Shown: in pieces, positions 1-64,000 of the stretch
How the letters are laid out: each line of letters opens with the position of its first letter
How positions within the stretch are numbered: position 1 is the stretch's first letter
Assembly: GCF_027594145.1 (NCBI RefSeq)
Contig: NZ_JAQFFK010000003.1
Coordinates: 62,001-126,000, forward strand
Source: Methanococcoides alaskense
GTDB lineage: Archaea; Halobacteriota; Methanosarcinia; Methanosarcinales; Methanosarcinaceae
Reading direction: 5' to 3'
Length of the DNA stretch: 64,000 nt
Position numbers and translations under genes: made by a program
The notes under the pieces: generated by a model
What the model saw: the letters and a program-made list of their open reading frames with translations, nothing else
Told to the model about the DNA's origin: nothing
The model's database searches: none

Positions 1-24
1 TACTTTTAAAGATTATTTGAAAAC

Positions 25-582
25 ATGGATTTCATATACATAATAATGTATGCGATTTTAGTATTCCCCTTTTTTTGTATCGTTAAAATATCAATGAATT
101 ATAAAACGGTAAAAACTGCAAATAGTTACATAGGGAATGAAAAATACGAATGTATAATAATATCAGATCATAGTTTAATTGACAAATTGATGATTTATTA
201 TTCTGGTGTCGGATGGCTAATTAAAGCCTTAAATAATTTTAATATAAATTACAAGATTTTGACCGAAATAACACCAGAAGAGGTCAAATCAATTTTATAT
301 GATCAAAATTGTTATGGAATCTATCTTTTAGGGCACGGTAAGAGAGCTGGATTATCTATATCAGGAAATATAATGGACTATTCTCAATTCAGAAATGCTC
401 CAAAAAAAGATTTTGTTGTACAATTACATTGTAACCATTCTAATGGAGAATCGCTTGCTGATCTAATCGCCATAGATAAAAACAAATCAAATGTATCCAA
501 TGGGACAAGATCTGCTATACGTAATAATGGATATTTTTTCAAATATTGGGTACAAAGCAAATTGTACAAATTTAACTTTTAA
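25..582 (+). CDS. Membrane-anchored protein with caspase/CHAT-like His-Cys pair, function unknown
   Basis: The 185-residue protein starts with a hydrophobic segment (about residues 3-22) followed by a soluble domain that is probably cytoplasmic. I do not recognise the family with certainty. Two motifs stand out: a hydrophobic strand ending in GHG (residues 103-105) and, 32 residues later, a second hydrophobic strand running into LHC (Cys136) followed by N-H-S-N-G. A strand-HG then strand-x-C arrangement is the layout of clan CD cysteine peptidases (caspase, gingipain, CHAT), so His104 and Cys136 could be a catalytic dyad; this is inference. No clear ribosome binding site precedes the ATG. The gene is very AT-rich, like the DUF4062 gene that follows and unlike genes after 1985, which suggests transfer. 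It could instead be an inactive structural homologue. Confidence 0.6.
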   Translation: MDFIYIIMYAILVFPFFCIVKISMNYKTVKTANSYIGNEKYECIIISDHSLIDKLMIYYSGVGWLIKALNNFNINYKILTEITPEEVKSILYDQNCYGIYLLGHGKRAGLSISGNIMDYSQFRNAPKKDFVVQLHCNHSNGESLADLIAIDKNKSNVSNGTRSAIRNNGYFFKYWVQSKLYKFNF

Positions 583-583
583 T

Positions 584-596
584 GTACAATTGTAAA
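584..596. repeat. 13-base direct repeat, copy 1
   Basis: The word GTACAATTGTAAA, containing the palindrome TACAATTGTA, lies just after the stop of the first gene. An identical copy is at 1866-1878, so the DUF4062 gene is bracketed. A related stretch (ATTGTACAAATTTAAC) lies at 560-575 and resembles the bases around copy 2. It could be a recombination footprint, an operator, or chance in AT-rich DNA. Confidence 0.4.
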
Positions 597-820
597 TCTC
601 TAATATTTGACACTTTTTGAAGGAATGTGAAAATTAAGACTTGTATAGATTTGTGGATGTAAATTTTATACCTTATATAGCAAGTAGGGGATGTAGTAAC
701 ATGAAAAAAGTGTACTTTTTATAATTAATGTAGCTTAAGAAAAACATATAACTAATAAATGTTACTTACCATATAGATTTAATAGTTTAGCATTTTTTTA
801 AACTATCTTCAGGTGTTTAT

Positions 821-1774
821 GTGACAAAGCCAAGAATATTTGTAAGTTCTACATATTATGATTTAAAACACATTAGAAGTAACCTTGAAACTTTCATTGA
901 CAATATGGGGTATGACTCCATATTATTTGAGAAGGGAGATATTCCATATAAATCCACAGCCCCACTCGATATATCATGCTATGATGAAATTGACAGTTGC
1001 CATATGTTTATTTTAATTATAGGTGGACGGTATGGAAGCCCATCATCTGAACTTCGAGAAAAAAAAGACGAAGATGAGATTTGCACAGAATATAATTCAG
1101 TCACCATTGAGGAATATCGAGTCGCTCGAGAGACCGATATACCCATATTTATTTTTGTTGAAAAAAACGTATATTCAGAATACCGCACTTACAAGGAAAA
1201 TAGAGATGCAGAATTTGAAATCAAATATGCTTATGTAGACAATATAAATGTTTTCAAATTACTTGATGAAATTAATCAGCAAGACCGAAATAATGTAATG
1301 CGTGACTTTGATAAATTTGAAGATATATCAAATTGGTTAAGGGATCAATGGGCAGGGTTATTTGCAGACTATCTTATGAATCAAAGGAATGAAAAAATTG
1401 TAAAAGGCATGTCTACAAAGATAGAAGAATTGTCTCAACTAACAGCAACTTTGAGAGAATATACTGAATCCATCATGAGAAAAGTTCAACCGGATGACTA
1501 TGAAGAAATTATAAACAATGAAAAAGAAAAGAATATTTTACTTCAAAAACGCCTTTTTAAGTCAGAACATGTCATCAAGTATATTATGAGAGAGGATAAA
1601 ACTTTAAAAGTAGATACTCTCTATTCTGTGTTCAAAAAAGTAAAATCATATGAAGATTTTATTGAAAATATTGGTATTAATGATAAAATAAAAGATGAGT
1701 TACTAAATAATATGAGTGTAAAGATTGATTATGAGCAATTACGTTTACGTATAGGATTACGAGAAGATATGTAA
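821..1774 (+). CDS. DUF4062 domain protein, putative defence or signalling component
   Basis: The start is GTG at 821, supported by AGGTG at 811-815. The first 100 or so residues match the DUF4062 pattern: KPRIFVSST near the N-terminus, then IDSCHMFILIIGGRYGS, then SVTIEEYRVA. DUF4062 is a small alpha/beta domain that often heads multi-domain proteins such as STAND NTPases and is found near defence genes. Here it is followed only by about 200 mostly helical, charged residues with coiled-coil character (roughly 190-260), with no NTPase or nuclease motif that I can see. The 239-base gap to the preceding gene argues against tight co-transcription, but both genes share the AT-rich composition and orientation. 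The molecular function is unknown. Confidence 0.75.
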   Translation: MTKPRIFVSSTYYDLKHIRSNLETFIDNMGYDSILFEKGDIPYKSTAPLDISCYDEIDSCHMFILIIGGRYGSPSSELREKKDEDEICTEYNSVTIEEYRVARETDIPIFIFVEKNVYSEYRTYKENRDAEFEIKYAYVDNINVFKLLDEINQQDRNNVMRDFDKFEDISNWLRDQWAGLFADYLMNQRNEKIVKGMSTKIEELSQLTATLREYTESIMRKVQPDDYEEIINNEKEKNILLQKRLFKSEHVIKYIMREDKTLKVDTLYSVFKKVKSYEDFIENIGINDKIKDELLNNMSVKIDYEQLRLRIGLREDM

Positions 1775-1865
1775 TTTTCAGATAATGCTACCAATCTTCT
1801 TTCTATTTTTTTTAGTGTTTCACTCCTTAAATTTACATTTCATTCAATAATGTTTAACATTTAAC

Positions 1866-1878
1866 GTACAATTGTAAA
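1866..1878. repeat. 13-base direct repeat, copy 2
   Basis: This is the second copy of GTACAATTGTAAA (first at 584-596). It sits about 90 bases after the DUF4062 stop, near the point where base composition returns to that of the rest of the window. Confidence 0.4.
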
Positions 1879-1984
1879 ATTTAACAGCATTAAAACCCCT
1901 TTCAGAATCCTCATCATTCTAACTCTTTAGATAACTTTAAAAATAATAATCATCCATATTTATTCACGCATAGGGAGTGAAATA

Positions 1985-2542
1985 ATGAAAGTATTGGCAA
2001 TAATTGGAAGTCCGCGTAAGAACGGTAATACGGATGTAGTTGTACAGAAGGTGCTTGAAGGGGCAGCAGAAAAGGGTGCTGAAACAGAGAGCATTTACAT
2101 CAATGAGCTGGATTTCAGGGGTTGTCAGGGGTGCGGGCTTTGTAATGTGATGGCAGATTGCAAGCTCAAGGATGACATGACGGATGTTTATAAGAAGCTG
2201 GAAGATGCGGATGCTTTTGTGTTCGGTTCCCCTATATATTTCGATCAGTTCACCGGACAGATGCGCTCATTTTTGGATCGTTGCTATGCTCTTGTGGATG
2301 CAGAGCTTAAACCAAGGTTACCTGTGGGGAAGAACGCTGTTCTCGTAAGGGCACAGGGAGATCCTAACAGATCGACGTATGAGAACGTCTTTGATGAGTT
2401 CGGAAATATTCTGAAATTATTCTTTGGTATGACGGTCACAGACAAGCTTGTTGCAGCTGGATATGACCTGCCAGGCTCTGCGAGAAAGGATGTGGAATTG
2501 ATGGAGCAGGCAAAACAGGCGGGGCTTCACTTACTTGACTGA
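1985..2542 (+). CDS. Iron-sulfur flavoprotein (Isf-type, flavodoxin fold)
   Basis: The protein has 185 residues and a GGAGTG ribosome binding site at 1974-1979. The N-terminus (KVLAIIGSPRKNGNT) is the FMN phosphate-binding loop of the NADPH-dependent FMN reductase family. A compact cysteine set, C47-x2-C50-x2-C53-x5-C59, matches the 4Fe-4S motif of the methanogen iron-sulfur flavoprotein. GSPIYFDQFTGQMRSFLDR is the usual flavin-edge and dimer segment. Isf proteins are cytosolic electron carriers, and a role in handling oxygen or peroxide has been proposed in Methanosarcina. It stands alone, with a terminator just downstream. Confidence 0.85.
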   Translation: MKVLAIIGSPRKNGNTDVVVQKVLEGAAEKGAETESIYINELDFRGCQGCGLCNVMADCKLKDDMTDVYKKLEDADAFVFGSPIYFDQFTGQMRSFLDRCYALVDAELKPRLPVGKNAVLVRAQGDPNRSTYENVFDEFGNILKLFFGMTVTDKLVAAGYDLPGSARKDVELMEQAKQAGLHLLD

Positions 2543-2555
2543 TATTTGATCTTTT

Positions 2556-2585
2556 CCGGCATGATGCCGGAGGTTCTCTTTTTTG
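2556..2585 (+). terminator. Hairpin plus T-run after the flavoprotein gene
   Basis: CCGGCATGATGCCGG (2556-2570) forms a short GC-rich hairpin and is followed by a T-rich stretch to about 2585. Confidence 0.55.
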
Positions 2586-2596
2586 ATATTGACATT

Positions 2597-2606
2597 TTTT
2601 ATATAA
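2597..2606 (+). promoter_or_regulatory. TATA box of the macroglobulin gene
   Basis: TTTTATATAA lies about 110 bases before the chosen start at 2711, which implies a leader of roughly 85 bases. Confidence 0.45.
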
Positions 2607-2710
2607 CCATAGGTTCGAACAGTTTCGAAGTTTAAGCTAAGTTTATACGCAATTGGCAACAATCTTCTTCTTACATATCAAAAAAATAATTGAACAAAGG
2701 TAGTGTCAAA

Positions 2711-5700
2711 ATGAAATATATCGGGGTTACAAAAAAAGGATTCTGTTTGTTGGTCTTGCTATCGTGTATTCTGCTGGCAGGATGTATCGGGCAGGACGAG
2801 AGACAAGCTCAAACTTCTTCGAATGAAGCTCTCACCTATGATGAGGGTGGAACTTATTCCGAAGAGGACGAATATCTGGTGCTTGTACCGAAATCGCTGT
2901 TCTCAGGCGGGGAAAGTTCTGTAACGATGTCTGCTTTCCTTGATGATGAACCGGTCAGCAGGGGTATCGAATATACCCTTACCAGTGCATCAGGGGAGAT
3001 CACCCCACTGGTAAAGGCGGCTACGTCTGAATCTGGTAACAATGTAGCGAAATTCGATGTACCGGATGTCGAAGAGGGAAGCTATACACTGACCGCAACA
3101 CCCTCCGGTGCTGAAAAGGGTTTTACTACAACCGTTAAGGTGGTGCAGAATAATCCTATCTTCATCGAAACTGACAAACCTATATACAAACCCGGGCAGA
3201 CCATCCATGTACGTCTTCTCAGCCTGAACAACAACCTTGTTCCTGTCGTTCAGAACACCACCGTTGAGATAGCTGATGCAAAGGGAGTGAAGATCTTCAA
3301 GGATGATCTTGTCACCAACGAGTATGGGGTTGCTTTCTTTGATCTTCCGCTTGCCTCTGAGCTGAACCTTGGAACATGGAAGGTGAAAGTGACATCAGGA
3401 AGTTCAATGTCCGAAGTGGATATCAGGGTGGAAAAATATGTACTTCCCAAGTTCGACCTCGAAACTTCCACTGAGAAAAGCTGGTTCCTTGCCGATGAAC
3501 CTATTACAGGCACGGTCTCTGCTAACTATTTTTTCGGAAAGGTCGTTGAAGGTACTGTTGAGGTAAAGGCTTCCAGATACGTAGGTGTCTGGGAAGAATA
3601 CGCAACTTCCACTGCTCCTCTTAAAGACGGAAATGTAGAATTTGCACTTCCTGCTGTTGGATATGTGGCAGGCACCTTTGGGGCCGGAGGGCAGGGTAGT
3701 GTCATGCTGAATGTGACCGTGACCGACACCGGAGGGAATAGTGAAGAAACTACCGAACTGCTCACCATAGCAGAGCATCCGTTCATAATGCAAATGATCC
3801 CGGAATCCAATTCCATCAAACCGGGAATGCCTCTTTTGGTCCTTCTTGTAACAAAGGACCCCGGAGGAGAACCCCTTGAAAAAGAGGTTACCCTAGTTTC
3901 CAATTTCAGGGATGACAGTTACAACTATGACGAGAGCAAAAATACCTACACAACAGAGAACGGCATTGCTCTGGTCACACTGGAGATACCCGAGGATGCT
4001 GTGAGTGTCGAACTGCATGCTGTCTCAGAAGAAGTTGAAGTTACCAGTACATTGAACTCGGTCTATTCCCCAAGTGCCAGTTTTCTGCACTTAAGCCAGG
4101 TAAGTGAAGGCATACCGGAAGTCGGGGATACCATCTCGCTCAAGGTCTATTCAACTAACGCGGGAACTGTATTCTACGATGTTTTCGCAAACGGTAGAAC
4201 AGTTTATTCTGCAACAAGTGATGAGCCGCAGATAAACATCCCGGTCACACCACAGATGAGCCCGTCAGCGAAGGTCGTTGCATACCTGATAAATCCGAAC
4301 AATGAGGTTTCCGCCGACAGCCTGCCCTTCGATGTCAAGTTCAGCACTCAGGTGGACTTCTCCACAGGATTCGATAAGGAAACTGTGGCACCGGGTGACG
4401 CTGTCTCGGTCGAGCTGGATGCAGGCACCAAGTCCATGATAGGACTTTCCATTGTGGACGAATCCGTATATGCATTGAGCGAGGGCAGACTGAATCTGAA
4501 ACAGGTGTTCGATGAGCTTGAAATTCGCTTTATGGAACCTCAGGTCGAAGCGCATCCACAATATTTTGGATATCAAACAACTGCTTATGATGTTCTTGAT
4601 GAGGCCGGAATGATAGTATTGGCATCCGGCAGTCTTGAGATACCAAGGTCAGAAGTGGATGGGGGTATGGGCGAACCTCGGTTTGTGGCATTTATGGCAA
4701 ACATAGATGGTATGGAAGTTGTAGATGAAGCTGTAATGGAGATGCCCATGGAAGATGCTGCAATAGATGACAAAGCAGGTTCAGGGGAGCAGCTTGCAGA
4801 AGTGGAGAGAGTACGCCAGTTCTTCCCTGAAACATGGATCTGGATGCCTGATATTCTGACCAATCATGACGGATTGGCAACCCTTGACCTGAATGCGCCT
4901 GATTCCATCACCAAGTGGAGACTTCATGCGGTGTCCTCAGGTCCGGAAGGCATCGGAATATCCGAAGCAGGACTTACGGTGTTCCAGAATTTCTTTATCG
5001 ATCCTGATCTGCCTTATGCTGTTATTCGTGGCGAGGAGTTCCCGGTTCAGGTGCATGTGTACAACTATCTCGACAAGCCTCAGAATGTGAAGCTGACACT
5101 TTCCGGTGCAGAATGGTTCGAGCTGGTGGGAGATGATGTTGTTGAAGTGAGCGTGGATGCCAATAGTGTGACCCATGTAAGTTTCACCATTCGTCCCACC
5201 AAGGTCGGGGTGCAGACAGTTGAACTGACAGGACAGACCACTGAGAAAGCGGATGCTATCCGTAAGACGATCATTGTTGAGGCGGAAGGGGTCACTAGAG
5301 AGATAGTGGATAATGGTATCCTTAAGAACGGTACCGTTGAGCTGGATGCAACACTGCCTGATGCCATAGTACCGGATTCCGAAAAAGTGATACTGAGCTT
5401 TACGCCAAGCATCGTAGCCCAGACGATCAGCGGAGTCGATGATCTGTTGGGTATGCCTTACGGATGTGGTGAACAGAACATGATGTTGTTCTCCACCGAT
5501 GTTGAGGTGCTGCGTTATCTCAAGGCCACCGATCAGCAGAATCCCGAGGTACAGGCCAAGGCATTGACGTTCATCACAACAGGATACCAGAGGGAGCTCA
5601 CTTTTATGCATGCCGATGGCTCTTTCTCTGCTTTTGGAGAGAGTGATGGTGAAGGCAGTCTGTGGCTTACTTCCTTTGTACTTTCCCAGTTCAGTGGTGC

Positions 5701-6925
5701 CAGAGACCTGACGACCATCGATGAGAATGTTGTAAGGGAAGCAGCGCAGTGGATAGGTTCACACCAGAAAGAGGACGGTTCATGGGAGGCAGTCGGCTTC
5801 GTTATTCATCAGGATATGATGGGAGGTGTGAGCGGCACTTATGCCCTTACGGCCTATGTGACACTGGCACTCGATGAATATGGCTATGCTGCTCCTATAG
5901 TTATGGAAAATGCCCGCAGCTATCTGGAAGCAGAACTTGATAAGCAGGATGATCCATACGCCCTTGCCATAGGTACTCTTGCTCTTCAAAAGCTTGAAAG
6001 TGACAGGGTAGATGAGGCAACGGAAAGACTTCTCGAGCTGGCAAAAGAGGACGAAAACGGCGTGTATTGGGGATACGATGATGTCATGCCTGAGCCTTAC
6101 GAGTTTGGTGGTTATGGTTTCCATCCTATCTCAAGCAAGAATGTTGAAACCACAGCCTATGCCACACTTGCGTTGATCGAAACGAATGACCCAAAGGCAA
6201 GCTCATCATTGAAATGGATAGCAGCCCAGCGTAATTCCAATGGCGGTTTTTCAAGCACGCAGGATACTGTCATGGCTTTCAGGGCATTGATGACGGCGGC
6301 AGCGGTTGCAGGAAGGGATGTGGATGCCACTGTTTCTGTCAGAGGGGATGGAGTGGAACTCAAGGGCCTTAGGATAACTTCCGAGAACTACGATGTTGTG
6401 AACATCATTGAAGTTCCGGAAGGCGTTGAAGTTCTCGAGATGGAACTTTCCGGGACCGGAGAGCTGAACTATCAGGTTGTCAGAAGGTTCAATGTGATCC
6501 TGCCTGAGATCATCGAGCATGAACAGATCGAGCTTGATGTTGAGTACGATTCAACAGATGTGGAAGTCGATGACGTGGTAAAGGTTGATGTTCGCCTGAA
6601 ATACAATGGTATGCCTGGTATCAGAGGAGTCGTTGAGTCCAGTGGAATGATGATAGTGGATATTGCAGTACCCACAGGTTTCACTCCGGTAGGGTCCAGT
6701 CTCGAAGCCCTTAAGGAAGACGGCACCATCACCCGCTACGAAATAGCCGGTCGCAAGGTGATCTTTTACATCGATGAGATGATGCCCGGAGAGGAAATGG
6801 AGTTCTCGTTGAATATGAGGGCAATGTTCCCGGTAAAGGCGATGGTGCAGGAGAGCAGTGCGTATTCATACTATAGTCCAGAGGTGAAGGCGGAAGCGAA
6901 GGGTATGAACGTGACTGTAACGTGA
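2711..6925 (+). CDS. Alpha-2-macroglobulin/complement-type thioester lipoprotein
   Basis: I chose ATG 2711 because AGGTAG precedes it and the product begins with a clean lipoprotein signal ending in LLAGC; an in-frame TTG at 2690 is the alternative. The 1404-residue protein carries landmarks of the animal A2M/complement family in order: DKPIYKPGQT (from residue 155), VEKYVLPKFDLE, a Met- and acid-rich stretch resembling a bait region (about 640-700), VRQFFPETWIW (701-711), PYGVIRGE-like PYAVIRGEEF, the thioester GCGEQ (Cys919, Gln922), VIHQDMMGG with His1033, GGFSSTQDTV, and a C-terminal receptor-binding-like domain. In complement C3 the thioester binds targets covalently and the equivalent His speeds transfer to hydroxyls. 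The protein is probably anchored outside the cell membrane, under the S-layer. No penicillin-binding-protein partner, usual for bacterial A2M, lies next to it. Confidence 0.92.
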   Translation: MKYIGVTKKGFCLLVLLSCILLAGCIGQDERQAQTSSNEALTYDEGGTYSEEDEYLVLVPKSLFSGGESSVTMSAFLDDEPVSRGIEYTLTSASGEITPLVKAATSESGNNVAKFDVPDVEEGSYTLTATPSGAEKGFTTTVKVVQNNPIFIETDKPIYKPGQTIHVRLLSLNNNLVPVVQNTTVEIADAKGVKIFKDDLVTNEYGVAFFDLPLASELNLGTWKVKVTSGSSMSEVDIRVEKYVLPKFDLETSTEKSWFLADEPITGTVSANYFFGKVVEGTVEVKASRYVGVWEEYATSTAPLKDGNVEFALPAVGYVAGTFGAGGQGSVMLNVTVTDTGGNSEETTELLTIAEHPFIMQMIPESNSIKPGMPLLVLLVTKDPGGEPLEKEVTLVSNFRDDSYNYDESKNTYTTENGIALVTLEIPEDAVSVELHAVSEEVEVTSTLNSVYSPSASFLHLSQVSEGIPEVGDTISLKVYSTNAGTVFYDVFANGRTVYSATSDEPQINIPVTPQMSPSAKVVAYLINPNNEVSADSLPFDVKFSTQVDFSTGFDKETVAPGDAVSVELDAGTKSMIGLSIVDESVYALSEGRLNLKQVFDELEIRFMEPQVEAHPQYFGYQTTAYDVLDEAGMIVLASGSLEIPRSEVDGGMGEPRFVAFMANIDGMEVVDEAVMEMPMEDAAIDDKAGSGEQLAEVERVRQFFPETWIWMPDILTNHDGLATLDLNAPDSITKWRLHAVSSGPEGIGISEAGLTVFQNFFIDPDLPYAVIRGEEFPVQVHVYNYLDKPQNVKLTLSGAEWFELVGDDVVEVSVDANSVTHVSFTIRPTKVGVQTVELTGQTTEKADAIRKTIIVEAEGVTREIVDNGILKNGTVELDATLPDAIVPDSEKVILSFTPSIVAQTISGVDDLLGMPYGCGEQNMMLFSTDVEVLRYLKATDQQNPEVQAKALTFITTGYQRELTFMHADGSFSAFGESDGEGSLWLTSFVLSQFSGARDLTTIDENVVREAAQWIGSHQKEDGSWEAVGFVIHQDMMGGVSGTYALTAYVTLALDEYGYAAPIVMENARSYLEAELDKQDDPYALAIGTLALQKLESDRVDEATERLLELAKEDENGVYWGYDDVMPEPYEFGGYGFHPISSKNVETTAYATLALIETNDPKASSSLKWIAAQRNSNGGFSSTQDTVMAFRALMTAAAVAGRDVDATVSVRGDGVELKGLRITSENYDVVNIIEVPEGVEVLEMELSGTGELNYQVVRRFNVILPEIIEHEQIELDVEYDSTDVEVDDVVKVDVRLKYNGMPGIRGVVESSGMMIVDIAVPTGFTPVGSSLEALKEDGTITRYEIAGRKVIFYIDEMMPGEEMEFSLNMRAMFPVKAMVQESSAYSYYSPEVKAEAKGMNVTVT

Positions 6926-7174
6926 TCCGTTTTCTTTTTCCTTTTCTCTTTTTTTGAGCATTACAAGTGCTAATGTTTTTATTGAGTACACATTGAAGGC
7001 GTTGTATTTTGGAGCTAAAATTTATATACAGTGAGCATGTATTAAACATGTCGAAAAATAGACAAGTATGTCTATATTGTGAATATTATCTATGACACAA
7101 AAGAAAGATTAAAAGGAACTTTATGGATATAGAAAACGTCTTTTCAAGCAGTTAATCAAATTCAGATATAAGGA

Positions 7175-7645
7175 TCAGTACTTTATCCATTTCTCATATT
7201 CTCCAAGGAACCTGTCGATGATTTCCTTTGTTGTCAGTTCCTCAATATCGTATTCTTTCAGGGTACCGGTTCTCAATACGATCTCTGCTTTCTGAACGCG
7301 TGGCTGGTCTTCCTCGGCATGCTGTGGAAATGCGAATTGCATCTTCTGGTAGGTCTTGCCTCTTATCCGGAAGCAGAATTCTTCTATCTCTTCATCCGGG
7401 TTGGTCTGGGATGGTGTGTAAACTATGATGGATGCGTAATTCAGGTTTGGTTCATCCATATCGATGACAACATCTTTTCCGTGTTCTTCAAGCTCTGTCT
7501 TCAGCTCATGATAAGATGGAAGAACCACATTTTTAATAAAATCCCTGATATTCATCCGGGCGAATTTCAAATAGACATCGGACGGAGTTCCTTCTTCATC
7601 TTCACTTTTAAGTATATTATTCAACTTCTTTTTCAGCTCACTCAC
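7175..7645 (-). CDS. Conserved hypothetical protein translationally coupled to the BCCT transporter
   Basis: The 156-residue soluble protein starts with GTG at 7645, which overlaps the TGA of the upstream transporter gene (GTGA), with a G-rich ribosome binding site inside that gene. It has a Lys-rich N-terminus, acidic patches and a mixed alpha/beta pattern, with no cysteines beyond one and no membrane segment. I do not recognise the family. The coupling suggests a role tied to the transporter, such as regulation or osmolyte sensing; this is inference only. Confidence 0.75.
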   Translation of the reverse strand: MSELKKKLNNILKSEDEEGTPSDVYLKFARMNIRDFIKNVVLPSYHELKTELEEHGKDVVIDMDEPNLNYASIIVYTPSQTNPDEEIEEFCFRIRGKTYQKMQFAFPQHAEEDQPRVQKAEIVLRTGTLKEYDIEELTTKEIIDRFLGEYEKWIKY

Positions 7646-9249
7646 TTCTTGGTACCCCCGTTCCTGAAGATGTTGTCTACCAAAATTTTTGTCCTATTAA
7701 TAGATATTTCTTCCGGTTCATTTTTGTTGATCTTTGCAGCCTCAATGATCTTAGTACCCCTGCCCTCACTTCTAAGACCTTTTACAATGCTGTAGCACAT
7801 GAGGATCATGACCATACAGAACGGAAGTGCTGTTGTCAAAGCTGCTGTCTGCAATGCAACAAGACCTCCTGTAAGCAGGAGCACAGCAGCCACTGCACCC
7901 TGAAGGATAGCCCAGAAGAACCTGAGACCAACACCAGGTTGGGGATTGCCGTTGGATGATAGAATAGAGATGACCAGTGATCCGGAATCCGATGAGGTAA
8001 CAAAGAAGGTGGTGATAACAATGGTTGCAAGCACAGAGCTCAAAAATGGTACTGGGAGCCTTTCCAGAAGAACGAACAATGCAGTGGGTACACTGGTCTG
8101 AACAACCTGGGAGATACCGCCGGCTCCGAACAGTTCTATGTGTATAGCTGTATTTCCAAAGACGATTATCCAGAAAAAGGTAATAAGTGCAGGTGCTATC
8201 AGGACACCTCTTATGAACTCCCTTATGGTTCTGCCCTTTGATATACGTGCAATGAACATGCCCACAAAAGGTGACCATGAGATCCACCAGCCCCAGTAGA
8301 ACATTGTCCACATGCTCTGCCACTCCACACCTCTGTAGGCATCGGTCTGGAAGGTTAGGGCTACCAGGTGCTGCATGTAATATCCGATGCTCTGAACATA
8401 GGAACTGGCAAGGAAGACCGTCGGGCCTGTGATGAATACAAAGAGTATGAGTAAAGCTCCAAGACCTACGTTCATCAGGCTCAATATACGTATCCCTTTG
8501 TTAAGTCCGGAGACCACAGAAGTTGTGGCAAAGATGGTGATTATTACAATAAGGATTATCTGGTTACGAAGGGATACCGACATAATTCCGATATATTCCA
8601 GGCCTGCATTTATTTGCATGACACCAAGACCAAGGGATGTCGCCACACCGAAAAGTGTTCCGAAAATAGCAATTATCTCCACAAGGTCTCCGCGGAAACC
8701 GTAGATCTTGTCTCCGAATATCGGATACATTGTTGATCTGATAGTAAGGGGCATATCATGGCGATATGAAAAGTAGGCAAGAGCAAGCCCGACTATAATA
8801 TATATAGCCCAGGCGTGAATACCCCAGTGGAAGAACGTCAGGTTGATGGCTTCTTTTGCTATGGAGATGCTATCCATCCCGGGATTTCTTGGTTCAACAA
8901 TATGCAATATGGGCTCTGCAACACTGTAGAACAGCAGTCCGATCCCCATACCTGCACTGAAAAGCATTGCAAACCAGGTCCTGTCCCTGTATTCCGGAAG
9001 ATCATCCTCTTTTCCAAGCTTTATGTTGCCAAAGGAGCTGAAATAGAGCCATATCACAAAGAAGAGAAAGAATGCAACTGAAACGATATACACCCACCCA
9101 AAACTTGTAACGATGAAATTCTGGATGGTTCCAAAGACATCTCCAATGGATGATGTAAAAAATATTCCGAGGATAACAAAAACAGATACTAGTGTGGCCG
9201 ATGTATAGAATACGGTCTTATTTACTTTTTCTTCTGCCTTTTCATCCAT
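7642..9249 (-). CDS. BCCT-family glycine betaine/choline/carnitine-type transporter
   Basis: The start is the ATG at 9249, chosen because GGAGG at 9261-9265 lies upstream; ATG 9267 would add six residues but overlaps that site. The 535-residue product has about 12 membrane segments and the family signature around WGWWISWSPFVGMFIARISKGRTI. BCCT carriers are sodium- or proton-coupled importers of quaternary amines. In methylotrophic methanogens such uptake could serve osmoprotection or supply glycine betaine or choline as a methanogenic substrate; the sequence cannot decide which. No long cytosolic C-terminal osmosensor extension of the BetP type is obvious. It is divergent from mutS. Confidence 0.93.
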   Translation of the reverse strand: MDEKAEEKVNKTVFYTSATLVSVFVILGIFFTSSIGDVFGTIQNFIVTSFGWVYIVSVAFFLFFVIWLYFSSFGNIKLGKEDDLPEYRDRTWFAMLFSAGMGIGLLFYSVAEPILHIVEPRNPGMDSISIAKEAINLTFFHWGIHAWAIYIIVGLALAYFSYRHDMPLTIRSTMYPIFGDKIYGFRGDLVEIIAIFGTLFGVATSLGLGVMQINAGLEYIGIMSVSLRNQIILIVIITIFATTSVVSGLNKGIRILSLMNVGLGALLILFVFITGPTVFLASSYVQSIGYYMQHLVALTFQTDAYRGVEWQSMWTMFYWGWWISWSPFVGMFIARISKGRTIREFIRGVLIAPALITFFWIIVFGNTAIHIELFGAGGISQVVQTSVPTALFVLLERLPVPFLSSVLATIVITTFFVTSSDSGSLVISILSSNGNPQPGVGLRFFWAILQGAVAAVLLLTGGLVALQTAALTTALPFCMVMILMCYSIVKGLRSEGRGTKIIEAAKINKNEPEEISINRTKILVDNIFRNGGTKK

Positions 9250-9456
9250 TGAACACATATCCTCCATATACTTGAGATCATGATATACGAAATAATTGAC
9301 CGTTTATCACAATGGACCAGTTTTAGAGGGCTAATGTGTTAAATATTTGTATTATTTTTTTACTGTCCCAAATTCAAATGAGTAATATCTGAAATGCAAA
9401 AACAAAAATACCAACAAACTGATAAATTCTCCTGCCCAATTCACTGCAGAGCAAGA

Positions 9457-12120
9457 ATGATCAAACTAACACCTGCAATGAAACAATATTATGATGCGAA
9501 GAAGCAACATAGTGATGCACTTATTTTCTTCAGGATGGGGGATTTCTATGAATCCTTCGGAGAGGATGCAAAGACCATTGCAAAAGAACTTGAGATAACC
9601 CTTACAACGCGGGGCAAGGACATTGAGGGTGAGAAAATGCCTCTTGCAGGTATTCCCTATCATGCTCTTGATAATTACCTGCCGCGATTGGTAAAGAAAG
9701 GCTACAAAGTAGCTATCTGTGAGCAGCTTGAAGACCCTAAAAAAGCAAAGGGCATTATCAAGCGTGGGGTTGTCAGGGTCGTAACGCCCGGCACTGCCAT
9801 TGATACTTCGATGTTCACGGACCCGTCCAATAATTATCTCATGTCAATTTCAGGTGGAGATGGGGATTACGGTGTCTCATTTCTGGATGTTTCCACAGGC
9901 GAGTTCCTGACAACACAGTTTGCTGATACGCCTCCTTATGACAGGATAGCCAGTGAGGCTGCACGGATGCGACCTTCAGAGTGTATAATCTCACGGACGA
10001 TGTTCTCTGATGAAAGGCTTGTTGAAAGGTTGAAGGAGCTCAATGTACTGGTACATGAGTTCAAGGATGAGGCTTTTGAAATTGATTCTTCGAGGAAGCT
10101 TCTTGAAAGGCATTTCAATGTCTCCACACTTGAAGGAATGGGCTGTGTCGGTCTGCCCTACGCGATATCTTCTGCGGGAGCTGCACTTGATTATGCGCTG
10201 AGCACACAGATGAGGGAACTCGGGCATGTAAATGAGCTGAGCACCTATTCGGATTCAGAGTTCATGATGCTTGACTCGATCACCCTGAGAAATCTGGAGA
10301 TAGTCAAGAACGTGCGAGGGGAAGGGAACGATACTTCCATATTGAAGGTGCTCGATGATACCAATACACCCATGGGTGGCAGGTTACTTCAGAAATGGCT
10401 CTTGAAGCCCCTCATCAATGTAGATTCCATAGATCACAGGCTGGATGCGCTGGAATGTCTGGCAAATGATACCATGCTGAGGTTCGATGTTCGCTCTCAT
10501 CTGTCCTTTGTGAAGGACGTGGAACGTCTCATAGGCAGGGTCGTTTACGGCAATTCGAACGCCCGGGATCTCATCGCTTTGAAAAAGTCCCTGGGTTCAG
10601 TGCCGCAGATACTCGAAAGTATGGGTGATGATCCCGGATGTGAGATGCTCAGAAATATCAGGGATGGCCTTCTTAAGTTCGACCAGCTCGAAAATATCGT
10701 GAAGCTGATCGATGATGCAATCGTGGATGAGCCTCCTGTAAGTGTGCGGGAAGGGGGCATGATCAGGTCTGGCTACAATGAGAAATTGGATGAGCTTAAG
10801 GGTATGTCCACTGGCGGAAAGACCTGGATCGCTTCATTCCAGAAAAAGGAACGTGACAGGACAGGTATAAAATCGCTTAAGGTCGGCTATAATAGAGTGT
10901 TCGGATATTATATTGAGATCACAAAATCCAATATCGCACAGATACCTGATGATTATATTAGAAAGCAGACAATGCGGAATGCTGAAAGGTTCTACACTCC
11001 TGAGCTCAAGGAATGGGAAGGTGTCATCCTTTCCGCAGACGAGAAGATAACAGCGCTTGAGAATGAACTGTTCACTGAGATAACTTCCAGGATCGCTTCC
11101 CATGCATCCGATCTGCAGAGGGTCGCTGTTCTGATAGGGCAGTTGGATTGTACTGCGAGCCTTGCGGAAGTTGCGGTGAACAATAATTTTGTAAGACCTA
11201 ACATTACTTCCGATTGCAAGATACTTATCCGGGAAGGCAGACATCCGGTGGTTGAGAAAACCGTACGTGGCGGATTCGTGCCCAATGATACGGAAATGGA
11301 TTGTGTGGATGAGCAGTTCCTTTTGATAACAGGGCCTAACATGGCGGGTAAATCCACTTACATGCGTCAGGTCTCCCTTATCGTTATCATGGCACAGGCA
11401 GGTTCCTTTGTTCCGGCTTCCCATGCTTCCATAGGCATTGTGGACAGGGTCTTTACAAGGGTTGGTGCCTTCGATGACCTTGCAAGCGGGCAGAGTACCT
11501 TCATGGTAGAGATGGTGGAGCTTGCCAATATTCTGAACAATGCGACCCCTAAGAGCCTTGTACTCCTTGATGAGATCGGCAGGGGTACGAGCACTTATGA
11601 CGGTTATAGTATCGCAAAGGCTGTGGTCGAGTATATCCACAATAAGGGCAGGGTCGGGGTGCGCTCCCTTTTTGCGACCCACTACCATCAGCTTACCAAC
11701 ATCTCTTCCAGTTTGAAAAGGGTGAAGAACTATCATATCGCGGTGAAGGAAGATGGCGATGATCTTGTTTTCCTGCGAAAGATCGTGCCCGGTGCCACTG
11801 ATAAGAGCTATGGTATCCATGTTGCAAGGCTTGCAGGTGTGCCACACAAGGTGACACAGAGGGCGAAGGAGGTCCTACAGGATATTGAAGATGAAAGTGC
11901 CATCAGCAAGGAAAGCGATTCGAAGAGGAGTAGGAAAAAGAAGTCGGCACAATACACCCAGTTGATGCTTTTCGATCCGGAGGGCTCTTCTGCACCTGTA
12001 GCTGAGCCTGATCCTGTTGTTGAGGAACTGAAAGAGCTTGATGTCAATAGTATGACTCCCATCGAGGCACTGAACAAGTTAAGTGAATTGCAGAAAAAGG
12101 CAGGTAAGGGCGGAAAATAA
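9457..12120 (+). CDS. mutS: DNA mismatch repair protein MutS
   Basis: The start at ATG 9457 gives the usual N-terminus (LTPAMKQYYDAKK); an upstream ATG at 9394 is in frame but adds 21 residues with no homology and no ribosome binding site. The 887-residue protein has the mismatch-binding F-Y-E motif in FRMGDFYESF, the connector and lever domains, Walker A GPNMAGKST, the ABC-type signature region (DLASGQSTFMVEM), and Walker B followed by the conserved His (TSTYDGYSI... FATHYH). MutS recognises mismatches and signals to MutL. A TATA-like stretch lies near 9340. Most archaea lack MutS/MutL; Methanosarcinales carry a bacterial-type pair. mutL follows after one base. Confidence 0.97.
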   Translation: MIKLTPAMKQYYDAKKQHSDALIFFRMGDFYESFGEDAKTIAKELEITLTTRGKDIEGEKMPLAGIPYHALDNYLPRLVKKGYKVAICEQLEDPKKAKGIIKRGVVRVVTPGTAIDTSMFTDPSNNYLMSISGGDGDYGVSFLDVSTGEFLTTQFADTPPYDRIASEAARMRPSECIISRTMFSDERLVERLKELNVLVHEFKDEAFEIDSSRKLLERHFNVSTLEGMGCVGLPYAISSAGAALDYALSTQMRELGHVNELSTYSDSEFMMLDSITLRNLEIVKNVRGEGNDTSILKVLDDTNTPMGGRLLQKWLLKPLINVDSIDHRLDALECLANDTMLRFDVRSHLSFVKDVERLIGRVVYGNSNARDLIALKKSLGSVPQILESMGDDPGCEMLRNIRDGLLKFDQLENIVKLIDDAIVDEPPVSVREGGMIRSGYNEKLDELKGMSTGGKTWIASFQKKERDRTGIKSLKVGYNRVFGYYIEITKSNIAQIPDDYIRKQTMRNAERFYTPELKEWEGVILSADEKITALENELFTEITSRIASHASDLQRVAVLIGQLDCTASLAEVAVNNNFVRPNITSDCKILIREGRHPVVEKTVRGGFVPNDTEMDCVDEQFLLITGPNMAGKSTYMRQVSLIVIMAQAGSFVPASHASIGIVDRVFTRVGAFDDLASGQSTFMVEMVELANILNNATPKSLVLLDEIGRGTSTYDGYSIAKAVVEYIHNKGRVGVRSLFATHYHQLTNISSSLKRVKNYHIAVKEDGDDLVFLRKIVPGATDKSYGIHVARLAGVPHKVTQRAKEVLQDIEDESAISKESDSKRSRKKKSAQYTQLMLFDPEGSSAPVAEPDPVVEELKELDVNSMTPIEALNKLSELQKKAGKGGK

Positions 12121-12121
12121 G

Positions 12122-13933
12122 ATGAGCCAGGATAAGGGCGGTAAGATACGTGTTCTTGATGAGGCGACTATCAATAAGATAGCAGCAGGCGAGGTCATCG
12201 AGCGTCCTGCTTCGGTGGTCAAGGAACTTGTGGACAATGCTATAGATGCAGAGGCTACTGAAATTCGAGTCGAGGTGGTGGCTGCCGGGACCGAGCTGAT
12301 AACTGTTACTGACAATGGAAGCGGAATGCCTCGTGAGGATGCGATTCTTGCTTTTACGAAACATGCCACCAGTAAGATAGCTCAAATAGAGGACCTTGAG
12401 GAGGTCCTTACCTTGGGTTTCAGGGGTGAGGCCCTTTCTTCCATTGCAGCGGTGGCCAAGGTCTATCTGACCACCAGACAAAAGGAGGAGATAGCTGGCA
12501 CAAAGGTCGTTATAAGCGGAGGGTCGGTGGAGAATGTGGTGGAAGTGGGTGCTGCTCCGGGTACAAGTATCTCTGTTGAATCCCTTTTTTACAACACCCC
12601 GGCAAGGAAGAAGTATCTCAAAAGTCTGCGAACAGAACTTGCACACATAACCGATATAGTTACAAGGCATGCATTCGGTCATCCTGACATCTCTTTTACT
12701 CTGATCAGTGACGGCAAGGTCCTTGTGCGTTCCCCGACATCCGGCAATGTTCTTGATAGTATCATCCATCTTCTTGGGGTCGATATTGCAAAGAAGATAG
12801 TTCCTGTGGAGTTCAGGTCGGATATTGTGAACATCTCAGGTTATATCTCCAAACCGGAAGTTACCCGCAGCGGTACTGATCAGCAGTTCTTTTTCATAAA
12901 CGGCAGAGGCGTATCCTCAACGAGCATAAGCAATGCCGTGAGGCTTGGATATTACAACCTCATCCCGAAAGGGCGTTATCCGGTCGCCGTTCTTGATCTG
13001 GAACTTGATCTGCATGAGGTGGATGTCAATGTGCATCCTGCGAAAAGATATGTGAGACTCAGCCATGAGCGTGAGGTCTCTGATGCGGTCATTCTTGCTG
13101 TTGAGAACGCTTTGAAGGGGGACGATCTGTTCCCAAAGGTCTCTTTGCCGGAAAACAGGCCAGTACAGGCTGTTTTCAGTGAAGAGAGCAAGACAGGTAC
13201 TGAGATCCTATCTTCTGCGATTGAAAGTGTGAGCGTTCCGGTGGCAAAGGAAGCGGATGAGCCTTATCATGCCAGTGCAAGGGATACTGAAAAACGTTTG
13301 AAACGCTCGGAAAGGGTACTTTCAAAGACAGAAAAGAAGCCTGACAGAGTAGCTACTGGTCTTGATAAGGCGAGGATAGTAGGGCAGATAAAAGAGCTTT
13401 ACATTATTGTGGAGCTTGAGGACGGGCTTATGATAGTCGATCAGCATGCTGCACATGAGAGGGTGATGTATGAACAGATACGGGATGGCAATAGCTCTGG
13501 GTGGCAGGAACTTATTACACCTGTGATGCTCGACCTGACCTCAAAGGAAAAGGTGCTTTTGGATGAGTATATCCCCCTTCTTGAAGAGATGGGATTTGCT
13601 ATCTCCGAATTCGGTCCTAATAGTTATGTTGTGACATCAATCCCTTCCCTTCTTGGAAAACTGGAGAACACCGAACTGATCCATGACATCATCATGGATG
13701 TGCTTTCCAGTGGTAAGGTGAAGAGGGATACAGGTATGTTCGATAGTCTCTGCAAGACCATGGCGTGCCGTGCAGCTATAAAAGCAGGAGCAGGCTGCAG
13801 TATGGGGCAAATGGAGAACTTGCTCAGGCAGCTGGACATGGCTGAGAACCCATATACGTGCCCTCATGGGCGTCCGACTGTGATCTCATTTACAAAAGGT
13901 GAACTTGACAAATTGTTCAAGAGGACAGGATGA
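12122..13933 (+). CDS. mutL: DNA mismatch repair protein MutL with endonuclease motif
   Basis: The start at ATG 12122, one base after the mutS stop, is preceded by a GGTAAGGGCGG stretch. The 603-residue protein has the GHKL ATPase motifs ASVVKELVDNAIDA, DNGSGM, and GFRGEALSSI. The C-terminal domain keeps DQHAAHERVMYE, matching the DQHA-x2-E-x4-E metal-binding motif of nicking MutL proteins, together with ACRAAIKAG and CPHGRPT. This predicts an intrinsic strand-nicking endonuclease, consistent with the absence of MutH. A hydrophilic linker separates the two halves (about residues 340-420). Confidence 0.97.
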   Translation: MSQDKGGKIRVLDEATINKIAAGEVIERPASVVKELVDNAIDAEATEIRVEVVAAGTELITVTDNGSGMPREDAILAFTKHATSKIAQIEDLEEVLTLGFRGEALSSIAAVAKVYLTTRQKEEIAGTKVVISGGSVENVVEVGAAPGTSISVESLFYNTPARKKYLKSLRTELAHITDIVTRHAFGHPDISFTLISDGKVLVRSPTSGNVLDSIIHLLGVDIAKKIVPVEFRSDIVNISGYISKPEVTRSGTDQQFFFINGRGVSSTSISNAVRLGYYNLIPKGRYPVAVLDLELDLHEVDVNVHPAKRYVRLSHEREVSDAVILAVENALKGDDLFPKVSLPENRPVQAVFSEESKTGTEILSSAIESVSVPVAKEADEPYHASARDTEKRLKRSERVLSKTEKKPDRVATGLDKARIVGQIKELYIIVELEDGLMIVDQHAAHERVMYEQIRDGNSSGWQELITPVMLDLTSKEKVLLDEYIPLLEEMGFAISEFGPNSYVVTSIPSLLGKLENTELIHDIIMDVLSSGKVKRDTGMFDSLCKTMACRAAIKAGAGCSMGQMENLLRQLDMAENPYTCPHGRPTVISFTKGELDKLFKRTG

Positions 13934-13955
13934 GTCTTTGGGCTTTTAGCGGTAA

Positions 13956-13964
13956 CTTTTATAA
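13956..13964 (+). promoter_or_regulatory. TATA box of cbiD
   Basis: CTTTTATAA is centred 29 bases before the cbiD ATG at 13989. With archaeal spacing the transcript would start within a few bases of the ATG, so a leaderless or nearly leaderless mRNA is likely; no ribosome binding site is seen. Confidence 0.5.
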
Positions 13965-13988
13965 CCAACTAATATCGAATTACTGATA

Positions 13989-15011
13989 ATGTCAATTATC
14001 GATCCAGTTAATAAATCAAAGGTCCCACAAGAGTGGATAAATAAGTCAAATATATCCAGAGATGAGCTTGAAGAAGGCATAATGAGCGGTATGCTGGTGG
14101 TTCTCAGTGATGGTTCTATTCTGAAACGAGGGTATACCACAGGTACCACTGCAACTGTTGCTGCCAAGGCGGCGGTGTTGTCACTCAAGAAAGAGATAGA
14201 TCATGTGTCTGTCCCGACACCTGTGGGACTTCGTGCCCACATGGATGTGAAAGCAAAAGATGGGCATGCTGTGGCAGTTAAATTGAAGAACGACCATGAG
14301 TCAGATATTACCCGCGGGCTTGAGTTCGTGGCACGGGCAGTGGAGTCGGACAAGGTCACTATAACCGCAGGCGAAGGTATCGGTATCGTTACAAGAGGCG
14401 GTCTTCAGTCAAAGAAAGGCTATCCTGCTATCAATCCTAGACCAATGCAGCAGATAATGGAGGCTGTTGCGGAAGCTGTGGAAGAGATAGGTATCAAGGG
14501 TGCCAGTGTGGAGATCTCTTTGCCCAGAGGGGCGGAGATCGCAAAACAGACGCTGAACAGCCGTATAGGGGTTGAAGGCGGTATCTCTATCCTTGGAACC
14601 ACCGGTTTCGTTGAACCCTGGAACGATCATCTTGGTGAGATGAAGAGTGACCTCATACGTGATGCTGCAAAAGTGGTTCTCACAACAGGTCGTATCGGTA
14701 TTCGCTATTCTACAATGCTTTTCCCGGACTATACTGTGGTTCTTGCAGGCAGTCGTATCTCCGAATTCATGGAATCGGCTACTGGTAAAGTGGCTATCTG
14801 TGGCCTTCCCGGTCTTGTCCTTAAATGGGGGGACCCTGATATGCTCAAGGACAGTGGTTTTGCTACTGTCTCAGAGATGATCGAAGTGGAGCCTCAAGGG
14901 GAACACATCAGGCGTGCATTTGAAAAGACAGTCGAAAAGGGCAAAGGTGCACGAATTGTGGTCGTGGACAGGGACGGCACAGTTCTCATGGACAGCGGGG
15001 AACAAGAATGA
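13989..15011 (+). CDS. cbiD: Cobalt-precorrin-5B C1-methyltransferase CbiD
   Basis: The 340-residue protein has the family opening [16 protein letters not shown] (about residue 47 onward), the [10 protein letters not shown] segment, and NPRPMQQI. CbiD acts in the anaerobic (cobalt-early) corrin pathway, methylating C-1 with SAM. It overlaps cbiE by four bases (ATGA). The N-terminal 40 residues before the RGYTTG motif are longer than in many bacterial forms. Confidence 0.95.
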
Positions 15012-15589
15012 TAATCGCGGGTGTCGGTGTCGGACCGAACATGCTGACATTGGAGGCCATCGAAGCTATACGTAATGCTTCGGTCGTATATGGTTCAAAG
15101 CGCTCGCTCGAGCTTGCTGAGCCATATATTGAAGGCGAAGCACATCTTATTAAGGACTACAAGGCTCTGCATGAGCTGCCAGAAGATGCTGTTGTTCTAT
15201 CGACCGGTGACCCCATGTTCTCAGGGCTTGGTAAATTTGCAAGGGAAAGCGACAGGATAATTCCGGGCATCTCTTCTATACAGGTCGCATGTTCACGTTT
15301 AGGTGTCAGCCTTTCCAACATAACTGCAATAACCGCACACGGAAGAGATCCCTCTCCTGCAAAGAAAGCATTTGTTCAGGAAATTGAACTGGGGAAGGAT
15401 ATCTTCATGCTTCCTGCAGACACTTTTGGTGTGGCAGAAATAGCAGAAGTGCTTAAAGAGATGGGCGTTGATGCCAGGATTTATGTGTGCGAGAACTTTG
15501 GTTATCCTGAAGAACGCATTGCAGGGGGCACTGTAGATGAGCCGCCAGAAGCGATGTCAGTGCTGCATTGTGTAGTTGTTGTGAGATGA
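15008..15589 (+). CDS. cbiE: Cobalt-precorrin-7 C5-methyltransferase CbiE
   Basis: The 193-residue protein has the precorrin methyltransferase fold: [17 protein letters not shown] at the N-terminus, [12 protein letters not shown] (SAM-binding GDP motif), and ITAHGRDP. It carries only the C-5 methylation domain; the CbiT decarboxylating domain, fused in CobL, is absent. The ATG at 15008 overlaps the cbiD stop, indicating translational coupling. Confidence 0.93.
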
Positions 15590-15645
15590 GTATCTGAGTT
15601 GACCCATCATCATGTTATCTAAATGGGCAATATGTAGTATCTAAA

Positions 15646-15655
15646 GTTATATATA
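15646..15655 (+). promoter_or_regulatory. TATA box of the cbiM-cbiN transcript
   Basis: GTTATATATA lies about 100 bases before cbiM. The leader of about 75 bases ends with an AAAGGAG ribosome binding site at 15736-15742. I see no cobalamin riboswitch-like structure. Confidence 0.55.
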
Positions 15656-15750
15656 CCTCCTTTTCTTTTTAGGTATGTCTTAATTCAAGTTATCTTGATT
15701 TAACTTCAATTGATCTATTAATATACTAATTTGGAAAAGGAGTATCAATA

Positions 15751-16446
15751 ATGCATATATTCGAGGGATTCTTGCCATCACCATGGTGGCAATTGTGGTT
15801 TGTATTCTCTATACCTGTAATATTCTTTGGTATGTACAGGCTTAACAAGCTTGTGTCTGAAAAGCGCGAACTATTGCCTTTATTGGCAGTAGCAGGAGCA
15901 TTCATATTCGTACTTTCATCCTTGAAGATGCCATCTGTCACGGGAAGTTCATCCCATCCGACAGGTACAGGTATGGCAGCTATTCTTTTTGGCCCTGCTA
16001 TTGCAGCGGTCCTGAGTTTGATCGTTTTGTTGTATCAGGCAATTTTCCTTGCTCACGGTGGTCTTACGACACTTGGTGCAAACGTCGCATCAATGGGTAT
16101 AATTGGTCCTGTTTTTGCATATGTAATCTATAAAGCAGGTATGAAAGCTAACATCAATTTCTATGTTGTTGTCTTCCTTGCCACAGCATTTGCGGATTGG
16201 GCGACATATGTTGTGACAGCTACACAACTTGCGCTGGCATTCCCGGCGGAGGTCGGTGGAGTGGCTGCTTCACTTAAAGGGTTCTTGCTTGTGTTTGCTA
16301 CAACGCAGGTGCCTCTGGCTATAATGGAGGGTGCATTGACAGCTCTGATCTTCAAGTATGTCATACAGGTCAAGAGTGATGCTCTCGTGGAACTCAATGT
16401 TATAACAGAATCAGTTCTCAATAAGCTCAAGGGGGCAGGTCAGTGA
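15751..16446 (+). CDS. cbiM: Cobalt ECF transporter substrate-binding protein CbiM
   Basis: The 231-residue membrane protein begins MHIFEGFLP; in this family Met1 and His2 of the processed N-terminus take part in metal coordination, so the start is fixed by function. It includes the SSLKMPSVTGSSSHPTGTG motif with the metal-binding His, and LAHGGLTTLGANVASMG. About six or seven membrane segments are visible. It is the S component of the CbiMNQO cobalt importer and is coupled to cbiN by a 4-base overlap. Confidence 0.95.
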   Translation: MHIFEGFLPSPWWQLWFVFSIPVIFFGMYRLNKLVSEKRELLPLLAVAGAFIFVLSSLKMPSVTGSSSHPTGTGMAAILFGPAIAAVLSLIVLLYQAIFLAHGGLTTLGANVASMGIIGPVFAYVIYKAGMKANINFYVVVFLATAFADWATYVVTATQLALAFPAEVGGVAASLKGFLLVFATTQVPLAIMEGALTALIFKYVIQVKSDALVELNVITESVLNKLKGAGQ

Positions 16447-16742
16447 AAGGTGAGATCATATTTGGAGTAATAGCAGTACTTTTCGTAGCCTCGTTCTTTT
16501 ATGGCATGGCACTAAACCCAGACTCTGAGTTTGGTGGTGCTGATGGTCAGGCTGAAGATGTCATTGCAGAGATAGACAGCGAATACATGCCATGGACAGA
16601 AGGGACATGGGTTGACTCTCTGAAATTCGAGCCACCTGGTGGAGAAACTGAAAGCCTGCTCTTTGCACTCCAGGCAGCTATCGGTGCATTGGTTCTTGGA
16701 TATTTCTTCGGTTACTATAAAGGTAAAGGACAGTCTAATTAA
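16443..16742 (+). CDS. cbiN: Cobalt transport protein CbiN
   Basis: This 99-residue protein has two membrane segments (about residues 5-22 and 72-92) flanking an outside loop, as in other CbiN. GTG 16443 overlaps the cbiM stop (GTGA), with GGGGGCAGGT just upstream as ribosome binding site. CbiN docks on CbiM and helps load the metal. A hairpin overlapping its stop codon may end or attenuate the transcript before cbiQ. Confidence 0.92.
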   Translation: MKGEIIFGVIAVLFVASFFYGMALNPDSEFGGADGQAEDVIAEIDSEYMPWTEGTWVDSLKFEPPGGETESLLFALQAAIGALVLGYFFGYYKGKGQSN

Positions 16743-16770
16743 GACTGTTCTTTCCCTCCTTCGTTTTTTC
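16725..16770 (+). terminator. Inverted repeat spanning the cbiN stop codon, then T-rich run
   Basis: AAAGGACAGTCT (16725-16736) and AGACTGTTCTTT (16742-16753) pair as a 12-base stem with one mismatch or wobble and a 5-base loop containing the stop codon. T-rich sequence follows. It separates cbiMN from cbiQO. Confidence 0.6.
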
Positions 16771-16847
16771 TTGGGGATTCTTTTTTATTTTAGTTCTTTG
16801 TACTATGAAGAAAAAATACAAAACGAATGTAACGGTGTGAACATAAT

Positions 16848-17630
16848 ATGACAAATATTCTTGATGATTATGCACTTGTGAGTCCCTTAAGGTATCGTAA
16901 CAACTGGCTTAAGATAGCTATTGTTGGGTTTGGTGTTCTTGTAGGAGTTTCCTCACAGTCTTTCATTCCACCTTTTGCTATAGCATTGTGCATGAGTTTC
17001 ACAACGGTTCATTTTGGGAAGACCTCTCTTAAATTTTATCTAACGATCTTGTCTGCACCTGCTGTTTTCGTATTATTAAGTGTTATTATCATAGCCTTCT
17101 TCTTTGGTTCAGGTACTGAGATATTTGGCTTTAATATTTTTAGTTATCATCTGGGAGTGAACACAGGCGGTCTTGAAATGGCATTGTTAGTGTTCTCGAG
17201 GACGCTTAGCGGTATGTCTTGTTTGTTCTTCCTTGCACTGACCACACCCATGGTGGAACTATTCTCAGTTCTTAAAGCTACAAAATTGCCGGATTCTTTC
17301 ATTGAGATATCCATGATGATGTACCGTTACATCTTTGTCTTCCTTGAAGTTGCATGGGGTATCAAGTATGCACAGACGGTCAGGCTTGGTTACAAGGACT
17401 GGCGAACTTCTCTTACCTCACTTGCAATGCTCTCTACCACACTTTTCATAAGGTCGTGGGAACAGGGAGAAAAGATATTCATTTCCATGAGTGCCCGATG
17501 TTATGATGGCAAACTTATTTTCTTTGAGGAAAAAAGACCGATCAGAGCTAATGAGCTCGTCTTGACCTGCACCTATTTTGCTGTGGTATTGGCATTGTGG
17601 TATTTAACAAGAATTAATTCTATATTTTAA
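16848..17630 (+). CDS. cbiQ: Cobalt ECF transporter T component CbiQ
   Basis: The 260-residue membrane protein has about five or six membrane segments and the coupling-helix motif [10 protein letters not shown], the Ala-Arg signature by which EcfT/CbiQ proteins engage the ATPase. GGTG at 16834-16837 precedes the ATG. It links CbiMN to the CbiO ATPase in the cell membrane. The cbiO gene follows 20 bases later. Confidence 0.93.
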
Positions 17631-17650
17631 GGTCTGTTGAGGTTAAAACG

Positions 17651-18973
17651 ATGATATTGGAAACTAAAGGCTTGAAGTATTCCTACCATGATGGGACTCA
17701 GGCTTTAAAAGGTATTGATGTAAAGATCAAAAAAGGTAAGAAAATAGCCTTTGTCGGGAAGAACGGTTCTGGCAAATCAACCCTTTTCATGCTGCTCAAT
17801 GGAACCCTTAAACCAAAAGAGGGAACTGTTCACTTTCATGGGAAACCCATGGAATATGATTCTAAGTCCCTGCGTGAGATACGCAAAAGTGTTGGCATCG
17901 TCTTCCAGAACTCAGATGACCAGATATTTGCCCCCACGGTCTATCAGGATGTAGGCTTTGGACCTACCAATCTGGGCCATTCAAAAGAAGAAGTTGATGA
18001 ACTTGTAGAAAAAACCCTTGAATACATCGGAATAACCGAATTCAGGAACAAACCTCCTCATCATTTAAGCGGCGGACAGAAAAAGAGAGTGGCAATTGCA
18101 GGTGTTTGTTCAATGGACCCCGAGGTAATGATCCTTGATGAGCCTCTTGCGAACCTCGATCCTGTGGGTGCGGATGAGATCCTTGATCTTTTGAATGAGT
18201 TGAATCAAAACAACACCACTATGATAATTTCCACTCATGATGTGGAACTTGCATATAGTTGGGCAGATTATGTTTATTTTATGAACGAGGGTAATATTAT
18301 CGGGGAAGGTGCTCCTGAAGATGTTTTCAAAGACATGGAGCTTTTAAAGAAATCTAATTTAAGACAACCCCGTACACTTGAAATATACAATGAACTTGAG
18401 AGAAGGAACCTTGCAACTCGTAACAAGTTCCCTACAAGTGTTCCTGAACTTGTCAATTCACTTAAACCACCCGAACTAATGTGGATAGAAGTTTCTCCTG
18501 ATGTCAAGGAAGGTGATGTTGTGAACCTTGGCATATTATATGGTGAATATGCGATAAACAGCCCCTATGAAGCAGTCAATGCAAAGGTGCTTCACATCCA
18601 TCCGGAAGGGCATGCGATTGCAGAAATGACACGGCATGGTATCAAGTCCGGTGGGATATTCATCTATGACATGGACAAATATGATGCGGGTCCTTTCCAG
18701 AGGATACTGGCTGAAGAGGATATCGATAATATTGGAGCCATGGGCAAGAAGAGCAAGATCCTTGCGGAAAAGCATCTTCTCGATCTTCAGATCACATCAG
18801 GTGTCATCGATAAGTCCATCCTTATGGCACTTTGTGGCAAGAGATCTATGATACTGACCTCAGGTGGAATGATCGAGCATGCTGTCAAACGTATTGATGA
18901 ATATGCAGAAAGCAGTGGGATTGCTATACAGTTATCTCTTGTAAATTCTGAAAGGGAAGAGCTGGATATCTAA
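17651..18973 (+). CDS. cbiO: Cobalt ECF transporter ATPase CbiO with extra C-terminal domain
   Basis: Residues 1-275 are a standard ABC ATPase: Walker [11 protein letters not shown]-loop [10 protein letters not shown], signature LSGGQKKR, Walker [12 protein letters not shown], and the switch His in STHD. Most CbiO proteins stop there. Here about 165 further residues follow (roughly 276-440), alpha/beta in pattern, with [29 protein letters not shown] and [17 protein letters not shown] do not recognise this domain; it may sense cobalt, cobalamin or energy status. The gene is the last of the cobalt block. Confidence 0.93.
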
Positions 18974-18977
18974 GCAC

Positions 18978-19050
18978 CCTTTTCTTTTTCGATTTTAACT
19001 TTTTTCTCTTTAATTTTCAAAAAAATTGTTTTCTTTGTTCTTTTTTAATG
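18978..19050 (+). terminator. T-rich terminator region after cbiO
   Basis: Several runs of four to six T occur in succession after the cbiO stop, the usual archaeal termination signal; no strong hairpin is needed or seen. Confidence 0.5.
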
Positions 19051-19133
19051 TGTTCCATATTTGTAAGATGACGTCCCTTCTTTTTATTGTAATATTCTTT
19101 TTACAAAAATAGCTTTGAAGGGGGCTTAAAGCT

Positions 19134-19625
19134 GTGGTTGATCATGATGGGGATGAAGATCGTATTCGGAGTGTGCGGTCATTTGCAGAAATGTGCAGTG
19201 AGATGTTCATAAAAGATTTTATGACAAAGGACCTTGTAACAATTTCAGAAAATGATAGTATAGACCAGATCCTTGAAACCTTTGACAAATATCATTTTCA
19301 CACATATCCGGTCGTAAGTGAAGATAATGTCCTTGTAGGAACAATTGATCAGAATATTATATTGAAGATCCTTCTTGTACACAGGGCTCCCCGAATAGAG
19401 CACACTCATTTGAATGCAGTTGTTTTTCAGGGTGATACTGCAAAAACCATTATGATCCCCCACCCGATCTCAATATCTCCGAATGAAACTCTTTGTGATA
19501 CAGCGGATATGATACTCAAGCATAAGATCGATCGTTTTTGTATCGTTGAAGATGGAAAACTTGTTGGGATGATCTGTAAACCCGATATTATAAAGGAAGT
19601 GTATAAATTAAGGGGCTTATATTGA
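19134..19625 (+). CDS. CBS-domain protein, probable regulator of the adjacent antiporter
   Basis: The start is GTG 19134 with GAAGGGGG at 19117-19124. The 163-residue protein is essentially a pair of CBS motifs: IKDFMTKDLVTISENDSI and VVSEDNVLVGTIDQN in the first, IMIPHPISISPNETLCDTADMI and VEDGKLVGMICKPDII in the second. CBS pairs bind adenine nucleotides and control attached transporters or enzymes. The stop directly abuts the ATG of the antiporter gene, so it probably acts as a separate regulatory subunit in place of the usual RCK/TrkA domain. Confidence 0.88.
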   Translation: MVDHDGDEDRIRSVRSFAEMCSEMFIKDFMTKDLVTISENDSIDQILETFDKYHFHTYPVVSEDNVLVGTIDQNIILKILLVHRAPRIEHTHLNAVVFQGDTAKTIMIPHPISISPNETLCDTADMILKHKIDRFCIVEDGKLVGMICKPDIIKEVYKLRGLY

Positions 19626-20798
19626 ATGGAGATCCTTCTTCATATTTTGCTCATACTTCTACTGGCTAAGCTTTTTGGCGAAGTATTAGAAAGGGCAGGT
19701 TTTCCTTCAATTCTTGGGGAACTGCTTTCCGGTATGGTTCTCGGGATACTTTTGATACATCAGGAATCGGATATACTGAAGTTCCTGGCTGAAATGGGTG
19801 CTATCTTCCTTTTGTTCACAGCAGGTTACAAGGAAGTCCATCTTCGTGATTTGAAAGAGTCCTCTGCGAAAGCTTCTGTTGTTACAGTAGTTCAGGTAAT
19901 TGTTGCTTTCTCTTTTGGAGCGGCAATTGGTGTGTATTTTCATTTAAGTGTCCTTGAAAGCATCTTTATAGGAGTTGCTTTCAGTCCGACAAGTATCGGT
20001 GTGGTGGTCAGGACTCTCATTGACATGGATTACCTCTCGAGCAAACCAGGTTCCATGATGCTAACATCAGCTATATTTGATGATATCATAGGGATCTTTC
20101 TTCTTTCCATTGTAGTGACCATGGCAACCTACGAACAATTCCCCTCCGGGGTGCAGGTTCTAATAATATTGTTGAAGATGGTTGCTTTCGTGGCGATCAT
20201 GTTCTCCTTAAGAAAATGGGTATTTTCCAAACTCTTTGATCAGATTCATAGGATGCATGTCAAGGAATCTATCTTTGCATTTGTGATAGTGATCGCCCTT
20301 TTCTCTGCGTACCTTGCAGAGGTTTTTGGCCTTCATGCTGTGATAGGTGCGTTCATTGGAGGGGTAATGCTCTCAGATGTTCCCCATGCGAAGATCGAGC
20401 ATGTGCAAAGTAAGGTCACAGGGCTTGCCTATGGTATTTTTGTTCCTATTTTCTTTGCATTTATTGGAATATCCCTTAATATTGCTACCTTACAAACAAT
20501 AGGCCTCTTCTCGGTGCTTGTTGTTGTACTTGCTCTTTTAGGAAAACTGATAGGGGGCTTTCTGGGAAGTCGTTTGATAGGTTTTGATAATTATGACAGT
20601 CTTATATTCGGGGTTGGTGTCATGCCGAGGGCAGGGGTGGAACTTGTATTGATCTCTATAGGAAAAGAGATGGGGATAATAGGGGATGAAGTGTTCTCGG
20701 CGATTGTCTTGATGGTGGCGGTCTCAATTTTTGTTTCGCCGGTACTCCTTAAGAAGGCCATACAGTTCAAAAACAGGGCAAATTCGAATAATACTTAA
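19626..20798 (+). CDS. CPA2-type Na+/H+ or K+/H+ antiporter
   Basis: The 390-residue integral membrane protein has about 12 helices and CPA2 hallmarks: ILGELLSGMVLG near the N-terminus, FSPTSIGVVVRTL, FDDIIGIF with the paired acidic residues of the ion site, and FGLHAVIGAFIGGVMLS. It is in the Kef/Nap/GerN superfamily; the ion cannot be fixed from sequence. It lacks a cytosolic nucleotide-binding domain, and the CBS protein immediately upstream may supply that control. Confidence 0.92.
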   Translation: MEILLHILLILLLAKLFGEVLERAGFPSILGELLSGMVLGILLIHQESDILKFLAEMGAIFLLFTAGYKEVHLRDLKESSAKASVVTVVQVIVAFSFGAAIGVYFHLSVLESIFIGVAFSPTSIGVVVRTLIDMDYLSSKPGSMMLTSAIFDDIIGIFLLSIVVTMATYEQFPSGVQVLIILLKMVAFVAIMFSLRKWVFSKLFDQIHRMHVKESIFAFVIVIALFSAYLAEVFGLHAVIGAFIGGVMLSDVPHAKIEHVQSKVTGLAYGIFVPIFFAFIGISLNIATLQTIGLFSVLVVVLALLGKLIGGFLGSRLIGFDNYDSLIFGVGVMPRAGVELVLISIGKEMGIIGDEVFSAIVLMVAVSIFVSPVLLKKAIQFKNRANSNNT

Positions 20799-20854
20799 AC
20801 TCATCCGTCTAATAAGTTATTAAAGAAGTTGATCATTAAAATTGGGGGCTATGT

Positions 20855-22150
20855 ATGGAATCAAACATATCGAATGAAACTGGCAGCAGATCGGGGAAAA
20901 GTCCGTTGGAAAAAGTTCTTGACAGGAAGGAAATACTTGAAAATATAATAGATCATAGTCCTGTTATTGCTTTTTTATGGACCGCAGATAACACTCCTGA
21001 GGAAAAGTGGCCAGTGGAATATGTTTCTGCAAACGTCACCCAGTTAGGCTATACCGTGGAGGATTTCATATCTGGAAGGCTTCATTATGCTGATATTGTC
21101 TATGGGGAAGATCTGAGGCGAGTTCAACTGTCTCTCGAAAAAAGTCGTGTGGAAGGTAAGAGCTTCTTTGATCAGGAATACCGTATCGTTCTGGAATCAG
21201 GGGATATTCGCTGGGTCGATGAAAGGACATATCTCCAACGGGACGAGAATGGTAATGTGACCCATTATCAGGGTACTATTTTTGATATCACTGATCAGAA
21301 GAACAATGAAATGCTGTGTGAGAAGGCATTGAAGGAACAAAAGAACCTTGAGGATATAATCAACAATAGTTCTACGATGGTCTTCCTTTGGAGAGCAGAG
21401 GAGTTCTGGCCTGCTGATTATGCTTCTGCTAACGTTTCAAGACTTGGTTTTAGTGCAGAGGATTTCGTGCTTGGAAGGATCGTCTATGGGGATCTGATCC
21501 ATCCGGACGACTATAATGCTGTTAAAGACGAGCTTGAGCAGAGGTCTAGGGAAGGATATGATGATTACATCCATGAGTATCGTTTATTGACAAAGGCAGG
21601 AGAGCTGCTGTGGGTCAATGAGAAGACCTTTATCAAAAGAGATGTGAACGGCAATGTAACACATTTCCAGGGAATTGTGCAGGATATCACAAAACAAAAG
21701 TTGAGTGAGATCGCATTGGATGAGGCTCTGGTAAAGCAGAATGATCTCCTTTCAAGGAAACAGGCACTTGAGACGATCGTGAATCATAGTCCTGTGGTCG
21801 CTTTTCTTTGGAAGGCAGGCGAGGATGATGAAAAGGAGCTATGGCCGGTGGAGTTTGTGTCGGATAATATAACTCAGTTTGGCTATGATGTGGATGATTT
21901 CCTCTCGGGTGACCTTCTTTATGGGAATATTATCCATGCTGATGACCTGCCTGAGGTTCAGCTCGAACTTTCGGATATATGCAATGAAGGCGGGAAGATG
22001 TTCGTAAAGGAATATCGTATATTGACCCGCTCAGGCGATATCAGATGGGTAGATGAACAGACTTTCATACAGCGGGATAATGAGGGCAAAGTGACCGATT
22101 ATCAGGGAGTTATCCAGGATATCACAGAACGCAAGGAAAGCGGATGCTGA
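20855..22150 (+). CDS. Triple PAS-domain protein without an output domain
   Basis: The 431-residue soluble protein is three PAS-PAC repeats (about residues 20-145, 155-280, 305-430). Each has N-x-S-x-V-x-FLW, a Y.S.N...GY/F....F strand-helix, and an E-Y-R...W-x-x-E-x-T-x-x-x-R-D-x-x-G-x-x-x-x-x-Q-G ending. There is no histidine kinase, GGDEF or HTH domain, and no membrane segment. Repeats 1 and 3 resemble each other more than repeat 2 (HSPV..AFLW against NSSTMVFLW), so a recent internal duplication is likely. It probably senses a ligand or redox state and acts by binding a separate kinase or regulator, which is not encoded nearby. Confidence 0.9.
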   Translation: MESNISNETGSRSGKSPLEKVLDRKEILENIIDHSPVIAFLWTADNTPEEKWPVEYVSANVTQLGYTVEDFISGRLHYADIVYGEDLRRVQLSLEKSRVEGKSFFDQEYRIVLESGDIRWVDERTYLQRDENGNVTHYQGTIFDITDQKNNEMLCEKALKEQKNLEDIINNSSTMVFLWRAEEFWPADYASANVSRLGFSAEDFVLGRIVYGDLIHPDDYNAVKDELEQRSREGYDDYIHEYRLLTKAGELLWVNEKTFIKRDVNGNVTHFQGIVQDITKQKLSEIALDEALVKQNDLLSRKQALETIVNHSPVVAFLWKAGEDDEKELWPVEFVSDNITQFGYDVDDFLSGDLLYGNIIHADDLPEVQLELSDICNEGGKMFVKEYRILTRSGDIRWVDEQTFIQRDNEGKVTDYQGVIQDITERKESGC

Positions 22151-22208
22151 TCTGACATCTCAGTTTTGCCTTTAGGATGGATAAAATGGAAAAAGATAAA
22201 GTGCGAAG

Positions 22209-22655
22209 TCAGTAAGCGACTTCGTACCTGAATCCAAACTCAACGGCGTAGTCAAGGAAGAAAGCTTTTGTTGGCTCTACTTTTATGATTACATTGTCCG
22301 GGTTCTTTGGTAGTTCCTTCATGAACGGGAATTTTTCTAGCATTAACTGGAATATCTGCTCTAATTCTGCTTCATCTGTCACAAATGATGCTTTGCCTTC
22401 CATTTGAATGCCTGTTATGTTCATTACATCAGATCCGTCTTCATCGACTGTGAATGCGACGTTTGGGTTCTGTTCGATATTACGGAATTTCCTTGTGGTA
22501 TTCCCTGTTCCGAAGTGAACGACCGGACCGGCTGATGCAAAAGCCATGCTGTGGACCATTGGTCTTCCATCCGGGCTAACGGTTGCAAGGTTTAAGTATG
22601 GGTGTTCTTTCAAGTATTCATTTATTCTTTCTTTGATCTCTAGGTCACATGCCAT
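22209..22655 (-). CDS. Pyridoxamine 5'-phosphate oxidase-like flavin-binding protein
   Basis: The 148-residue protein has the split-barrel pattern of the PNPOx-like family: YLNLATVSPDGRPMVHSMAF, then TRKFRNIEQNPNVAFTVD, then the G-K-A strand and an acidic helix (EAELEQIFQLMLEKFPFM). Such proteins bind FMN or F420 and reduce or sequester varied substrates; the specific reaction is unknown. GGAGGT precedes the ATG on the minus strand. It stands alone and divergent from the P-type ATPase gene. Confidence 0.85.
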   Translation of the reverse strand: MACDLEIKERINEYLKEHPYLNLATVSPDGRPMVHSMAFASAGPVVHFGTGNTTRKFRNIEQNPNVAFTVDEDGSDVMNITGIQMEGKASFVTDEAELEQIFQLMLEKFPFMKELPKNPDNVIIKVEPTKAFFLDYAVEFGFRYEVAY

Positions 22656-22828
22656 GTTAGTACCTCCACAATAATTAGATATTCCATTAGTGGTAAAAGA
22701 AAATTGTCTATGCAGTTATTTAGATTTACCTAAATGATATTGATGGGGATGGTGTAAGCTCATTTTTGAAGCTGATGGCAAATCAAGAAATACTATTGTA
22801 ACATATTTAATTTGGAGTGTGTGTTTCA

Positions 22829-25537
22829 TTGGTATATGAAAATACTGATATCGAGTCTGTTTTTGCTGAAGTGGATAGTTCCAGATCAGGTCTTTCTGAG
22901 ACAGATGTGAAAAAGAGGCTAGAGGTATCAGGTTTTAATGAGCTTCAGGAAAAAGCGAAGATCACACCTGCTAAAGTACTGTTAAGGCAGTTCACCAATT
23001 TTATCGTCTGGGTCCTTCTGGCAGCGGCTGTGATCTCTCTTATGATAGATGAGGTTGTGAACTTTGGTGTCATCATCTTTTTAGTTGCTTTTGTTATTGT
23101 TCTTGGTTTTGTTCAGGAATATAAGGCTGAAAAAGCCATGGAAGCACTTAAAAGGATGGTCCAGTCCATAACCCATGTTGTCAGGGATGGTACTGTGGCA
23201 GAGATCCCTACCCGGGATATCGTTGTGGGGGATGTCCTCGTTCTGGAGACCGGCGATAAGGTCGCAGCGGATGCTTTTGTTTTTGAGATAATGAGATTGA
23301 AAGTTGATGAATCTGCGATCACCGGCGAGAGCTTTTCGATAGAAAAAGGTATCGGAGATCCTATTTTTTCGGGTACTCAGATAGTGCATGGTAAATGCAA
23401 GGCAGTTGTTACGGCCACTGGTATGCAGACCCAGCTGGGTGGCATTGCTTCCATGATACAGGAAGATGAGGTTATGACACCCCTCCAGCAAAAGATCAAC
23501 GAGCTTTCAAAGCATCTGGCCATCATTGCCCTTGTTGCTTCTGGTCTCACTTTTGTTCTGGGTTATGCCACAGGTGCACCGCTTGAGGGGATGCTTATCA
23601 TTGCTCTTGCACTGGCAGTGGCTGCTGTTCCTGAAGGACTTCCCCTTACTATGACCATAACGCTTGCCTATGGCATGAATCGTATGGCAAAACATAATGC
23701 TATCATAAGGAGGATGTTGGGGGTTGAGACCCTGGGTTCTACTACTGTGATATGCACTGATAAGACAGGAACATTGACGAAGAACGAGATGACCGTGGAG
23801 AAATTATTTGTCAATGGCCAGTTCTTTGATGTGACTGGTATCGGATACGAGCCCGAAGGTGTTCTTTTAAAAGATGATTTGGAAGCAGATGTAAATGAGA
23901 ACAAGGCGCTTGGAACTTTGCTCACAGGTATATCCTTATGTAACAATGCTTCACTGGTCCAAAGGCATGGGGTATGGGAAGTTTCAGGTGATCCTACCGA
24001 AGTATCACTTATAGTAGCTGCAGCGAAAGCAGGGTTATGGAAAGATGATCTTGAGGTGGAATATGAGAAGGTACATGAGATTATGTTCACTTCTGAAAGA
24101 AAGCTCATGACAACGATCCATGAAAGCCCTGAGGGTAGGCTGGTATTTTGTAAAGGGGCTCCTGAATTTGTTCTTGACAGATGTGTTTCGATAGAGAGGG
24201 ATGATGGTGTCCACGATCTGAGCGCTGCGGATGTCAAAGGGATACTTGATGAGAATAATGGGTTTGCAAGTTCTGCATATCGTGTGCTTGGTGTTTCATA
24301 TAGGAAGTTACCTGAAGGTACGGCAGTTGAGGATTCTGAGAAGGACCTTATTTTCGTAGGCCTTGTGGCCATGATAGATCCTGTGAGGGAAGAGGCTAAA
24401 GAATCGATAGCTCTGTGCAGGCGGGCAGGTATAAGGGTCGTGATGATAACAGGCGATAATGAGGAGACGGCCAAGGCCATAGGGAAAAAGATAGGATTGA
24501 TGGCTGATTATCATGGTTCTCTGGATGGGATGGATGAAAGGCTTCATGGCATTATCAAAGATGGTTCAATTACCGGAAGTGAACTTCTATCCCTTGATGA
24601 TGGGGAGTTTGACAAGCTTGTCGAGGGCATCAGTGTCTATGCAAGGGTCATGCCTGAACAGAAATTGAGGATAGTGAAGGCATTGCAGAATAGGGGGCAT
24701 GTTGTTGCCATGACAGGAGATGGCGTTAATGATGCTCCGGCGCTTAAGAGGGCGGATATTGGTATATCCATGGGGATAAAAGGTACGGATGTTGCCAAAG
24801 AATCCAGTCTTATGGTCTTGCAGGACGATAATTTTGGGACCATTGTGGAGGCTGTGAAACGTGGTCGTGCTATTTATGAGAATATTGAGAAATTTACTAC
24901 ATATCTTGTTTCGAGAAATTTTACTGAGATAATCCTCATTATGCTGGGTATTATCCTTTTAGGGTTCGATCTTATCCCGCTGCTTGCATTGCAGATTCTT
25001 TTCATTAATATGTTCGATGAGGTCATGCCGGCAATAGCGCTTGGACTTGATCCGGTGCGAGATGAGGTGATGTATGAAAGTCCCAGAAGACCGGGGGAGA
25101 AGATACTCAATAGGAGAAATCTGATGCTAGTGGTCAGTATAGCTGCTCTCATGGGGGTCGTTTGTTTCCTCGTGTTCGTACTTTCCGATCCTGCCGGTGA
25201 TCTTGAGAAAGCTCGTACGCTGACGTTTGCAACGATAGTTAGTATGATTCTTTTCATTCCGTTCGTGTTCAGGTCATTGACATCTTCCTTTTTGAGTGTG
25301 GGTGTCTTCACTAACAAACTTATGCTTGTAGGGGTGGCAAGTACGTTTTTGTTGACCATGGTTGTAATGTATGTAAGGCCCCTTGGGCAGTTGTTCGACC
25401 TTGTACCTTTGAGTTTGATGGATTGGTTCATTCCAATATCTGCTGCTTTTTTGACCATGGTAATGGCAGAGTTGGTCAAGAAGGTTTTACCGGTAGATCG
25501 GGAAGTCCAATGGAATAATTTTAAAAGAGATATTTGA
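22829..25537 (+). CDS. P-type cation ATPase, type II (probable Ca2+)
   Basis: I favour TTG 22829 because GGAG (22814-22817) lies upstream; a GTG at 22817 would overlap that site. The protein of about 902 residues has the cation ATPase N-terminal domain, actuator motif DESAITGES, membrane motif ALAVAAVPEGLPL, phosphorylation site DKTGTLTKNEMT, KGAPE nucleotide-binding loop, TGD and TGDGVNDAPALKRADIGISMG, and six C-terminal helices. The PEGL motif with the NMFDEVMPAIALG segment places it with SERCA/PMR1-like and Na/K-type pumps. Calcium export is the likeliest role, but Na+ or K+ cannot be excluded without modelling. Confidence 0.93.
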   Translation: MVYENTDIESVFAEVDSSRSGLSETDVKKRLEVSGFNELQEKAKITPAKVLLRQFTNFIVWVLLAAAVISLMIDEVVNFGVIIFLVAFVIVLGFVQEYKAEKAMEALKRMVQSITHVVRDGTVAEIPTRDIVVGDVLVLETGDKVAADAFVFEIMRLKVDESAITGESFSIEKGIGDPIFSGTQIVHGKCKAVVTATGMQTQLGGIASMIQEDEVMTPLQQKINELSKHLAIIALVASGLTFVLGYATGAPLEGMLIIALALAVAAVPEGLPLTMTITLAYGMNRMAKHNAIIRRMLGVETLGSTTVICTDKTGTLTKNEMTVEKLFVNGQFFDVTGIGYEPEGVLLKDDLEADVNENKALGTLLTGISLCNNASLVQRHGVWEVSGDPTEVSLIVAAAKAGLWKDDLEVEYEKVHEIMFTSERKLMTTIHESPEGRLVFCKGAPEFVLDRCVSIERDDGVHDLSAADVKGILDENNGFASSAYRVLGVSYRKLPEGTAVEDSEKDLIFVGLVAMIDPVREEAKESIALCRRAGIRVVMITGDNEETAKAIGKKIGLMADYHGSLDGMDERLHGIIKDGSITGSELLSLDDGEFDKLVEGISVYARVMPEQKLRIVKALQNRGHVVAMTGDGVNDAPALKRADIGISMGIKGTDVAKESSLMVLQDDNFGTIVEAVKRGRAIYENIEKFTTYLVSRNFTEIILIMLGIILLGFDLIPLLALQILFINMFDEVMPAIALGLDPVRDEVMYESPRRPGEKILNRRNLMLVVSIAALMGVVCFLVFVLSDPAGDLEKARTLTFATIVSMILFIPFVFRSLTSSFLSVGVFTNKLMLVGVASTFLLTMVVMYVRPLGQLFDLVPLSLMDWFIPISAAFLTMVMAELVKKVLPVDREVQWNNFKRDI

Positions 25538-25577
25538 ATGATAATATAATTGAATTTGTTGTATTCAGGTGATCTGG

Positions 25578-25720
25578 ATGAATTGTAGATGTACGATATA
25601 TGAGGGTCATATGAACCGTTGGAGATTTCCAGCCATAAAAAGCGTGATAATGATGGGCGTGACCTTGTGATCTATAAATGTATTGAATGTGGTAATGAAG
25701 ATATGTATCCTGGCCTGTGA
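25578..25720 (+). pseudogene. Small zinc-ribbon gene with an apparent one-base frameshift
   Basis: ATG 25578 has a near-perfect AGGTGAT ribosome binding site at 25567-25573. The first frame reads MNCRCTIYEGH and continues to an unrelated end. Shifting by one base at 25610 gives YEPLEISSHK...DLVIYKCIECGNEDMYPGL and a stop at 25718-25720. Together these make a plausible 48-residue zinc ribbon with C-x-C and C-x2-C halves. The simplest reading is loss of one T near 25610 (pseudogene or sequencing error); programmed -1 frameshifting is possible but the site has no classic slippery run. Confidence 0.55.
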
Positions 25721-25739
25721 TGGTCTTTAAGAAAAGCAA

Positions 25740-25782
25740 AGACATCCCCTAATTGGGATGTCTGTTGTTGTTATTTTTCTTT
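25740..25782. terminator. Bidirectional hairpin terminator
   Basis: AGACATCCC (25740-25748) pairs with GGGATGTCT (25755-25763) around a 6-base loop, followed by a T-rich tract. It separates the small zinc-ribbon gene from the convergent KaiC-like gene. Confidence 0.65.
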
Positions 25783-25791
25783 CCTGAATTT

Positions 25792-26571
25792 TCAGAATGC
25801 TGTATACACTTCTTCGTGTGGGTGTATTACAAAACCTTCGGGAGTGATGTCGTATGGGTGGAGTTTCTTGCTGTGATTTGAACCACGCATCTTGAATATT
25901 TCCATGGTTCGTGTGCGGACGTTATCGTGCATGGCGTTATGAAGCACAACGGTACCGTCTGTTACAAACGTTTCTACACCGAACCTTGCAGGGCTATTTT
26001 CATCTACGATCTCACATGTCATTAGTGAGGTTAGTCCTATTACTTCCAGTGTGGTGCTAAGTTTTAGCAGTTCCACACGTATCTTTGCAGGGTCATGGAG
26101 ATAGAAGCTGATCGAGGTCGTGGAATCGATGAGGGCTCTTTTAGCGTTGATCTCTTCCTGTGTTGCGATGATCTGGTCCATCATTGAACGTGTGTCGAAT
26201 GGTCTGACATCGACATATTTTTCCTGTGATGGAATTCCGATCTTGGTAGAACATGCATCGATGATAACGAGCTTTCCTTCGTCTTCGAGGGCTTGAAGGT
26301 CCCAGCCGAATTTCATTACGTTCTCACGTATCTGCTCTGGTCTTTCTTCGGTTGCAACGATTATACCGTTCTCGCCGTATTTTGTTATACCATTATATAT
26401 ATACTGCACAGAAAAGTTAGTTTTTCCGGCTCCTGAGGTGCCTGATATAAGGTATGTGCGGTCACGAATTATTCCGCCTCCGCATAGTTCATCAAATCCG
26501 GGAATCCCGGTCTTGACCCTATTAATTTCGTCTTCCATTGAGATCTCTTCAGAATCTGAACCTTCGAACAT
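25792..26571 (-). CDS. KaiC/RecA-superfamily ATPase, single domain
   Basis: The 259-residue protein has one KaiC-type ATPase domain: TGIPGFDELCGGG, Walker A GTSGAGKT (44-51), the VATEERPEQIRENV helix with the catalytic Glu pair, and a Walker B-like LVIIDACS. GGAGTGAA on the minus strand precedes the ATG. Single-domain archaeal KaiC homologues occur near signalling and motility genes; FlaH is one branch, but no archaellum genes lie here. The C-terminus (MRGSNHSKKLHPYDITPEGFVIHP) is the usual strand pair of this family. The client is unknown. Confidence 0.88.
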   Translation of the reverse strand: MFEGSDSEEISMEDEINRVKTGIPGFDELCGGGIIRDRTYLISGTSGAGKTNFSVQYIYNGITKYGENGIIVATEERPEQIRENVMKFGWDLQALEDEGKLVIIDACSTKIGIPSQEKYVDVRPFDTRSMMDQIIATQEEINAKRALIDSTTSISFYLHDPAKIRVELLKLSTTLEVIGLTSLMTCEIVDENSPARFGVETFVTDGTVVLHNAMHDNVRTRTMEIFKMRGSNHSKKLHPYDITPEGFVIHPHEEVYTAF

Positions 26572-27102
26572 TTATCTTTTCACTCCTCGCCTTATATAAT
26601 GTACACGTTGTTTTGAAGCTGGTATTCAACGCATATTAAACAATTATAGGTAAATAACACATATATGATGCCAAATAGGGTTTTTTGCTTTATTTATAAT
26701 ATACATGAAGTACATATAAATTTATTGAAGCTGGCTTAATATCGATTGGCTAAAAATGGACTTAAATGGGCCATGTGTGATAAATCGACAATTTACGAAC
26801 CCAAATGGACCATATCATACCCTTTTATATCAATTTGGCAGGTCTATCTTCGACATTTACCGTAATTTGCTTCGATATTTACTAATGCCTCGCTATAAAT
26901 CTGTTAAATGAGACCACAAAAGATTTAATAGGCAATTCTCTTATTAGACAGATGTAATCCAATATGACGGGATTCAGAGGGTGATGATGACTCTTTCGGC
27001 AATGAACGTATTTGTGCATTGTTTGAAAGAATGATACTCGGTAATTCGTTTATCTTGATTCTGACTCACTAACTTATTTATATTAAATAATGGAGGAAAA
27101 TA
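26572..27102 (+). promoter_or_regulatory. Long non-coding upstream region of the S-layer gene with repeated motifs
   Basis: This 531-base gap has no convincing gene. It contains two copies of AAATGG(G/A)CCAT (26764-26774 and 26803-26813) with a partial third (AAATGGAC, 26754-26761), a TATA box TTTTATAT near 26823, and two copies of CTTCGA(C/T)ATTTAC (26848-26860 and 26870-26882) exactly 22 bases apart. A second AT-rich stretch lies at 27074-27089, and the GGAGG ribosome binding site is at 27092-27096. A leader of about 250 bases is implied if the first TATA is used. Such leaders may stabilise highly expressed S-layer mRNA. Confidence 0.5.
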
Positions 27103-29124
27103 ATGAAAAGCTTTATAGCAATCTTAATGGCTGCTTTAATGGTACTGAGCTTTGTTTCAGTAGCAAGCGCAGCAGATACAATTGAGATCCGAAGTCCGGT
27201 TTTCAGCGGTGACAATTTAACTGACCTCATCGCTAACGACGGAAACTCAATTGACTTTAATGACTTCGCAGCATTCTACTATGACATTGATGATGGTGTC
27301 GGATCCGAATCCATCACATTCACTGGTACTGCTGACGTTATTGCAGAAGATGACCTTGTCTACACCGCAGAGATCCAGCAGGTAGGATACACCTACGAAG
27401 GATGGGACAACAATGGTGAGACATTTGACAAGATCGGTTTCCTCGCAGAGGAATACGTTCCAATAGACCAGGATCCTGGAATCCTTTCCAAGTTGATCCT
27501 CGACTCCGATGACAAGTACACCCTTCGTACAGGTCAGACACTCGAACTCGGTGAAGGTTTCGCAATCACACCAAAGCAGATCGATGTTGACGGTAACAAG
27601 GTATGGCTCGAGCTTACAAAGGACGGCAACTTCATTGATGATGAAGTATTCAACACTGTAGACAACACTGACGACTCCGCATGGGAATATGACACCACCA
27701 TTGGTGGCGAAGAAGATATCATTATGCTGAGAGTACACATCAACGAAGTATTCCAGGGTCAGGTTGACAGTCTTGCTATCATCGAGGGTCTCTGGTTGAT
27801 CAGCGATGAAGTAACAGAAATCGACACAAGTGACTCATTCGGTGACCTCGAAGTAACAACTATTACAACAGGTGCAAGCGGAATGATCGAAATGAAGAAC
27901 GTCGACAATGACATCACTCTTAACGATGATTCACTTATTTCAATCTCTGATGGTATTTCCATACAGACTGCAGATCCTGCAACAGGTACAGATGCTCTTA
28001 GATTCTTCTTCGTAAAGCAGATCACAGAGCCAGGTACCTATGAGATCAGAGGCACTGTTGCTTCACCAACAACTTCAGGTGACGTATTCACATGGGACGA
28101 AGCAAGCTTTGCTGGTTTCTACTATGACATCGATGACGATATTGCATCAGAAGAGCTGACTGTAACCGTTACTGGCGAAAACAGAACCATTGCAGAGGAT
28201 GCTCTTGTATACACTGCAGAGATTCAGCAGGTCGGTTTCACCTATGAAGGATGGGACACTGCTACAGTCAACACCTATGACAAGATCGGTTTCCTCGCAG
28301 AGGAATACGTTCCAATAGACCAGGATCCTGGAATCCTTTCCAAGTTGATCCTCGACTCCGATGACAAGTACACCCTACGTACCGGTCAGACACTCGAACT
28401 CGGTGAAGGTTTCGCAATCACACCAAAGCAGATCGATGTTGACGGTAACAAGGTATGGCTCGAGCTTTCAAAAGACGGCGAATTCATTGATGATGAAGTA
28501 TTCAACACTGTAGACAACACTGACGACTCCGCATGGGAATATGACACCACCATTGGTGGCGAAGATGATATCGTTATGCTGAGAGTACACATCAACGAAG
28601 TATTCCAGGGTCAGGTTGACAGTCTTGCTATCATCGAGGGTCTTTGGTTGATCAGCGATGAAGTAATAGAAATCGACACAAGTGATGAATTTGGTGACCT
28701 CGAAGTAAACTCTATCACAACAGGTCCAAGCGGAACCATCACAATGGATAACGTTGACAATGAGATCTCCTTGAACAAGGACTCAACAATCGAGATCGCA
28801 GAAGGCCTCAACTTCAGAGTTGCTGACAGTGAGAACGATGATGTAAGATTCTTCTTGTTCACTGAACAGACAATCGAAGGCGCAGTTGACGAGACAGTTG
28901 ACGAGACAGTTGACGAGACAGTTGACGAGACAGTTGACGAGACAGTTGACGAGACAGTTGACGAGACAGTTAACGAGACCGTTAACGAGACAGTTGACGA
29001 AACCGTTAACGAGACAACTGACGAAGAAGCTCCTGAAGAGACTCCAGATGAGACTCCAGGCTTTGAAGCAGTATTCGCAATTGCAGGTCTCCTTGCAGTA
29101 GCATACTTCGTAAGAAGGAACTAA
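27103..29124 (+). CDS. S-layer protein with duplicated S-layer-family domain and PGF-CTERM anchor
   Basis: The 673-residue exported protein begins with a signal peptide (cleavage after ASA, about residue 24), has two tandem copies of the Methanosarcinales S-layer duplication domain (DUF1608), then a low-complexity stalk of four-residue VDET/VNET units, then PGF followed by a hydrophobic segment and RRN, the PGF-CTERM archaeosortase signal. It is the likely main S-layer lattice protein. The VNET units and other N-x-T sites could carry N-glycans. The protein is very acidic, fitting a marine or saline habitat. GGAGG at 27092-27096 sets the start. Confidence 0.95.
   Translation: MKSFIAILMAALMVLSFVSVASAADTIEIRSPVFSGDNLTDLIANDGNSIDFNDFAAFYYDIDDGVGSESITFTGTADVIAEDDLVYTAEIQQVGYTYEGWDNNGETFDKIGFLAEEYVPIDQDPGILSKLILDSDDKYTLRTGQTLELGEGFAITPKQIDVDGNKVWLELTKDGNFIDDEVFNTVDNTDDSAWEYDTTIGGEEDIIMLRVHINEVFQGQVDSLAIIEGLWLISDEVTEIDTSDSFGDLEVTTITTGASGMIEMKNVDNDITLNDDSLISISDGISIQTADPATGTDALRFFFVKQITEPGTYEIRGTVASPTTSGDVFTWDEASFAGFYYDIDDDIASEELTVTVTGENRTIAEDALVYTAEIQQVGFTYEGWDTATVNTYDKIGFLAEEYVPIDQDPGILSKLILDSDDKYTLRTGQTLELGEGFAITPKQIDVDGNKVWLELSKDGEFIDDEVFNTVDNTDDSAWEYDTTIGGEDDIVMLRVHINEVFQGQVDSLAIIEGLWLISDEVIEIDTSDEFGDLEVNSITTGPSGTITMDNVDNEISLNKDSTIEIAEGLNFRVADSENDDVRFFLFTEQTIEGAVDETVDETVDETVDETVDETVDETVDETVNETVNETVDETVNETTDEEAPEETPDETPGFEAVFAIAGLLAVAYFVRRN
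27427..27833 (+). repeat. Near-identical internal DNA repeat in the S-layer gene, copy 1
   Basis: This block matches 28279-28685 (offset 852 bases) with ten mismatches that I can count and no gaps. Flanking parts of the two domains are much more diverged, which points to recent gene conversion between domains. Confidence 0.85.
28279..28685 (+). repeat. Near-identical internal DNA repeat in the S-layer gene, copy 2
   Basis: Partner of 27427-27833. The ten differences include both silent and replacement changes (for example Lys-Asp-Gly-Asn against Lys-Asp-Gly-Glu). Confidence 0.85.
28885..29016 (+). repeat. Tandem 12-base repeat encoding the S-layer stalk
   Basis: Eleven consecutive 12-base units are seen. 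The first seven are identical GTTGACGAGACA (28885-28968); the last four vary (GTTAACGAGACC and similar). They encode V-D-E-T or V-N-E-T. Perfect in-frame repeats can change number by slippage, so stalk length may vary among strains. Confidence 0.9.
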
Positions 29125-29135
29125 TTTTCTAAAAT

Positions 29136-29176
29136 CTAAGAAGGGTGAAAATCCTTCTTAGCTTTTCTTTTATTTG
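29136..29176 (+). terminator. Terminator of the S-layer gene
   Basis: CTAAGAAGG (29136-29144) pairs perfectly with CCTTCTTAG (29153-29161), followed by CTTTTCTTTTATTT. Confidence 0.75.
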
Positions 29177-29248
29177 ACACGTTTGTCGATAATTTAAAAT
29201 ACCAATAGTCTTATTGTTCTCTCATTGTTAGTCAGTGAGGTCTTTAAG

Positions 29249-29797
29249 ATGAATATGAAACTATTAATGATACCTTTTCTCGCATTGCTTCTTGTGGCAG
29301 TGTCTGGTTGTACGGATCCGGCAGAACCAACTGGTCCTGCAGTTGATGGAGTTGTTCTGAGCGTTGATGGAGTTGTTCTGGAAACAGTTCCTGAAGGCTT
29401 TGAGTATCTTGGTGCACACGATGTTGAAGCCGACGACATAAGAGTGGACTATGTTGATGTAGAGGGTATTCTCAATGCATCTGAGGCTTTCTACAACCTT
29501 GATTCAGCAGATTATTGGATTATGGGCGTCGAGATGGATTCCGTGGAGAGCGCAGAAAACTTCATTACACAGTACAAGGCAGGTTTTGGATCTCTTGCTG
29601 TGGGGAATAGGTTCGCTGAAGTACCTTTCAATGAACATGATGCTACAGTTATCACTAAATATATAACAGCAGGTGGGGAATACAATGTGCCAAGGTACAG
29701 CTATGTCTGGAACAACGAGAATTTCGTTTTCCTTGTAAAAGGCAATACTGATGATGCTGAAGTTGTATTAAATCTTGCAAAAGCAACCGGATTTTAA
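29249..29797 (+). CDS. Small lipoprotein of unknown function
   Basis: ATG 29249 follows TGAGGT (29236-29241). The 182-residue product has a lipoprotein signal (MNMKLLMIPFLALLLVAVSGC) and a soluble outside domain of about 160 residues with no family that I recognise. Residues after the lipobox hold a short direct repeat (DGVVLSV/DGVVLET). It has no cysteine other than the lipid site. It lies just after the S-layer gene but behind a terminator, so it is probably transcribed separately. Confidence 0.75.
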   Translation: MNMKLLMIPFLALLLVAVSGCTDPAEPTGPAVDGVVLSVDGVVLETVPEGFEYLGAHDVEADDIRVDYVDVEGILNASEAFYNLDSADYWIMGVEMDSVESAENFITQYKAGFGSLAVGNRFAEVPFNEHDATVITKYITAGGEYNVPRYSYVWNNENFVFLVKGNTDDAEVVLNLAKATGF

Positions 29798-29813
29798 TCC
29801 GGTTTCCTTTTTA
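29785..29813 (+). terminator. Terminator overlapping the lipoprotein stop codon
   Basis: AACCGGA (29785-29791) pairs with TCCGGTT (29798-29804), with the TAA stop in the loop, followed by TCCTTTTTAAT. Confidence 0.65.
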
Positions 29814-29880
29814 ATATCTGTAAAATAAGCTATTCAATCGATACGCTTTAATAATACTATGTCCATGTAGGTGCTGCAAT

Positions 29881-29990
29881 GCCCGGGTAGCCTAGTTGGT
29901 TGGGGCGCCAGACTCATAGGGAATATTTAACCGTGCGTCCAAATCTCCTGAGAAATCTGGAGGTCGCGTGTTCGAGTCACGCTCCGGGCA
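29881..29990 (+). tRNA. tRNA with CAU anticodon (probable elongator tRNA-Met), intron-containing
   Basis: The acceptor strands GCCCGGG (29881-29887) and TCCGGGC (29983-29989, one G-U pair) enclose a normal D arm, anticodon stem CCAGA/TCTGG (29908-29912 with 29956-29960), anticodon CAT (29915-29917), and T arm GCGTG-TTCGAGT-CACGC. A 36-base intron (29919-29954) sits after position 37, the canonical archaeal site. The mature length is 74 without CCA, which is not encoded. The body suits elongator Met; tRNA-Ile2 (CAU, agmatidine-modified) is the alternative. A box A-like TTTAATAAT lies near 29847. Confidence 0.92.
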
Positions 29991-30047
29991 CTTTGCCTTT
30001 CTTATTTTTTTAAGATATGTGCCCATATCTTTACCTTGATGATAAAG

Positions 30048-30056
30048 CATATATTA
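30048..30056 (+). promoter_or_regulatory. TATA box of polB
   Basis: CATATATTAA-like sequence is centred about 27 bases before the ATG at 30079. No ribosome binding site is seen, so a leaderless mRNA is likely. Confidence 0.45.
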
Positions 30057-30078
30057 ACCCTCCACATTAAGTAGTTCC

Positions 30079-32811
30079 ATGAATTTTCAAATTCTGGATG
30101 CAGACTATTTTCGCGAGGATAACCAACCTATCATCCGAATCTTTGGGAGATCGGAAGATGGGGAGAGTGTTTGCTGTCTGGTTCCGGGGTTTGAGCCTTA
30201 TTTTTATTTGAGTGCTTCAGGGGACCTACAAAAGCTCGGTGAAGAGATCATGGAATGTTTCGAGGGTGTAAAGACCTTTGAGATCGTTGAAAGGTTCGAG
30301 CCAATAGGTTATCAGGAAACCAAAAAGCACATGCTCAAGATCACTACCTATGATCCTGGCAATGTGCCTGAGATCAGGGATGATGTGGCATCTATGCTTG
30401 GTGTCAATGCTATATATGAAACAGACATCCTTTTCAGGAACCGATTCCTTATTGATAAGGGCTTCAAGGGTATGGGCTGGGTGTCAACGGAATCGGAAGA
30501 ATCGGTTTCGAATGGGAGGATACTGTGCGAACGTGCCATAAAGAGTTCTCATATTACCGAGGTCCAGAAAATTGCCAATTCCTCGTTGAAATACATGGCA
30601 TTCGACATTGAATGCCTCCCACACGATGGCGGGATGCCAACACCAGATGTTTCTCCTGTCATCATGGTAAGTTTCGCCTTTGAGCCGGCCTACAAAGGTC
30701 ACAAGACCCTTGTTCTTGTAATGAAAGAAGTGGAGGGTGTTGATGAAGATGTCGAGATGTTCCCGGAGGAATCCGACCTTTTGGACCGTTTCTTTGAGAT
30801 TATCAGGGACTATGACCCTGACGTAATTACAGGTTATAACATAAACGGTTTTGACGTGCCCTATATCACAGACAGGGTAAAGCTCCTGAACGAATCAGGT
30901 TCTAACATCAATTCTGCTGTTGGAAGGGACTCAAGGGCACTCAGCTATCGGAAAGTCATAAATCGTACGATGGTCTCCATTACCGGAAGGGTCGTAGTCG
31001 ATTCTCTTCCTCTTATCAGGCAACAGTTCAGCTTGAAAAGATATACATTACGTAATGTCTCCAAAGAATTGCTTAATAGGGAAAAACTTGATGTCGATGC
31101 GTCTGACATGGAAGAGCACTGGAACGATTCCGGTGAAAAGATACGTAAATTCATTGACTATTCAAGACGCGACTCAGAACTTGCTCTTGATCTCCTTCTG
31201 GAACTTAAACTTCTGGACAAGTATATCGCTCTTTCAAGGGTCAGTGGAGTGCTTCTTCAGGATACTGTAAGTGGCGGGCAGACCAATATGGTCGAACATA
31301 TACTGTTGACCGAATTCGGTAAACAGGGGCGTGTGATGTCCACAAAACCCGATGAAGAAACATCTGCTTTCAGACGAAAGCAGAATGAGGAGCTTAAAGG
31401 GGGTGCAGTTCTCGAACCGGAGAAGGGATTGCATAAGAACGTGATTGTACTTGACTATAAATCCCTTTATCCAACCATCATGATGGCCCACAACCTCTGC
31501 TATACCACTGTGGTTGCCCCTGGGAAGTATCCGGAAGATAAAGTGATAAGGTCACCCTCAAAAGGCGAGTTTGTAAAACCTGAGATGTTCAAAGGTATAG
31601 TTCCTTCTGTTCTGGAAGCCTTGCTTGACAAGAGGGTTGATACTAAGAATCTTATGAAGCAGGCAAGTGACGAAGGTGAATATCAGGTCCTTGATGCGAC
31701 ACAACTTGCTTTGAAGATCCTTCTTAACAGTTTCTATGGCTATTCAGGATATGCACGTGCCAGGCTCTACAGCTTGCAGATGGCAAATTCGGTGACCAGT
31801 ATTGGAAGGGGGAACATTGCCAGAACGGAAGATATTGTATGTAATCGCATAGGAAAGATCATCCTCAGGGGCAATGAAGCTTATCTTTTGGATGAGATCG
31901 ATGAGCTAAGGGGTGATGATAAGGTCGTAAAGCTCTCGGTCGCTTATGGGGATACTGACAGTGTGTTCGTACATTGTAAGAACGAGCAGGATCTGGAGTT
32001 CGAAGAGGGTGTTTTCTCACTTGACGATTCAGCACTTGTTGGGAAAAAAGTTGCAAGCATAGTAACTGCATCTTTACCTGATCCCATGGAGCTGGAATTT
32101 GAAGCTGCCGCAAAACGTGTTTTGCTAATTGCTAAGAAAAGATATGCACAATGGATCTTTGAGCCTACGAACGACGGCTGGACTGACTCTATCAAGGTAA
32201 AAGGGTTGGAGACTGTACGGCGGGATTGGTGTGAACTTACTTCAAAAATGCTCAACAGGGTGCTGGAACTCGTACTTAAGGAAGGTGACATTGAAGGCTC
32301 TGTGGAGCATGTGAGGGACCTTGTGGACAGGGTAAGGAACCTTGATGCAGAGAAAGATGCCGATCTCTTTGAAGACCTGGTGCTTACAAAGAACTTTTCA
32401 AAAAGCCCTTCAAGTTATAAGAACAAACAGCCACATTTGACAGTGGTCGAGAACATCCAGAGACGTACCGGTGTTCGACCTTCCATTGGTGAGCGAATCC
32501 CATTCGTGATAATTGCCGGAAAAGGCTTGTTCGTAGATCGGGCAGAAGATCCTGACTATGTCCGCGAGAACAATGTTCCACTGGATGTGGATTACTACAT
32601 ACAGAAACAGATGTTGCCTCCTGTGGAGCGTATCCTTAGTGTTTTCGGCGTTGATATGGCTACCCTTAATCATGATCCAAAGCAAAAAGGTCTCTTTGAC
32701 TTTGACAGTTCCGTGGAAGAAAATAGCCCTGCTTTGAAAAAGGTCATAAGGACAAAAGAAGTCTCAACGAATGAAGATCAAAAAACGCAAAGCTCACTTT
32801 TTGACTTCTAA
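30079..32811 (+). CDS. polB: Family B DNA polymerase
   Basis: The 910-residue protein has the 3'-5' exonuclease motifs FDIECLP, GYNINGFDVPYI and YSRRDSELA, and polymerase motifs DYKSLYPTIM (A), LKILLNSFYGYSGYARARLY (B) and YGDTDSVF (C) with the catalytic aspartates. It is a proofreading replicative polymerase. The C-terminus holds two PCNA-interacting (PIP)-like motifs, QKGLFDF (869-875) and QSSLFDF at the last seven residues (904-910), joined by a hydrophilic linker. No intein is present, although archaeal polB genes often carry one. Confidence 0.96.
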   Translation: MNFQILDADYFREDNQPIIRIFGRSEDGESVCCLVPGFEPYFYLSASGDLQKLGEEIMECFEGVKTFEIVERFEPIGYQETKKHMLKITTYDPGNVPEIRDDVASMLGVNAIYETDILFRNRFLIDKGFKGMGWVSTESEESVSNGRILCERAIKSSHITEVQKIANSSLKYMAFDIECLPHDGGMPTPDVSPVIMVSFAFEPAYKGHKTLVLVMKEVEGVDEDVEMFPEESDLLDRFFEIIRDYDPDVITGYNINGFDVPYITDRVKLLNESGSNINSAVGRDSRALSYRKVINRTMVSITGRVVVDSLPLIRQQFSLKRYTLRNVSKELLNREKLDVDASDMEEHWNDSGEKIRKFIDYSRRDSELALDLLLELKLLDKYIALSRVSGVLLQDTVSGGQTNMVEHILLTEFGKQGRVMSTKPDEETSAFRRKQNEELKGGAVLEPEKGLHKNVIVLDYKSLYPTIMMAHNLCYTTVVAPGKYPEDKVIRSPSKGEFVKPEMFKGIVPSVLEALLDKRVDTKNLMKQASDEGEYQVLDATQLALKILLNSFYGYSGYARARLYSLQMANSVTSIGRGNIARTEDIVCNRIGKIILRGNEAYLLDEIDELRGDDKVVKLSVAYGDTDSVFVHCKNEQDLEFEEGVFSLDDSALVGKKVASIVTASLPDPMELEFEAAAKRVLLIAKKRYAQWIFEPTNDGWTDSIKVKGLETVRRDWCELTSKMLNRVLELVLKEGDIEGSVEHVRDLVDRVRNLDAEKDADLFEDLVLTKNFSKSPSSYKNKQPHLTVVENIQRRTGVRPSIGERIPFVIIAGKGLFVDRAEDPDYVRENNVPLDVDYYIQKQMLPPVERILSVFGVDMATLNHDPKQKGLFDFDSSVEENSPALKKVIRTKEVSTNEDQKTQSSLFDF

Positions 32812-32837
32812 ATTAAAAAATAAATTTAAAAAAAGGA

Positions 32838-34115
32838 TCAGAGCTGCACATAACGTGCAGCATCTCCAAGATCTTCTTCAATTCTGAGTAACTGGTTGTA
32901 TTTTGCAGTACGCTCACTTCTCGCAGGTGCGCCTGTCTTAATGAGGTCTCCTCCAATAGCTACTGAAATATCAGCTATCATTGGGTCTTCTGTCTCTGCA
33001 GAGCGATGGCTTACAACAACGCTGTAACCATTCCTCTGTGCAAGATTTGCAGCATCGAATGATTCAGATATCGTGCCTATCTGGTTGACCTTGAGTAAAA
33101 GTGCATTTGCTGCTTCCATCTCAATACCCTTTGCCAGGCGGTTTACATTTGTAACGAACAGGTCATCCCCGACAATTATAGTGTCCCATGCCTCGCTCGT
33201 AAGAGTTGCAAAGTCCTCAAATGATTCCTCGTGGAATGGGTCCTCAATTGAAAGGATCGGATATGTTTCAATAAGATCAAGGTAGTAGTCCACAAGTTCA
33301 GCAGGAGCTATCTTTTTTCCATCGATGAAATATTTCTCGCCATCGAAGAACTCGGATGCAGCGGAATCAAGCCCGATGGTGATCTCTGATTCGGTATATC
33401 CGGCTTCCTCAATTCCACTTACGAGTGCGTCCAGTGCATCAGCAGTTGTTGAGATCGGAGGTGCATATCCGCCTTCGTATCCTACATTTGTTGCAGAAGC
33501 GCCGTATTTGTCCTCAAGGACCTTACCAAGAGCATGGTATGTCTCAGCTCCCATTCTCAATGCATTTGAGAAAGTGTCAGCACCTTTTGGCTGTATCATA
33601 AATTCCTGGATGGAAAGGTCATTACCTGCATGCTTTCCGCCATTGATCACGTTCATTGTTGGAACAGGCAATGCAAAAGCGTTGGTACCACCAAGGTAAC
33701 GATAAAGGGCAATTCCAAGGGAATCAGCTGCTGCTTTTGCAGTGGCCATGGAAATTCCCAGAATGGCGTTAGCCCCAAAGGTATTTTTGTTCTCAGTGCC
33801 GTCCAGTGCGATCATCAGCTCATCTATCTCACGCTGGTTACGTGCATCCATTCCCAAAATCTCTTTTGAAAGGGTCTTATTAACATTGTCTACAGCGTCC
33901 AATACTCCTTTCCCGTTGTACCGGTCAGCGTCCTTATCCCTTAGTTCAAGGGCTTCATTAGAACCTGTGGAAGCTCCAGAAGGAACACTTGCCCTTCCAA
34001 ATCCGCATCCAGTGTAAATATCTACTTCTACCGTAGGGTTTCCTCTGGAGTCAAGTATCTCTCTGGCATGCACTTTTTGAATTGTGTATTTTGCTTCTTC
34101 GCTGATAGAGTTCAT
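32838..34115 (-). CDS. eno: Enolase
   Basis: The 425-residue protein converts 2-phosphoglycerate to phosphoenolpyruvate. It shows AREILDSRGNPTVEVD, SGASTGSNEALELRD, the metal and catalytic segments GLDSAASEFFDG, LSIEDPFHEES, VGDDLFVTN, and LLLKVNQIGTISESFDAA, and the ending SHRSAETEDPMIADISVA. GGTGA sits four bases before the ATG. It is convergent with polB and divergent from a winged-helix regulator; a TATA box (GTATATAAAG on the minus strand) lies near 34190-34200. Confidence 0.97.
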   Translation of the reverse strand: MNSISEEAKYTIQKVHAREILDSRGNPTVEVDIYTGCGFGRASVPSGASTGSNEALELRDKDADRYNGKGVLDAVDNVNKTLSKEILGMDARNQREIDELMIALDGTENKNTFGANAILGISMATAKAAADSLGIALYRYLGGTNAFALPVPTMNVINGGKHAGNDLSIQEFMIQPKGADTFSNALRMGAETYHALGKVLEDKYGASATNVGYEGGYAPPISTTADALDALVSGIEEAGYTESEITIGLDSAASEFFDGEKYFIDGKKIAPAELVDYYLDLIETYPILSIEDPFHEESFEDFATLTSEAWDTIIVGDDLFVTNVNRLAKGIEMEAANALLLKVNQIGTISESFDAANLAQRNGYSVVVSHRSAETEDPMIADISVAIGGDLIKTGAPARSERTAKYNQLLRIEEDLGDAARYVQL

Positions 34116-34230
34116 GTCTTCACCATTTGGTTATTCTATGAATAAATCGTACATTACAGTATATATTGTTACCGCATTTTGCACTGTTCTTTATATACTC
34201 TATTTAAGCAGCGTTAGTTATGCACAGCAT

Positions 34231-34240
34231 AAATATATAA
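34231..34240 (+). promoter_or_regulatory. TATA box of the winged-helix regulator gene
   Basis: AAATATATAA is centred 29 bases before ATG 34264, predicting a transcript that begins at or near the start codon. Confidence 0.55.
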
Positions 34241-34263
34241 ACATCTAAGTACTATTACCATTC

Positions 34264-34641
34264 ATGGCGAGTGAGATGTCTAACTTTATAGATGAGAAGG
34301 GGTATGAGGTATCATCCCTATTACAAAGCATTAACGTTTCGAGAATAGAAGCACTTTCAATTGCCTGTCTTCTTAATGGATGTGAACTAAGTTCCCAGGA
34401 TATAGAAAATGTTACAGGCCTGAGGCAACCAGAGGTAAGTGTAGCTATGCGACCTCTGTGTGAACGTGGTTGGGTGGAGGAAAAGAACGAGAAGAGGACT
34501 AAATGCAGAGGAAGGCCTGCAAAATATTACTCGCTCAATATGGATTTCACTGAGATCCTGAAAGAATATGAATCTGATATTCTAAAAGAAAATGAGAAAA
34601 GGTTGGAAGTTGTAAAGAGCCTGCGTAATTTAGTAGATTAA
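34264..34641 (+). CDS. Winged helix-turn-helix transcription regulator
   Basis: The 125-residue protein has a MarR/TrmB-like DNA-binding domain: LSSQDIENVTGLRQPEVSVAMRPLCERGWV, then a wing rich in basic residues (KNEKRTKCRGRPAKYYSLN), then a charged C-terminal helix likely used for dimerisation. It lacks a ligand-binding domain. The gene appears leaderless; an alternative ATG at 34276 would remove four residues. It is divergent from enolase, a possible target by position only. Confidence 0.85.
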   Translation: MASEMSNFIDEKGYEVSSLLQSINVSRIEALSIACLLNGCELSSQDIENVTGLRQPEVSVAMRPLCERGWVEEKNEKRTKCRGRPAKYYSLNMDFTEILKEYESDILKENEKRLEVVKSLRNLVD

Positions 34642-34667
34642 GTTGTGATATTTTGATTCATTTTCGA

Positions 34668-35111
34668 TTAGTTCTTTCCGAATGATATCGGAGCAAAGCC
34701 CTTGGTGGCATCGAATGCACGCATAGCTTCCATGCCATCGATCTCCATTATGAAGACCTCAAGGACCATGAATGCTGCACTTTCTCCGCGCAAGCAGCCG
34801 ACATTGACATTGTCGCCACGTCCGGCAGCGGTATGGAGGTGAATCTTAGGTCTGCCTTCTTCTGTAAATATATTCCCAATACCTATCACTTCCTGTGGCT
34901 CAGTATGGTTGACCCACATGGGTTCAGGGGGGATTGCATTCTCTTTAGGTCCTACGACAAGGTTGACTTTGGCCACAGCGCCAAGCAGAGTGAATACCGC
35001 GGACTTGATGTTCTCTTTTGTTGCAATACCTTCAAGTTCCTGAAGCAGGTCTTCTCCAGTATCTATCCTCACAGTAAATACTCTGCCAATATTTCCTTTT
35101 GAATATTCCAT
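34668..35111 (-). CDS. PPC (DUF296) domain protein
   Basis: The 147-residue protein is a stand-alone PPC domain, also called DUF296 or PD1-like. Landmarks are FTVRIDTGEDLLQELEGIA, the G-A-V-x-x-V-x-L core, and KIHLHTAAGRGD with the paired histidines that bind zinc in archaeal and bacterial trimers. In plants the domain accompanies AT-hook DNA-binding proteins; the role of the free archaeal form is unknown. It lacks an AT-hook. A degraded ABC ATPase gene lies just upstream. Confidence 0.85.
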   Translation of the reverse strand: MEYSKGNIGRVFTVRIDTGEDLLQELEGIATKENIKSAVFTLLGAVAKVNLVVGPKENAIPPEPMWVNHTEPQEVIGIGNIFTEEGRPKIHLHTAAGRGDNVNVGCLRGESAAFMVLEVFIMEIDGMEAMRAFDATKGFAPISFGKN

Positions 35112-35137
35112 ATTCTCACCTGATAAAACGTTTTAAA

Positions 35138-35648
35138 TTAAAAATGATCATTTACTATCCTTCCATCAACAATACGAATGATACGATTGGTCTTAGCTGC
35201 CATGTTCTCATCATGCGTCACAAGTATGAAGGTCTGTCCATAATCCCGGTTTAGCTTCCTTAGAAGCTCATATATCTTATCGCTTTTTTTCCAGATATCA
35301 GTAAAGGCATCATCACATTCTCGAGCGCTGAAAAATCGGGTAATAAATGATGGTACTGAAAGATAAATCCAAGCATCTTGTTACGTGCATTGGAACGTTC
35401 CTTGTCCGACATGGTCGTAACATCTTCGCCATCTATCAAGATAGTCCCGCTTGTTGGCGAATCAAGTATGCCTATTATGTGCAGTAATGTACTTTAGCCT
35501 GATCATGAGATCCTGAAGGTCTTATTATGGAGAGAAACTCTCCACGTTTGACTTTAAGGCTAAGCCCGTCAAGTGCTTTGCCCCCTAATCCATCTGTGTA
35601 GGTCTTCGTAAGGTCTCTGATCTCGATTATATTGGATATATCAACCAT
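35138..35648 (-). pseudogene. Degraded LolD/MacB-type ABC transporter ATPase
   Basis: Reading the minus strand and allowing frame changes gives IIEIRDLTKTYTDGLGGKALDG, a broken Walker A (RPSGSHDQ instead of GPSGSGKST), then in another frame SGTILIDGEDVTTMSDKE, NKMLGFIFQYHHLLPDFSALENVMMP, and after a deletion LRKLNRDYGQTFILVTHDENMAAKTNRIIRIVDGRIV. The LSGGQ signature and Walker B are missing. At least one frameshift and one internal deletion make it non-functional. No permease gene is next to it, so the rest of the transporter has been lost. Confidence 0.85.
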
Positions 35649-35786
35649 TTTATACCTGCTTTTTGCTCGATTCTTTACCATTATCTTGCTGGATCATTTA
35701 TAATGAATGGTATGCACAAACCATCATCGGTTTTGTTAAAATTATAAAAAAGGGGGTGAATATCCCGCTAAGGATATAATTTAAGG

Positions 35787-36893
35787 TCAATAGTCGGGTT
35801 CAAGCCCATCTATCTGTGAGAATGCTTTATCGATCTCCTTTTGTTCTTCAACTCTTGTTTTCTTCTCGCGTTCCTGATGGATCGCATCTACTGCAACGGA
35901 ATATAGATTTTCCAGCTCCTTTGCTGCTTCAAGGGTAAGGACGACAAGCACCTGTGGAGCTTCACCTTTCCTGACGATAATACCTTTAAATACATGGCCA
36001 ACGGATGAAGAAAGTTTTTCCACTTCCGATGATATCTCATCGATGCTCAGATATGATTTATCACCTTTGATGATGACCATGGCCCTGCTTCCTTCTTTGT
36101 AAACATCGGTCGAGAACAAAAGGCCGTTTGGTGATAATGCTTTCTGGATGGTGGTCTTGACGTTCATTCCTTTTTCAGCTTCATAGAAACCTATCGTAGC
36201 AAGGCCTGCTCCTCCGCTCATCACTGTTTTGAAGTCACCAAGGTCAGTAACCATCATCATTTCACTGTCAAGTGCATCAAGCAAGAAAAGTATGCGTCTT
36301 GCGATCATGTCATTGATGCTATTATATGCAGATTGTACATCTCCTCCGATCTGCTTGAGGAACTGGTTATCAGCAAGTATGATCCCATCGACACCACTGT
36401 CACGTATCTCTTTCAGGCAGAATGCTGCATTCTGGAGGTAGAGCGTTCCCTCCTCTCTGAAAGGAAGAACAACGACAGCATATACCGGGAAATCATGTTT
36501 TTCTTTAATTTCCTTGATAAGGGGTGGTGTGAAAGATGATCCTGTCCCGCCGGATGCAGAAGTTATCACAAATCCCACATCGAAATTACCTCTTTCCTCT
36601 ATATTGCGCATTATATGGGATTTATTATCTTCAAATACGCTCTTACCAAGAGTACGGTTGGCGCCAACGCCATGCAAGTGAGGAATATGTATCCTGTCCT
36701 TGGCTTTGGTAAAACTCAATTCCTTCAGGTCGTTTATCGCAGTATTGATGGCGATAGTTTCGACCTTGCTTTTGTATTTTTGTTGTGAATAGAATTTCGC
36801 AAATTTGCTTTTACCACCAAAAGCCTCTTTGTTTATCGCATCAAGGATACGGTTACCACATTGACCATTTCCTACGATCAGTATATTGAGCAA
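35787..36893 (-). CDS. Tubulin/FtsZ-superfamily GTPase (CetZ-like)
   Basis: The 368-residue protein uses a TTG start (36891-36893) with a strong GGAGG six bases upstream. It opens with a Rossmann strand and GNGQCGN (8-14), strikingly like the GQCGN of tubulin. The GTP signature loop is SGGTGSS (114-120) rather than GGGTGSG, and the T7 loop keeps two aspartates, D217-x-x-D220, in DLGDFKTVMS. It is neither canonical FtsZ1/2 nor clearly haloarchaeal CetZ, but sits between them, with a role in cell shape or envelope likely. The gene lies 52 bases after an exported membrane protein gene and is probably co-transcribed with it. Confidence 0.85.
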   Translation of the reverse strand: MLNILIVGNGQCGNRILDAINKEAFGGKSKFAKFYSQQKYKSKVETIAINTAINDLKELSFTKAKDRIHIPHLHGVGANRTLGKSVFEDNKSHIMRNIEERGNFDVGFVITSASGGTGSSFTPPLIKEIKEKHDFPVYAVVVLPFREEGTLYLQNAAFCLKEIRDSGVDGIILADNQFLKQIGGDVQSAYNSINDMIARRILFLLDALDSEMMMVTDLGDFKTVMSGGAGLATIGFYEAEKGMNVKTTIQKALSPNGLLFSTDVYKEGSRAMVIIKGDKSYLSIDEISSEVEKLSSSVGHVFKGIIVRKGEAPQVLVVLTLEAAKELENLYSVAVDAIHQEREKKTRVEEQKEIDKAFSQIDGLEPDY

Positions 36894-36945
36894 ATAATTC
36901 CTCCATATTTAATGAAATTGAATATCTTTATGAAATCGTAACTGA

Positions 36946-38211
36946 TCAGAACCTGTACTGTCTGGACCGATGGAACAACCACCCTCCAATAGCGACAATG
37001 ATCAGCAACGGGATCGCAATCACATACCATGGTTGTTCGATCACTGAATCGAGGTCCCCTCTGGCTACATCGATCGTACTTGTGGTGAATTCGCCCGTCA
37101 CTTCCTGGCGATCAGGGTTCACTCCATCTTCATACTGATATGAATAATCGGTTGTAATGGTATAAGTACCCAATTCTGTTGGCTTTATCACGAATTTTAT
37201 CTCTTTTTCCTGATCCAGTCCAAATGTTTCCAGATAAGCCTTTGGCATTCCATTTATAATTTCAATATTGGAGTTGCTGCCTTTGTATTCAACCTCTTCA
37301 GGAAGGTGGATGTTCAGTACGACCCCATTCGCAGAAGAATCTCCCTGGTTCTTGATGTTAATGACCACTTCCACTTCATCGTTCCTTTTTATACTACTAC
37401 TTTCGATGGATGTGGAAAACTCAAGCTCAGCAACTTTTTGTGCATTTTTATCCGTATCAGCTACAGTTATCACTGGTATGTTAGATACCGCTTCGGGAAA
37501 ATCCAGTTCTGCTTCATTGGAATATGAGGCTCTGGTAGGCTGGAATTCAAATGTTCCAGCTTCATTTGCCTGAAGCTTGTAAAGAAAAATGGTCCTTGTC
37601 TCGTATTTGTCGATGGTCATCTGACCTGTCTCTTCAAGAAGGATCTCCTGAAGGATAAATCCTGTAGGTTTTGGATCTGAGAACCTCACTTCCGTAGCCT
37701 TCCCATCACCTTTGTTTCTGGCAGTCACTTTGATCGTTACGACCTCTCCCTGATCAACAGTATAACTGCTAACTTCCTTTGTGATCTCCAGTGAAGGGGT
37801 TCCGGGATATGTTGCCTTTTCATGACCTCCATCCACTGCCTGTTTCAGGTAGACGTCATCATCATCTGTAATAGTGATAGAAACAGTTGCCTGGGGTAAT
37901 GTCCCTCCTCCTACGGATAACAAAGTGACCTCAATGGTCTCACCTTCTGCAGTAAAAGTGATGGTATCATCTATATTGATCAGTTTATCGTGTTCAAGCT
38001 CTCCTTCATCATATACTTTGAAGACGCAAGACTCAGCGCTCACGAAAACTTCGGCCACATCTATAACAATGTTATTGATCTGATATCCATCCCCTTCTTG
38101 GATACTGCCATTGAAAACTATCTCTTTAGAAGCACAGGCATTGCCCGTGAAAAATAAAGATACCAGTGCCAATGTAAGCATCAACAAACACATATTTTTG
38201 AACTGAACCAT
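36946..38211 (-). CDS. Exported membrane-anchored protein with CARDB/NEW3-like repeats
   Basis: I chose ATG 38211 (GAGGGA just upstream) over GTG 38238. The 421-residue protein has an N-terminal signal peptide, an acidic outside region with two Ig-like repeats (SLEITKEVSSYTVDQGEVVTIKVTARNKGDGKATEV and the later SIESSSIKRNDEVEVVINIKNQGDSSANGVVLNIHLP) of the COG1361/CARDB type, and a C-terminal membrane helix (VIAIPLLIIVAIGGWLF) followed by a basic tail. It is likely anchored in the cell membrane facing the S-layer. Its coupling to a tubulin-like gene suggests an envelope-cytoskeleton link; this is inference. Confidence 0.85.
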   Translation of the reverse strand: MVQFKNMCLLMLTLALVSLFFTGNACASKEIVFNGSIQEGDGYQINNIVIDVAEVFVSAESCVFKVYDEGELEHDKLINIDDTITFTAEGETIEVTLLSVGGGTLPQATVSITITDDDDVYLKQAVDGGHEKATYPGTPSLEITKEVSSYTVDQGEVVTIKVTARNKGDGKATEVRFSDPKPTGFILQEILLEETGQMTIDKYETRTIFLYKLQANEAGTFEFQPTRASYSNEAELDFPEAVSNIPVITVADTDKNAQKVAELEFSTSIESSSIKRNDEVEVVINIKNQGDSSANGVVLNIHLPEEVEYKGSNSNIEIINGMPKAYLETFGLDQEKEIKFVIKPTELGTYTITTDYSYQYEDGVNPDRQEVTGEFTTSTIDVARGDLDSVIEQPWYVIAIPLLIIVAIGGWLFHRSRQYRF

Positions 38212-38312
38212 ACTTCCCTCAACACAGAAATGAATCACGCAATAGTGTATAATCTTCCAGTATCAATACAATAAGAATCCAATAAATAGTTTATGATATA
38301 TATTTTGATATT

Positions 38313-39137
38313 TTACATAAATTCAAGGCTGATATCTATCCATTGCGACTTATGTACAAGTGAACCTACAGAAATGACATCCACTCCTGTCTTGGCATAT
38401 TCGGAAATATTTGAGAGATCGATCCCGCCTGAAACTTCCAGGATAACATTATTTCTCAGGTCCTCACTTTTTAATGCTTCAACTACCTCTATTGCCTGTC
38501 CGGGTGACATGTTGTCGAGCATTATGATGTCAACGCCCATTTTTGCAGCGAGAATTGCGTTCTCAACGGATTCAACTTCAACATCTATCTTTTGCGTAAA
38601 GCCTGCAAATTCCTTTGCTGAATTTATGGCATTTTCAAGTCCCATCATGTTAACGTGGTTATCTTTTATCATAATGGTTTCAGAAAGGTCGAATCTGTGA
38701 GGATCGCCTCTTCCGGCAATTATGGCAAGTTTTTCGAACTTTCGTATCCCAGGCGTTGTCTTTCTTGTACCGGCCACTTTCACATCTGAGTATTGTCTGA
38801 CCGTTTCTACATATTCCCGGGTATTGGTTGCGATGCCACTCAAATGCCCCAGGAAATTGAGAGTTATCCTTTCTGCACGAAGTACCGATACCGCATTACC
38901 GGAGATCTCAAAAATAGTATCTCCTGATACTAATTTATCTCCATCTTTATGTTTTGCGGATGAATCAAGTCCAAAGTACTCGAATATTCGTTGTGCGATC
39001 GGAATGCCTGCAACGACACAATCCTGTTTGACAAAAACGATCGCTTTGATATCTTTTTCAGGAACAAGGGTACAGGAAATGTCATTTGCTCCAAGGTCTT
39101 CCTCAATGAATCTTTCAATTTCGCTGGTCAGTATCAT
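38313..39137 (-). CDS. nadC: Nicotinate-nucleotide pyrophosphorylase (quinolinate phosphoribosyltransferase)
   Basis: The 274-residue protein converts quinolinate and PRPP to nicotinate mononucleotide. Landmarks are EDLGANDIS, ERITLNFLGHLSGIAT, GTRKTTPGIRKFEKLAIIAGRGDPHRFDLSETIMIKDNH, and the barrel end LEVSGGIDLSNISEYAKTGVDVISVGSLVH. It is divergent from nadX-nadA, completing de novo NAD synthesis. The ATG has only a weak GGTAAT site upstream. Confidence 0.96.
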   Translation of the reverse strand: MILTSEIERFIEEDLGANDISCTLVPEKDIKAIVFVKQDCVVAGIPIAQRIFEYFGLDSSAKHKDGDKLVSGDTIFEISGNAVSVLRAERITLNFLGHLSGIATNTREYVETVRQYSDVKVAGTRKTTPGIRKFEKLAIIAGRGDPHRFDLSETIMIKDNHVNMMGLENAINSAKEFAGFTQKIDVEVESVENAILAAKMGVDIIMLDNMSPGQAIEVVEALKSEDLRNNVILEVSGGIDLSNISEYAKTGVDVISVGSLVHKSQWIDISLEFM

Positions 39138-39292
39138 ATTACCATGTATACCAATGCCTCAAGAGGTTTATATGCTTTTAGCGTGTTTGAATGCTACGTT
39201 GTCGAGAGAATATCTCGAACGATGTTCAGGATAATTAAGATATATTATTATTAACATTTCAATATCATAAAATAAAGTTGCAGGAGTCCAGG

Positions 39293-40108
39293 ATGCTAAA
39301 GATCGGAGTGTTCGGATGTGGTGCGATCGGTACTGAGCTTTGTAAAGCTATCGATTCAGGCCACATCGGTGTCGAACTGTATGCTGTATATGACAGGCAT
39401 GAACAGTCACTAATTGATTTGAAAGAACAGCTCAAAAACACTGACCCAAAAGTGCTTGAGATAGTGGAAATGGTAAAGCACGTTGACCTAGTAGTGGAAT
39501 GCGCATCCCAACAGGCAGTGTATGAGGTAGTTCCGACCACCCTTCATGCAAAATGTGACGTAATGGTCATCAGTGTCGGCGCTTTTGCAGACAAAAAACT
39601 TCTCGATACAACATTCGATATTGCAAAGGAAAATGGTTGTAAGGTCTATTTCCCATCCGGTGCCATCGTTGGGCTGGATGGTTTAACATCTGCATCTGCA
39701 GCTTCTATATACTCAGTTACACTGACGACCCAGAAGCACCCGAGAAGCCTTGAAGGTGCTCCGTACATCGTCCAGAATAACATCGATCTTGACAGCATCA
39801 AAGGAAAGACCGTACTTTTCGAAGGCATGGCATCAGAAGCTGTAAAGGCTTTTCCTGCAAATGTCAATGTTGCAGCATCTTTGAGCATCGCAGGCATTGG
39901 TTTTGACAAGACAAAGGTCAAGATCGTCGCGAACCCTGCGCTCACAAGGAACATCCATGAGATAACCGTTGAAGGCGAGTTCGGTATGTTCACAACAAGA
40001 GTGGAGAACGTGCCGGCACCGACTAACCCCAAGACAAGTTATCTGGCAGCTTTATCTGCAATTTCCACATTGAAGAAGATAGCCGATCCAATTAAGGTTG
40101 GGACCTGA
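39293..40108 (+). CDS. nadX: Aspartate dehydrogenase
   Basis: ATG 39293 is supported by AGGAG at 39282-39286; an upstream TTG at 39278 is less likely. The 271-residue protein has a Rossmann GCGAIG motif, ECASQQAVYEVVP, SVGAFAD, PSGAIVGLDGL, and the C-terminal catalytic region FDKTKVKIVANPALTRNIHEI. It oxidises aspartate to iminoaspartate with NAD(P), replacing the oxygen-dependent NadB of many bacteria, which suits a strict anaerobe. nadA follows about 100 bases later. Confidence 0.95.
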   Translation: MLKIGVFGCGAIGTELCKAIDSGHIGVELYAVYDRHEQSLIDLKEQLKNTDPKVLEIVEMVKHVDLVVECASQQAVYEVVPTTLHAKCDVMVISVGAFADKKLLDTTFDIAKENGCKVYFPSGAIVGLDGLTSASAASIYSVTLTTQKHPRSLEGAPYIVQNNIDLDSIKGKTVLFEGMASEAVKAFPANVNVAASLSIAGIGFDKTKVKIVANPALTRNIHEITVEGEFGMFTTRVENVPAPTNPKTSYLAALSAISTLKKIADPIKVGT

Positions 40109-40205
40109 TAGCATGCCGAAAAACGTTTATCAGATACACGGATATTGTATGCCGGTCCGTTGGAGTCGTATATAAATAATAAAGAACGGAAAAACAAGTG
40201 ATCGT

Positions 40206-41126
40206 ATGCAGGACAGGCAATCTCTCATCAACAAGATCAATTCATTGAAAAAAGAACGTAATGCTGTTATTTTGGCCCATTGCTATGCACGGGGTGAAGT
40301 GCAGGATATCGCAGACTTCGTAGGCGATTCGCTGGGGCTGAGTCAGGAAGCGGTAGACCAGGATGCAGAAGTTATCGTTTTTTGTGGCGTGAGCTTCATG
40401 GCAGAGAGTGCATTCATCCTCTCTCCTGAAAAAACAGTTCTTATACCTGATGCAGATGCCGATTGCCCCATGGCGGCAATGGTAGATGTCGCATCACTGC
40501 GTGAACTAAAGGCGCAACACCCGGATGCCATGGTCGTCTGTTATGTCAATACACGAGCCGATATCAAAGCAGAAAGTGATATCTGCTGCACCTCGGCAAA
40601 TGCTGTGGAAGTTGTAAACTCGCTTGATTCAGACAAAGTTATTTTCGTTCCTGACAAGAACCTTGCAGCATACGTTGCAAAACACACCGATAAGACCATC
40701 ATTCCCTGGAATGGCTATTGTCCTACACATAATCAGATACTTGCAGAAGATGTGGACCTTGCAATGAACGAGCATCCAGGGGCAGAGATAATGGCCCACC
40801 CGGAATGTCGCTCAGAGGTTCTGGAAAAAGTAGACCATGTGTTCAGTACCACTGGGATGATAGGTCATGTGAAAAGCTCCAATAACAATGAATTCATAAT
40901 TTCCACGGAGCAGGGTATATTGCACCAGCTTGAGACTGAGAATCCCAATAAGAAATTCTATCCCGTCTCAAAATTCACATTCTGTCCGGACATGAAAATG
41001 ATAGATCTAAGTTCTGTCCTTCGCTGTCTTGAGAACATGGAGACCGTTGTGACCGTGCCAAAAGATATTCAGGTACGTGCAAAGCGCACCCTTGACCGTA
41101 TGCTGGAAGTAAAACGCAACCGATAA
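40206..41126 (+). CDS. nadA: Quinolinate synthase NadA
   Basis: The 306-residue protein condenses iminoaspartate with dihydroxyacetone phosphate to quinolinate using a 4Fe-4S cluster. It shows [93 protein letters not shown], and [18 protein letters not shown], with the three cluster cysteines. A TATA box (GTATATAAATAA) near 40168 suggests its own promoter in the gap after nadX. GTGATC precedes the ATG. Confidence 0.96.
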
Positions 41127-41143
41127 TTATTACGGGAGAACGA

Positions 41144-41989
41144 ATGAAAGCCTATCTTGAACTTATGCGTGCCGGAAATTGTGCAATGGCTGCCTTTGCA
41201 GGCTTCATTGGTGTTCTGATAGCTTATAATATTCTCTCCTCTGCTTCACCTTACTTATCGCTGTCATTGTTCGATACTTCACTGATCTTTGCCATAGTCT
41301 TCCTCGTTACAGGAGCTGGCAACGGCTTGAACGATTATTTCGACATCGAAATCGATAAAGTGAACAAACCCTCAAGGCCGATACCTTCCGGTAAGATCTC
41401 CTTGAAAAGCGCCCTTTATTTTTCGCTGCTTCTGTTCATAACAGGGATAGCACTGGCATTTCTGGTGAACTCCCTTTGTGGCATCATAGCTCTATTCAAT
41501 TCTATAATACTGATATTGTATGCACAAAGCCTGAAACGCACTCCCTTCTTTGGCAATGCTTCGGTCGGTTATCTCACCGGCTCGACCTTCCTTTTTGGCG
41601 GTGCGGTCTTCGGCATGTCGGGACTTCAGGCACTTGTAGTCCTTTTCCTTCTGGCAACCCTTGCGACAATAGCACGTGAGATCGTAAAGGATGTTGAGGA
41701 TATCGAGGGTGATAAAAAGGATGGTGCAAGGACACTCCCGATCCTGATCGGAGCCAAAAAAGCATCATATATCGCAGCAGTATTTGGCTTTATGGCCATG
41801 CTTGCAAGTCCGGTACCTTACTTGCAATCCATATTAAATGAAAAATATCTTTTCGTCGTGGCCATTGCAGACATCTTCTTCCTTATCGCGGTTTACCAGA
41901 TACTAGGGAAAAAGGATGCTGCACACTCATCAAAACTGTTTAAGTTCGCAATGCTCTTTGCACTCATTTCTTTCATCGTAGGTGCCTGA
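41144..41989 (+). CDS. Geranylgeranylglycerol-phosphate geranylgeranyltransferase (DGGGP synthase, UbiA family)
   Basis: The 281-residue membrane protein adds the second geranylgeranyl chain in archaeal ether-lipid synthesis. It has the UbiA motifs [21 protein letters not shown] and the second Asp-rich motif [21 protein letters not shown], within eight or nine membrane helices. The 18-base gap after nadA suggests co-transcription. GGGPS, the preceding enzyme of the pathway, is encoded separately at 62433. Other UbiA substrates are possible but the length and motifs match the lipid enzyme. Confidence 0.9.
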
Positions 41990-41994
41990 AAAAC

Positions 41995-42669
41995 TCACTT
42001 TTGATGAGTTCCGTCCGAAGGCGTGTGTCTTAGATATTCCTTCAACATCATGGGGAACGTATTAGCAGGCACGAACCTTACTCCGAGCTGTTCTGCCCAT
42101 TTCTGAATACCGTAGTCGCTTGCAACGACCGCTGCGTCCAGTTCCTTTGCAAGGAGCAGTACATCGATGTCAGGTGCACTGTCAAGGATGCCATAACGAA
42201 GTGCTGAACGGTACTTGTTCCTGAATTTACCTACAATGGGTCCAATAACCTCACGATCTGTATTATCCTCGATCTCCGAATCAAGGGATAGGCATTGCAT
42301 CGAAGCTTCTCTGATGGCTTCCTCGGCCACGGTCATACCCTTGTTGATACGTTCTCGCATATAGGATACGTACTCATGGAAAATATGGGATGGTATCTTC
42401 ACCTCATGTCTGTCCGGTGTCTTTTTGACAAGCCATGTATCTATCATCGCAATGATCTCATCATCGCAGCCATTATTTTTTGCAAACTCATGGAGCTCTT
42501 TGTAGACAGATGGGAATGGAACATAACAACTGATCTGTAAATGAAGCCTTGATTCCGCAATAAGCTCAAGTATTGCCCTCATTCCCTGGCAAAGGTCCTC
42601 TATCTCCAGCATCTCCCGTGTCTGAAGATCGGTCAAAGCGGTCGTATCTAAAACAAATCTTTGTTTCAA
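41995..42669 (-). CDS. RNA ligase partner protein (PIN-like domain)
   Basis: The 224-residue protein begins [10 protein letters not shown], a PIN-type acidic motif, and has the later acidic cluster [32 protein letters not shown]. It matches the archaeal family often encoded beside ATP-dependent Rnl3-type RNA ligases and named for that link. The ligase gene is not in this neighbourhood. A role in RNA end processing or repair is likely. It ends five bases from the convergent DGGGP synthase gene. Confidence 0.85.
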
Positions 42670-42710
42670 CGTAACTTACTCCCCCTATTAATTACTATTA
42701 AACCAAAGAC

Positions 42711-44936
<2,226 letters not shown>

Positions 44937-45057
44937 TTAAAAAGTAGTATTGGTCTAAGTAGTGGCGCTAAGATCCACTTGAGTAAAATTCACAGTACTA
45001 GTATAAAAAAGAAATGTTTTAAAAAAGTGTTTTTGGAAATAAAAAAAAGAGACCTTT

Positions 45058-45750
45058 TCAGATCTCACGTCTCAATTTCTCAACAAGTTCCTGTTTAATT
45101 GAAGTGCTGCGGTCTCCACCACAGACTATTCCGCGTACGCCAATGATGGTTGGCTGGATACGCTTCAATGCTGGAATGTCATCGAACTTGATGGTTCCTG
45201 CAATGGCGGTCTCGAGTCCGCGGGAGTGTGCATCGTTGACGAATTCGATAAGGTCTTCCTCGGTCATGAACTCTAATGTAGATCGTCCGTCCTTGAGGCC
45301 AGTATCGACCATAACAAGGTCAACGCCTGCTTTCTCACAAATTGAAGGGAGAAGTTTCGGGTTGATGGAGTTAATGCGCTCGTGATCGGAATATCCGCAA
45401 GCTACAACAGTGACGTCCATGTCCTTTACGGATTCAACGATACCGGTAAGCATTTCGTATGCCTGCTCTTCGGTGTTGATGTCATAAAGGCCTATCTTCA
45501 CATAATCTGCACCGGCAGCAGCAGCTCCGTATGCTGCAAGGGCTGCGGTACCTGGCTTGTAGCTGAAGTCCCCAAGTGCGGCACTGATCGGTCTTTTACC
45601 TCCAACAGCATCCTTTACTCCCTTAATGACCCATGGATAGTTAGCACCCAGTGAACCTTCCTTTGGATTCTTTACATCGATTATGTCTGCTCCTCCGTTG
45701 AGTGCAGCTACCGCTTCTTCAGTGTTGATCGGACTTACGAGTAATTTCAT
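45058..45750 (-). CDS. mfnB: (5-formylfuran-3-yl)methyl phosphate synthase MfnB
   Basis: The 230-residue TIM-barrel protein opens MKLLVSPINTEEAVAALNGGADIIDVKNPKEGSLGA with the Schiff-base Lys of the KNP motif, and ends GVRGIVCGGDRSTSIKQELV. MfnB condenses two glyceraldehyde-3-phosphate molecules to the furan precursor of methanofuran, the first C1 carrier of CO2-linked methanogenesis. It is divergent from a HisA-like gene with only 45 bases between start codons. Confidence 0.95.
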   Translation of the reverse strand: MKLLVSPINTEEAVAALNGGADIIDVKNPKEGSLGANYPWVIKGVKDAVGGKRPISAALGDFSYKPGTAALAAYGAAAAGADYVKIGLYDINTEEQAYEMLTGIVESVKDMDVTVVACGYSDHERINSINPKLLPSICEKAGVDLVMVDTGLKDGRSTLEFMTEEDLIEFVNDAHSRGLETAIAGTIKFDDIPALKRIQPTIIGVRGIVCGGDRSTSIKQELVEKLRREI

Positions 45751-45795
45751 GTATTAGCCTCTTTTTTATAAGATGAGATAAATTATCAATTTAAT

Positions 45796-46503
45796 ATGTT
45801 TCAAACCGTCTTTGTATTTGATGTATATAACCGTAATGCTGTCCATGCGCAGGGAGGGGACCGGCAAAAATATCGTCCGGTACACGAAATCAGTAATATC
45901 TGCACAACATCGGACCCGGTTGGTATTGTTCGGGAACTGCGTCCTGCCGAGGTCTATATCGCAGACCTTAACAGACTTCAGGGGCAGGGTGAGCCAAACA
46001 TAAATTTTGATGTGATAAGGGGAGTTTCAGAGCTTTCCAGAACGATGCTGGATCCTGGGATCAGCTCCTTTGAAGATGTTGCCGGGGTTTTAGGGCTTGC
46101 AGAGCATCTTGTACTGGGTACAGAGACCGCATCTTTGGATTCCATTACTAAGATAGCTGCCGCATACCCTTCACAGATAAATGTGAGCATTGATAAAAAG
46201 AACGGCAATATCCTCTCGTCTGACCCTTTGATGCCGAAAGATCCCTTTGAGGTCGTAAAGGTACTGAACGGTCTGGAGATAAATGACATAATATTCCTTG
46301 ACATAGATATGGTGGGAACCTCCTCAGGGTTCGATGCACAATTTTTAAGTCTTATAGCAGATATTTCTGACCACAATGTTCTCCTTGGCGGAGGCGTAAG
46401 GGACGTGGAAGATATTAGGCAACTGGAAGCTATTGGTATCAAAGGTGCATTGGTTGCAACCGGATTGCATAATGGTTCCATTCCTATGAAGATGGTCAGG
46501 TAA
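45796..46503 (+). CDS. HisA/HisF-related TIM-barrel protein
   Basis: The 235-residue protein resembles phosphoribosyl-isomerase HisA, with the N-terminal VFDVYNRNAVHAQGGDRQKY (HisA-like first Asp) and IIFLDIDMVGTSSGFD (second Asp), plus LLGGGVRDVEDI at the phosphate site. It fits the methanogen-specific HisA/F-related family rather than true HisA. The head-to-head arrangement with mfnB suggests a cofactor role, perhaps in methanofuran or tetrahydromethanopterin synthesis; this is inference. Confidence 0.85.
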   Translation: MFQTVFVFDVYNRNAVHAQGGDRQKYRPVHEISNICTTSDPVGIVRELRPAEVYIADLNRLQGQGEPNINFDVIRGVSELSRTMLDPGISSFEDVAGVLGLAEHLVLGTETASLDSITKIAAAYPSQINVSIDKKNGNILSSDPLMPKDPFEVVKVLNGLEINDIIFLDIDMVGTSSGFDAQFLSLIADISDHNVLLGGGVRDVEDIRQLEAIGIKGALVATGLHNGSIPMKMVR

Positions 46504-46543
46504 TTAATAGATCTTCAATTTACATTGAATTTGGGTGATAAAT

Positions 46544-46804
46544 ATGGCAGAAGAAAATAAAGTTGTAAATGAATCTGAAGAAAATAAAGAAGTCCGTGAC
46601 AGCGAAGAATATATGGAGATCAAAATGGGTGGTGGATGGTATCTTACAATATCTCTTGCAACAAGTGAAAAGTATGAAAATGAGTATGTAGAGGTTGCAA
46701 AGGAAAGGAGTGGCCAGAAAAGAAGCCGCTTTAATCTGAATCCAAAACACGTCCGTGAGTTCGGTGAACTTCTTGTAAAGTTCGCAGACTCTAACGACCT
46801 TTAA
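46544..46804 (+). CDS. Small acidic protein with possible PC4-like fold
   Basis: ATG 46544 follows GGGTGAT (46533-46539). The 86-residue protein has an acidic N-terminal third (EENKVVNESEENKEV) and a core with strands MGGGWYLTISLAT and EVAKERSGQKRSRFNLN followed by helix PKHVREFGELLVKFA. The four-strand-plus-helix layout with R-x-x-L-x-P is reminiscent of PC4-type single-stranded nucleic acid binders, but I cannot confirm it. Its stop codon overlaps the stop of the convergent tmk gene by three bases. Confidence 0.65.
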   Translation: MAEENKVVNESEENKEVRDSEEYMEIKMGGGWYLTISLATSEKYENEYVEVAKERSGQKRSRFNLNPKHVREFGELLVKFADSNDL

Positions 46805-47406
46805 TTTTCAATGATCGATGTGATTGCTTGCAACACATCTTTCTCTATTTCTTTTAATTTCCTGTCCGTATCGATAACAACGAATCTTTCTGGTTCCTTT
46901 TCTGCAAGCTTCAGGTAGTTCTCTCTGACTCCTTTGAGGAGGTCTATCTTCTCGAACTTTGTCTGTTCCCCTCTTTTGCTGCATCGTTGTACCGCAACAG
47001 CCGGATCGATGTCAAAAAGCAACGTGAGATCAGGGATAATTGTCCAACCTCTGTGGATCATCTGTATCCACTCCATGGGCTCTTCCATTCTCTCTTTCAG
47101 AGTCATGCCCTGATAGGCATAACGACTGTCTGAATACCTGTCCGAAATAACTATCTTTCCTTCTTCGATTGCAGGTCTTATCAGGGTTGCAATGTGGTCT
47201 GCATGGTCTGCAGTGAAAAGCATAAGCTCGGCAAGTTCATCGGTGTCTGACTGGATGGCCTTGTAAACAGCATCCCCTATCCAGCTTGTGGTGGGCTCTC
47301 TTGTGAACACCGCGTTAGCAAAGCTCGGATGGGAGTTAAGAAAGCTTGTAATGGTAGATTTTCCGGACCCATCTATTCCTTCCAGTGTTATGAGCTTTCC
47401 TTTCAT
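46801..47406 (-). CDS. tmk: Thymidylate kinase
   Basis: ATG 47406 gives the standard N-terminus MKGKLITLEGIDGSGKST (Walker A); the frame is open further upstream but that part overlaps a zinc-ribbon gene. The 201-residue protein has FTREPTTSWIGDAV (the E-P-x-x dTMP motif), FTADHADHI, ISDRYSDSRYAYQGMTL (DRY motif) and PDLTLLFDIDP. It phosphorylates dTMP to dTDP. It lies 31 bases after a small zinc-ribbon gene and is probably co-transcribed with it. Confidence 0.94.
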   Translation of the reverse strand: MKGKLITLEGIDGSGKSTITSFLNSHPSFANAVFTREPTTSWIGDAVYKAIQSDTDELAELMLFTADHADHIATLIRPAIEEGKIVISDRYSDSRYAYQGMTLKERMEEPMEWIQMIHRGWTIIPDLTLLFDIDPAVAVQRCSKRGEQTKFEKIDLLKGVRENYLKLAEKEPERFVVIDTDRKLKEIEKDVLQAITSIIEN

Positions 47407-47437
47407 GGGGATTACATGTATCCTTACAATTTTAAAT

Positions 47438-47566
47438 TTATGTCCTCGAGGTGCTTTCACTTCCACACTGCGGGCATTTTATAGGGATAAAATTAGGATC
47501 TGCCTGAAAGACGAAGTCGCACACATTACATCTGAAATATACCTTTGACTGGTCAATATCATCCAT
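47438..47566 (-). CDS. Small zinc-ribbon protein (42 residues)
   Basis: On the minus strand ATG 47566 is preceded by AGGTGATC, a strong ribosome binding site. The 42-residue product (MDDIDQSKVYFRC... ending STSRT) has two CxxC knuckles, C13-x2-C16 and C31-x2-C34, spaced as in a rubredoxin-like zinc ribbon (YFRCNVCDFVFQ and KCPQCGSE). This length and layout are common for unannotated archaeal zinc ribbons. It precedes tmk on the same strand. Confidence 0.75.
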   Translation of the reverse strand: MDDIDQSKVYFRCNVCDFVFQADPNFIPIKCPQCGSESTSRT

Positions 47567-47657
47567 TTGATCACCTGAATATTTATACAGTCAATTGATT
47601 GTAAAGCAAACAATATTAATATACCGCTATTCAATAACATTGTTCAAGGTATTGAAC

Positions 47658-48335
47658 ATGACAAAACTGGGAGTTATAGTACGTGGAAAATACGGTGGCC
47701 GGCTTATTGAGACCGTTAGGTCCAGATCGGATCTGGAAGTGATCGTCGCCGAGGTCCCTGAACACCTGCCGGAGCTGATCGATGAGCCTGAAGAGTTCTT
47801 TTCAGAACTTGATTTTAACGAGAAGGTTTTCGATGCTGATATAATCATCACTTACTCGCTGCACCCTGACATCACCCCACAGATCGCCAAAATAGCCGGT
47901 GAGGCCGGCGTAGGTGCTTTGATAGTTCCCGGAGGTGCGGCAAAGGCACCTATCCGGGAACTGGAGGAGATATCTTCAAAGTATGGTATCTTCATTGAGG
48001 TCGATGATATTTGCTGCAACATTGCATCCGATCCCAGTACAGACGCCTTTACTTCCTTTTTTGGAAACCCTGTTCTCGATGTCGAGGTAAAGGACGGTAA
48101 GATCTCGAAAGTCAATGTCATCCGGGGAGCGCCCTGTGGCAGTACCTGGCGTATGGCAGATGCTCTTGTGGGTACACCTGTTGAAGAGGCCGGCGCAAAG
48201 GCAGGTCTATTGATATCACAATACCCTTGTCGTGCGGTTCGTGGGAATATGGGCGGAATTCATGAATCATCTGAGATGCACAAAAAAGTAATAGATGCTT
48301 CAATTAAAAAACTGATCACTGGTCTGTCAGGATAA
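47658..48335 (+). CDS. DUF166 family protein
   Basis: ATG 47658 has AAGGT at 47646-47650; the frame is open upstream but without homology. The 225-residue protein begins KLGVIVRGKYGGRLIETV, with ADIIITYSLHPDI, VGALIVPGGAAKAPIRELEEI, the cysteine motif VDDICCNIASDP, and GAPCGSTWRMADAL with QYPCRAVRG near the C-terminus. DUF166 is widespread in methanogens and has sometimes been labelled thymidylate synthase-related without proof. Conserved cysteines suggest a metal or redox site. A terminator separates it from the convergent marker-14 gene. Confidence 0.85.
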   Translation: MTKLGVIVRGKYGGRLIETVRSRSDLEVIVAEVPEHLPELIDEPEEFFSELDFNEKVFDADIIITYSLHPDITPQIAKIAGEAGVGALIVPGGAAKAPIRELEEISSKYGIFIEVDDICCNIASDPSTDAFTSFFGNPVLDVEVKDGKISKVNVIRGAPCGSTWRMADALVGTPVEEAGAKAGLLISQYPCRAVRGNMGGIHESSEMHKKVIDASIKKLITGLSG

Positions 48336-48345
48336 AAATATCACA

Positions 48346-48372
48346 GGCAGACATTTGCATGTCTGCCGTTTC
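48346..48372. terminator. Bidirectional terminator between convergent genes
   Basis: GGCAGACA (48346-48353) pairs perfectly with TGTCTGCC (48360-48367), loop TTTGCA, followed by GTTTCT. Confidence 0.65.
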
Positions 48373-48374
48373 TA

Positions 48375-49811
48375 TTATTTGTTCTGAAGCTTGATCCTAT
48401 TTCCGAGAATACATCTTCCGCCGCGATGTCCTCCCAATGGATTGAACGTAGTTCCAAGGGAGTTCATACATCTTGCCATGACCGCTGCACCTCTTGCAAG
48501 ACCGTCATCAACGAAAACAACGTTCTCTTCGATCTTCTCATGAAGGTCGAGTTTGTCAAGATATTTCAGTGCAAGCTTTGCTTTGTCGCCACTGATGCCG
48601 GCTCTTCCGGTGATTCCGATCGTGGTTTCCGGGAAAACGAGTCCTTCTTCCTTTGCAACACTGACAATTCGGTAGATCACATGTGCCATTACCTCATCAA
48701 TGACAGCAAAAAGCACTTTCATGCCGAATTTATCGTATATCTCTCCGCCGATCTCTGATAATTTATCGAAATCTGAACCGTTCACTCCCACATCACAGCC
48801 GATGAGCACGACACCGATCTCTTTTGCAGCGGTAGGGTTTACCGGCACACTTCCGTAACGGTCCCTATTCTCAGGAACCTTTTCGATTATGATGTACTCA
48901 AGGGCTTTCTTTGCGTATTCATGTATATTTTTGCCTTTCAGAAGCAATGTGAGCTTATCCGCATGTACGTCCTTGAAAACATCAAGGGCGGTTCCAACTT
49001 TCTTATCTACTGAACCAGTTCCTTTTATCATGGCATCCGGAATGGCACCTGCAAATCCACAGAAATTACCAATGGTCTTTGCATAGGGTTCATCAGGGCT
49101 GATTATCCTGCCATCGAGGGTTGTACCAAAGTCCATTGACATGCAGGGGTTACGGAAATCCACATCCACCCATTTGGCACCTTCCTTGATGCCGGCGGTG
49201 GCAAGTTCGCCCTCCATTTCGTTTGCAACTATTTCCACACCGGTAGCTCCGGTTGGTGGGAGTACACTGGCAACAGCACCGTCAAAGAACACTTTGTCAA
49301 GCTTGCTGTGCTTTCGGAATTTCTCGGGTATGTTGTCGATTCCCATTGGTGGTGTCATGTTCTTAGGAGGTACCCCTGCTAGAAGACAGCCATCAGCAAG
49401 CGCTTTAATGAACTCTCCTACTTCTTCGGGAGTATCGAACCCGGCAACAACTCCGGTTGAGCGGACAACAAAATTTATATCGGTCTTTATGTCAAGGTTT
49501 GCCTTTTTAACTGCCTCTATCAATGTGTTCTTGACAAGTTCTGATACCGATTCGCGTGTAAGCTCTATTCCATTTAGAGTTCTGCCAAAAATGGTCTCTC
49601 CTTTCTTTGGAGGCCTGACATCCCTTGTCATCTTCACTATCTTGGTGACAAGATATGTCTTACCTTCATCCATATTGGTGGCTGTAAGTATACACTTCGT
49701 AGTGGTGTTACCAACTTCCACAGAAGCAACTATGAAAAATGGTTTTGAGCTTGATTTGAGGTCAAGGAGTCGGACACCGGGATTTTCTGCAATTTTTGGT
49801 TTGTGGGACAT
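48375..49811 (-). CDS. Methanogenesis marker protein 14
   Basis: ATG 49811 follows GGAAGAGAA; a GTG at 49829 is also in frame. The 478-residue protein has an ASKHA-type ATPase start (IVASVEVGNTTTKCILTATNM), TRDVRPPKKGETIFGRTLNG, GAVASVLPPTGATGVEIVANEMEGE, MSMDFGTTLDGRI, and the glycine-rich ending SLGTTFNPLGGHRGGRC. This family is found in methanogens and anaerobic methane oxidisers; it resembles activator ATPases such as BadF and may help activate a methanogenic enzyme. A thioredoxin gene sits 14 bases upstream on the same strand. Confidence 0.93.
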   Translation of the reverse strand: MSHKPKIAENPGVRLLDLKSSSKPFFIVASVEVGNTTTKCILTATNMDEGKTYLVTKIVKMTRDVRPPKKGETIFGRTLNGIELTRESVSELVKNTLIEAVKKANLDIKTDINFVVRSTGVVAGFDTPEEVGEFIKALADGCLLAGVPPKNMTPPMGIDNIPEKFRKHSKLDKVFFDGAVASVLPPTGATGVEIVANEMEGELATAGIKEGAKWVDVDFRNPCMSMDFGTTLDGRIISPDEPYAKTIGNFCGFAGAIPDAMIKGTGSVDKKVGTALDVFKDVHADKLTLLLKGKNIHEYAKKALEYIIIEKVPENRDRYGSVPVNPTAAKEIGVVLIGCDVGVNGSDFDKLSEIGGEIYDKFGMKVLFAVIDEVMAHVIYRIVSVAKEEGLVFPETTIGITGRAGISGDKAKLALKYLDKLDLHEKIEENVVFVDDGLARGAAVMARCMNSLGTTFNPLGGHRGGRCILGNRIKLQNK

Positions 49812-49825
49812 TATTTCTCTTCCGG

Positions 49826-50221
49826 TCACTGTATGAATCTGTTAAGGCGTTCAACGAGTTGTTCTTTCTGGAGTGCTCCTACTATCTGGGTAGCAGCTTT
49901 TCCGTTTTTAAAGACCAAAAGTGTTGGAATGGATGTTATATTAAAATTTCTTGCGATCATCTGGTTCTCATCAGTGTTCAATTTCCCGAAAACTATCTTT
50001 CCCTGATATTCTCTTGCAAGGGCATCAATAATGGGAATAAGTTTTCTACAAGGTCCACACCATTCTGCCCAGCAGTCAATTACAGTGATAGGGTACTTTG
50101 ATATGAACTCATTGAAATCTGCATCCATAACATGTATGGGTGCATCCGGGAACGCTTTAGCTTCAAGGCCCTTTTTGATCTGTTCCAACCGTTGTTTTCT
50201 AATCTTCTCTAAATCATCCAT
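49826..50221 (-). CDS. Thioredoxin
   Basis: ATG 50221 has AGGTGAGC upstream. The 131-residue protein has the WAEWCGPCRKL active site, FGKLNTDENQMIARNFNITSIPTLLVFKNG with the cis-Pro, and an N-terminal helix of about 35 residues (IRKQRLEQIKKGLEAKAF) not found in minimal thioredoxins. It is a cytosolic dithiol reductant. It lies in an apparent operon with methanogenesis marker 14, which suggests redox control or maturation of that protein; this is inference. Confidence 0.95.
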   Translation of the reverse strand: MDDLEKIRKQRLEQIKKGLEAKAFPDAPIHVMDADFNEFISKYPITVIDCWAEWCGPCRKLIPIIDALAREYQGKIVFGKLNTDENQMIARNFNITSIPTLLVFKNGKAATQIVGALQKEQLVERLNRFIQ

Positions 50222-50603
50222 AATGCTCACCTGTATCTTTTCGTGAGGACATAATTTCAATTTTATGATCGCATTGTTACTAAAGTGATCACATTAAATA
50301 ATGTGTACTCTTGTGTTGGTGCAGATTAATGTTACTAAAACATTTAAAGTTTTGGATGGTTTTTCATAAAATCTGCACAACCGGTTATTGTCATGCATTT
50401 AGGTTCTTCCAAAGGTTCTGAACAAGGATCCAGAGGGTGAATTCATGAAAGCTCACTGTAGTAAAAAAGCAAGTGTAAAGGACACTTTTTCAAGATGATG
50501 TGTGCAGCAAAAAGGGTCTCAAAATAAAAGAAAGATGTGAACATCGAGCCAAGCCGTGGAAATATTCACTGTAGGACTTTTGTTCACCTGATCAAGAAAA
50601 TGA
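50222..50603. other. Intergenic region, possible 17-codon reading frame
   Basis: This 380-base gap holds no full gene. On the plus strand a 17-codon frame (50445-50498, MKAHCSKKASVKDTFSR) follows a good GAGGGTGA ribosome binding site; no homologue can be claimed. AT-rich promoter-like sequence lies near 50290-50350. Confidence 0.3.
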
Positions 50604-50813
50604 TCATCTTTTGTAAATATCGATCTGTTTCTGGTGGCCCAAGGTCCTTGTAATGAAGAATGCTACAATTCCTATGGAAACACTTGTCAATAGTACCATC
50701 ACAAGGTTACCTTCATCAGCAAAATTCATTAAGGTGATGAAAAGGTACACTGTTAAGATCAATCCGATTATAACAACGTATGTGGTCGGCTTCTTATATA
50801 ATTTTTCTATCAT
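50604..50813 (-). CDS. Small membrane protein, two helices
   Basis: ATG 50813 is favoured because GAGG lies five bases upstream; ATG 50825 adds four residues. The 69-residue protein has two hydrophobic segments (TYVVIIGLILTVYLFITLM and VMVLLTSVSIGIVAFFIT) joined by an acidic turn, and a basic C-terminus (GHQKQIDIYKR). The family is unknown. Confidence 0.6.
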   Translation of the reverse strand: MIEKLYKKPTTYVVIIGLILTVYLFITLMNFADEGNLVMVLLTSVSIGIVAFFITRTLGHQKQIDIYKR

Positions 50814-50861
50814 GTTGGTCCTCATGTTTGTAACTTATCGGTATTATATCTTATCGTGTAC

Positions 50862-51191
50862 TCAAACATCAGGATGTTCTTCTATGGGACTTCTTTTGAG
50901 CACTCCGTTGATATATTCTATTTTCCGTATTCTCTCAACGGTCATAAGGTTGAATATTTGCTCGATGTCTTCAGGATACGAGTCATCTACATACATGGGA
51001 TGATATGGCTGCAGGTCCTGTTGCGCAACATAGAACATGTTATTTGCAAAAATGACGATGTATCGAAGGTCATACTTCTTGAATGTGCTAACGATGCTCT
51101 CCATTGACATTGGATGGTTTGCAAATTCAAAGTCCTTCTCGGTCATTTCGATGGATGCCTCGAATGTGGCATCGTTTTGCGCAGTTGTCAT
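50862..51191 (-). CDS. Conserved small protein paired with a radical SAM gene
   Basis: The 109-residue soluble protein starts 13 bases after the radical SAM stop, so the two are likely co-transcribed. It has an acidic N-terminus, a strand-rich middle (LRYIVIFANNMFYVAQQDLQPYHPMYVDDSYPEDIEQIF) and a C-terminal helix. I do not recognise a family. It may be the substrate, partner or chaperone of the radical SAM enzyme. Confidence 0.65.
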   Translation of the reverse strand: MTTAQNDATFEASIEMTEKDFEFANHPMSMESIVSTFKKYDLRYIVIFANNMFYVAQQDLQPYHPMYVDDSYPEDIEQIFNLMTVERIRKIEYINGVLKRSPIEEHPDV

Positions 51192-51204
51192 GACATTCTT
51201 TAAG

Positions 51205-52188
51205 TTATTCTTCTACGAAATCACTGTGTGGATTCAGGTCACAGCCTGTACATGGAAGGCACATTGTTTTGAAAGTGTCAGCACGGAGTCCGTATTCGTC
51301 CAGTACCTCACGAAGCAGCTTTGTAAGCTTGAGCAACCTTTCCTTTGAAGGTCTTTCAATGAACACTTCTCCTTCACGCAATGGATGTTTGCTCGCAGGT
51401 CTCAATATGGGTACAACTCCGATTGCAACCAGCTCACGTATTCCGCTTTCAACACTTTCATCGGTTTCCCCAAGACCGATTAGAAAATTCGCACAGACCT
51501 TGTTCTTGCCGAACATTTCCACAGCCTCTCTCAGTGCGGCCAGTATAGGCTCAAGGTCCTGGTCCCCGCAGACCTCCCTGTAGATCGGTCTGTCCATTGT
51601 TTCGACATTATATTTTATCTCGTCCACGCCGGCAGCTTTCAATCTTTTGTTAGAATCCGGGGTCGCATAGATGGCAACACCTATGGGTACATTGTACTTC
51701 TTCACTGCATCAATGACTTCCAGTGCTCTGTCGAGTTCCTTTTCCGTGGATTCATCCACGCCGGATGTTATCGAAATAGCTTTCATCTTACCGCTGGCAT
51801 TCGCCTTCCCGATAAGCTCTGTTATCTCTTCTATTGTCTTTACTTTGCCATTGAGCTTAGGAACCGGGCAGAACTTACAATCGTAGATGCACTTCTCTGT
51901 CATATTGATATATGCCTGGTCAGGGCAGTGAATAAGCTCATCCTCTATCTGGCCTCTTGCAAGCTCCTTTCCATCTTTCAATATGACTATCTCATTTCCT
52001 TCTTCAACTGCTTTGAGTGGTGACTCCTTGTTCAAAGCCAACCTGACCCTCTGGTTGCCTGAACGGAAGAAAAAAGCGGTTTTCCCTGCTCCGGGACCGG
52101 CAGTAGGTACTGTTATCTTACCCAGAAGGGATTGTTCTATGTCAAGGCTTCCAATAGCAAGGAGTTCAGCTTTTATTTCAGGTTTCAT
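51205..52188 (-). CDS. Radical SAM protein, biotin synthase-like
   Basis: The 327-residue protein has the radical SAM cluster motif C100-x3-C104-x2-C107 (EKCIYDCKFCP), then ISITSGVDE, a barrel pattern with EIKYNVETMDRPIYREVCGDQDLEP and LIGLGETDESVESGIREL typical of the BioB/HydE/PylB group, and a C-terminal cysteine set C310-x2-C313-x2-C316 that may bind a second cluster. About 85 residues precede the core, including GPGAGKTAFFFRSGNQRVRL, which is unusual for BioB. The function is unknown; methanogen cofactor synthesis or protein modification is possible. The small gene downstream appears to be its partner. Confidence 0.85.
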   Translation of the reverse strand: MKPEIKAELLAIGSLDIEQSLLGKITVPTAGPGAGKTAFFFRSGNQRVRLALNKESPLKAVEEGNEIVILKDGKELARGQIEDELIHCPDQAYINMTEKCIYDCKFCPVPKLNGKVKTIEEITELIGKANASGKMKAISITSGVDESTEKELDRALEVIDAVKKYNVPIGVAIYATPDSNKRLKAAGVDEIKYNVETMDRPIYREVCGDQDLEPILAALREAVEMFGKNKVCANFLIGLGETDESVESGIRELVAIGVVPILRPASKHPLREGEVFIERPSKERLLKLTKLLREVLDEYGLRADTFKTMCLPCTGCDLNPHSDFVEE

Positions 52189-52281
52189 CGTTTATCGCCA
52201 TGTTCTTTTGTTTTTATGCTTCGCTGGCTATTGCCACCGGGATATATCAGTTTTTCGAAAGTTATCATCAATTGAAGCATT

Positions 52282-52611
52282 TCACTTTTTGTAGATGTTA
52301 TATATACTTATTATGAATACGGCAATTCCTACCGCCCAGAAAAGCCCTTTGAGTCCCAGGGCAATGACCGTGATCATAAAACCTGCTATGAATGGGTTTT
52401 TCTCGTTGGATGTAGTACTCCCTATATCCAGTTTTCCGGCTTTAATAAGATATGCTGTTGTAAAGAAGACCAGCGCTGTTGCCAGTAATTGCAGGCCATT
52501 GTAGTAATTATAGTCTGACAGCACCATTATGGCTCCGACTATCGTGAACAGTGTGGCTGCAATAAGAAGGAGTACCATCCAGTTTTTGTTGTAATTGTTC
52601 AGGTTGAACAT
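52282..52611 (-). CDS. Small integral membrane protein, about four helices
   Basis: The 109-residue protein has about three or four hydrophobic segments (WMVLLLIAATLFTIVGAIMVL, LQLLATALVFFTTAYLI, PFIAGFMITVIALGLKGLFW, VGIAVFIISIY) and a short hydrophilic loop. TGGGAA precedes the ATG. No family is recognised and no neighbour suggests a role. Confidence 0.6.
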   Translation of the reverse strand: MFNLNNYNKNWMVLLLIAATLFTIVGAIMVLSDYNYYNGLQLLATALVFFTTAYLIKAGKLDIGSTTSNEKNPFIAGFMITVIALGLKGLFWAVGIAVFIISIYNIYKK

Positions 52612-52638
52612 TTTCCCACTTTAATAATGTGGTTGATG

Positions 52639-53070
52639 TTAGTGTGAACCACCGCCTAGTAAAATAGGTGGCTTCTTGTTTCATTGATTACCTACCGGAA
52701 TCTCCACGAGCTTGAAATGGGGAAGTTCCTACCCTACTATGTCTTCGTTCCTATCTCGATTCGGCTTTACGTGTTTCGAGTAAGAACGAAACTTTATCCA
52801 CGACCTGATTCGCCTTGTAGGTGGACATATCGTACAGAGGTTGCCTGGTTCTCACAACCAGTGACTAATGTGAGATACGACGGCATATCATATACGCATT
52901 CTTATGGAATATATGGGCGAAGTAATTCAAACAAGACTTGATGCAATTCATCCACCTGTTTCATATTGCAGTTACACTGCAAGACATCCAGATTGATCTG
53001 GATGTTTTCTATGAAATGAAACTCCCATTAGATATTCGATTTAATGCGAAATTGAAATGGGTGGCTTCTT
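52639..53070 (-). mobile_element. Decayed IS200/IS605-type remnant with two right-end-like hairpins
   Basis: On the minus strand the word CAAGAAGCCACC occurs twice (53060-53071 and 52667-52678). Each is followed by an inverted repeat and a TTCAC/TTCAT-like end, matching the GAAGCC-hairpin-AGTTCAC right ends of IS605/IS1341 elements. Between them lie a hairpin at 52985-53004 (CATCCAGA/TCTGGATG), a TGCAGT/ACTGCA hairpin, and non-coding sequence with stops in all frames that could be decayed tnpB 3' end or guide-RNA scaffold. No intact transposase remains. Confidence rests on pattern memory of these ends. Confidence 0.45.
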
Positions 53071-53160
53071 GCTTATTTAATTATAAAAGAATTGGTGAAA
53101 CTTTTTGTAGTGTCTAAAAATAAAAAAGGGAGTGATAGGGGTTGAAAAGGAATAAAAGGC

Positions 53161-54849
53161 TTAGAGCAGCCTCTTCAGATCCTCTTCAACTGTTGTGTTG
53201 GGTGCGATGTTAAAGTTCTCAACGAGGACGTTGAGTACATTCGGAGACACAAATGCAGGCAGTGTAGGTCCAAGTGTTATGTTCTTGACACCGAGGTGGA
53301 GCAGTGCAAGCAATACAAGTACTGCTTTTTGTTCGTACCATGCGATGTTGTATGATACCGGCAGGTCGTTTATGTCCTCAAGACCGAAAGCTTCGGCAAG
53401 CTTCTGTGCAATGACCACAAGGGAGTACGAGTCATTACACTGTCCTGCGTCCAGTACCCTTGGGATCCCATCGATGTCACCAAGGTTCAGTTTATTGTAA
53501 CGGTATTTTGCACAACCTGCTGTCAGTATGACCGCACTCTCAGGAAGGGCTTCTGCAAATTTGGTGTAGTAGTCCCTTTCCTTATGCCTTCCGTCACAGC
53601 CTGCCATGACGATAAAGCGTGTGATCTTTCCACCCTTTACAGCTTCGACGATCTTATCTGCCACAGAGAGGGCAGCAGCGTGTGCGAATCCTCCGACAAT
53701 GGTGCCGTCTTCAAGTTGTTTTGGGGGCTGGCATGCAATCGCCTGTTCTACTATGGCGGAGAAGTCCTTTGAGCCATCCTCTTTAGCATCGATGTGTTTT
53801 ACCCCATCGAAACCGACTACGCTTGTGGTGTAGACCCTGTTGATGTAACTGTTTTTTGGAGGGACAAGACAGTTGGTCGTCATGAGTATAGGGCCATTGA
53901 ACGTTTCGAATTCGCTCTTCTGGTTCCACCATGAACCGCCATAGTTTCCGACAAAGTGGTCATATTTCTTGAATGCGGGATAGCAGTTTGCAGGAAGCAT
54001 CTCGCCGTGGGTATAAACATCGACACCTGTGCCTTCGGTCTGTTTGAGCAACTGTTCCATGTCCTTAAGGTCATGTCCACTGATGAGGATGCCCGGATTG
54101 TCCCTTGTGCCCAGGAAAACTTCCGTTGGTTCGGGATTGCCGTAGGTGGATGTGTTCGCTTTGTCAAGAAGTGCCATTGCATTGACACCATATTTTCCAC
54201 ATTCGAGGACAAGTCCTACCAGGTCGTCAACGCTCAGGCTGTCATCAAGGGTTGAAGCAAGGGCCTTTTCGGCGAATTCGGATAGTGTTTCCTCGGTGTA
54301 TCCAAGGACCTCTGCGTGGTGTGCATATGCAGCCAGACCTTTCAGACCGTATACCATCAGCTCTCTGAGGGACCTGATGTCCTCGTTCTGGGTGTTAAGA
54401 ACTCCTACGCTTGCTGTCTTCAATGCTTCAGTATTGATTATTGCAGCTTCCGGGATGTTGAACCTTGTCTCCGGATGGCTTACTCCAAGAGTTGCTTTTA
54501 CTTTTTCACCGAAGGACATGTCCTTTGTTTCTCCAAGGTTGATGTTCCTTGTTGTGAGGTTCTTTTTGATGCTCTCTCTCAGTGAGATGCCTTCATTGAT
54601 GAACTTATTAAAGTCACTTGAACTGAAATTAGTGTTAGTGACAGTTGAGAATAGTGCTTTCATGAGGAAGCTATCGACATTTTTGTCTTTTATCCCATTC
54701 TCCCTTGCTTTCTGATTATAGTATGCGATCCCCTTGAGGATGTATGTAAGTTGGTCCTGTAGATCTGCGACATCCGCTGTCTTTCCACATGCTCCGGCTT
54801 TGGTACAGGATTGTCCGTTAATAGTTTCTTCACATTGATAGCAATACAT
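53161..54849 (-). CDS. hcp: Hybrid cluster protein (hydroxylamine reductase)
   Basis: ATG 54849 has AAGGAG upstream; the extra codons before it are not needed. The 562-residue protein has the N-terminal cluster motif C3-x2-C6-x8-C15-x5-C21, and later hybrid-cluster ligand regions [77 protein letters not shown] and [13 protein letters not shown]. Hcp reduces hydroxylamine in vitro and is tied to nitric oxide and nitrosative stress in vivo. The full-length domain 2 region marks class I/II. No reductase Hcr gene is adjacent. Confidence 0.97.
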
Positions 54850-55064
54850 TTTTTTCTCTCCTTTTTGCTGCATCAGTTAAGTATCATTAGGATATTAACT
54901 ACATTAATGATACTACTATATAAATGACTAGTTTCCCGGTTGATACCTGCTATCAGTGAACAATGGCCTGGCATCGATTCTTAATTTTTCTCTTGTGAGA
55001 ATCTATTTATAGAAATGAGGGAATTTAGCCGGAAAGGCCCGATACTTTATCAGGAGTTACTAAA

Positions 55065-55910
55065 ATGATCCCCGCTGAATTCCTTGTCATTCTCTTAGGT
55101 CTTGCTTCCGCTGCAGCATGGGGTGCGGCTGATTTCGGAGGAGGTTTTGCTTCAAAGCGTACCAGTGAGTACTCTGTTGTAATTCTAATGCAGGCTGTAG
55201 GTCTGATACTGCTTCCAATACTGGCTATGGGTTTCTCAGAACAGTTCCCACAGGGCGGTGGTATCTTCTGGGGCTTTGTCGCAGGTGTGGCAGGAAGCCT
55301 TGGTCTTGTCTTTTTATACCGTGCTCTTTCTCAGGGGAAGATGGGAGTGGTAGCTCCTGTCTCTGCGATCATCACGGTGGCTTTGCCGGTGATATATGGT
55401 GCTGTTAAGGAAGGGTTGCCGTCGGGGTATCAAATGGCGGGGTTCATGGTGGCCCTTGTGGCAATGTGGATGATAAGTAGCAGTGATGATAATGGGGATA
55501 TAAGAAGGCAGGACATTGTGCTGCCTTTGTTGGCAGGGGTAGGGTTTGGTATCTTCTTTATTTCAGTTGATATGTTCAGTGAGGATGCTGTATTCTGGCC
55601 TCTTACGGTTGCAAAGTTATCTTCGGTCATAACTATATTGCTGATCTCAATTCTCACAAGATCCCAGGGAATCCCTACTCGGGGGGCACTTCCGCTGATA
55701 ATCCTTGCAGGAATATTCGATGCAGGGGGAAATCTTTTCTTTGCACTTGCCTCTCAGGTAGGAAGGGTCGATATCGCCACGGTCGTTGCATCTCTTTATC
55801 CCGGCAGCACTGTGTTGCTTGCATGGATATTCCTGAAGGAAAGGCTTGCTCTGAAGCAATGGATGGGTGTGGTTCTGGCTCTGGTGGCTATCGTCTTTAT
55901 CTCTTTGTAA
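55065..55910 (+). CDS. EamA/DMT-family transporter
   Basis: The 281-residue membrane protein has ten hydrophobic segments in two five-helix halves. SAAAWGAADFGGGFASKR opens the first EamA repeat, and GIFDAGGNLFFALASQVGRVDIATVVASLYPGSTVLLAWIFLKERLALKQWMG ends the second, the typical EamA signature. AGGAG precedes the ATG. Such proteins export or import small metabolites; the substrate is unknown. It is divergent from hcp. Confidence 0.9.
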   Translation: MIPAEFLVILLGLASAAAWGAADFGGGFASKRTSEYSVVILMQAVGLILLPILAMGFSEQFPQGGGIFWGFVAGVAGSLGLVFLYRALSQGKMGVVAPVSAIITVALPVIYGAVKEGLPSGYQMAGFMVALVAMWMISSSDDNGDIRRQDIVLPLLAGVGFGIFFISVDMFSEDAVFWPLTVAKLSSVITILLISILTRSQGIPTRGALPLIILAGIFDAGGNLFFALASQVGRVDIATVVASLYPGSTVLLAWIFLKERLALKQWMGVVLALVAIVFISL

Positions 55911-56129
55911 GTGTTTGAATATATTGTATACCATGTTATCTCTTTAGATAAGATTAGTTATCCATTTACAATACTATTTATACTGAGATAGCTAACTTAG
56001 TTTTAAGGTTAGTTTGGGGGTATGTGGAAACTTACAAAGCGTAAATCCATACATTCCCTGCCTTTTAGATTTTCCTGTACTGCTTTTAAAAGTAGCTGGG
56101 ATTAAATTCAGTATTTGGAGGGTAATAAT

Positions 56130-56297
56130 ATGGTTGATAAATGTGAAAATCTTTTGAACAATGTCTTGCTGTATAGTCCACAAAAGGGAAGTGATCCTGC
56201 GGTTGTTTTCTCTTCTATAGTGAAAGAGGATGGCACTGTAAAAAGAAACCGATTGTATCGCATTTATTCCGGGCATGGGTATAATAGGTCCAATTAA
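56130..56297 (+). CDS. Small protein of 55 residues, paralogue 1
   Basis: ATG 56130 follows GGAGGGT (56116-56122), an excellent ribosome binding site. The product (MVDKCENLLNNVLLYSPQKG...) has a core LLYSPQKGSDPAVVFSSIV and ends YSGHGYNRSN. The next reading frame encodes a protein of exactly the same length with a matching core. A TATA-like TATTTATA lies near 55974. The family is unknown. Confidence 0.65.
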   Translation: MVDKCENLLNNVLLYSPQKGSDPAVVFSSIVKEDGTVKRNRLYRIYSGHGYNRSN

Positions 56298-56312
56298 TGG
56301 GGGTATTATAAA

Positions 56313-56480
56313 ATGAGGAGTTCTGAAAATGGTGGTGGCATGGAAGATATGACCTTGCTATATCTACAGCCGGTCGAGAATAGTGATTCTACACTGGTGT
56401 TTTCCATAAATGTAGGTACAGCTGGTAAGATAGATAGTAGTGGTCTTTTTAAAATAGATAAGATGCAGGATAATCTGTGA
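56313..56480 (+). CDS. Small protein of 55 residues, paralogue 2
   Basis: ATG 56313 is preceded by ATGGGGG at 56297-56303 and starts 15 bases after the first paralogue ends. The product has TLLYLQPVENSDSTLVFSINV, which aligns with LLYSPQKGSDPAVVFSSIV of the first copy (shared LLY, P, SD, VFS, V), then a G and a hydrophobic-basic tail. Equal length, tandem order and core similarity support a duplicated small gene. Confidence 0.6.
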   Translation: MRSSENGGGMEDMTLLYLQPVENSDSTLVFSINVGTAGKIDSSGLFKIDKMQDNL

Positions 56481-56601
56481 TCAATACCTTGTTACAACTC
56501 ATCCTGTGAGACCATCCGTTCGGGAAATTTCCTGAATGGATATTTTTTATTTCACAATACCATTATGCTTTTGTTATGGTTTTGCCTAAGGGAAGGCTGT
56601 G

Positions 56602-56703
56602 TTAAGGGGGTTTTTCAGAATCTCCCTCAACTTCCACAAAAGAGAGTTTAATGGTTCCCCATGTGGAATCCACAAGTTCCAGTTTGAAGCTCGATGTTCT
56701 CAT
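56602..56703 (-). CDS. Candidate small protein of 33 residues
   Basis: On the minus strand ATG 56703 follows AAGGTGGT with suitable spacing, and a TATA box (56757-56766) lies upstream at plausible distance. The product (MRTSSFKLELVDSTWGTIKL...) has an alternating strand pattern and an acidic tail ending EKPP. No homologue is known to me. Support comes from the promoter and ribosome binding site only. Confidence 0.4.
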   Translation of the reverse strand: MRTSSFKLELVDSTWGTIKLSFVEVEGDSEKPP

Positions 56704-56756
56704 AGTAAGTACCACCTTTTTTTCCATTCCTAATTAACAATCAGTAATACTACTAC

Positions 56757-56766
56757 TTATATATTA
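56757..56766 (-). promoter_or_regulatory. TATA box for the 33-residue candidate gene
   Basis: TAATATATAA on the minus strand lies about 55 bases before ATG 56703. The rest of 56767-57039 is AT-rich and holds nothing that I can support. Confidence 0.4.
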
Positions 56767-57039
56767 TCGAGTTAATTCATTGGTGCGCATGCTAATCATA
56801 GGGATCAATTCGAATATTCACATCACATAATATTAATTGCATTTCATGAACTCGATTTTTAAAAAGATAAAATATTCTGGTATATTTCTAAAAAGTAACT
56901 CAAACGGGGAAATTTGTCTGGTCAGTGATAGATCACTGTTGAAAATGGGGTATGATGATCCAATTCTCTTCCTTTTTCTTTTTCTAGCTGTGATCTCTGC
57001 CCTGACTCCAGATCATCTCTCTGGTATATGACCAACGAA

Positions 57040-57801
57040 TCATATTTCGCTACAGTTCACCCCTATTTTTCCCACAAGTTCAGCTATGGAATTGAGTATC
57101 TCATACCCCTGCACACTTATCTGGTATTCACCTCGTTCGCCACGCTGTCGGATCATTCCTCTGTTCTGCAGTTTTTCCAGATGGAAAAGAAGATTTCCTC
57201 CCCGAAGTTTTGTGCGCTTTGAAAGTTCGGTGAACGATCTTCCTTCATCGTACAATGCTTTTAAGATCTGGATGCGTACTGCGCTGCTTAACGGGTCCCC
57301 TATCAAGTTGGATACCTGCTCTTCATGGAGGTCCTGAACCTGCAAATGCGTACCGCTCTCATTTCGGTAGACCCCTATTGTCTGTAGCATCCCTACCTGC
57401 TGGTTGAAATATCCTTCAGCCCGTTGGATACAGTTGGGACAGTGATCGAATGGTGCCAACTCCTTCACTTTATCAAAGTTCCCACGTATTTTTTCGATAT
57501 TTTCATCAGTTACCTGTCCTTTTCTGGTATAGTCCGCCAGATCCTCAAAAAAGTCGACTAAATGCGGTATGCACTGTGTACGCATCGGACATTCCTTCTC
57601 TTCGTTCCCGATGATCTCATAGGCATTCTCCAAAGATCTGTTGAGTATTTCTACAGCGCACTGGTTCTTGAACTCATTGAACAATGAATTGGTTTGACTT
57701 CCGGCAACTTCACTCCTGAAACGATTCAGTTCCGAACGAAGTCCAGTGATCTCCTCATGCAACAAGGAAATATCTTCTGATGTTACTTTTTGTTTGCTCA
57801 T
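57040..57801 (-). CDS. ArsR-type winged-helix regulator with cysteine-rich sensor region
   Basis: The 253-residue protein has an N-terminal coiled-coil (SLLHEEITGLRSELNRFRSEV), a middle helical region with four cysteines in CPMRTQC and CPNC plus one in NQCAVEIL, and a C-terminal winged helix (LSSAVRIQILKALYDEGRSFTELSKRTKLRGGNLLFHLEKLQNRGMIRQ). The cysteines could bind a metal or sense redox state. It resembles the methanogen family of ArsR-like regulators that includes Msr proteins, but I cannot place it exactly. It is divergent from a PNPOx-like gene, a possible target. Confidence 0.82.
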   Translation of the reverse strand: MSKQKVTSEDISLLHEEITGLRSELNRFRSEVAGSQTNSLFNEFKNQCAVEILNRSLENAYEIIGNEEKECPMRTQCIPHLVDFFEDLADYTRKGQVTDENIEKIRGNFDKVKELAPFDHCPNCIQRAEGYFNQQVGMLQTIGVYRNESGTHLQVQDLHEEQVSNLIGDPLSSAVRIQILKALYDEGRSFTELSKRTKLRGGNLLFHLEKLQNRGMIRQRGERGEYQISVQGYEILNSIAELVGKIGVNCSEI

Positions 57802-57929
57802 AATGCCATGATCTCCCTGGTGAATTTATTATTTTTTGGTTAGAAATATGTATCAGAATACAGTTTTGTACACTTTTATAACATTTTACTATATTTACAT
57901 GCATGTATTAAGTATCTGTGGTGATCAAA

Positions 57930-58286
57930 ATGATAACACTTACAGAAGAGATGAAAGCCGCATTCAATACAATAAAAATCTTTCCTGTTGCCACTGCCTC
58001 AAAAGAGGGAGTCCCAAACGTTGTCCCTATCGGAGTTATTTCATTGGTCGATGACAGTACTATATGGATCGCAGACAATTTCATGAAAAAGACCCTCTCA
58101 AATGTCCTGGAGGATCCAAAGGTTCCCATCTACGTCTGGGGGCCAGAGACAAAAGGTTCTTTCCAGATCAAAGGCGATGTAGAGTTAAAGACAAGTGGTC
58201 CCGAATTTGGAACAATTAAGGGAAAGTCTCCGGCAAAAGGTCTTCTTATCGTGAAGATCACAGATGTCTACGACTGCAGGGGATAA
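57930..58286 (+). CDS. PNPOx-like flavin-binding protein
   Basis: ATG 57930 follows GGTGATC, better placed than the upstream GTG codons at 57918 and 57921. The 118-residue protein is a short split barrel: KIFPVATASKEGVPNVVPIGVISLVDDSTIWIADNF, then MKKTLSNVLEDPKVPIYVWG, then GSFQIKGDVEL. This matches minimal FMN-binding PNPOx-family proteins. It is a second member in the window (see 22209-22655), shorter and not closely similar. It is divergent from the ArsR-type regulator. Confidence 0.82.
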   Translation: MITLTEEMKAAFNTIKIFPVATASKEGVPNVVPIGVISLVDDSTIWIADNFMKKTLSNVLEDPKVPIYVWGPETKGSFQIKGDVELKTSGPEFGTIKGKSPAKGLLIVKITDVYDCRG

Positions 58287-58519
58287 GCTGTTTTAAATTT
58301 CTCTCATATCTCTCTCCACAAAGGATATGGTCATTTCATGAAATGCTATATTTTATCCATGTGGAGTTTCCTCCTTTTTTGATATCCTCGGCCGTTTTCA
58401 CAAATTATTAATATTGATCTGCTCGGTCAACCCAACATATTAATATTAAGTACTTGATTTCTATCAGTCATATTAGAACACACTATGTTTTATTATTCCA
58501 ATTATTTGAGGAATTCCTT

Positions 58520-58801
58520 ATGATCACAAAAGACGAGGTAGAACACGTAGGATGGCTTTGTCGCATCGAGATAAATGATGCAGAGGCAGAAGAATACGCT
58601 GTGAAGTTAAGTTCTGTATTGGATTATTTTGGTCAGCTTGACGAAGTGGACACTGAAGGTGTTGAACCTACATATCATGTAGCAGATATCATGAATGTAT
58701 TCCGGGAGGATGTTGTCACACCGTCACTTGACCAGAAAGATGTGTTGACGAACACTGCTGAAGAAAAGGACGGCTATATCAAAGCGCCGAGGATCATTTG
58801 A
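58520..58801 (+). CDS. gatC: Aspartyl/glutamyl-tRNA amidotransferase subunit C
   Basis: ATG 58520 follows GAGGA (58508-58512); earlier in-frame codons add 22 unrelated residues. The 94-residue protein has [53 protein letters not shown], the GatC belt segment that wraps GatA and GatB. Its stop overlaps the region of the gatA start. It is the first gene of gatC-gatA-gatB. Confidence 0.94.
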
Positions 58802-58809
58802 GGTGTAGA

Positions 58810-60237
58810 ATGACTAAATGGTTAAGCATTTCTGATGTTAAAGAGATAATTGCTGCGACCTCCGCAGAAGAAGTGACCGCTTCATACCTTGAGCTCATCG
58901 AAAAGAGCAGTATCAATGGATACACTTGTACCTCTGATGGTGCACTGGATACTGCTAAGATGGTCGATAAAGGTGAAGTCGCTGGTCCTCTTGCCGGGGT
59001 CCCTATTGCTATCAAGGATAATATTTCTACAAAAGGGCTTGCAACAACTTGCAGTTCGAAGATACTGGAAGGTTATGTGCCTCCTTATGATGCCCATGTT
59101 ATCGAGAGGCTCAAAGCGGCTGGAGCGGTCATCATAGGCAAGACGAACATGGACGAGTTTGCTATGGGTACATCCACCGAGTCAAGCTGCTATGGTGTCA
59201 CTCTTAATCCCTGGGACCATGAGAGAGTTCCCGGAGGTTCTTCCGGTGGCAGTGCCGCAGTGGTTGCAGCAGGTGAATCTCCTATATCACTTGGTTCCGA
59301 TACAGGTGGTTCTGTAAGATGCCCAGCTGCTTTCTGTGGTGTCGTAGGCCTTAAACCGACCTATGGTGCAGTTTCACGGTATGGCCTGATCTCATATGCT
59401 AACTCCCTCGAACAGATAGGTCCAATGGCGACCTGTGTTGAGGATATCGCAGCCGTTATGGATGTGATAGGCGGGTATGATGCTCGTGACAGCACTTCCA
59501 TTGATAATAAGATCGATTACCAGGCGGCACTGGTCGATGATGTGAAGGGTCTTAAGATCGGTGTGCCGGATGAGTATTTTGGCGAAGGCGTTGACAGCAG
59601 TACCGAGAAGGCTGTGTGGGATGCGATCGCCAAGTACGAGGAAATGGGTGCTTCCTGGGGGAAGGTCTCTATGCCGAACACGAAGTACGCCCTTGCAGCT
59701 TACTATACGATAGCCATGAGCGAAGCTTCATCCAATCTTGCACGTTTCGATGGTACTCGCTACGGTCCGAGGAGCGAGGGTGAGAACTGGCATGTTATGG
59801 CATCAAGGACACGCGCAGAGAACTTTGGCAAAGAAGTGCAGCGCAGGATCCTTCTTGGAACGTATGCGTTGTCTGCAGGATATCAGGATAAGTATTACCT
59901 TAAGGCACTGCAAGTGCGAACCCTTGTAAAGCAGGACTTTGAAAAGGCATTTGCAAATTTCGATGTTCTTATGGCCCCTACTATGCCATTGCCTGCATTC
60001 AAGATCGGTGAGAAGGTGGAAGATCCGCTGTCCCAATACCTAACAGACGTGAACACTGTTCCGATGAACCTTGCCGGAGTTCCGTGTATCTCGGTTCCAT
60101 GTGGTTCTTCTGATGGTCTGCCGGTAGGTTTACAGATCATAGGAAATCATTTCGATGAGGCAACCCTTATCCGTGCAGCATATTCTTTTGAGAAAAATAC
60201 CGATCATCATAAAGCACGACCAGGGGAGGTGGCTTAA
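58810..60237 (+). CDS. gatA: Aspartyl/glutamyl-tRNA amidotransferase subunit A
   Basis: ATG 58810 follows GAGGTG. The 475-residue amidase has the Ser-cisSer-Lys triad: Lys69 in PIAIKDNIS, Ser144 in PGGSSGGS, and Ser168 in DTGGSVR. It releases ammonia from glutamine for GatB. In archaea, which use GatDE for Gln-tRNA, GatCAB mainly makes Asn-tRNA from Asp-tRNA. The stop codon abuts the gatB ATG. Confidence 0.97.
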
Positions 60238-61749
60238 ATGGTATATGAAAATCCTGATGGAGTAAGGATCGGACTTGAGGTTCACGTTCAGCTTAACAAG
60301 CTCAACACAAAGCTTTTCTGTGGATGTTCCACGGATTACCATGATTCTGAACCGAACACTCATGTGTGTCCTGTGTGTCTGGGGTTGCCCGGCGCATTGC
60401 CAGTTATCAATGAAAAAGCTGTGGAGTATGCAATGAAGATCGGACTTGCACTTGGCTGTGACATTGTTGAACAGACCCAGTTCCACAGAAAGAATTACTA
60501 TTATCCTGATCTTCCAAAAGGATTCCAGACAACACAGTACGATTTTCCAATAGCTGGTGAAGGAAAGGTCGTTATTGAGGGCGAGGATGGTGAACGTGAT
60601 ATTGGAATAACCCGTGCTCACATGGAAGAGGATCCTGGAAGATTGCAACATATGGGAAGTATTGACAAGTCAAAGGGTACACTTATCAATTACAACCGTT
60701 CAGGCATGACACTTATCGAAATTGTAAGTGAACCGGATATGAGAAGTCCAAAGGAAGCAAGGAGATATCTGGACAAGCTCAGGAGCATTCTTGATTACCT
60801 TGATGTTTTTAATGGTGATCTTGAGGGTGCTATGAGGGTGGATGCTAATGTTTCTGTCTTTATGGGGGAGCGTGTTGAGGTCAAGAACATTTCCTCTTTT
60901 AAGGGAGCTGAGCGAGCTCTGCTATATGAAATTATGAGGCAGAAAAATCAGATCCGCCGTGGTGGGGAGATCACTCTGGAAACCCGGCATTTTGACGAAG
61001 CAAGGGGAGTCACTCTTTCTATGCGTACAAAGGAAACCGAGAATGACTATCGTTATTTCCCTGAACCTGATCTTATGCCAATGAGGGTTGCAGACCGCGT
61101 ACCTGCTGTTGCAGCAACGTTGCCGGAACTTCCTGATGCAAAACGTAATAGATTCCTTGAAGAATACGATATGACGGATATGCATGCAAAGGCATTGACA
61201 TCTGATCAGGATATTGCAGATTTCTATGAAGCTGTTGCGCAGAACGAAAATATCGATTCAAAGGATGCTGCTGTATGGGTTGCTGACATTTTCAAAGGCG
61301 AATGGAACTATCGTGATCTGGCAATTCATGGCAGAACAAATGATCCTGTAACGCCACCATATAGTTGGGTCAAACTATCAGGTGCAAATCGCAAAGATCC
61401 TACGATCACGTCATCGATTGGGTCAGATGATCTGATATACATCATTGGATCTGTGAATAATGGGGAGATCAGTGATAACAGTGGTATTGAAGTTATCCGT
61501 ATAATTCTGGATGAGGGTGGATCGGCCAATGAGGTCATTGATGCTAAGGGACTTCGTAAGGTTGAGGATGATATTGTTGCAACTGCGGTCTCTGAAACAA
61601 TTGCTGAGAACGAAGCTGCTGTTCAGGATTATCTTGGTGGGGCGGAAAAGTCCCTCAATTTCCTTGTTGGGCAGGTCATGAAAAAGACGAAAGGACGTGC
61701 AGATGCACGCCAGGCACGCGAGTTACTTGTTGCGGCACTCAAAAGTTAA
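60238..61749 (+). CDS. gatB: Aspartyl/glutamyl-tRNA amidotransferase subunit B
   Basis: The 503-residue protein begins immediately after gatA, with GGAGGTGG inside the gatA end as ribosome binding site. It has RIGLEVHVQLNKLNTKLFCGCS, VCLGLPGALPVINEKAVEYA, RKNYYYPDLPKGFQTTQYD, the zinc and kinase-site motifs, and a C-terminal YqeY-like tail domain (LNFLVGQVMKKTKGRADARQARELL). It phosphorylates the tRNA-bound acid and transfers ammonia. It is the last gene of the operon. Confidence 0.97.
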   Translation: MVYENPDGVRIGLEVHVQLNKLNTKLFCGCSTDYHDSEPNTHVCPVCLGLPGALPVINEKAVEYAMKIGLALGCDIVEQTQFHRKNYYYPDLPKGFQTTQYDFPIAGEGKVVIEGEDGERDIGITRAHMEEDPGRLQHMGSIDKSKGTLINYNRSGMTLIEIVSEPDMRSPKEARRYLDKLRSILDYLDVFNGDLEGAMRVDANVSVFMGERVEVKNISSFKGAERALLYEIMRQKNQIRRGGEITLETRHFDEARGVTLSMRTKETENDYRYFPEPDLMPMRVADRVPAVAATLPELPDAKRNRFLEEYDMTDMHAKALTSDQDIADFYEAVAQNENIDSKDAAVWVADIFKGEWNYRDLAIHGRTNDPVTPPYSWVKLSGANRKDPTITSSIGSDDLIYIIGSVNNGEISDNSGIEVIRIILDEGGSANEVIDAKGLRKVEDDIVATAVSETIAENEAAVQDYLGGAEKSLNFLVGQVMKKTKGRADARQARELLVAALKS

Positions 61750-62274
61750 GACCATATGGTCCTTTCTTCTCTTTTTCTTTCCCTTCTCTTTCTTTTTTGA
61801 TCAAATTTTAATTATTTTATCTCAACAGTTATTAACAATGTAAAATATATTTGTACATTCTGTAAATTTAGAGTAAGTATTAATATGGTGGAGTCAGATT
61901 TAGTATTACCATATCATCAATGATGTGGTGAGGCAGTTGATTAGATGGTGATGTGCGTATGGGTGTAAGATCCCATGACCATGCAAGGTATCACCGCAAT
62001 CGCTTTCAGAGTGACTTTGGGGAGTCGTCTATTGGGGAAGTTGCTTTCACTCCGGTCTGCCGGAGTCTGGTCGCTGCCATTCATCTCCTTTTTTGTTCTT
62101 TATTTGTTGCATTTAGTTGAAATATTCTATTATTTATTTTGTGGATGTGCTTTGTCTATCCCAAAACAGTTATATGTTTTGAAATGCATGTAGCCAGCCG
62201 GTATACTGATGTATATCACATTCTAACTAACACATTATCATACATATTCAATTAATATTAATCAAGGTGAGAAC
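61750..62274 (+). other. Intergenic region with a GC-rich structured islet
   Basis: After a T-rich terminator stretch (61765-61800) the gap is AT-rich except for about 61925-62090, which is more GC-rich and holds a hairpin CTCCGG-TCTG-CCGGAG (about 62049-62064) followed by CTCCTTTTTTG. This resembles a small RNA with its own terminator. Alternatively a 53-codon frame (61959-62120, MGVRSHDHARYHRNRF...) follows GGTGATG. Neither can be confirmed. Confidence 0.35.
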
Positions 62275-62424
62275 ATGGCAAGATTCCCAGAAGCAGAAGA
62301 AAGGATCCTCAATAAGAAGATCTGTATGAAGTGCAGTGCCCGCAATGCTGTTAGGGCAACAAGATGCAGAAAGTGTGGTTACTCAAATCTACGTGTGAAA
62401 AACAAGGAAGTCAGAAGAGGCTGA
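62275..62424 (+). CDS. rpl40e: Ribosomal protein L40e
   Basis: This 49-residue protein begins [19 protein letters not shown] and has the zinc-ribbon pairs CMKC and CRKC ([11 protein letters not shown] and [11 protein letters not shown]). It is the archaeal large-subunit protein L40e, without the ubiquitin fusion of eukaryotes. AAGGTGAG at 62264-62271 precedes the ATG. GGGP synthase follows after eight bases. Confidence 0.95.
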
Positions 62425-62432
62425 TCCTAACA

Positions 62433-63176
62433 ATGCAAGTGGAAGAGTACCTCAACGATATCGCAGAACGCGAAGGTACAGTTCACTTAACGCTTATCGA
62501 TCCGGCATCACAATCTCCGGAAGCCGCTGCAGAGATTGCAAAAGCGGCTGTAGCTGGAGGTACTGATGCCATACTGATCGGTGGCTCTACAGGAGCCGGT
62601 GGCGTAGCATTGGATCAGACACTGATCAAAATAAAGGAACAGGTTGATGTTCCTACTATTCTTTTTCCGGGTAATGCCGGCGGCGTGAGCACTCATGCCG
62701 ATGCTATCTTTTTTATGAGCCTTCTTAATTCACGTGATATCAATTATATCACAACGAATCAGGTGATGGGCGCCCCTATTGTCTATAAGTCTGGAATTGA
62801 GCCTATTTCCATGGCCTACATAATATCCGAGCCTGGTGGTACCGTTGGCTGGGTAGGCGATGCGAAACTCATTCCACGCAACAAACCAGAGCTTGCAGCT
62901 GCTTATTCTCTTGCAGGCAAATACATGGGTATGCATTACACTTATCTTGAAGCGGGTTCAGGCGCAGACCGACCGATCACTCCTGAAACTATAGGTGCGG
63001 TAAAACACGTTCTCGGCGACAACAAACTTATCGTTGGTGGCGGTATCCGTGACGGTAAAACAGCAAAGATATGTGCTGATGCCGGTGCCGATATGATCGT
63101 AACCGGTACTATTGTCGAAGAGACGGACGATGTCAAGAAAAAGATAGAAGAAATTGTTTCTGCTATCAAGAAATGA
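62433..63176 (+). CDS. Geranylgeranylglyceryl phosphate synthase
   Basis: ATG 62433 gives the normal N-terminus (MQVEEYLNDIAEREGTVHLTLIDP); the frame is open upstream across L40e. The 247-residue TIM barrel has AVAGGTDAILIGGSTG, ILFPGNAGGVSTHADAIFFMSLLNS, YLEAGSGADRPI, and LIVGGGIRDGKTAKICADAGADMIVTGTIVE at the phosphate site. It joins glycerol-1-phosphate to geranylgeranyl diphosphate, the first committed step of archaeal membrane lipids. Coupling with L40e suggests growth-linked expression. Confidence 0.96.
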   Translation: MQVEEYLNDIAEREGTVHLTLIDPASQSPEAAAEIAKAAVAGGTDAILIGGSTGAGGVALDQTLIKIKEQVDVPTILFPGNAGGVSTHADAIFFMSLLNSRDINYITTNQVMGAPIVYKSGIEPISMAYIISEPGGTVGWVGDAKLIPRNKPELAAAYSLAGKYMGMHYTYLEAGSGADRPITPETIGAVKHVLGDNKLIVGGGIRDGKTAKICADAGADMIVTGTIVEETDDVKKKIEEIVSAIKK

Positions 63177-63205
63177 TCTCCTGAATTCTAACGGGGTTTT
63201 CACTT

Positions 63206-64000
63206 ATGCTCAGAGTTTCTGATATTGTAAAGAATTATGAAGTTGGCGAAAACGAACTCCGTATCCTTAACGGAATAAGTTTTGATGTGGCAGATGGCGA
63301 GATCCTTGGCATAACGGGAAAGAGTGGCAGTGGAAAGACCACCCTCCTCAAGATATTGAGGGGAGCCGAACCATTCGACAGTGGAAGCATTGAAATTGAT
63401 GGTTCCATAATCACTGAACTTTCGGGTGCAGAAGGGAAAAAATTACTCGGAAGAAGTACGGCTATTCATTTTCAGCGTAATTTTGGATTATGGGCAGGCC
63501 CTGCCATTGAAAATATAATCCGCAGACTGAACATTCAATATGCAGGCTATGAGGGCATGCCGGAACCGGATGCACCCTTTTATGATGAACTGTATGAGAG
63601 GTCCATGGCATACTTAAGGCTGGTAGGCCTTGACCATAAAGCCCTTCATTCTTCAAGTTTGCTAAGTGGCGGCGAAAAACAGCGTTTGATAATTGCCCGT
63701 CAACTTGCGGCACAGCCTCGTCTTCTGTTACTGGATGAACCTGTCACAATGACAGGACCAGATACCAAACAGGAGATTATGGATGTTATTCTTCAGCTTA
63801 AGGACAGGCTGAACATTCCTATAATCGTAGTCTCACATCTTCCGGAAGTACATGCTTATCTTGCAGACCGGGTCATATACATCGAAGATGGTAAGGTCGT
63901 TGATGACGGGAAACCTGCCTCTGTTCTCAAGAACTTCTTAAAGGACCTTTCCCCAAAGGAAATGCTCTCTGAATTGTCTGAGAAGAGTCCCTGCATAAAA
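63206..64000 (+). CDS. AtwA-like ABC ATPase (methyl-CoM reductase component A2), truncated by window end
   Basis: ATG 63206 opens a frame that runs off the window end, so at least 265 residues are seen. The first ABC domain has Walker A GKSGSGKTT, Q-loop AIHFQRNFGLW, signature LSGGEKQR, and Walker B LLLLDEPVTMTGPDTKQEI, then IIVVSHLPEVHAYLADRVIYIEDGKVV. The Q-R-N-F-G-L-W loop and the EPVTMTGPDTKQE segment match component A2, an ATP-dependent activator of methyl-coenzyme M reductase that has two such domains. A second domain is expected beyond the window. A different soluble ABC ATPase is possible. Confidence 0.8.
   Translation, partial: MLRVSDIVKNYEVGENELRILNGISFDVADGEILGITGKSGSGKTTLLKILRGAEPFDSGSIEIDGSIITELSGAEGKKLLGRSTAIHFQRNFGLWAGPAIENIIRRLNIQYAGYEGMPEPDAPFYDELYERSMAYLRLVGLDHKALHSSSLLSGGEKQRLIIARQLAAQPRLLLLDEPVTMTGPDTKQEIMDVILQLKDRLNIPIIVVSHLPEVHAYLADRVIYIEDGKVVDDGKPASVLKNFLKDLSPKEMLSELSEKSPCIK

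What the first reader, a model, noticed from the sequence alone, without database searches (positions are those of the whole stretch)
2711..6925. Complement/A2M-type thioester protein with C3-like catalytic histidine in a methanogen
The protein keeps animal-family landmarks over its whole length (DKPIYKPGQT, VEKYVLPKF, VRQFFPETWIW, GCGEQN, GGFSSTQDTV, a C-terminal receptor-binding-like domain). Most notably, His1033 in VIHQDMMGG lies 114 residues after the thioester Cys919 and resembles the VIHQEMIGG of complement C3, where this His directs attachment to hydroxyls. Bacterial A2Ms are usually larger and paired with PBP1C. A surface-anchored, covalent trap in an archaeon suggests defence against proteases, predators or phage, or binding to sugars.
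Basis: partly seen in the sequence, partly recalled or inferred. Interest (0 to 1): 0.85.

Follow-up and report, generated by a model that had tools for sequence, protein, structure and literature searches.

The report
Animal-type thioester protein in methanogens
A marine methanogen and many of its relatives carry a probably lipid-anchored protein built like the human protease traps CD109 and A2ML1, with the same reactive cysteine and helper histidine found in complement C3, and animal complement proteins may branch from inside this microbial family.

Summary
Window 2711-6925 (+) encodes a 1404-residue thioester protein with the animal domain set (MG2, MG3, MG4, bait domain, A2M, TED, receptor-binding domain) and the thioester motif C919-Q922. 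H1033 lies 114 residues later, at the place of the C3, CD109 and A2ML1 histidine. The host genus is Methanococcoides (inferred).

The histidine does not mark this protein out: 83 of 87 distinct CGEQ-type TED rows have it, archaeal, bacterial and animal. The protein has a fast-changing bait segment and no anaphylatoxin match, so it looks most like CD109/A2ML1, not C3. A lipobox (36 of 41 archaeal homologues) suggests membrane anchoring. No partner gene recurs across phyla; PbpC lies beside 1 of 80 loci.

It is not the E. coli type: it lacks the bacterial-only domains and falls in a separate, well supported clade with short TEPs of several bacterial phyla and animals. Animals nest beside Chloroflexota/Actinomycetota (AU p 0.07 and 0.038 against one prokaryotic clade), which would run against the published animal-to-bacteria direction. 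Archaeal A2M homologues are already in print (PMC8416519).

Seen in passing: planctomycete A2Ms with in-frame TGA exactly at the thioester cysteine, probably selenocysteine.

The parts
2711..6925 (+). complete coding sequence of the thioester protein, 1404 aa plus stop (an upstream TTG at 2690 is also in frame)
   Evidence: homologues
2711..2785 (+). signal peptide with lipobox L-A-G-C25 (residues 1-25)
   Evidence: lipobox in 36 of 41 archaeal homologues (window included); Cys only at 12, 19, 25 and 919
3158..3430 (+). MG2 domain (residues 150-240)
   Evidence: PF01835 4.7e-20
3434..3604 (+). MG3 domain (residues 242-298)
   Evidence: PF17791 2.8e-10
3809..4033 (+). MG4 domain (residues 367-441)
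   Evidence: PF17789 9e-8
4097..4477 (+). A2M bait-region domain, conserved part (residues 463-589)
   Evidence: PF07703 2.5e-23
4628..4801 (+). putative protease bait: hypervariable, predicted disordered segment (residues 640-697)
   Evidence: 55% identity in 641-680 against the 94%-identical relative; pLDDT under 50 at window residues 588-622, 633-643 and 648-694
4832..5101 (+). A2M domain PF00207 with FPETW motif (residues 708-797)
   Evidence: 3.3e-27
5414..6292 (+). thioester domain, helical toroid (residues 902-1194)
   Evidence: 1.3e-78; TM 0.80 to CD109, 0.76/0.81 to C3d
5465..5476 (+). thioester motif C919-G-E-Q922
   Evidence: invariant
5807..5809 (+). His1033, the place of the acyl-transfer histidine of C3, CD109 and A2ML1
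6635..6895 (+). receptor-binding / MG8 domain (residues 1309-1395)
   Evidence: PF07677 1.3e-16

Best explanation
It is a lipid-anchored, cell-surface alpha-macroglobulin of the animal (CD109/A2ML1) type, a covalent protease trap. Proposed working: an attacking protease cuts the flexible bait segment (about residues 640-697); the protein changes shape and exposes the C919-Q922 thioester; His1033 attacks it to give an acyl-imidazole; this is passed to hydroxyls or amines on the protease (or a nearby glycan), tethering and shielding it at the cell surface. Shown here by sequence: domain set, thioester motif, invariant histidine, hypervariable and predicted disordered bait position, lipobox, no partner gene seen to recur across phyla. 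Inferred: thioester formation, the acyl-imidazole step, protease inhibition, and protection of surface (S-layer) proteins from proteases of neighbouring microbes.
For: Animal domain set without bacterial-only domains. CD109 and A2ML1 are ranks 1 and 2 of Foldseek; the E. coli protein is rank 43. The TED alone matches A2M and CD109 at TM about 0.8 and C3d at 0.76/0.81. C919, E921, Q922 and H1033 are invariant in the 38 rows (the window and 37 loci I chose from the 80); H in 83 of 87 distinct CGEQ rows, 44 of 45 archaeal (the 45th is truncated). A2ML1 has a histidine here; it is reported to react with amines and hydroxyls through a histidine acyl-imidazole and to inhibit proteases as a monomer (PMC9156758, passages). 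The bait segment is 0.55 identical where the whole protein is 94% identical, with omega 0.16-0.66 in 10 pairs of one subclade against 0.07-0.10 elsewhere. Its only cysteines outside the signal peptide are lipobox C25 and C919.
Against: No experiment. Bait omega never exceeds 1; in the second Methanococcoides subclade it is only 0.03-0.14 (higher than the rest in 10 of 15 pairs), so an arms race is not shown. The full AF2 model has pTM 0.55 and TM about 0.45 to native structures, so domain packing and burial of the thioester were not reproduced. The gene is in 69 of 237 genomes of its class, so it is not needed by methanogens in general.
Confidence: 0.62

Rival explanations
1. A complement- or TEP1-like surface tag: the thioester is used mainly to bind hydroxyls on intruding cells, phage or glycans (opsonin or adhesin), with protease cleavage only as a trigger.
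For: The histidine that gives C3 hydroxyl reactivity is invariant and near-universal; TED fold matches C3d with TM 0.76/0.81; archaeal A2M homologues have been linked to microbial conflict loci (PMC8416519, passages).
Against: A2ML1, a protease inhibitor, has the same histidine (PMC9156758 passages); no anaphylatoxin match and no cysteine between 25 and 919; no neighbour seen to recur across phyla but an ABC-transporter-like family; no PADLOC match.
Confidence: 0.2
2. A housekeeping envelope or adhesion protein in which the thioester makes permanent cross-links to S-layer or extracellular polysaccharide, not a defence.
For: Syntenic placement near mutS in 14 archaeal loci and ordinary neighbours; strong constraint outside the bait.
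Against: The hypervariable disordered segment at the bait position has no obvious use in a structural cross-linker.
Confidence: 0.12
3. An ordinary E. coli-type (Type I) bacterial A2M recently acquired.
For: PMC8416519 files a Methanolobus homologue as closely related to bacterial A2M, cites E. coli A2M work there, and infers transfer from bacteria (passage).
Against: Starred separate clade (99/97 TED with E. coli A2M in the tree; 100/100 wide region against four CFEQ rows), 17% TED identity to E. coli A2M, none of bMG1, bMG3, bMG5, bMG6, bMG10. Transfer from, or to, short-type bacteria is not excluded.
Confidence: 0.03

Closest known systems
Human CD109
   Same: Top structural match (8s3o); GCGEQNM; histidine with the same 114 spacing (VIHSELQGG); 36% TED identity; membrane-anchored (recalled: GPI)
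   Different: Archaeal lipobox anchor in place of GPI; almost no cysteines; animal rows sit in a different subclade
Human A2ML1
   Same: Monomeric protease inhibitor (PMC9156758 passages) with histidine (LLHTAMKGG), 35% TED identity
   Different: Animal protein of the skin and other tissues; the bait was not compared
Complement C3
   Same: TED fold and histidine motif VIHQEMIGG; 36% TED identity
   Different: C3 has anaphylatoxin and C345C domains (recalled) and convertase activation; no such domain matched here
E. coli / Salmonella Type I A2M (YfhM)
   Same: Superfamily, CxEQ motif, bait domain
   Different: 1653 aa with bMG1, bMG3, bMG5, bMG6, bMG10; CLEQ motif; no histidine aligned at the H1033 column; beside pbpC (E. 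coli sequence only)
Archaeal A2M homologues of PMC8416519 (e.g. Methanolobus psychrophilus WP_015053894.1)
   Same: Probably the same archaeal gene family (not checked by sequence)
   Different: In the passages seen, that paper treats the Methanomicrobia ones as close to bacterial A2M and acquired by HGT and says nothing of the histidine or the animal-type placement

Membership tests
A2M/TEP (alpha-macroglobulin) superfamily | MG domains, bait domain, TED and receptor-binding domain in order | tested here: met
A2M/TEP (alpha-macroglobulin) superfamily | CxEQ thioester motif | tested here: met
   C919-G-E-Q922, invariant
A2M/TEP (alpha-macroglobulin) superfamily | a formed, reactive thioester | not testable with these tools
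   needs protein and methylamine or mass spectrometry
Animal-type (CGEQ) TEP clade | clade membership apart from CFEQ/CLEQ types | tested here: met
   99/97, 100/100
Animal-type (CGEQ) TEP clade | histidine at the C3 place | tested here: met
   family-wide
Animal-type (CGEQ) TEP clade | histidine next to the thioester in space | not testable with these tools
   no model coordinates are given
CD109/A2ML1-like protease inhibitor | variable, flexible bait between bait domain and FPETW | tested here: met
CD109/A2ML1-like protease inhibitor | traps proteases covalently | not testable with these tools
   no experiment
Complement C3/C4/C5 | cysteine-rich anaphylatoxin domain | tested here: not met
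   no such match in Pfam at E 0.01; no cysteine between 25 and 919
Bacterial Type I A2M (E. coli type) | bMG1, bMG3, bMG5, bMG6, bMG10 domains | tested here: not met
   present in YfhM, absent in window
Bacterial Type I A2M (E. coli type) | gene beside pbpC | tested here: not met
   none among the six neighbours scanned; PbpC hit in 1 of 80 loci, positive control found

The most novel reading that the evidence does not exclude
A third kind of prokaryotic A2M exists: a lipid-anchored or secreted, His-assisted, CD109-like covalent trap, established in Methanosarcinales and present in several bacterial phyla. Animal A2M, CD109 and complement C3 descend from a member of this family close to the Chloroflexota/Actinomycetota branch, so complement chemistry was invented by microbes and passed to animals, not the reverse.
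Probability: 0.35. Interest if true: 0.88.

Novelty: new variant of a known kind. Interest (0 to 1): 0.6.

Why it matters
The passages read divide bacterial A2Ms into Type I (thioester, E. coli and Salmonella) and Type II (PMC5764988) and say that the two with known structures are thought to have come from animals (PMC9156758). A wide prokaryotic group with the animal domain plan and the complement histidine gives a test of where complement chemistry came from, and a cysteine-poor protein with relatives in isolated methanogens in which bait, thioester and histidine function can be studied.

Tried and rejected
Rejected: E. coli-type A2M. Rejected: the histidine as a special feature of this archaeon. 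Rejected: a conserved partner. Of the window's neighbours (first 16 kb), mutS recurs in 14 and mutL in 11 of 28 named archaeal loci. Clustering the neighbours of the 80 named loci, the 14 largest families (6-17 loci each) are all archaeal but one (an ABC-transporter-like family, 13 archaeal and 4 bacterial loci); those printed look like ordinary genes by eye (flavodoxin-like, permease, MFS, cobalt-transport, chaperonin-like) and were not run through Pfam. Only 52 of 80 loci have 3 kb upstream and 46 have 3 kb downstream. Not shown: positive selection on the bait. Not resolved: the order of archaeal, planctomycete and Chloroflexota branches, and direction of transfer. The nesting of animals is 92/88 on TED (not starred) and 100/99 on the wide region, but the AU test against a single prokaryotic clade gives p 0.0696 with CD109 and 0.038 without CD109 and L175; E. 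coli A2M is a very long branch. Row choice was mine: 116 TED rows came from 122 entries with a TED match (window included) plus E. coli and 5 animal fragments, after dropping 11 TGA loci without C.EQ and one fragment; one search used 65 of the 116, 44 rows, 42 rows, with near-copies and fragments left out. Repeat loci L001-L025, L106-L133 and L176-L196 were left out. Only vertebrate animals were in the trees; insect TEP1, cnidarian and sponge TEPs were not. His1033 to thioester distance: no coordinates are given by the folding tool, so the geometry rests on alignment and fold similarity. Papers: Budd et al. 2004 is known only from its title in a reference list and recall; it is not held. Selenocysteine in A2M: searches (22 papers, 12 listed by title; none; 7 listed; no mention in PMC13188914) showed no report of it.
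Full report
Observation. The ORF at 2690/2711-6925 (+) is real and complete. Pfam gives MG2, MG3, MG4, A2M_BRD, A2M, TED_complement and A2M_recep above their cut-offs. The best solved relatives are human A2M, A2ML1 and CD109. The only cysteines are at 12 and 19 (signal peptide), 25 (lipobox) and 919 (thioester). His1033 is 114 residues after Cys919, as in CD109 and A2ML1; C3 has 116.

Host and distribution. The window is part of a 1.97 Mb, 77% complete assembly. Its genus is Methanococcoides by inference: a same-genus genome has a TEP contig of the same length (7203 bases) as the named Methanococcoides seepicolus contig. In one search, 22 of 40 genomes have a match, the window's own among them (21 of 39 others), including all 10 others of the same genus. 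In one search, 69 of 237 genomes of the class (own included) have it at E 1e-20, in 15 of 39 genera. In one search (TED family, phylum sample) 25 of 294 genomes match. The named scan found 194 encoding stretches and kept the best 80: Methanosarcinaceae, ANME-2 and Methanoperedens, one Altiarchaeales, Planctomycetota, Omnitrophota, Hydrogenedentota, Chloroflexota and Actinomycetota.

Histidine. In the TED alignment of 116 rows the residue at H1033 is His in 98. With duplicates removed, CGEQ-type rows have His in 83 of 87: 44 of 45 archaeal (one truncated), 36 of 37 bacterial and 3 of 5 animal; C3, CD109 and A2ML1 have His, human A2M Asn and frog A2M Met. The 19 non-CGEQ rows have His in 5. It is therefore a feature of the whole group. 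A2ML1 is reported to react with amines and hydroxyls through a histidine acyl-imidazole (PMC9156758, passages), so the histidine does not separate a C3-like tag from a protease trap.

Phylogeny. On TED (65 rows) the CGEQ type, with 5 animals, 11 Methanosarcinales, 1 Altiarchaeales and bacteria, is one starred clade (99/97) apart from CFEQ-type planctomycete proteins and E. coli A2M. The archaeal rows group together (96/89, with Altiarchaeales inside), next to Planctomycetota/Omnitrophota (93/91). Animals (96/97) lie with Chloroflexota/Actinomycetota and two other archaea (92/88, not starred). On the wider region (44 rows) the CGEQ clade is 100/100 and animals lie within the Chloroflexota/Actinomycetota group (with one archaeal row) at 100/99. 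Holding all prokaryotic CGEQ rows as one clade costs 10.7 log units, p-AU 0.0696; without CD109 and L175 it costs 12.3, p-AU 0.038. The archaeal clade itself has 88/92 and only 48/91. Nesting of animals is thus favoured, not proven. PMC9156758 says that the two bacterial structures known are thought to come from animals (passage); those are the E. coli and Salmonella type, which is not this clade.

Structure. AF2 of residues 241-1404 has mean pLDDT 76.5, pTM 0.55, with most of the bait segment under pLDDT 50. Foldseek ranks native CD109 first (2.3e-69), A2ML1 second, TEP1 and A2M among the next, native E. coli A2M 43rd (2.4e-47); TM-scores of at most 0.47 show that domain packing was not reproduced. 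The TED alone (pLDDT 79.6, pTM 0.81) matches activated A2M first, active CD109 with TM 0.80 and rmsd 2.2, and C3d 6rmt with TM 0.76/0.81. H1033 (model residue 155) falls just before a short helix. The distance to the thioester was not measured.

Bait and anchor. Mean pairwise identity falls to 0.23-0.36 in the 40-residue windows from 621 to 700, against 0.40-0.82 over the rest except the first 60 residues; identity is 0.55 between the window and its 94% relative at 641-680. Omega in the bait is 0.16-0.66 in one Methanococcoides subclade (rest 0.07-0.10) and 0.03-0.14 in the other (rest 0.03-0.08). A lipobox was found in 36 of 41 archaeal and 6 of 34 bacterial homologues whose TED starts at residue 800 or later of the frame.

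Context. Upstream is an FMN reductase; downstream an uncharacterised gene and a BCCT transporter on the other strand, then mutS and mutL (mutL named from its translation by eye). Of 28 named archaeal loci searched with the window's neighbours, 14 hold mutS and 11 mutL, downstream on the same strand in the clustering. That clustering of neighbours in all 80 named loci showed no family shared by archaea and bacteria among the 14 largest except an ABC-transporter-like one. A PbpC relative occurs in 1 of 80 loci (L070), with the E. coli locus as positive control. PADLOC gave no match for the protein at E 0.01.

Literature. PMC8416519 (passages) reported archaeal A2M homologues and named a Methanolobus psychrophilus protein as close to bacterial A2M and probably acquired by HGT. 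The histidine, the animal-type placement and the separation from E. coli-type A2M were not met in the passages read or in the listings.

Aside on selenocysteine. In the TED search of the phylum of a Phycisphaerales genome (26 of 119 genomes matched), 14 of 48 matches hold one in-frame stop, always TGA. In all 11 loci inspected (10 of those 14, plus one from the genome of a Chloroflexota bin) the TGA replaces the thioester cysteine, as G-TGA-F/M-E-Q. All 9 genomes with such TGA matches (8 of them inspected) have a SelB match over the cut-off, but so do 15 of 18 others searched, so SelB does not discriminate. The 54 bases after the TGA fold more strongly than in 18 cysteine versions (mean z -2.19 against -0.08, mononucleotide shuffles; Mann-Whitney p 0.0013), though 2 of the 11 have z above 0. 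Sec and Cys forms are interleaved on a quick tree. A selenoester in place of the thioester is the likely reading; no SECIS model was run.

Noticed in passing
L145, L150, L152, L153, L154, L155, L158, L160, L171, L173, L174: A2M/TED genes of Planctomycetota (and one from a Chloroflexota bin's genome) with in-frame TGA exactly at the thioester cysteine (G-TGA-x-E-Q), with SECIS-like folding just downstream in most and SelB in every such genome: probable selenocysteine, hence a natural selenoester alpha-macroglobulin. Not met in the paper searches.
   Followed up: partly
window 821-1774 and 25-582: A DUF4062 protein preceded by a small protein with GHG and QLHCNH motifs (caspase-like dyad by eye, no Pfam match); DUF4062 proteins are often near conflict genes (recalled). 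PADLOC gave only a weak partial match for the DUF4062 protein.
   Followed up: partly
L175 and L197 (other archaea of the same phylum): CGEQ-type TEPs that branch with Chloroflexota/Actinomycetota, apart from the Methanosarcinales group, suggesting a separate transfer.
   Followed up: partly
L019, L020 (archaea of the same order): Homologues with 10-11 cysteines, against 4 in the window and 1-5 in the other eight compared, so disulfides may stabilise some members.
   Followed up: no
L061 (Methanolobus sp. Soudan_28): The TEP match is longer than its longest open frame; G130, probably the same gene, reads in two frames: a frameshift in the assembly or a decaying copy.
   Followed up: no
window 27103-29124: Large surface protein with two near-identical repeated domains and a C-terminal hydrophobic anchor, resembling the methanosarcinal S-layer tile protein (by eye; no search run).
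   Followed up: no
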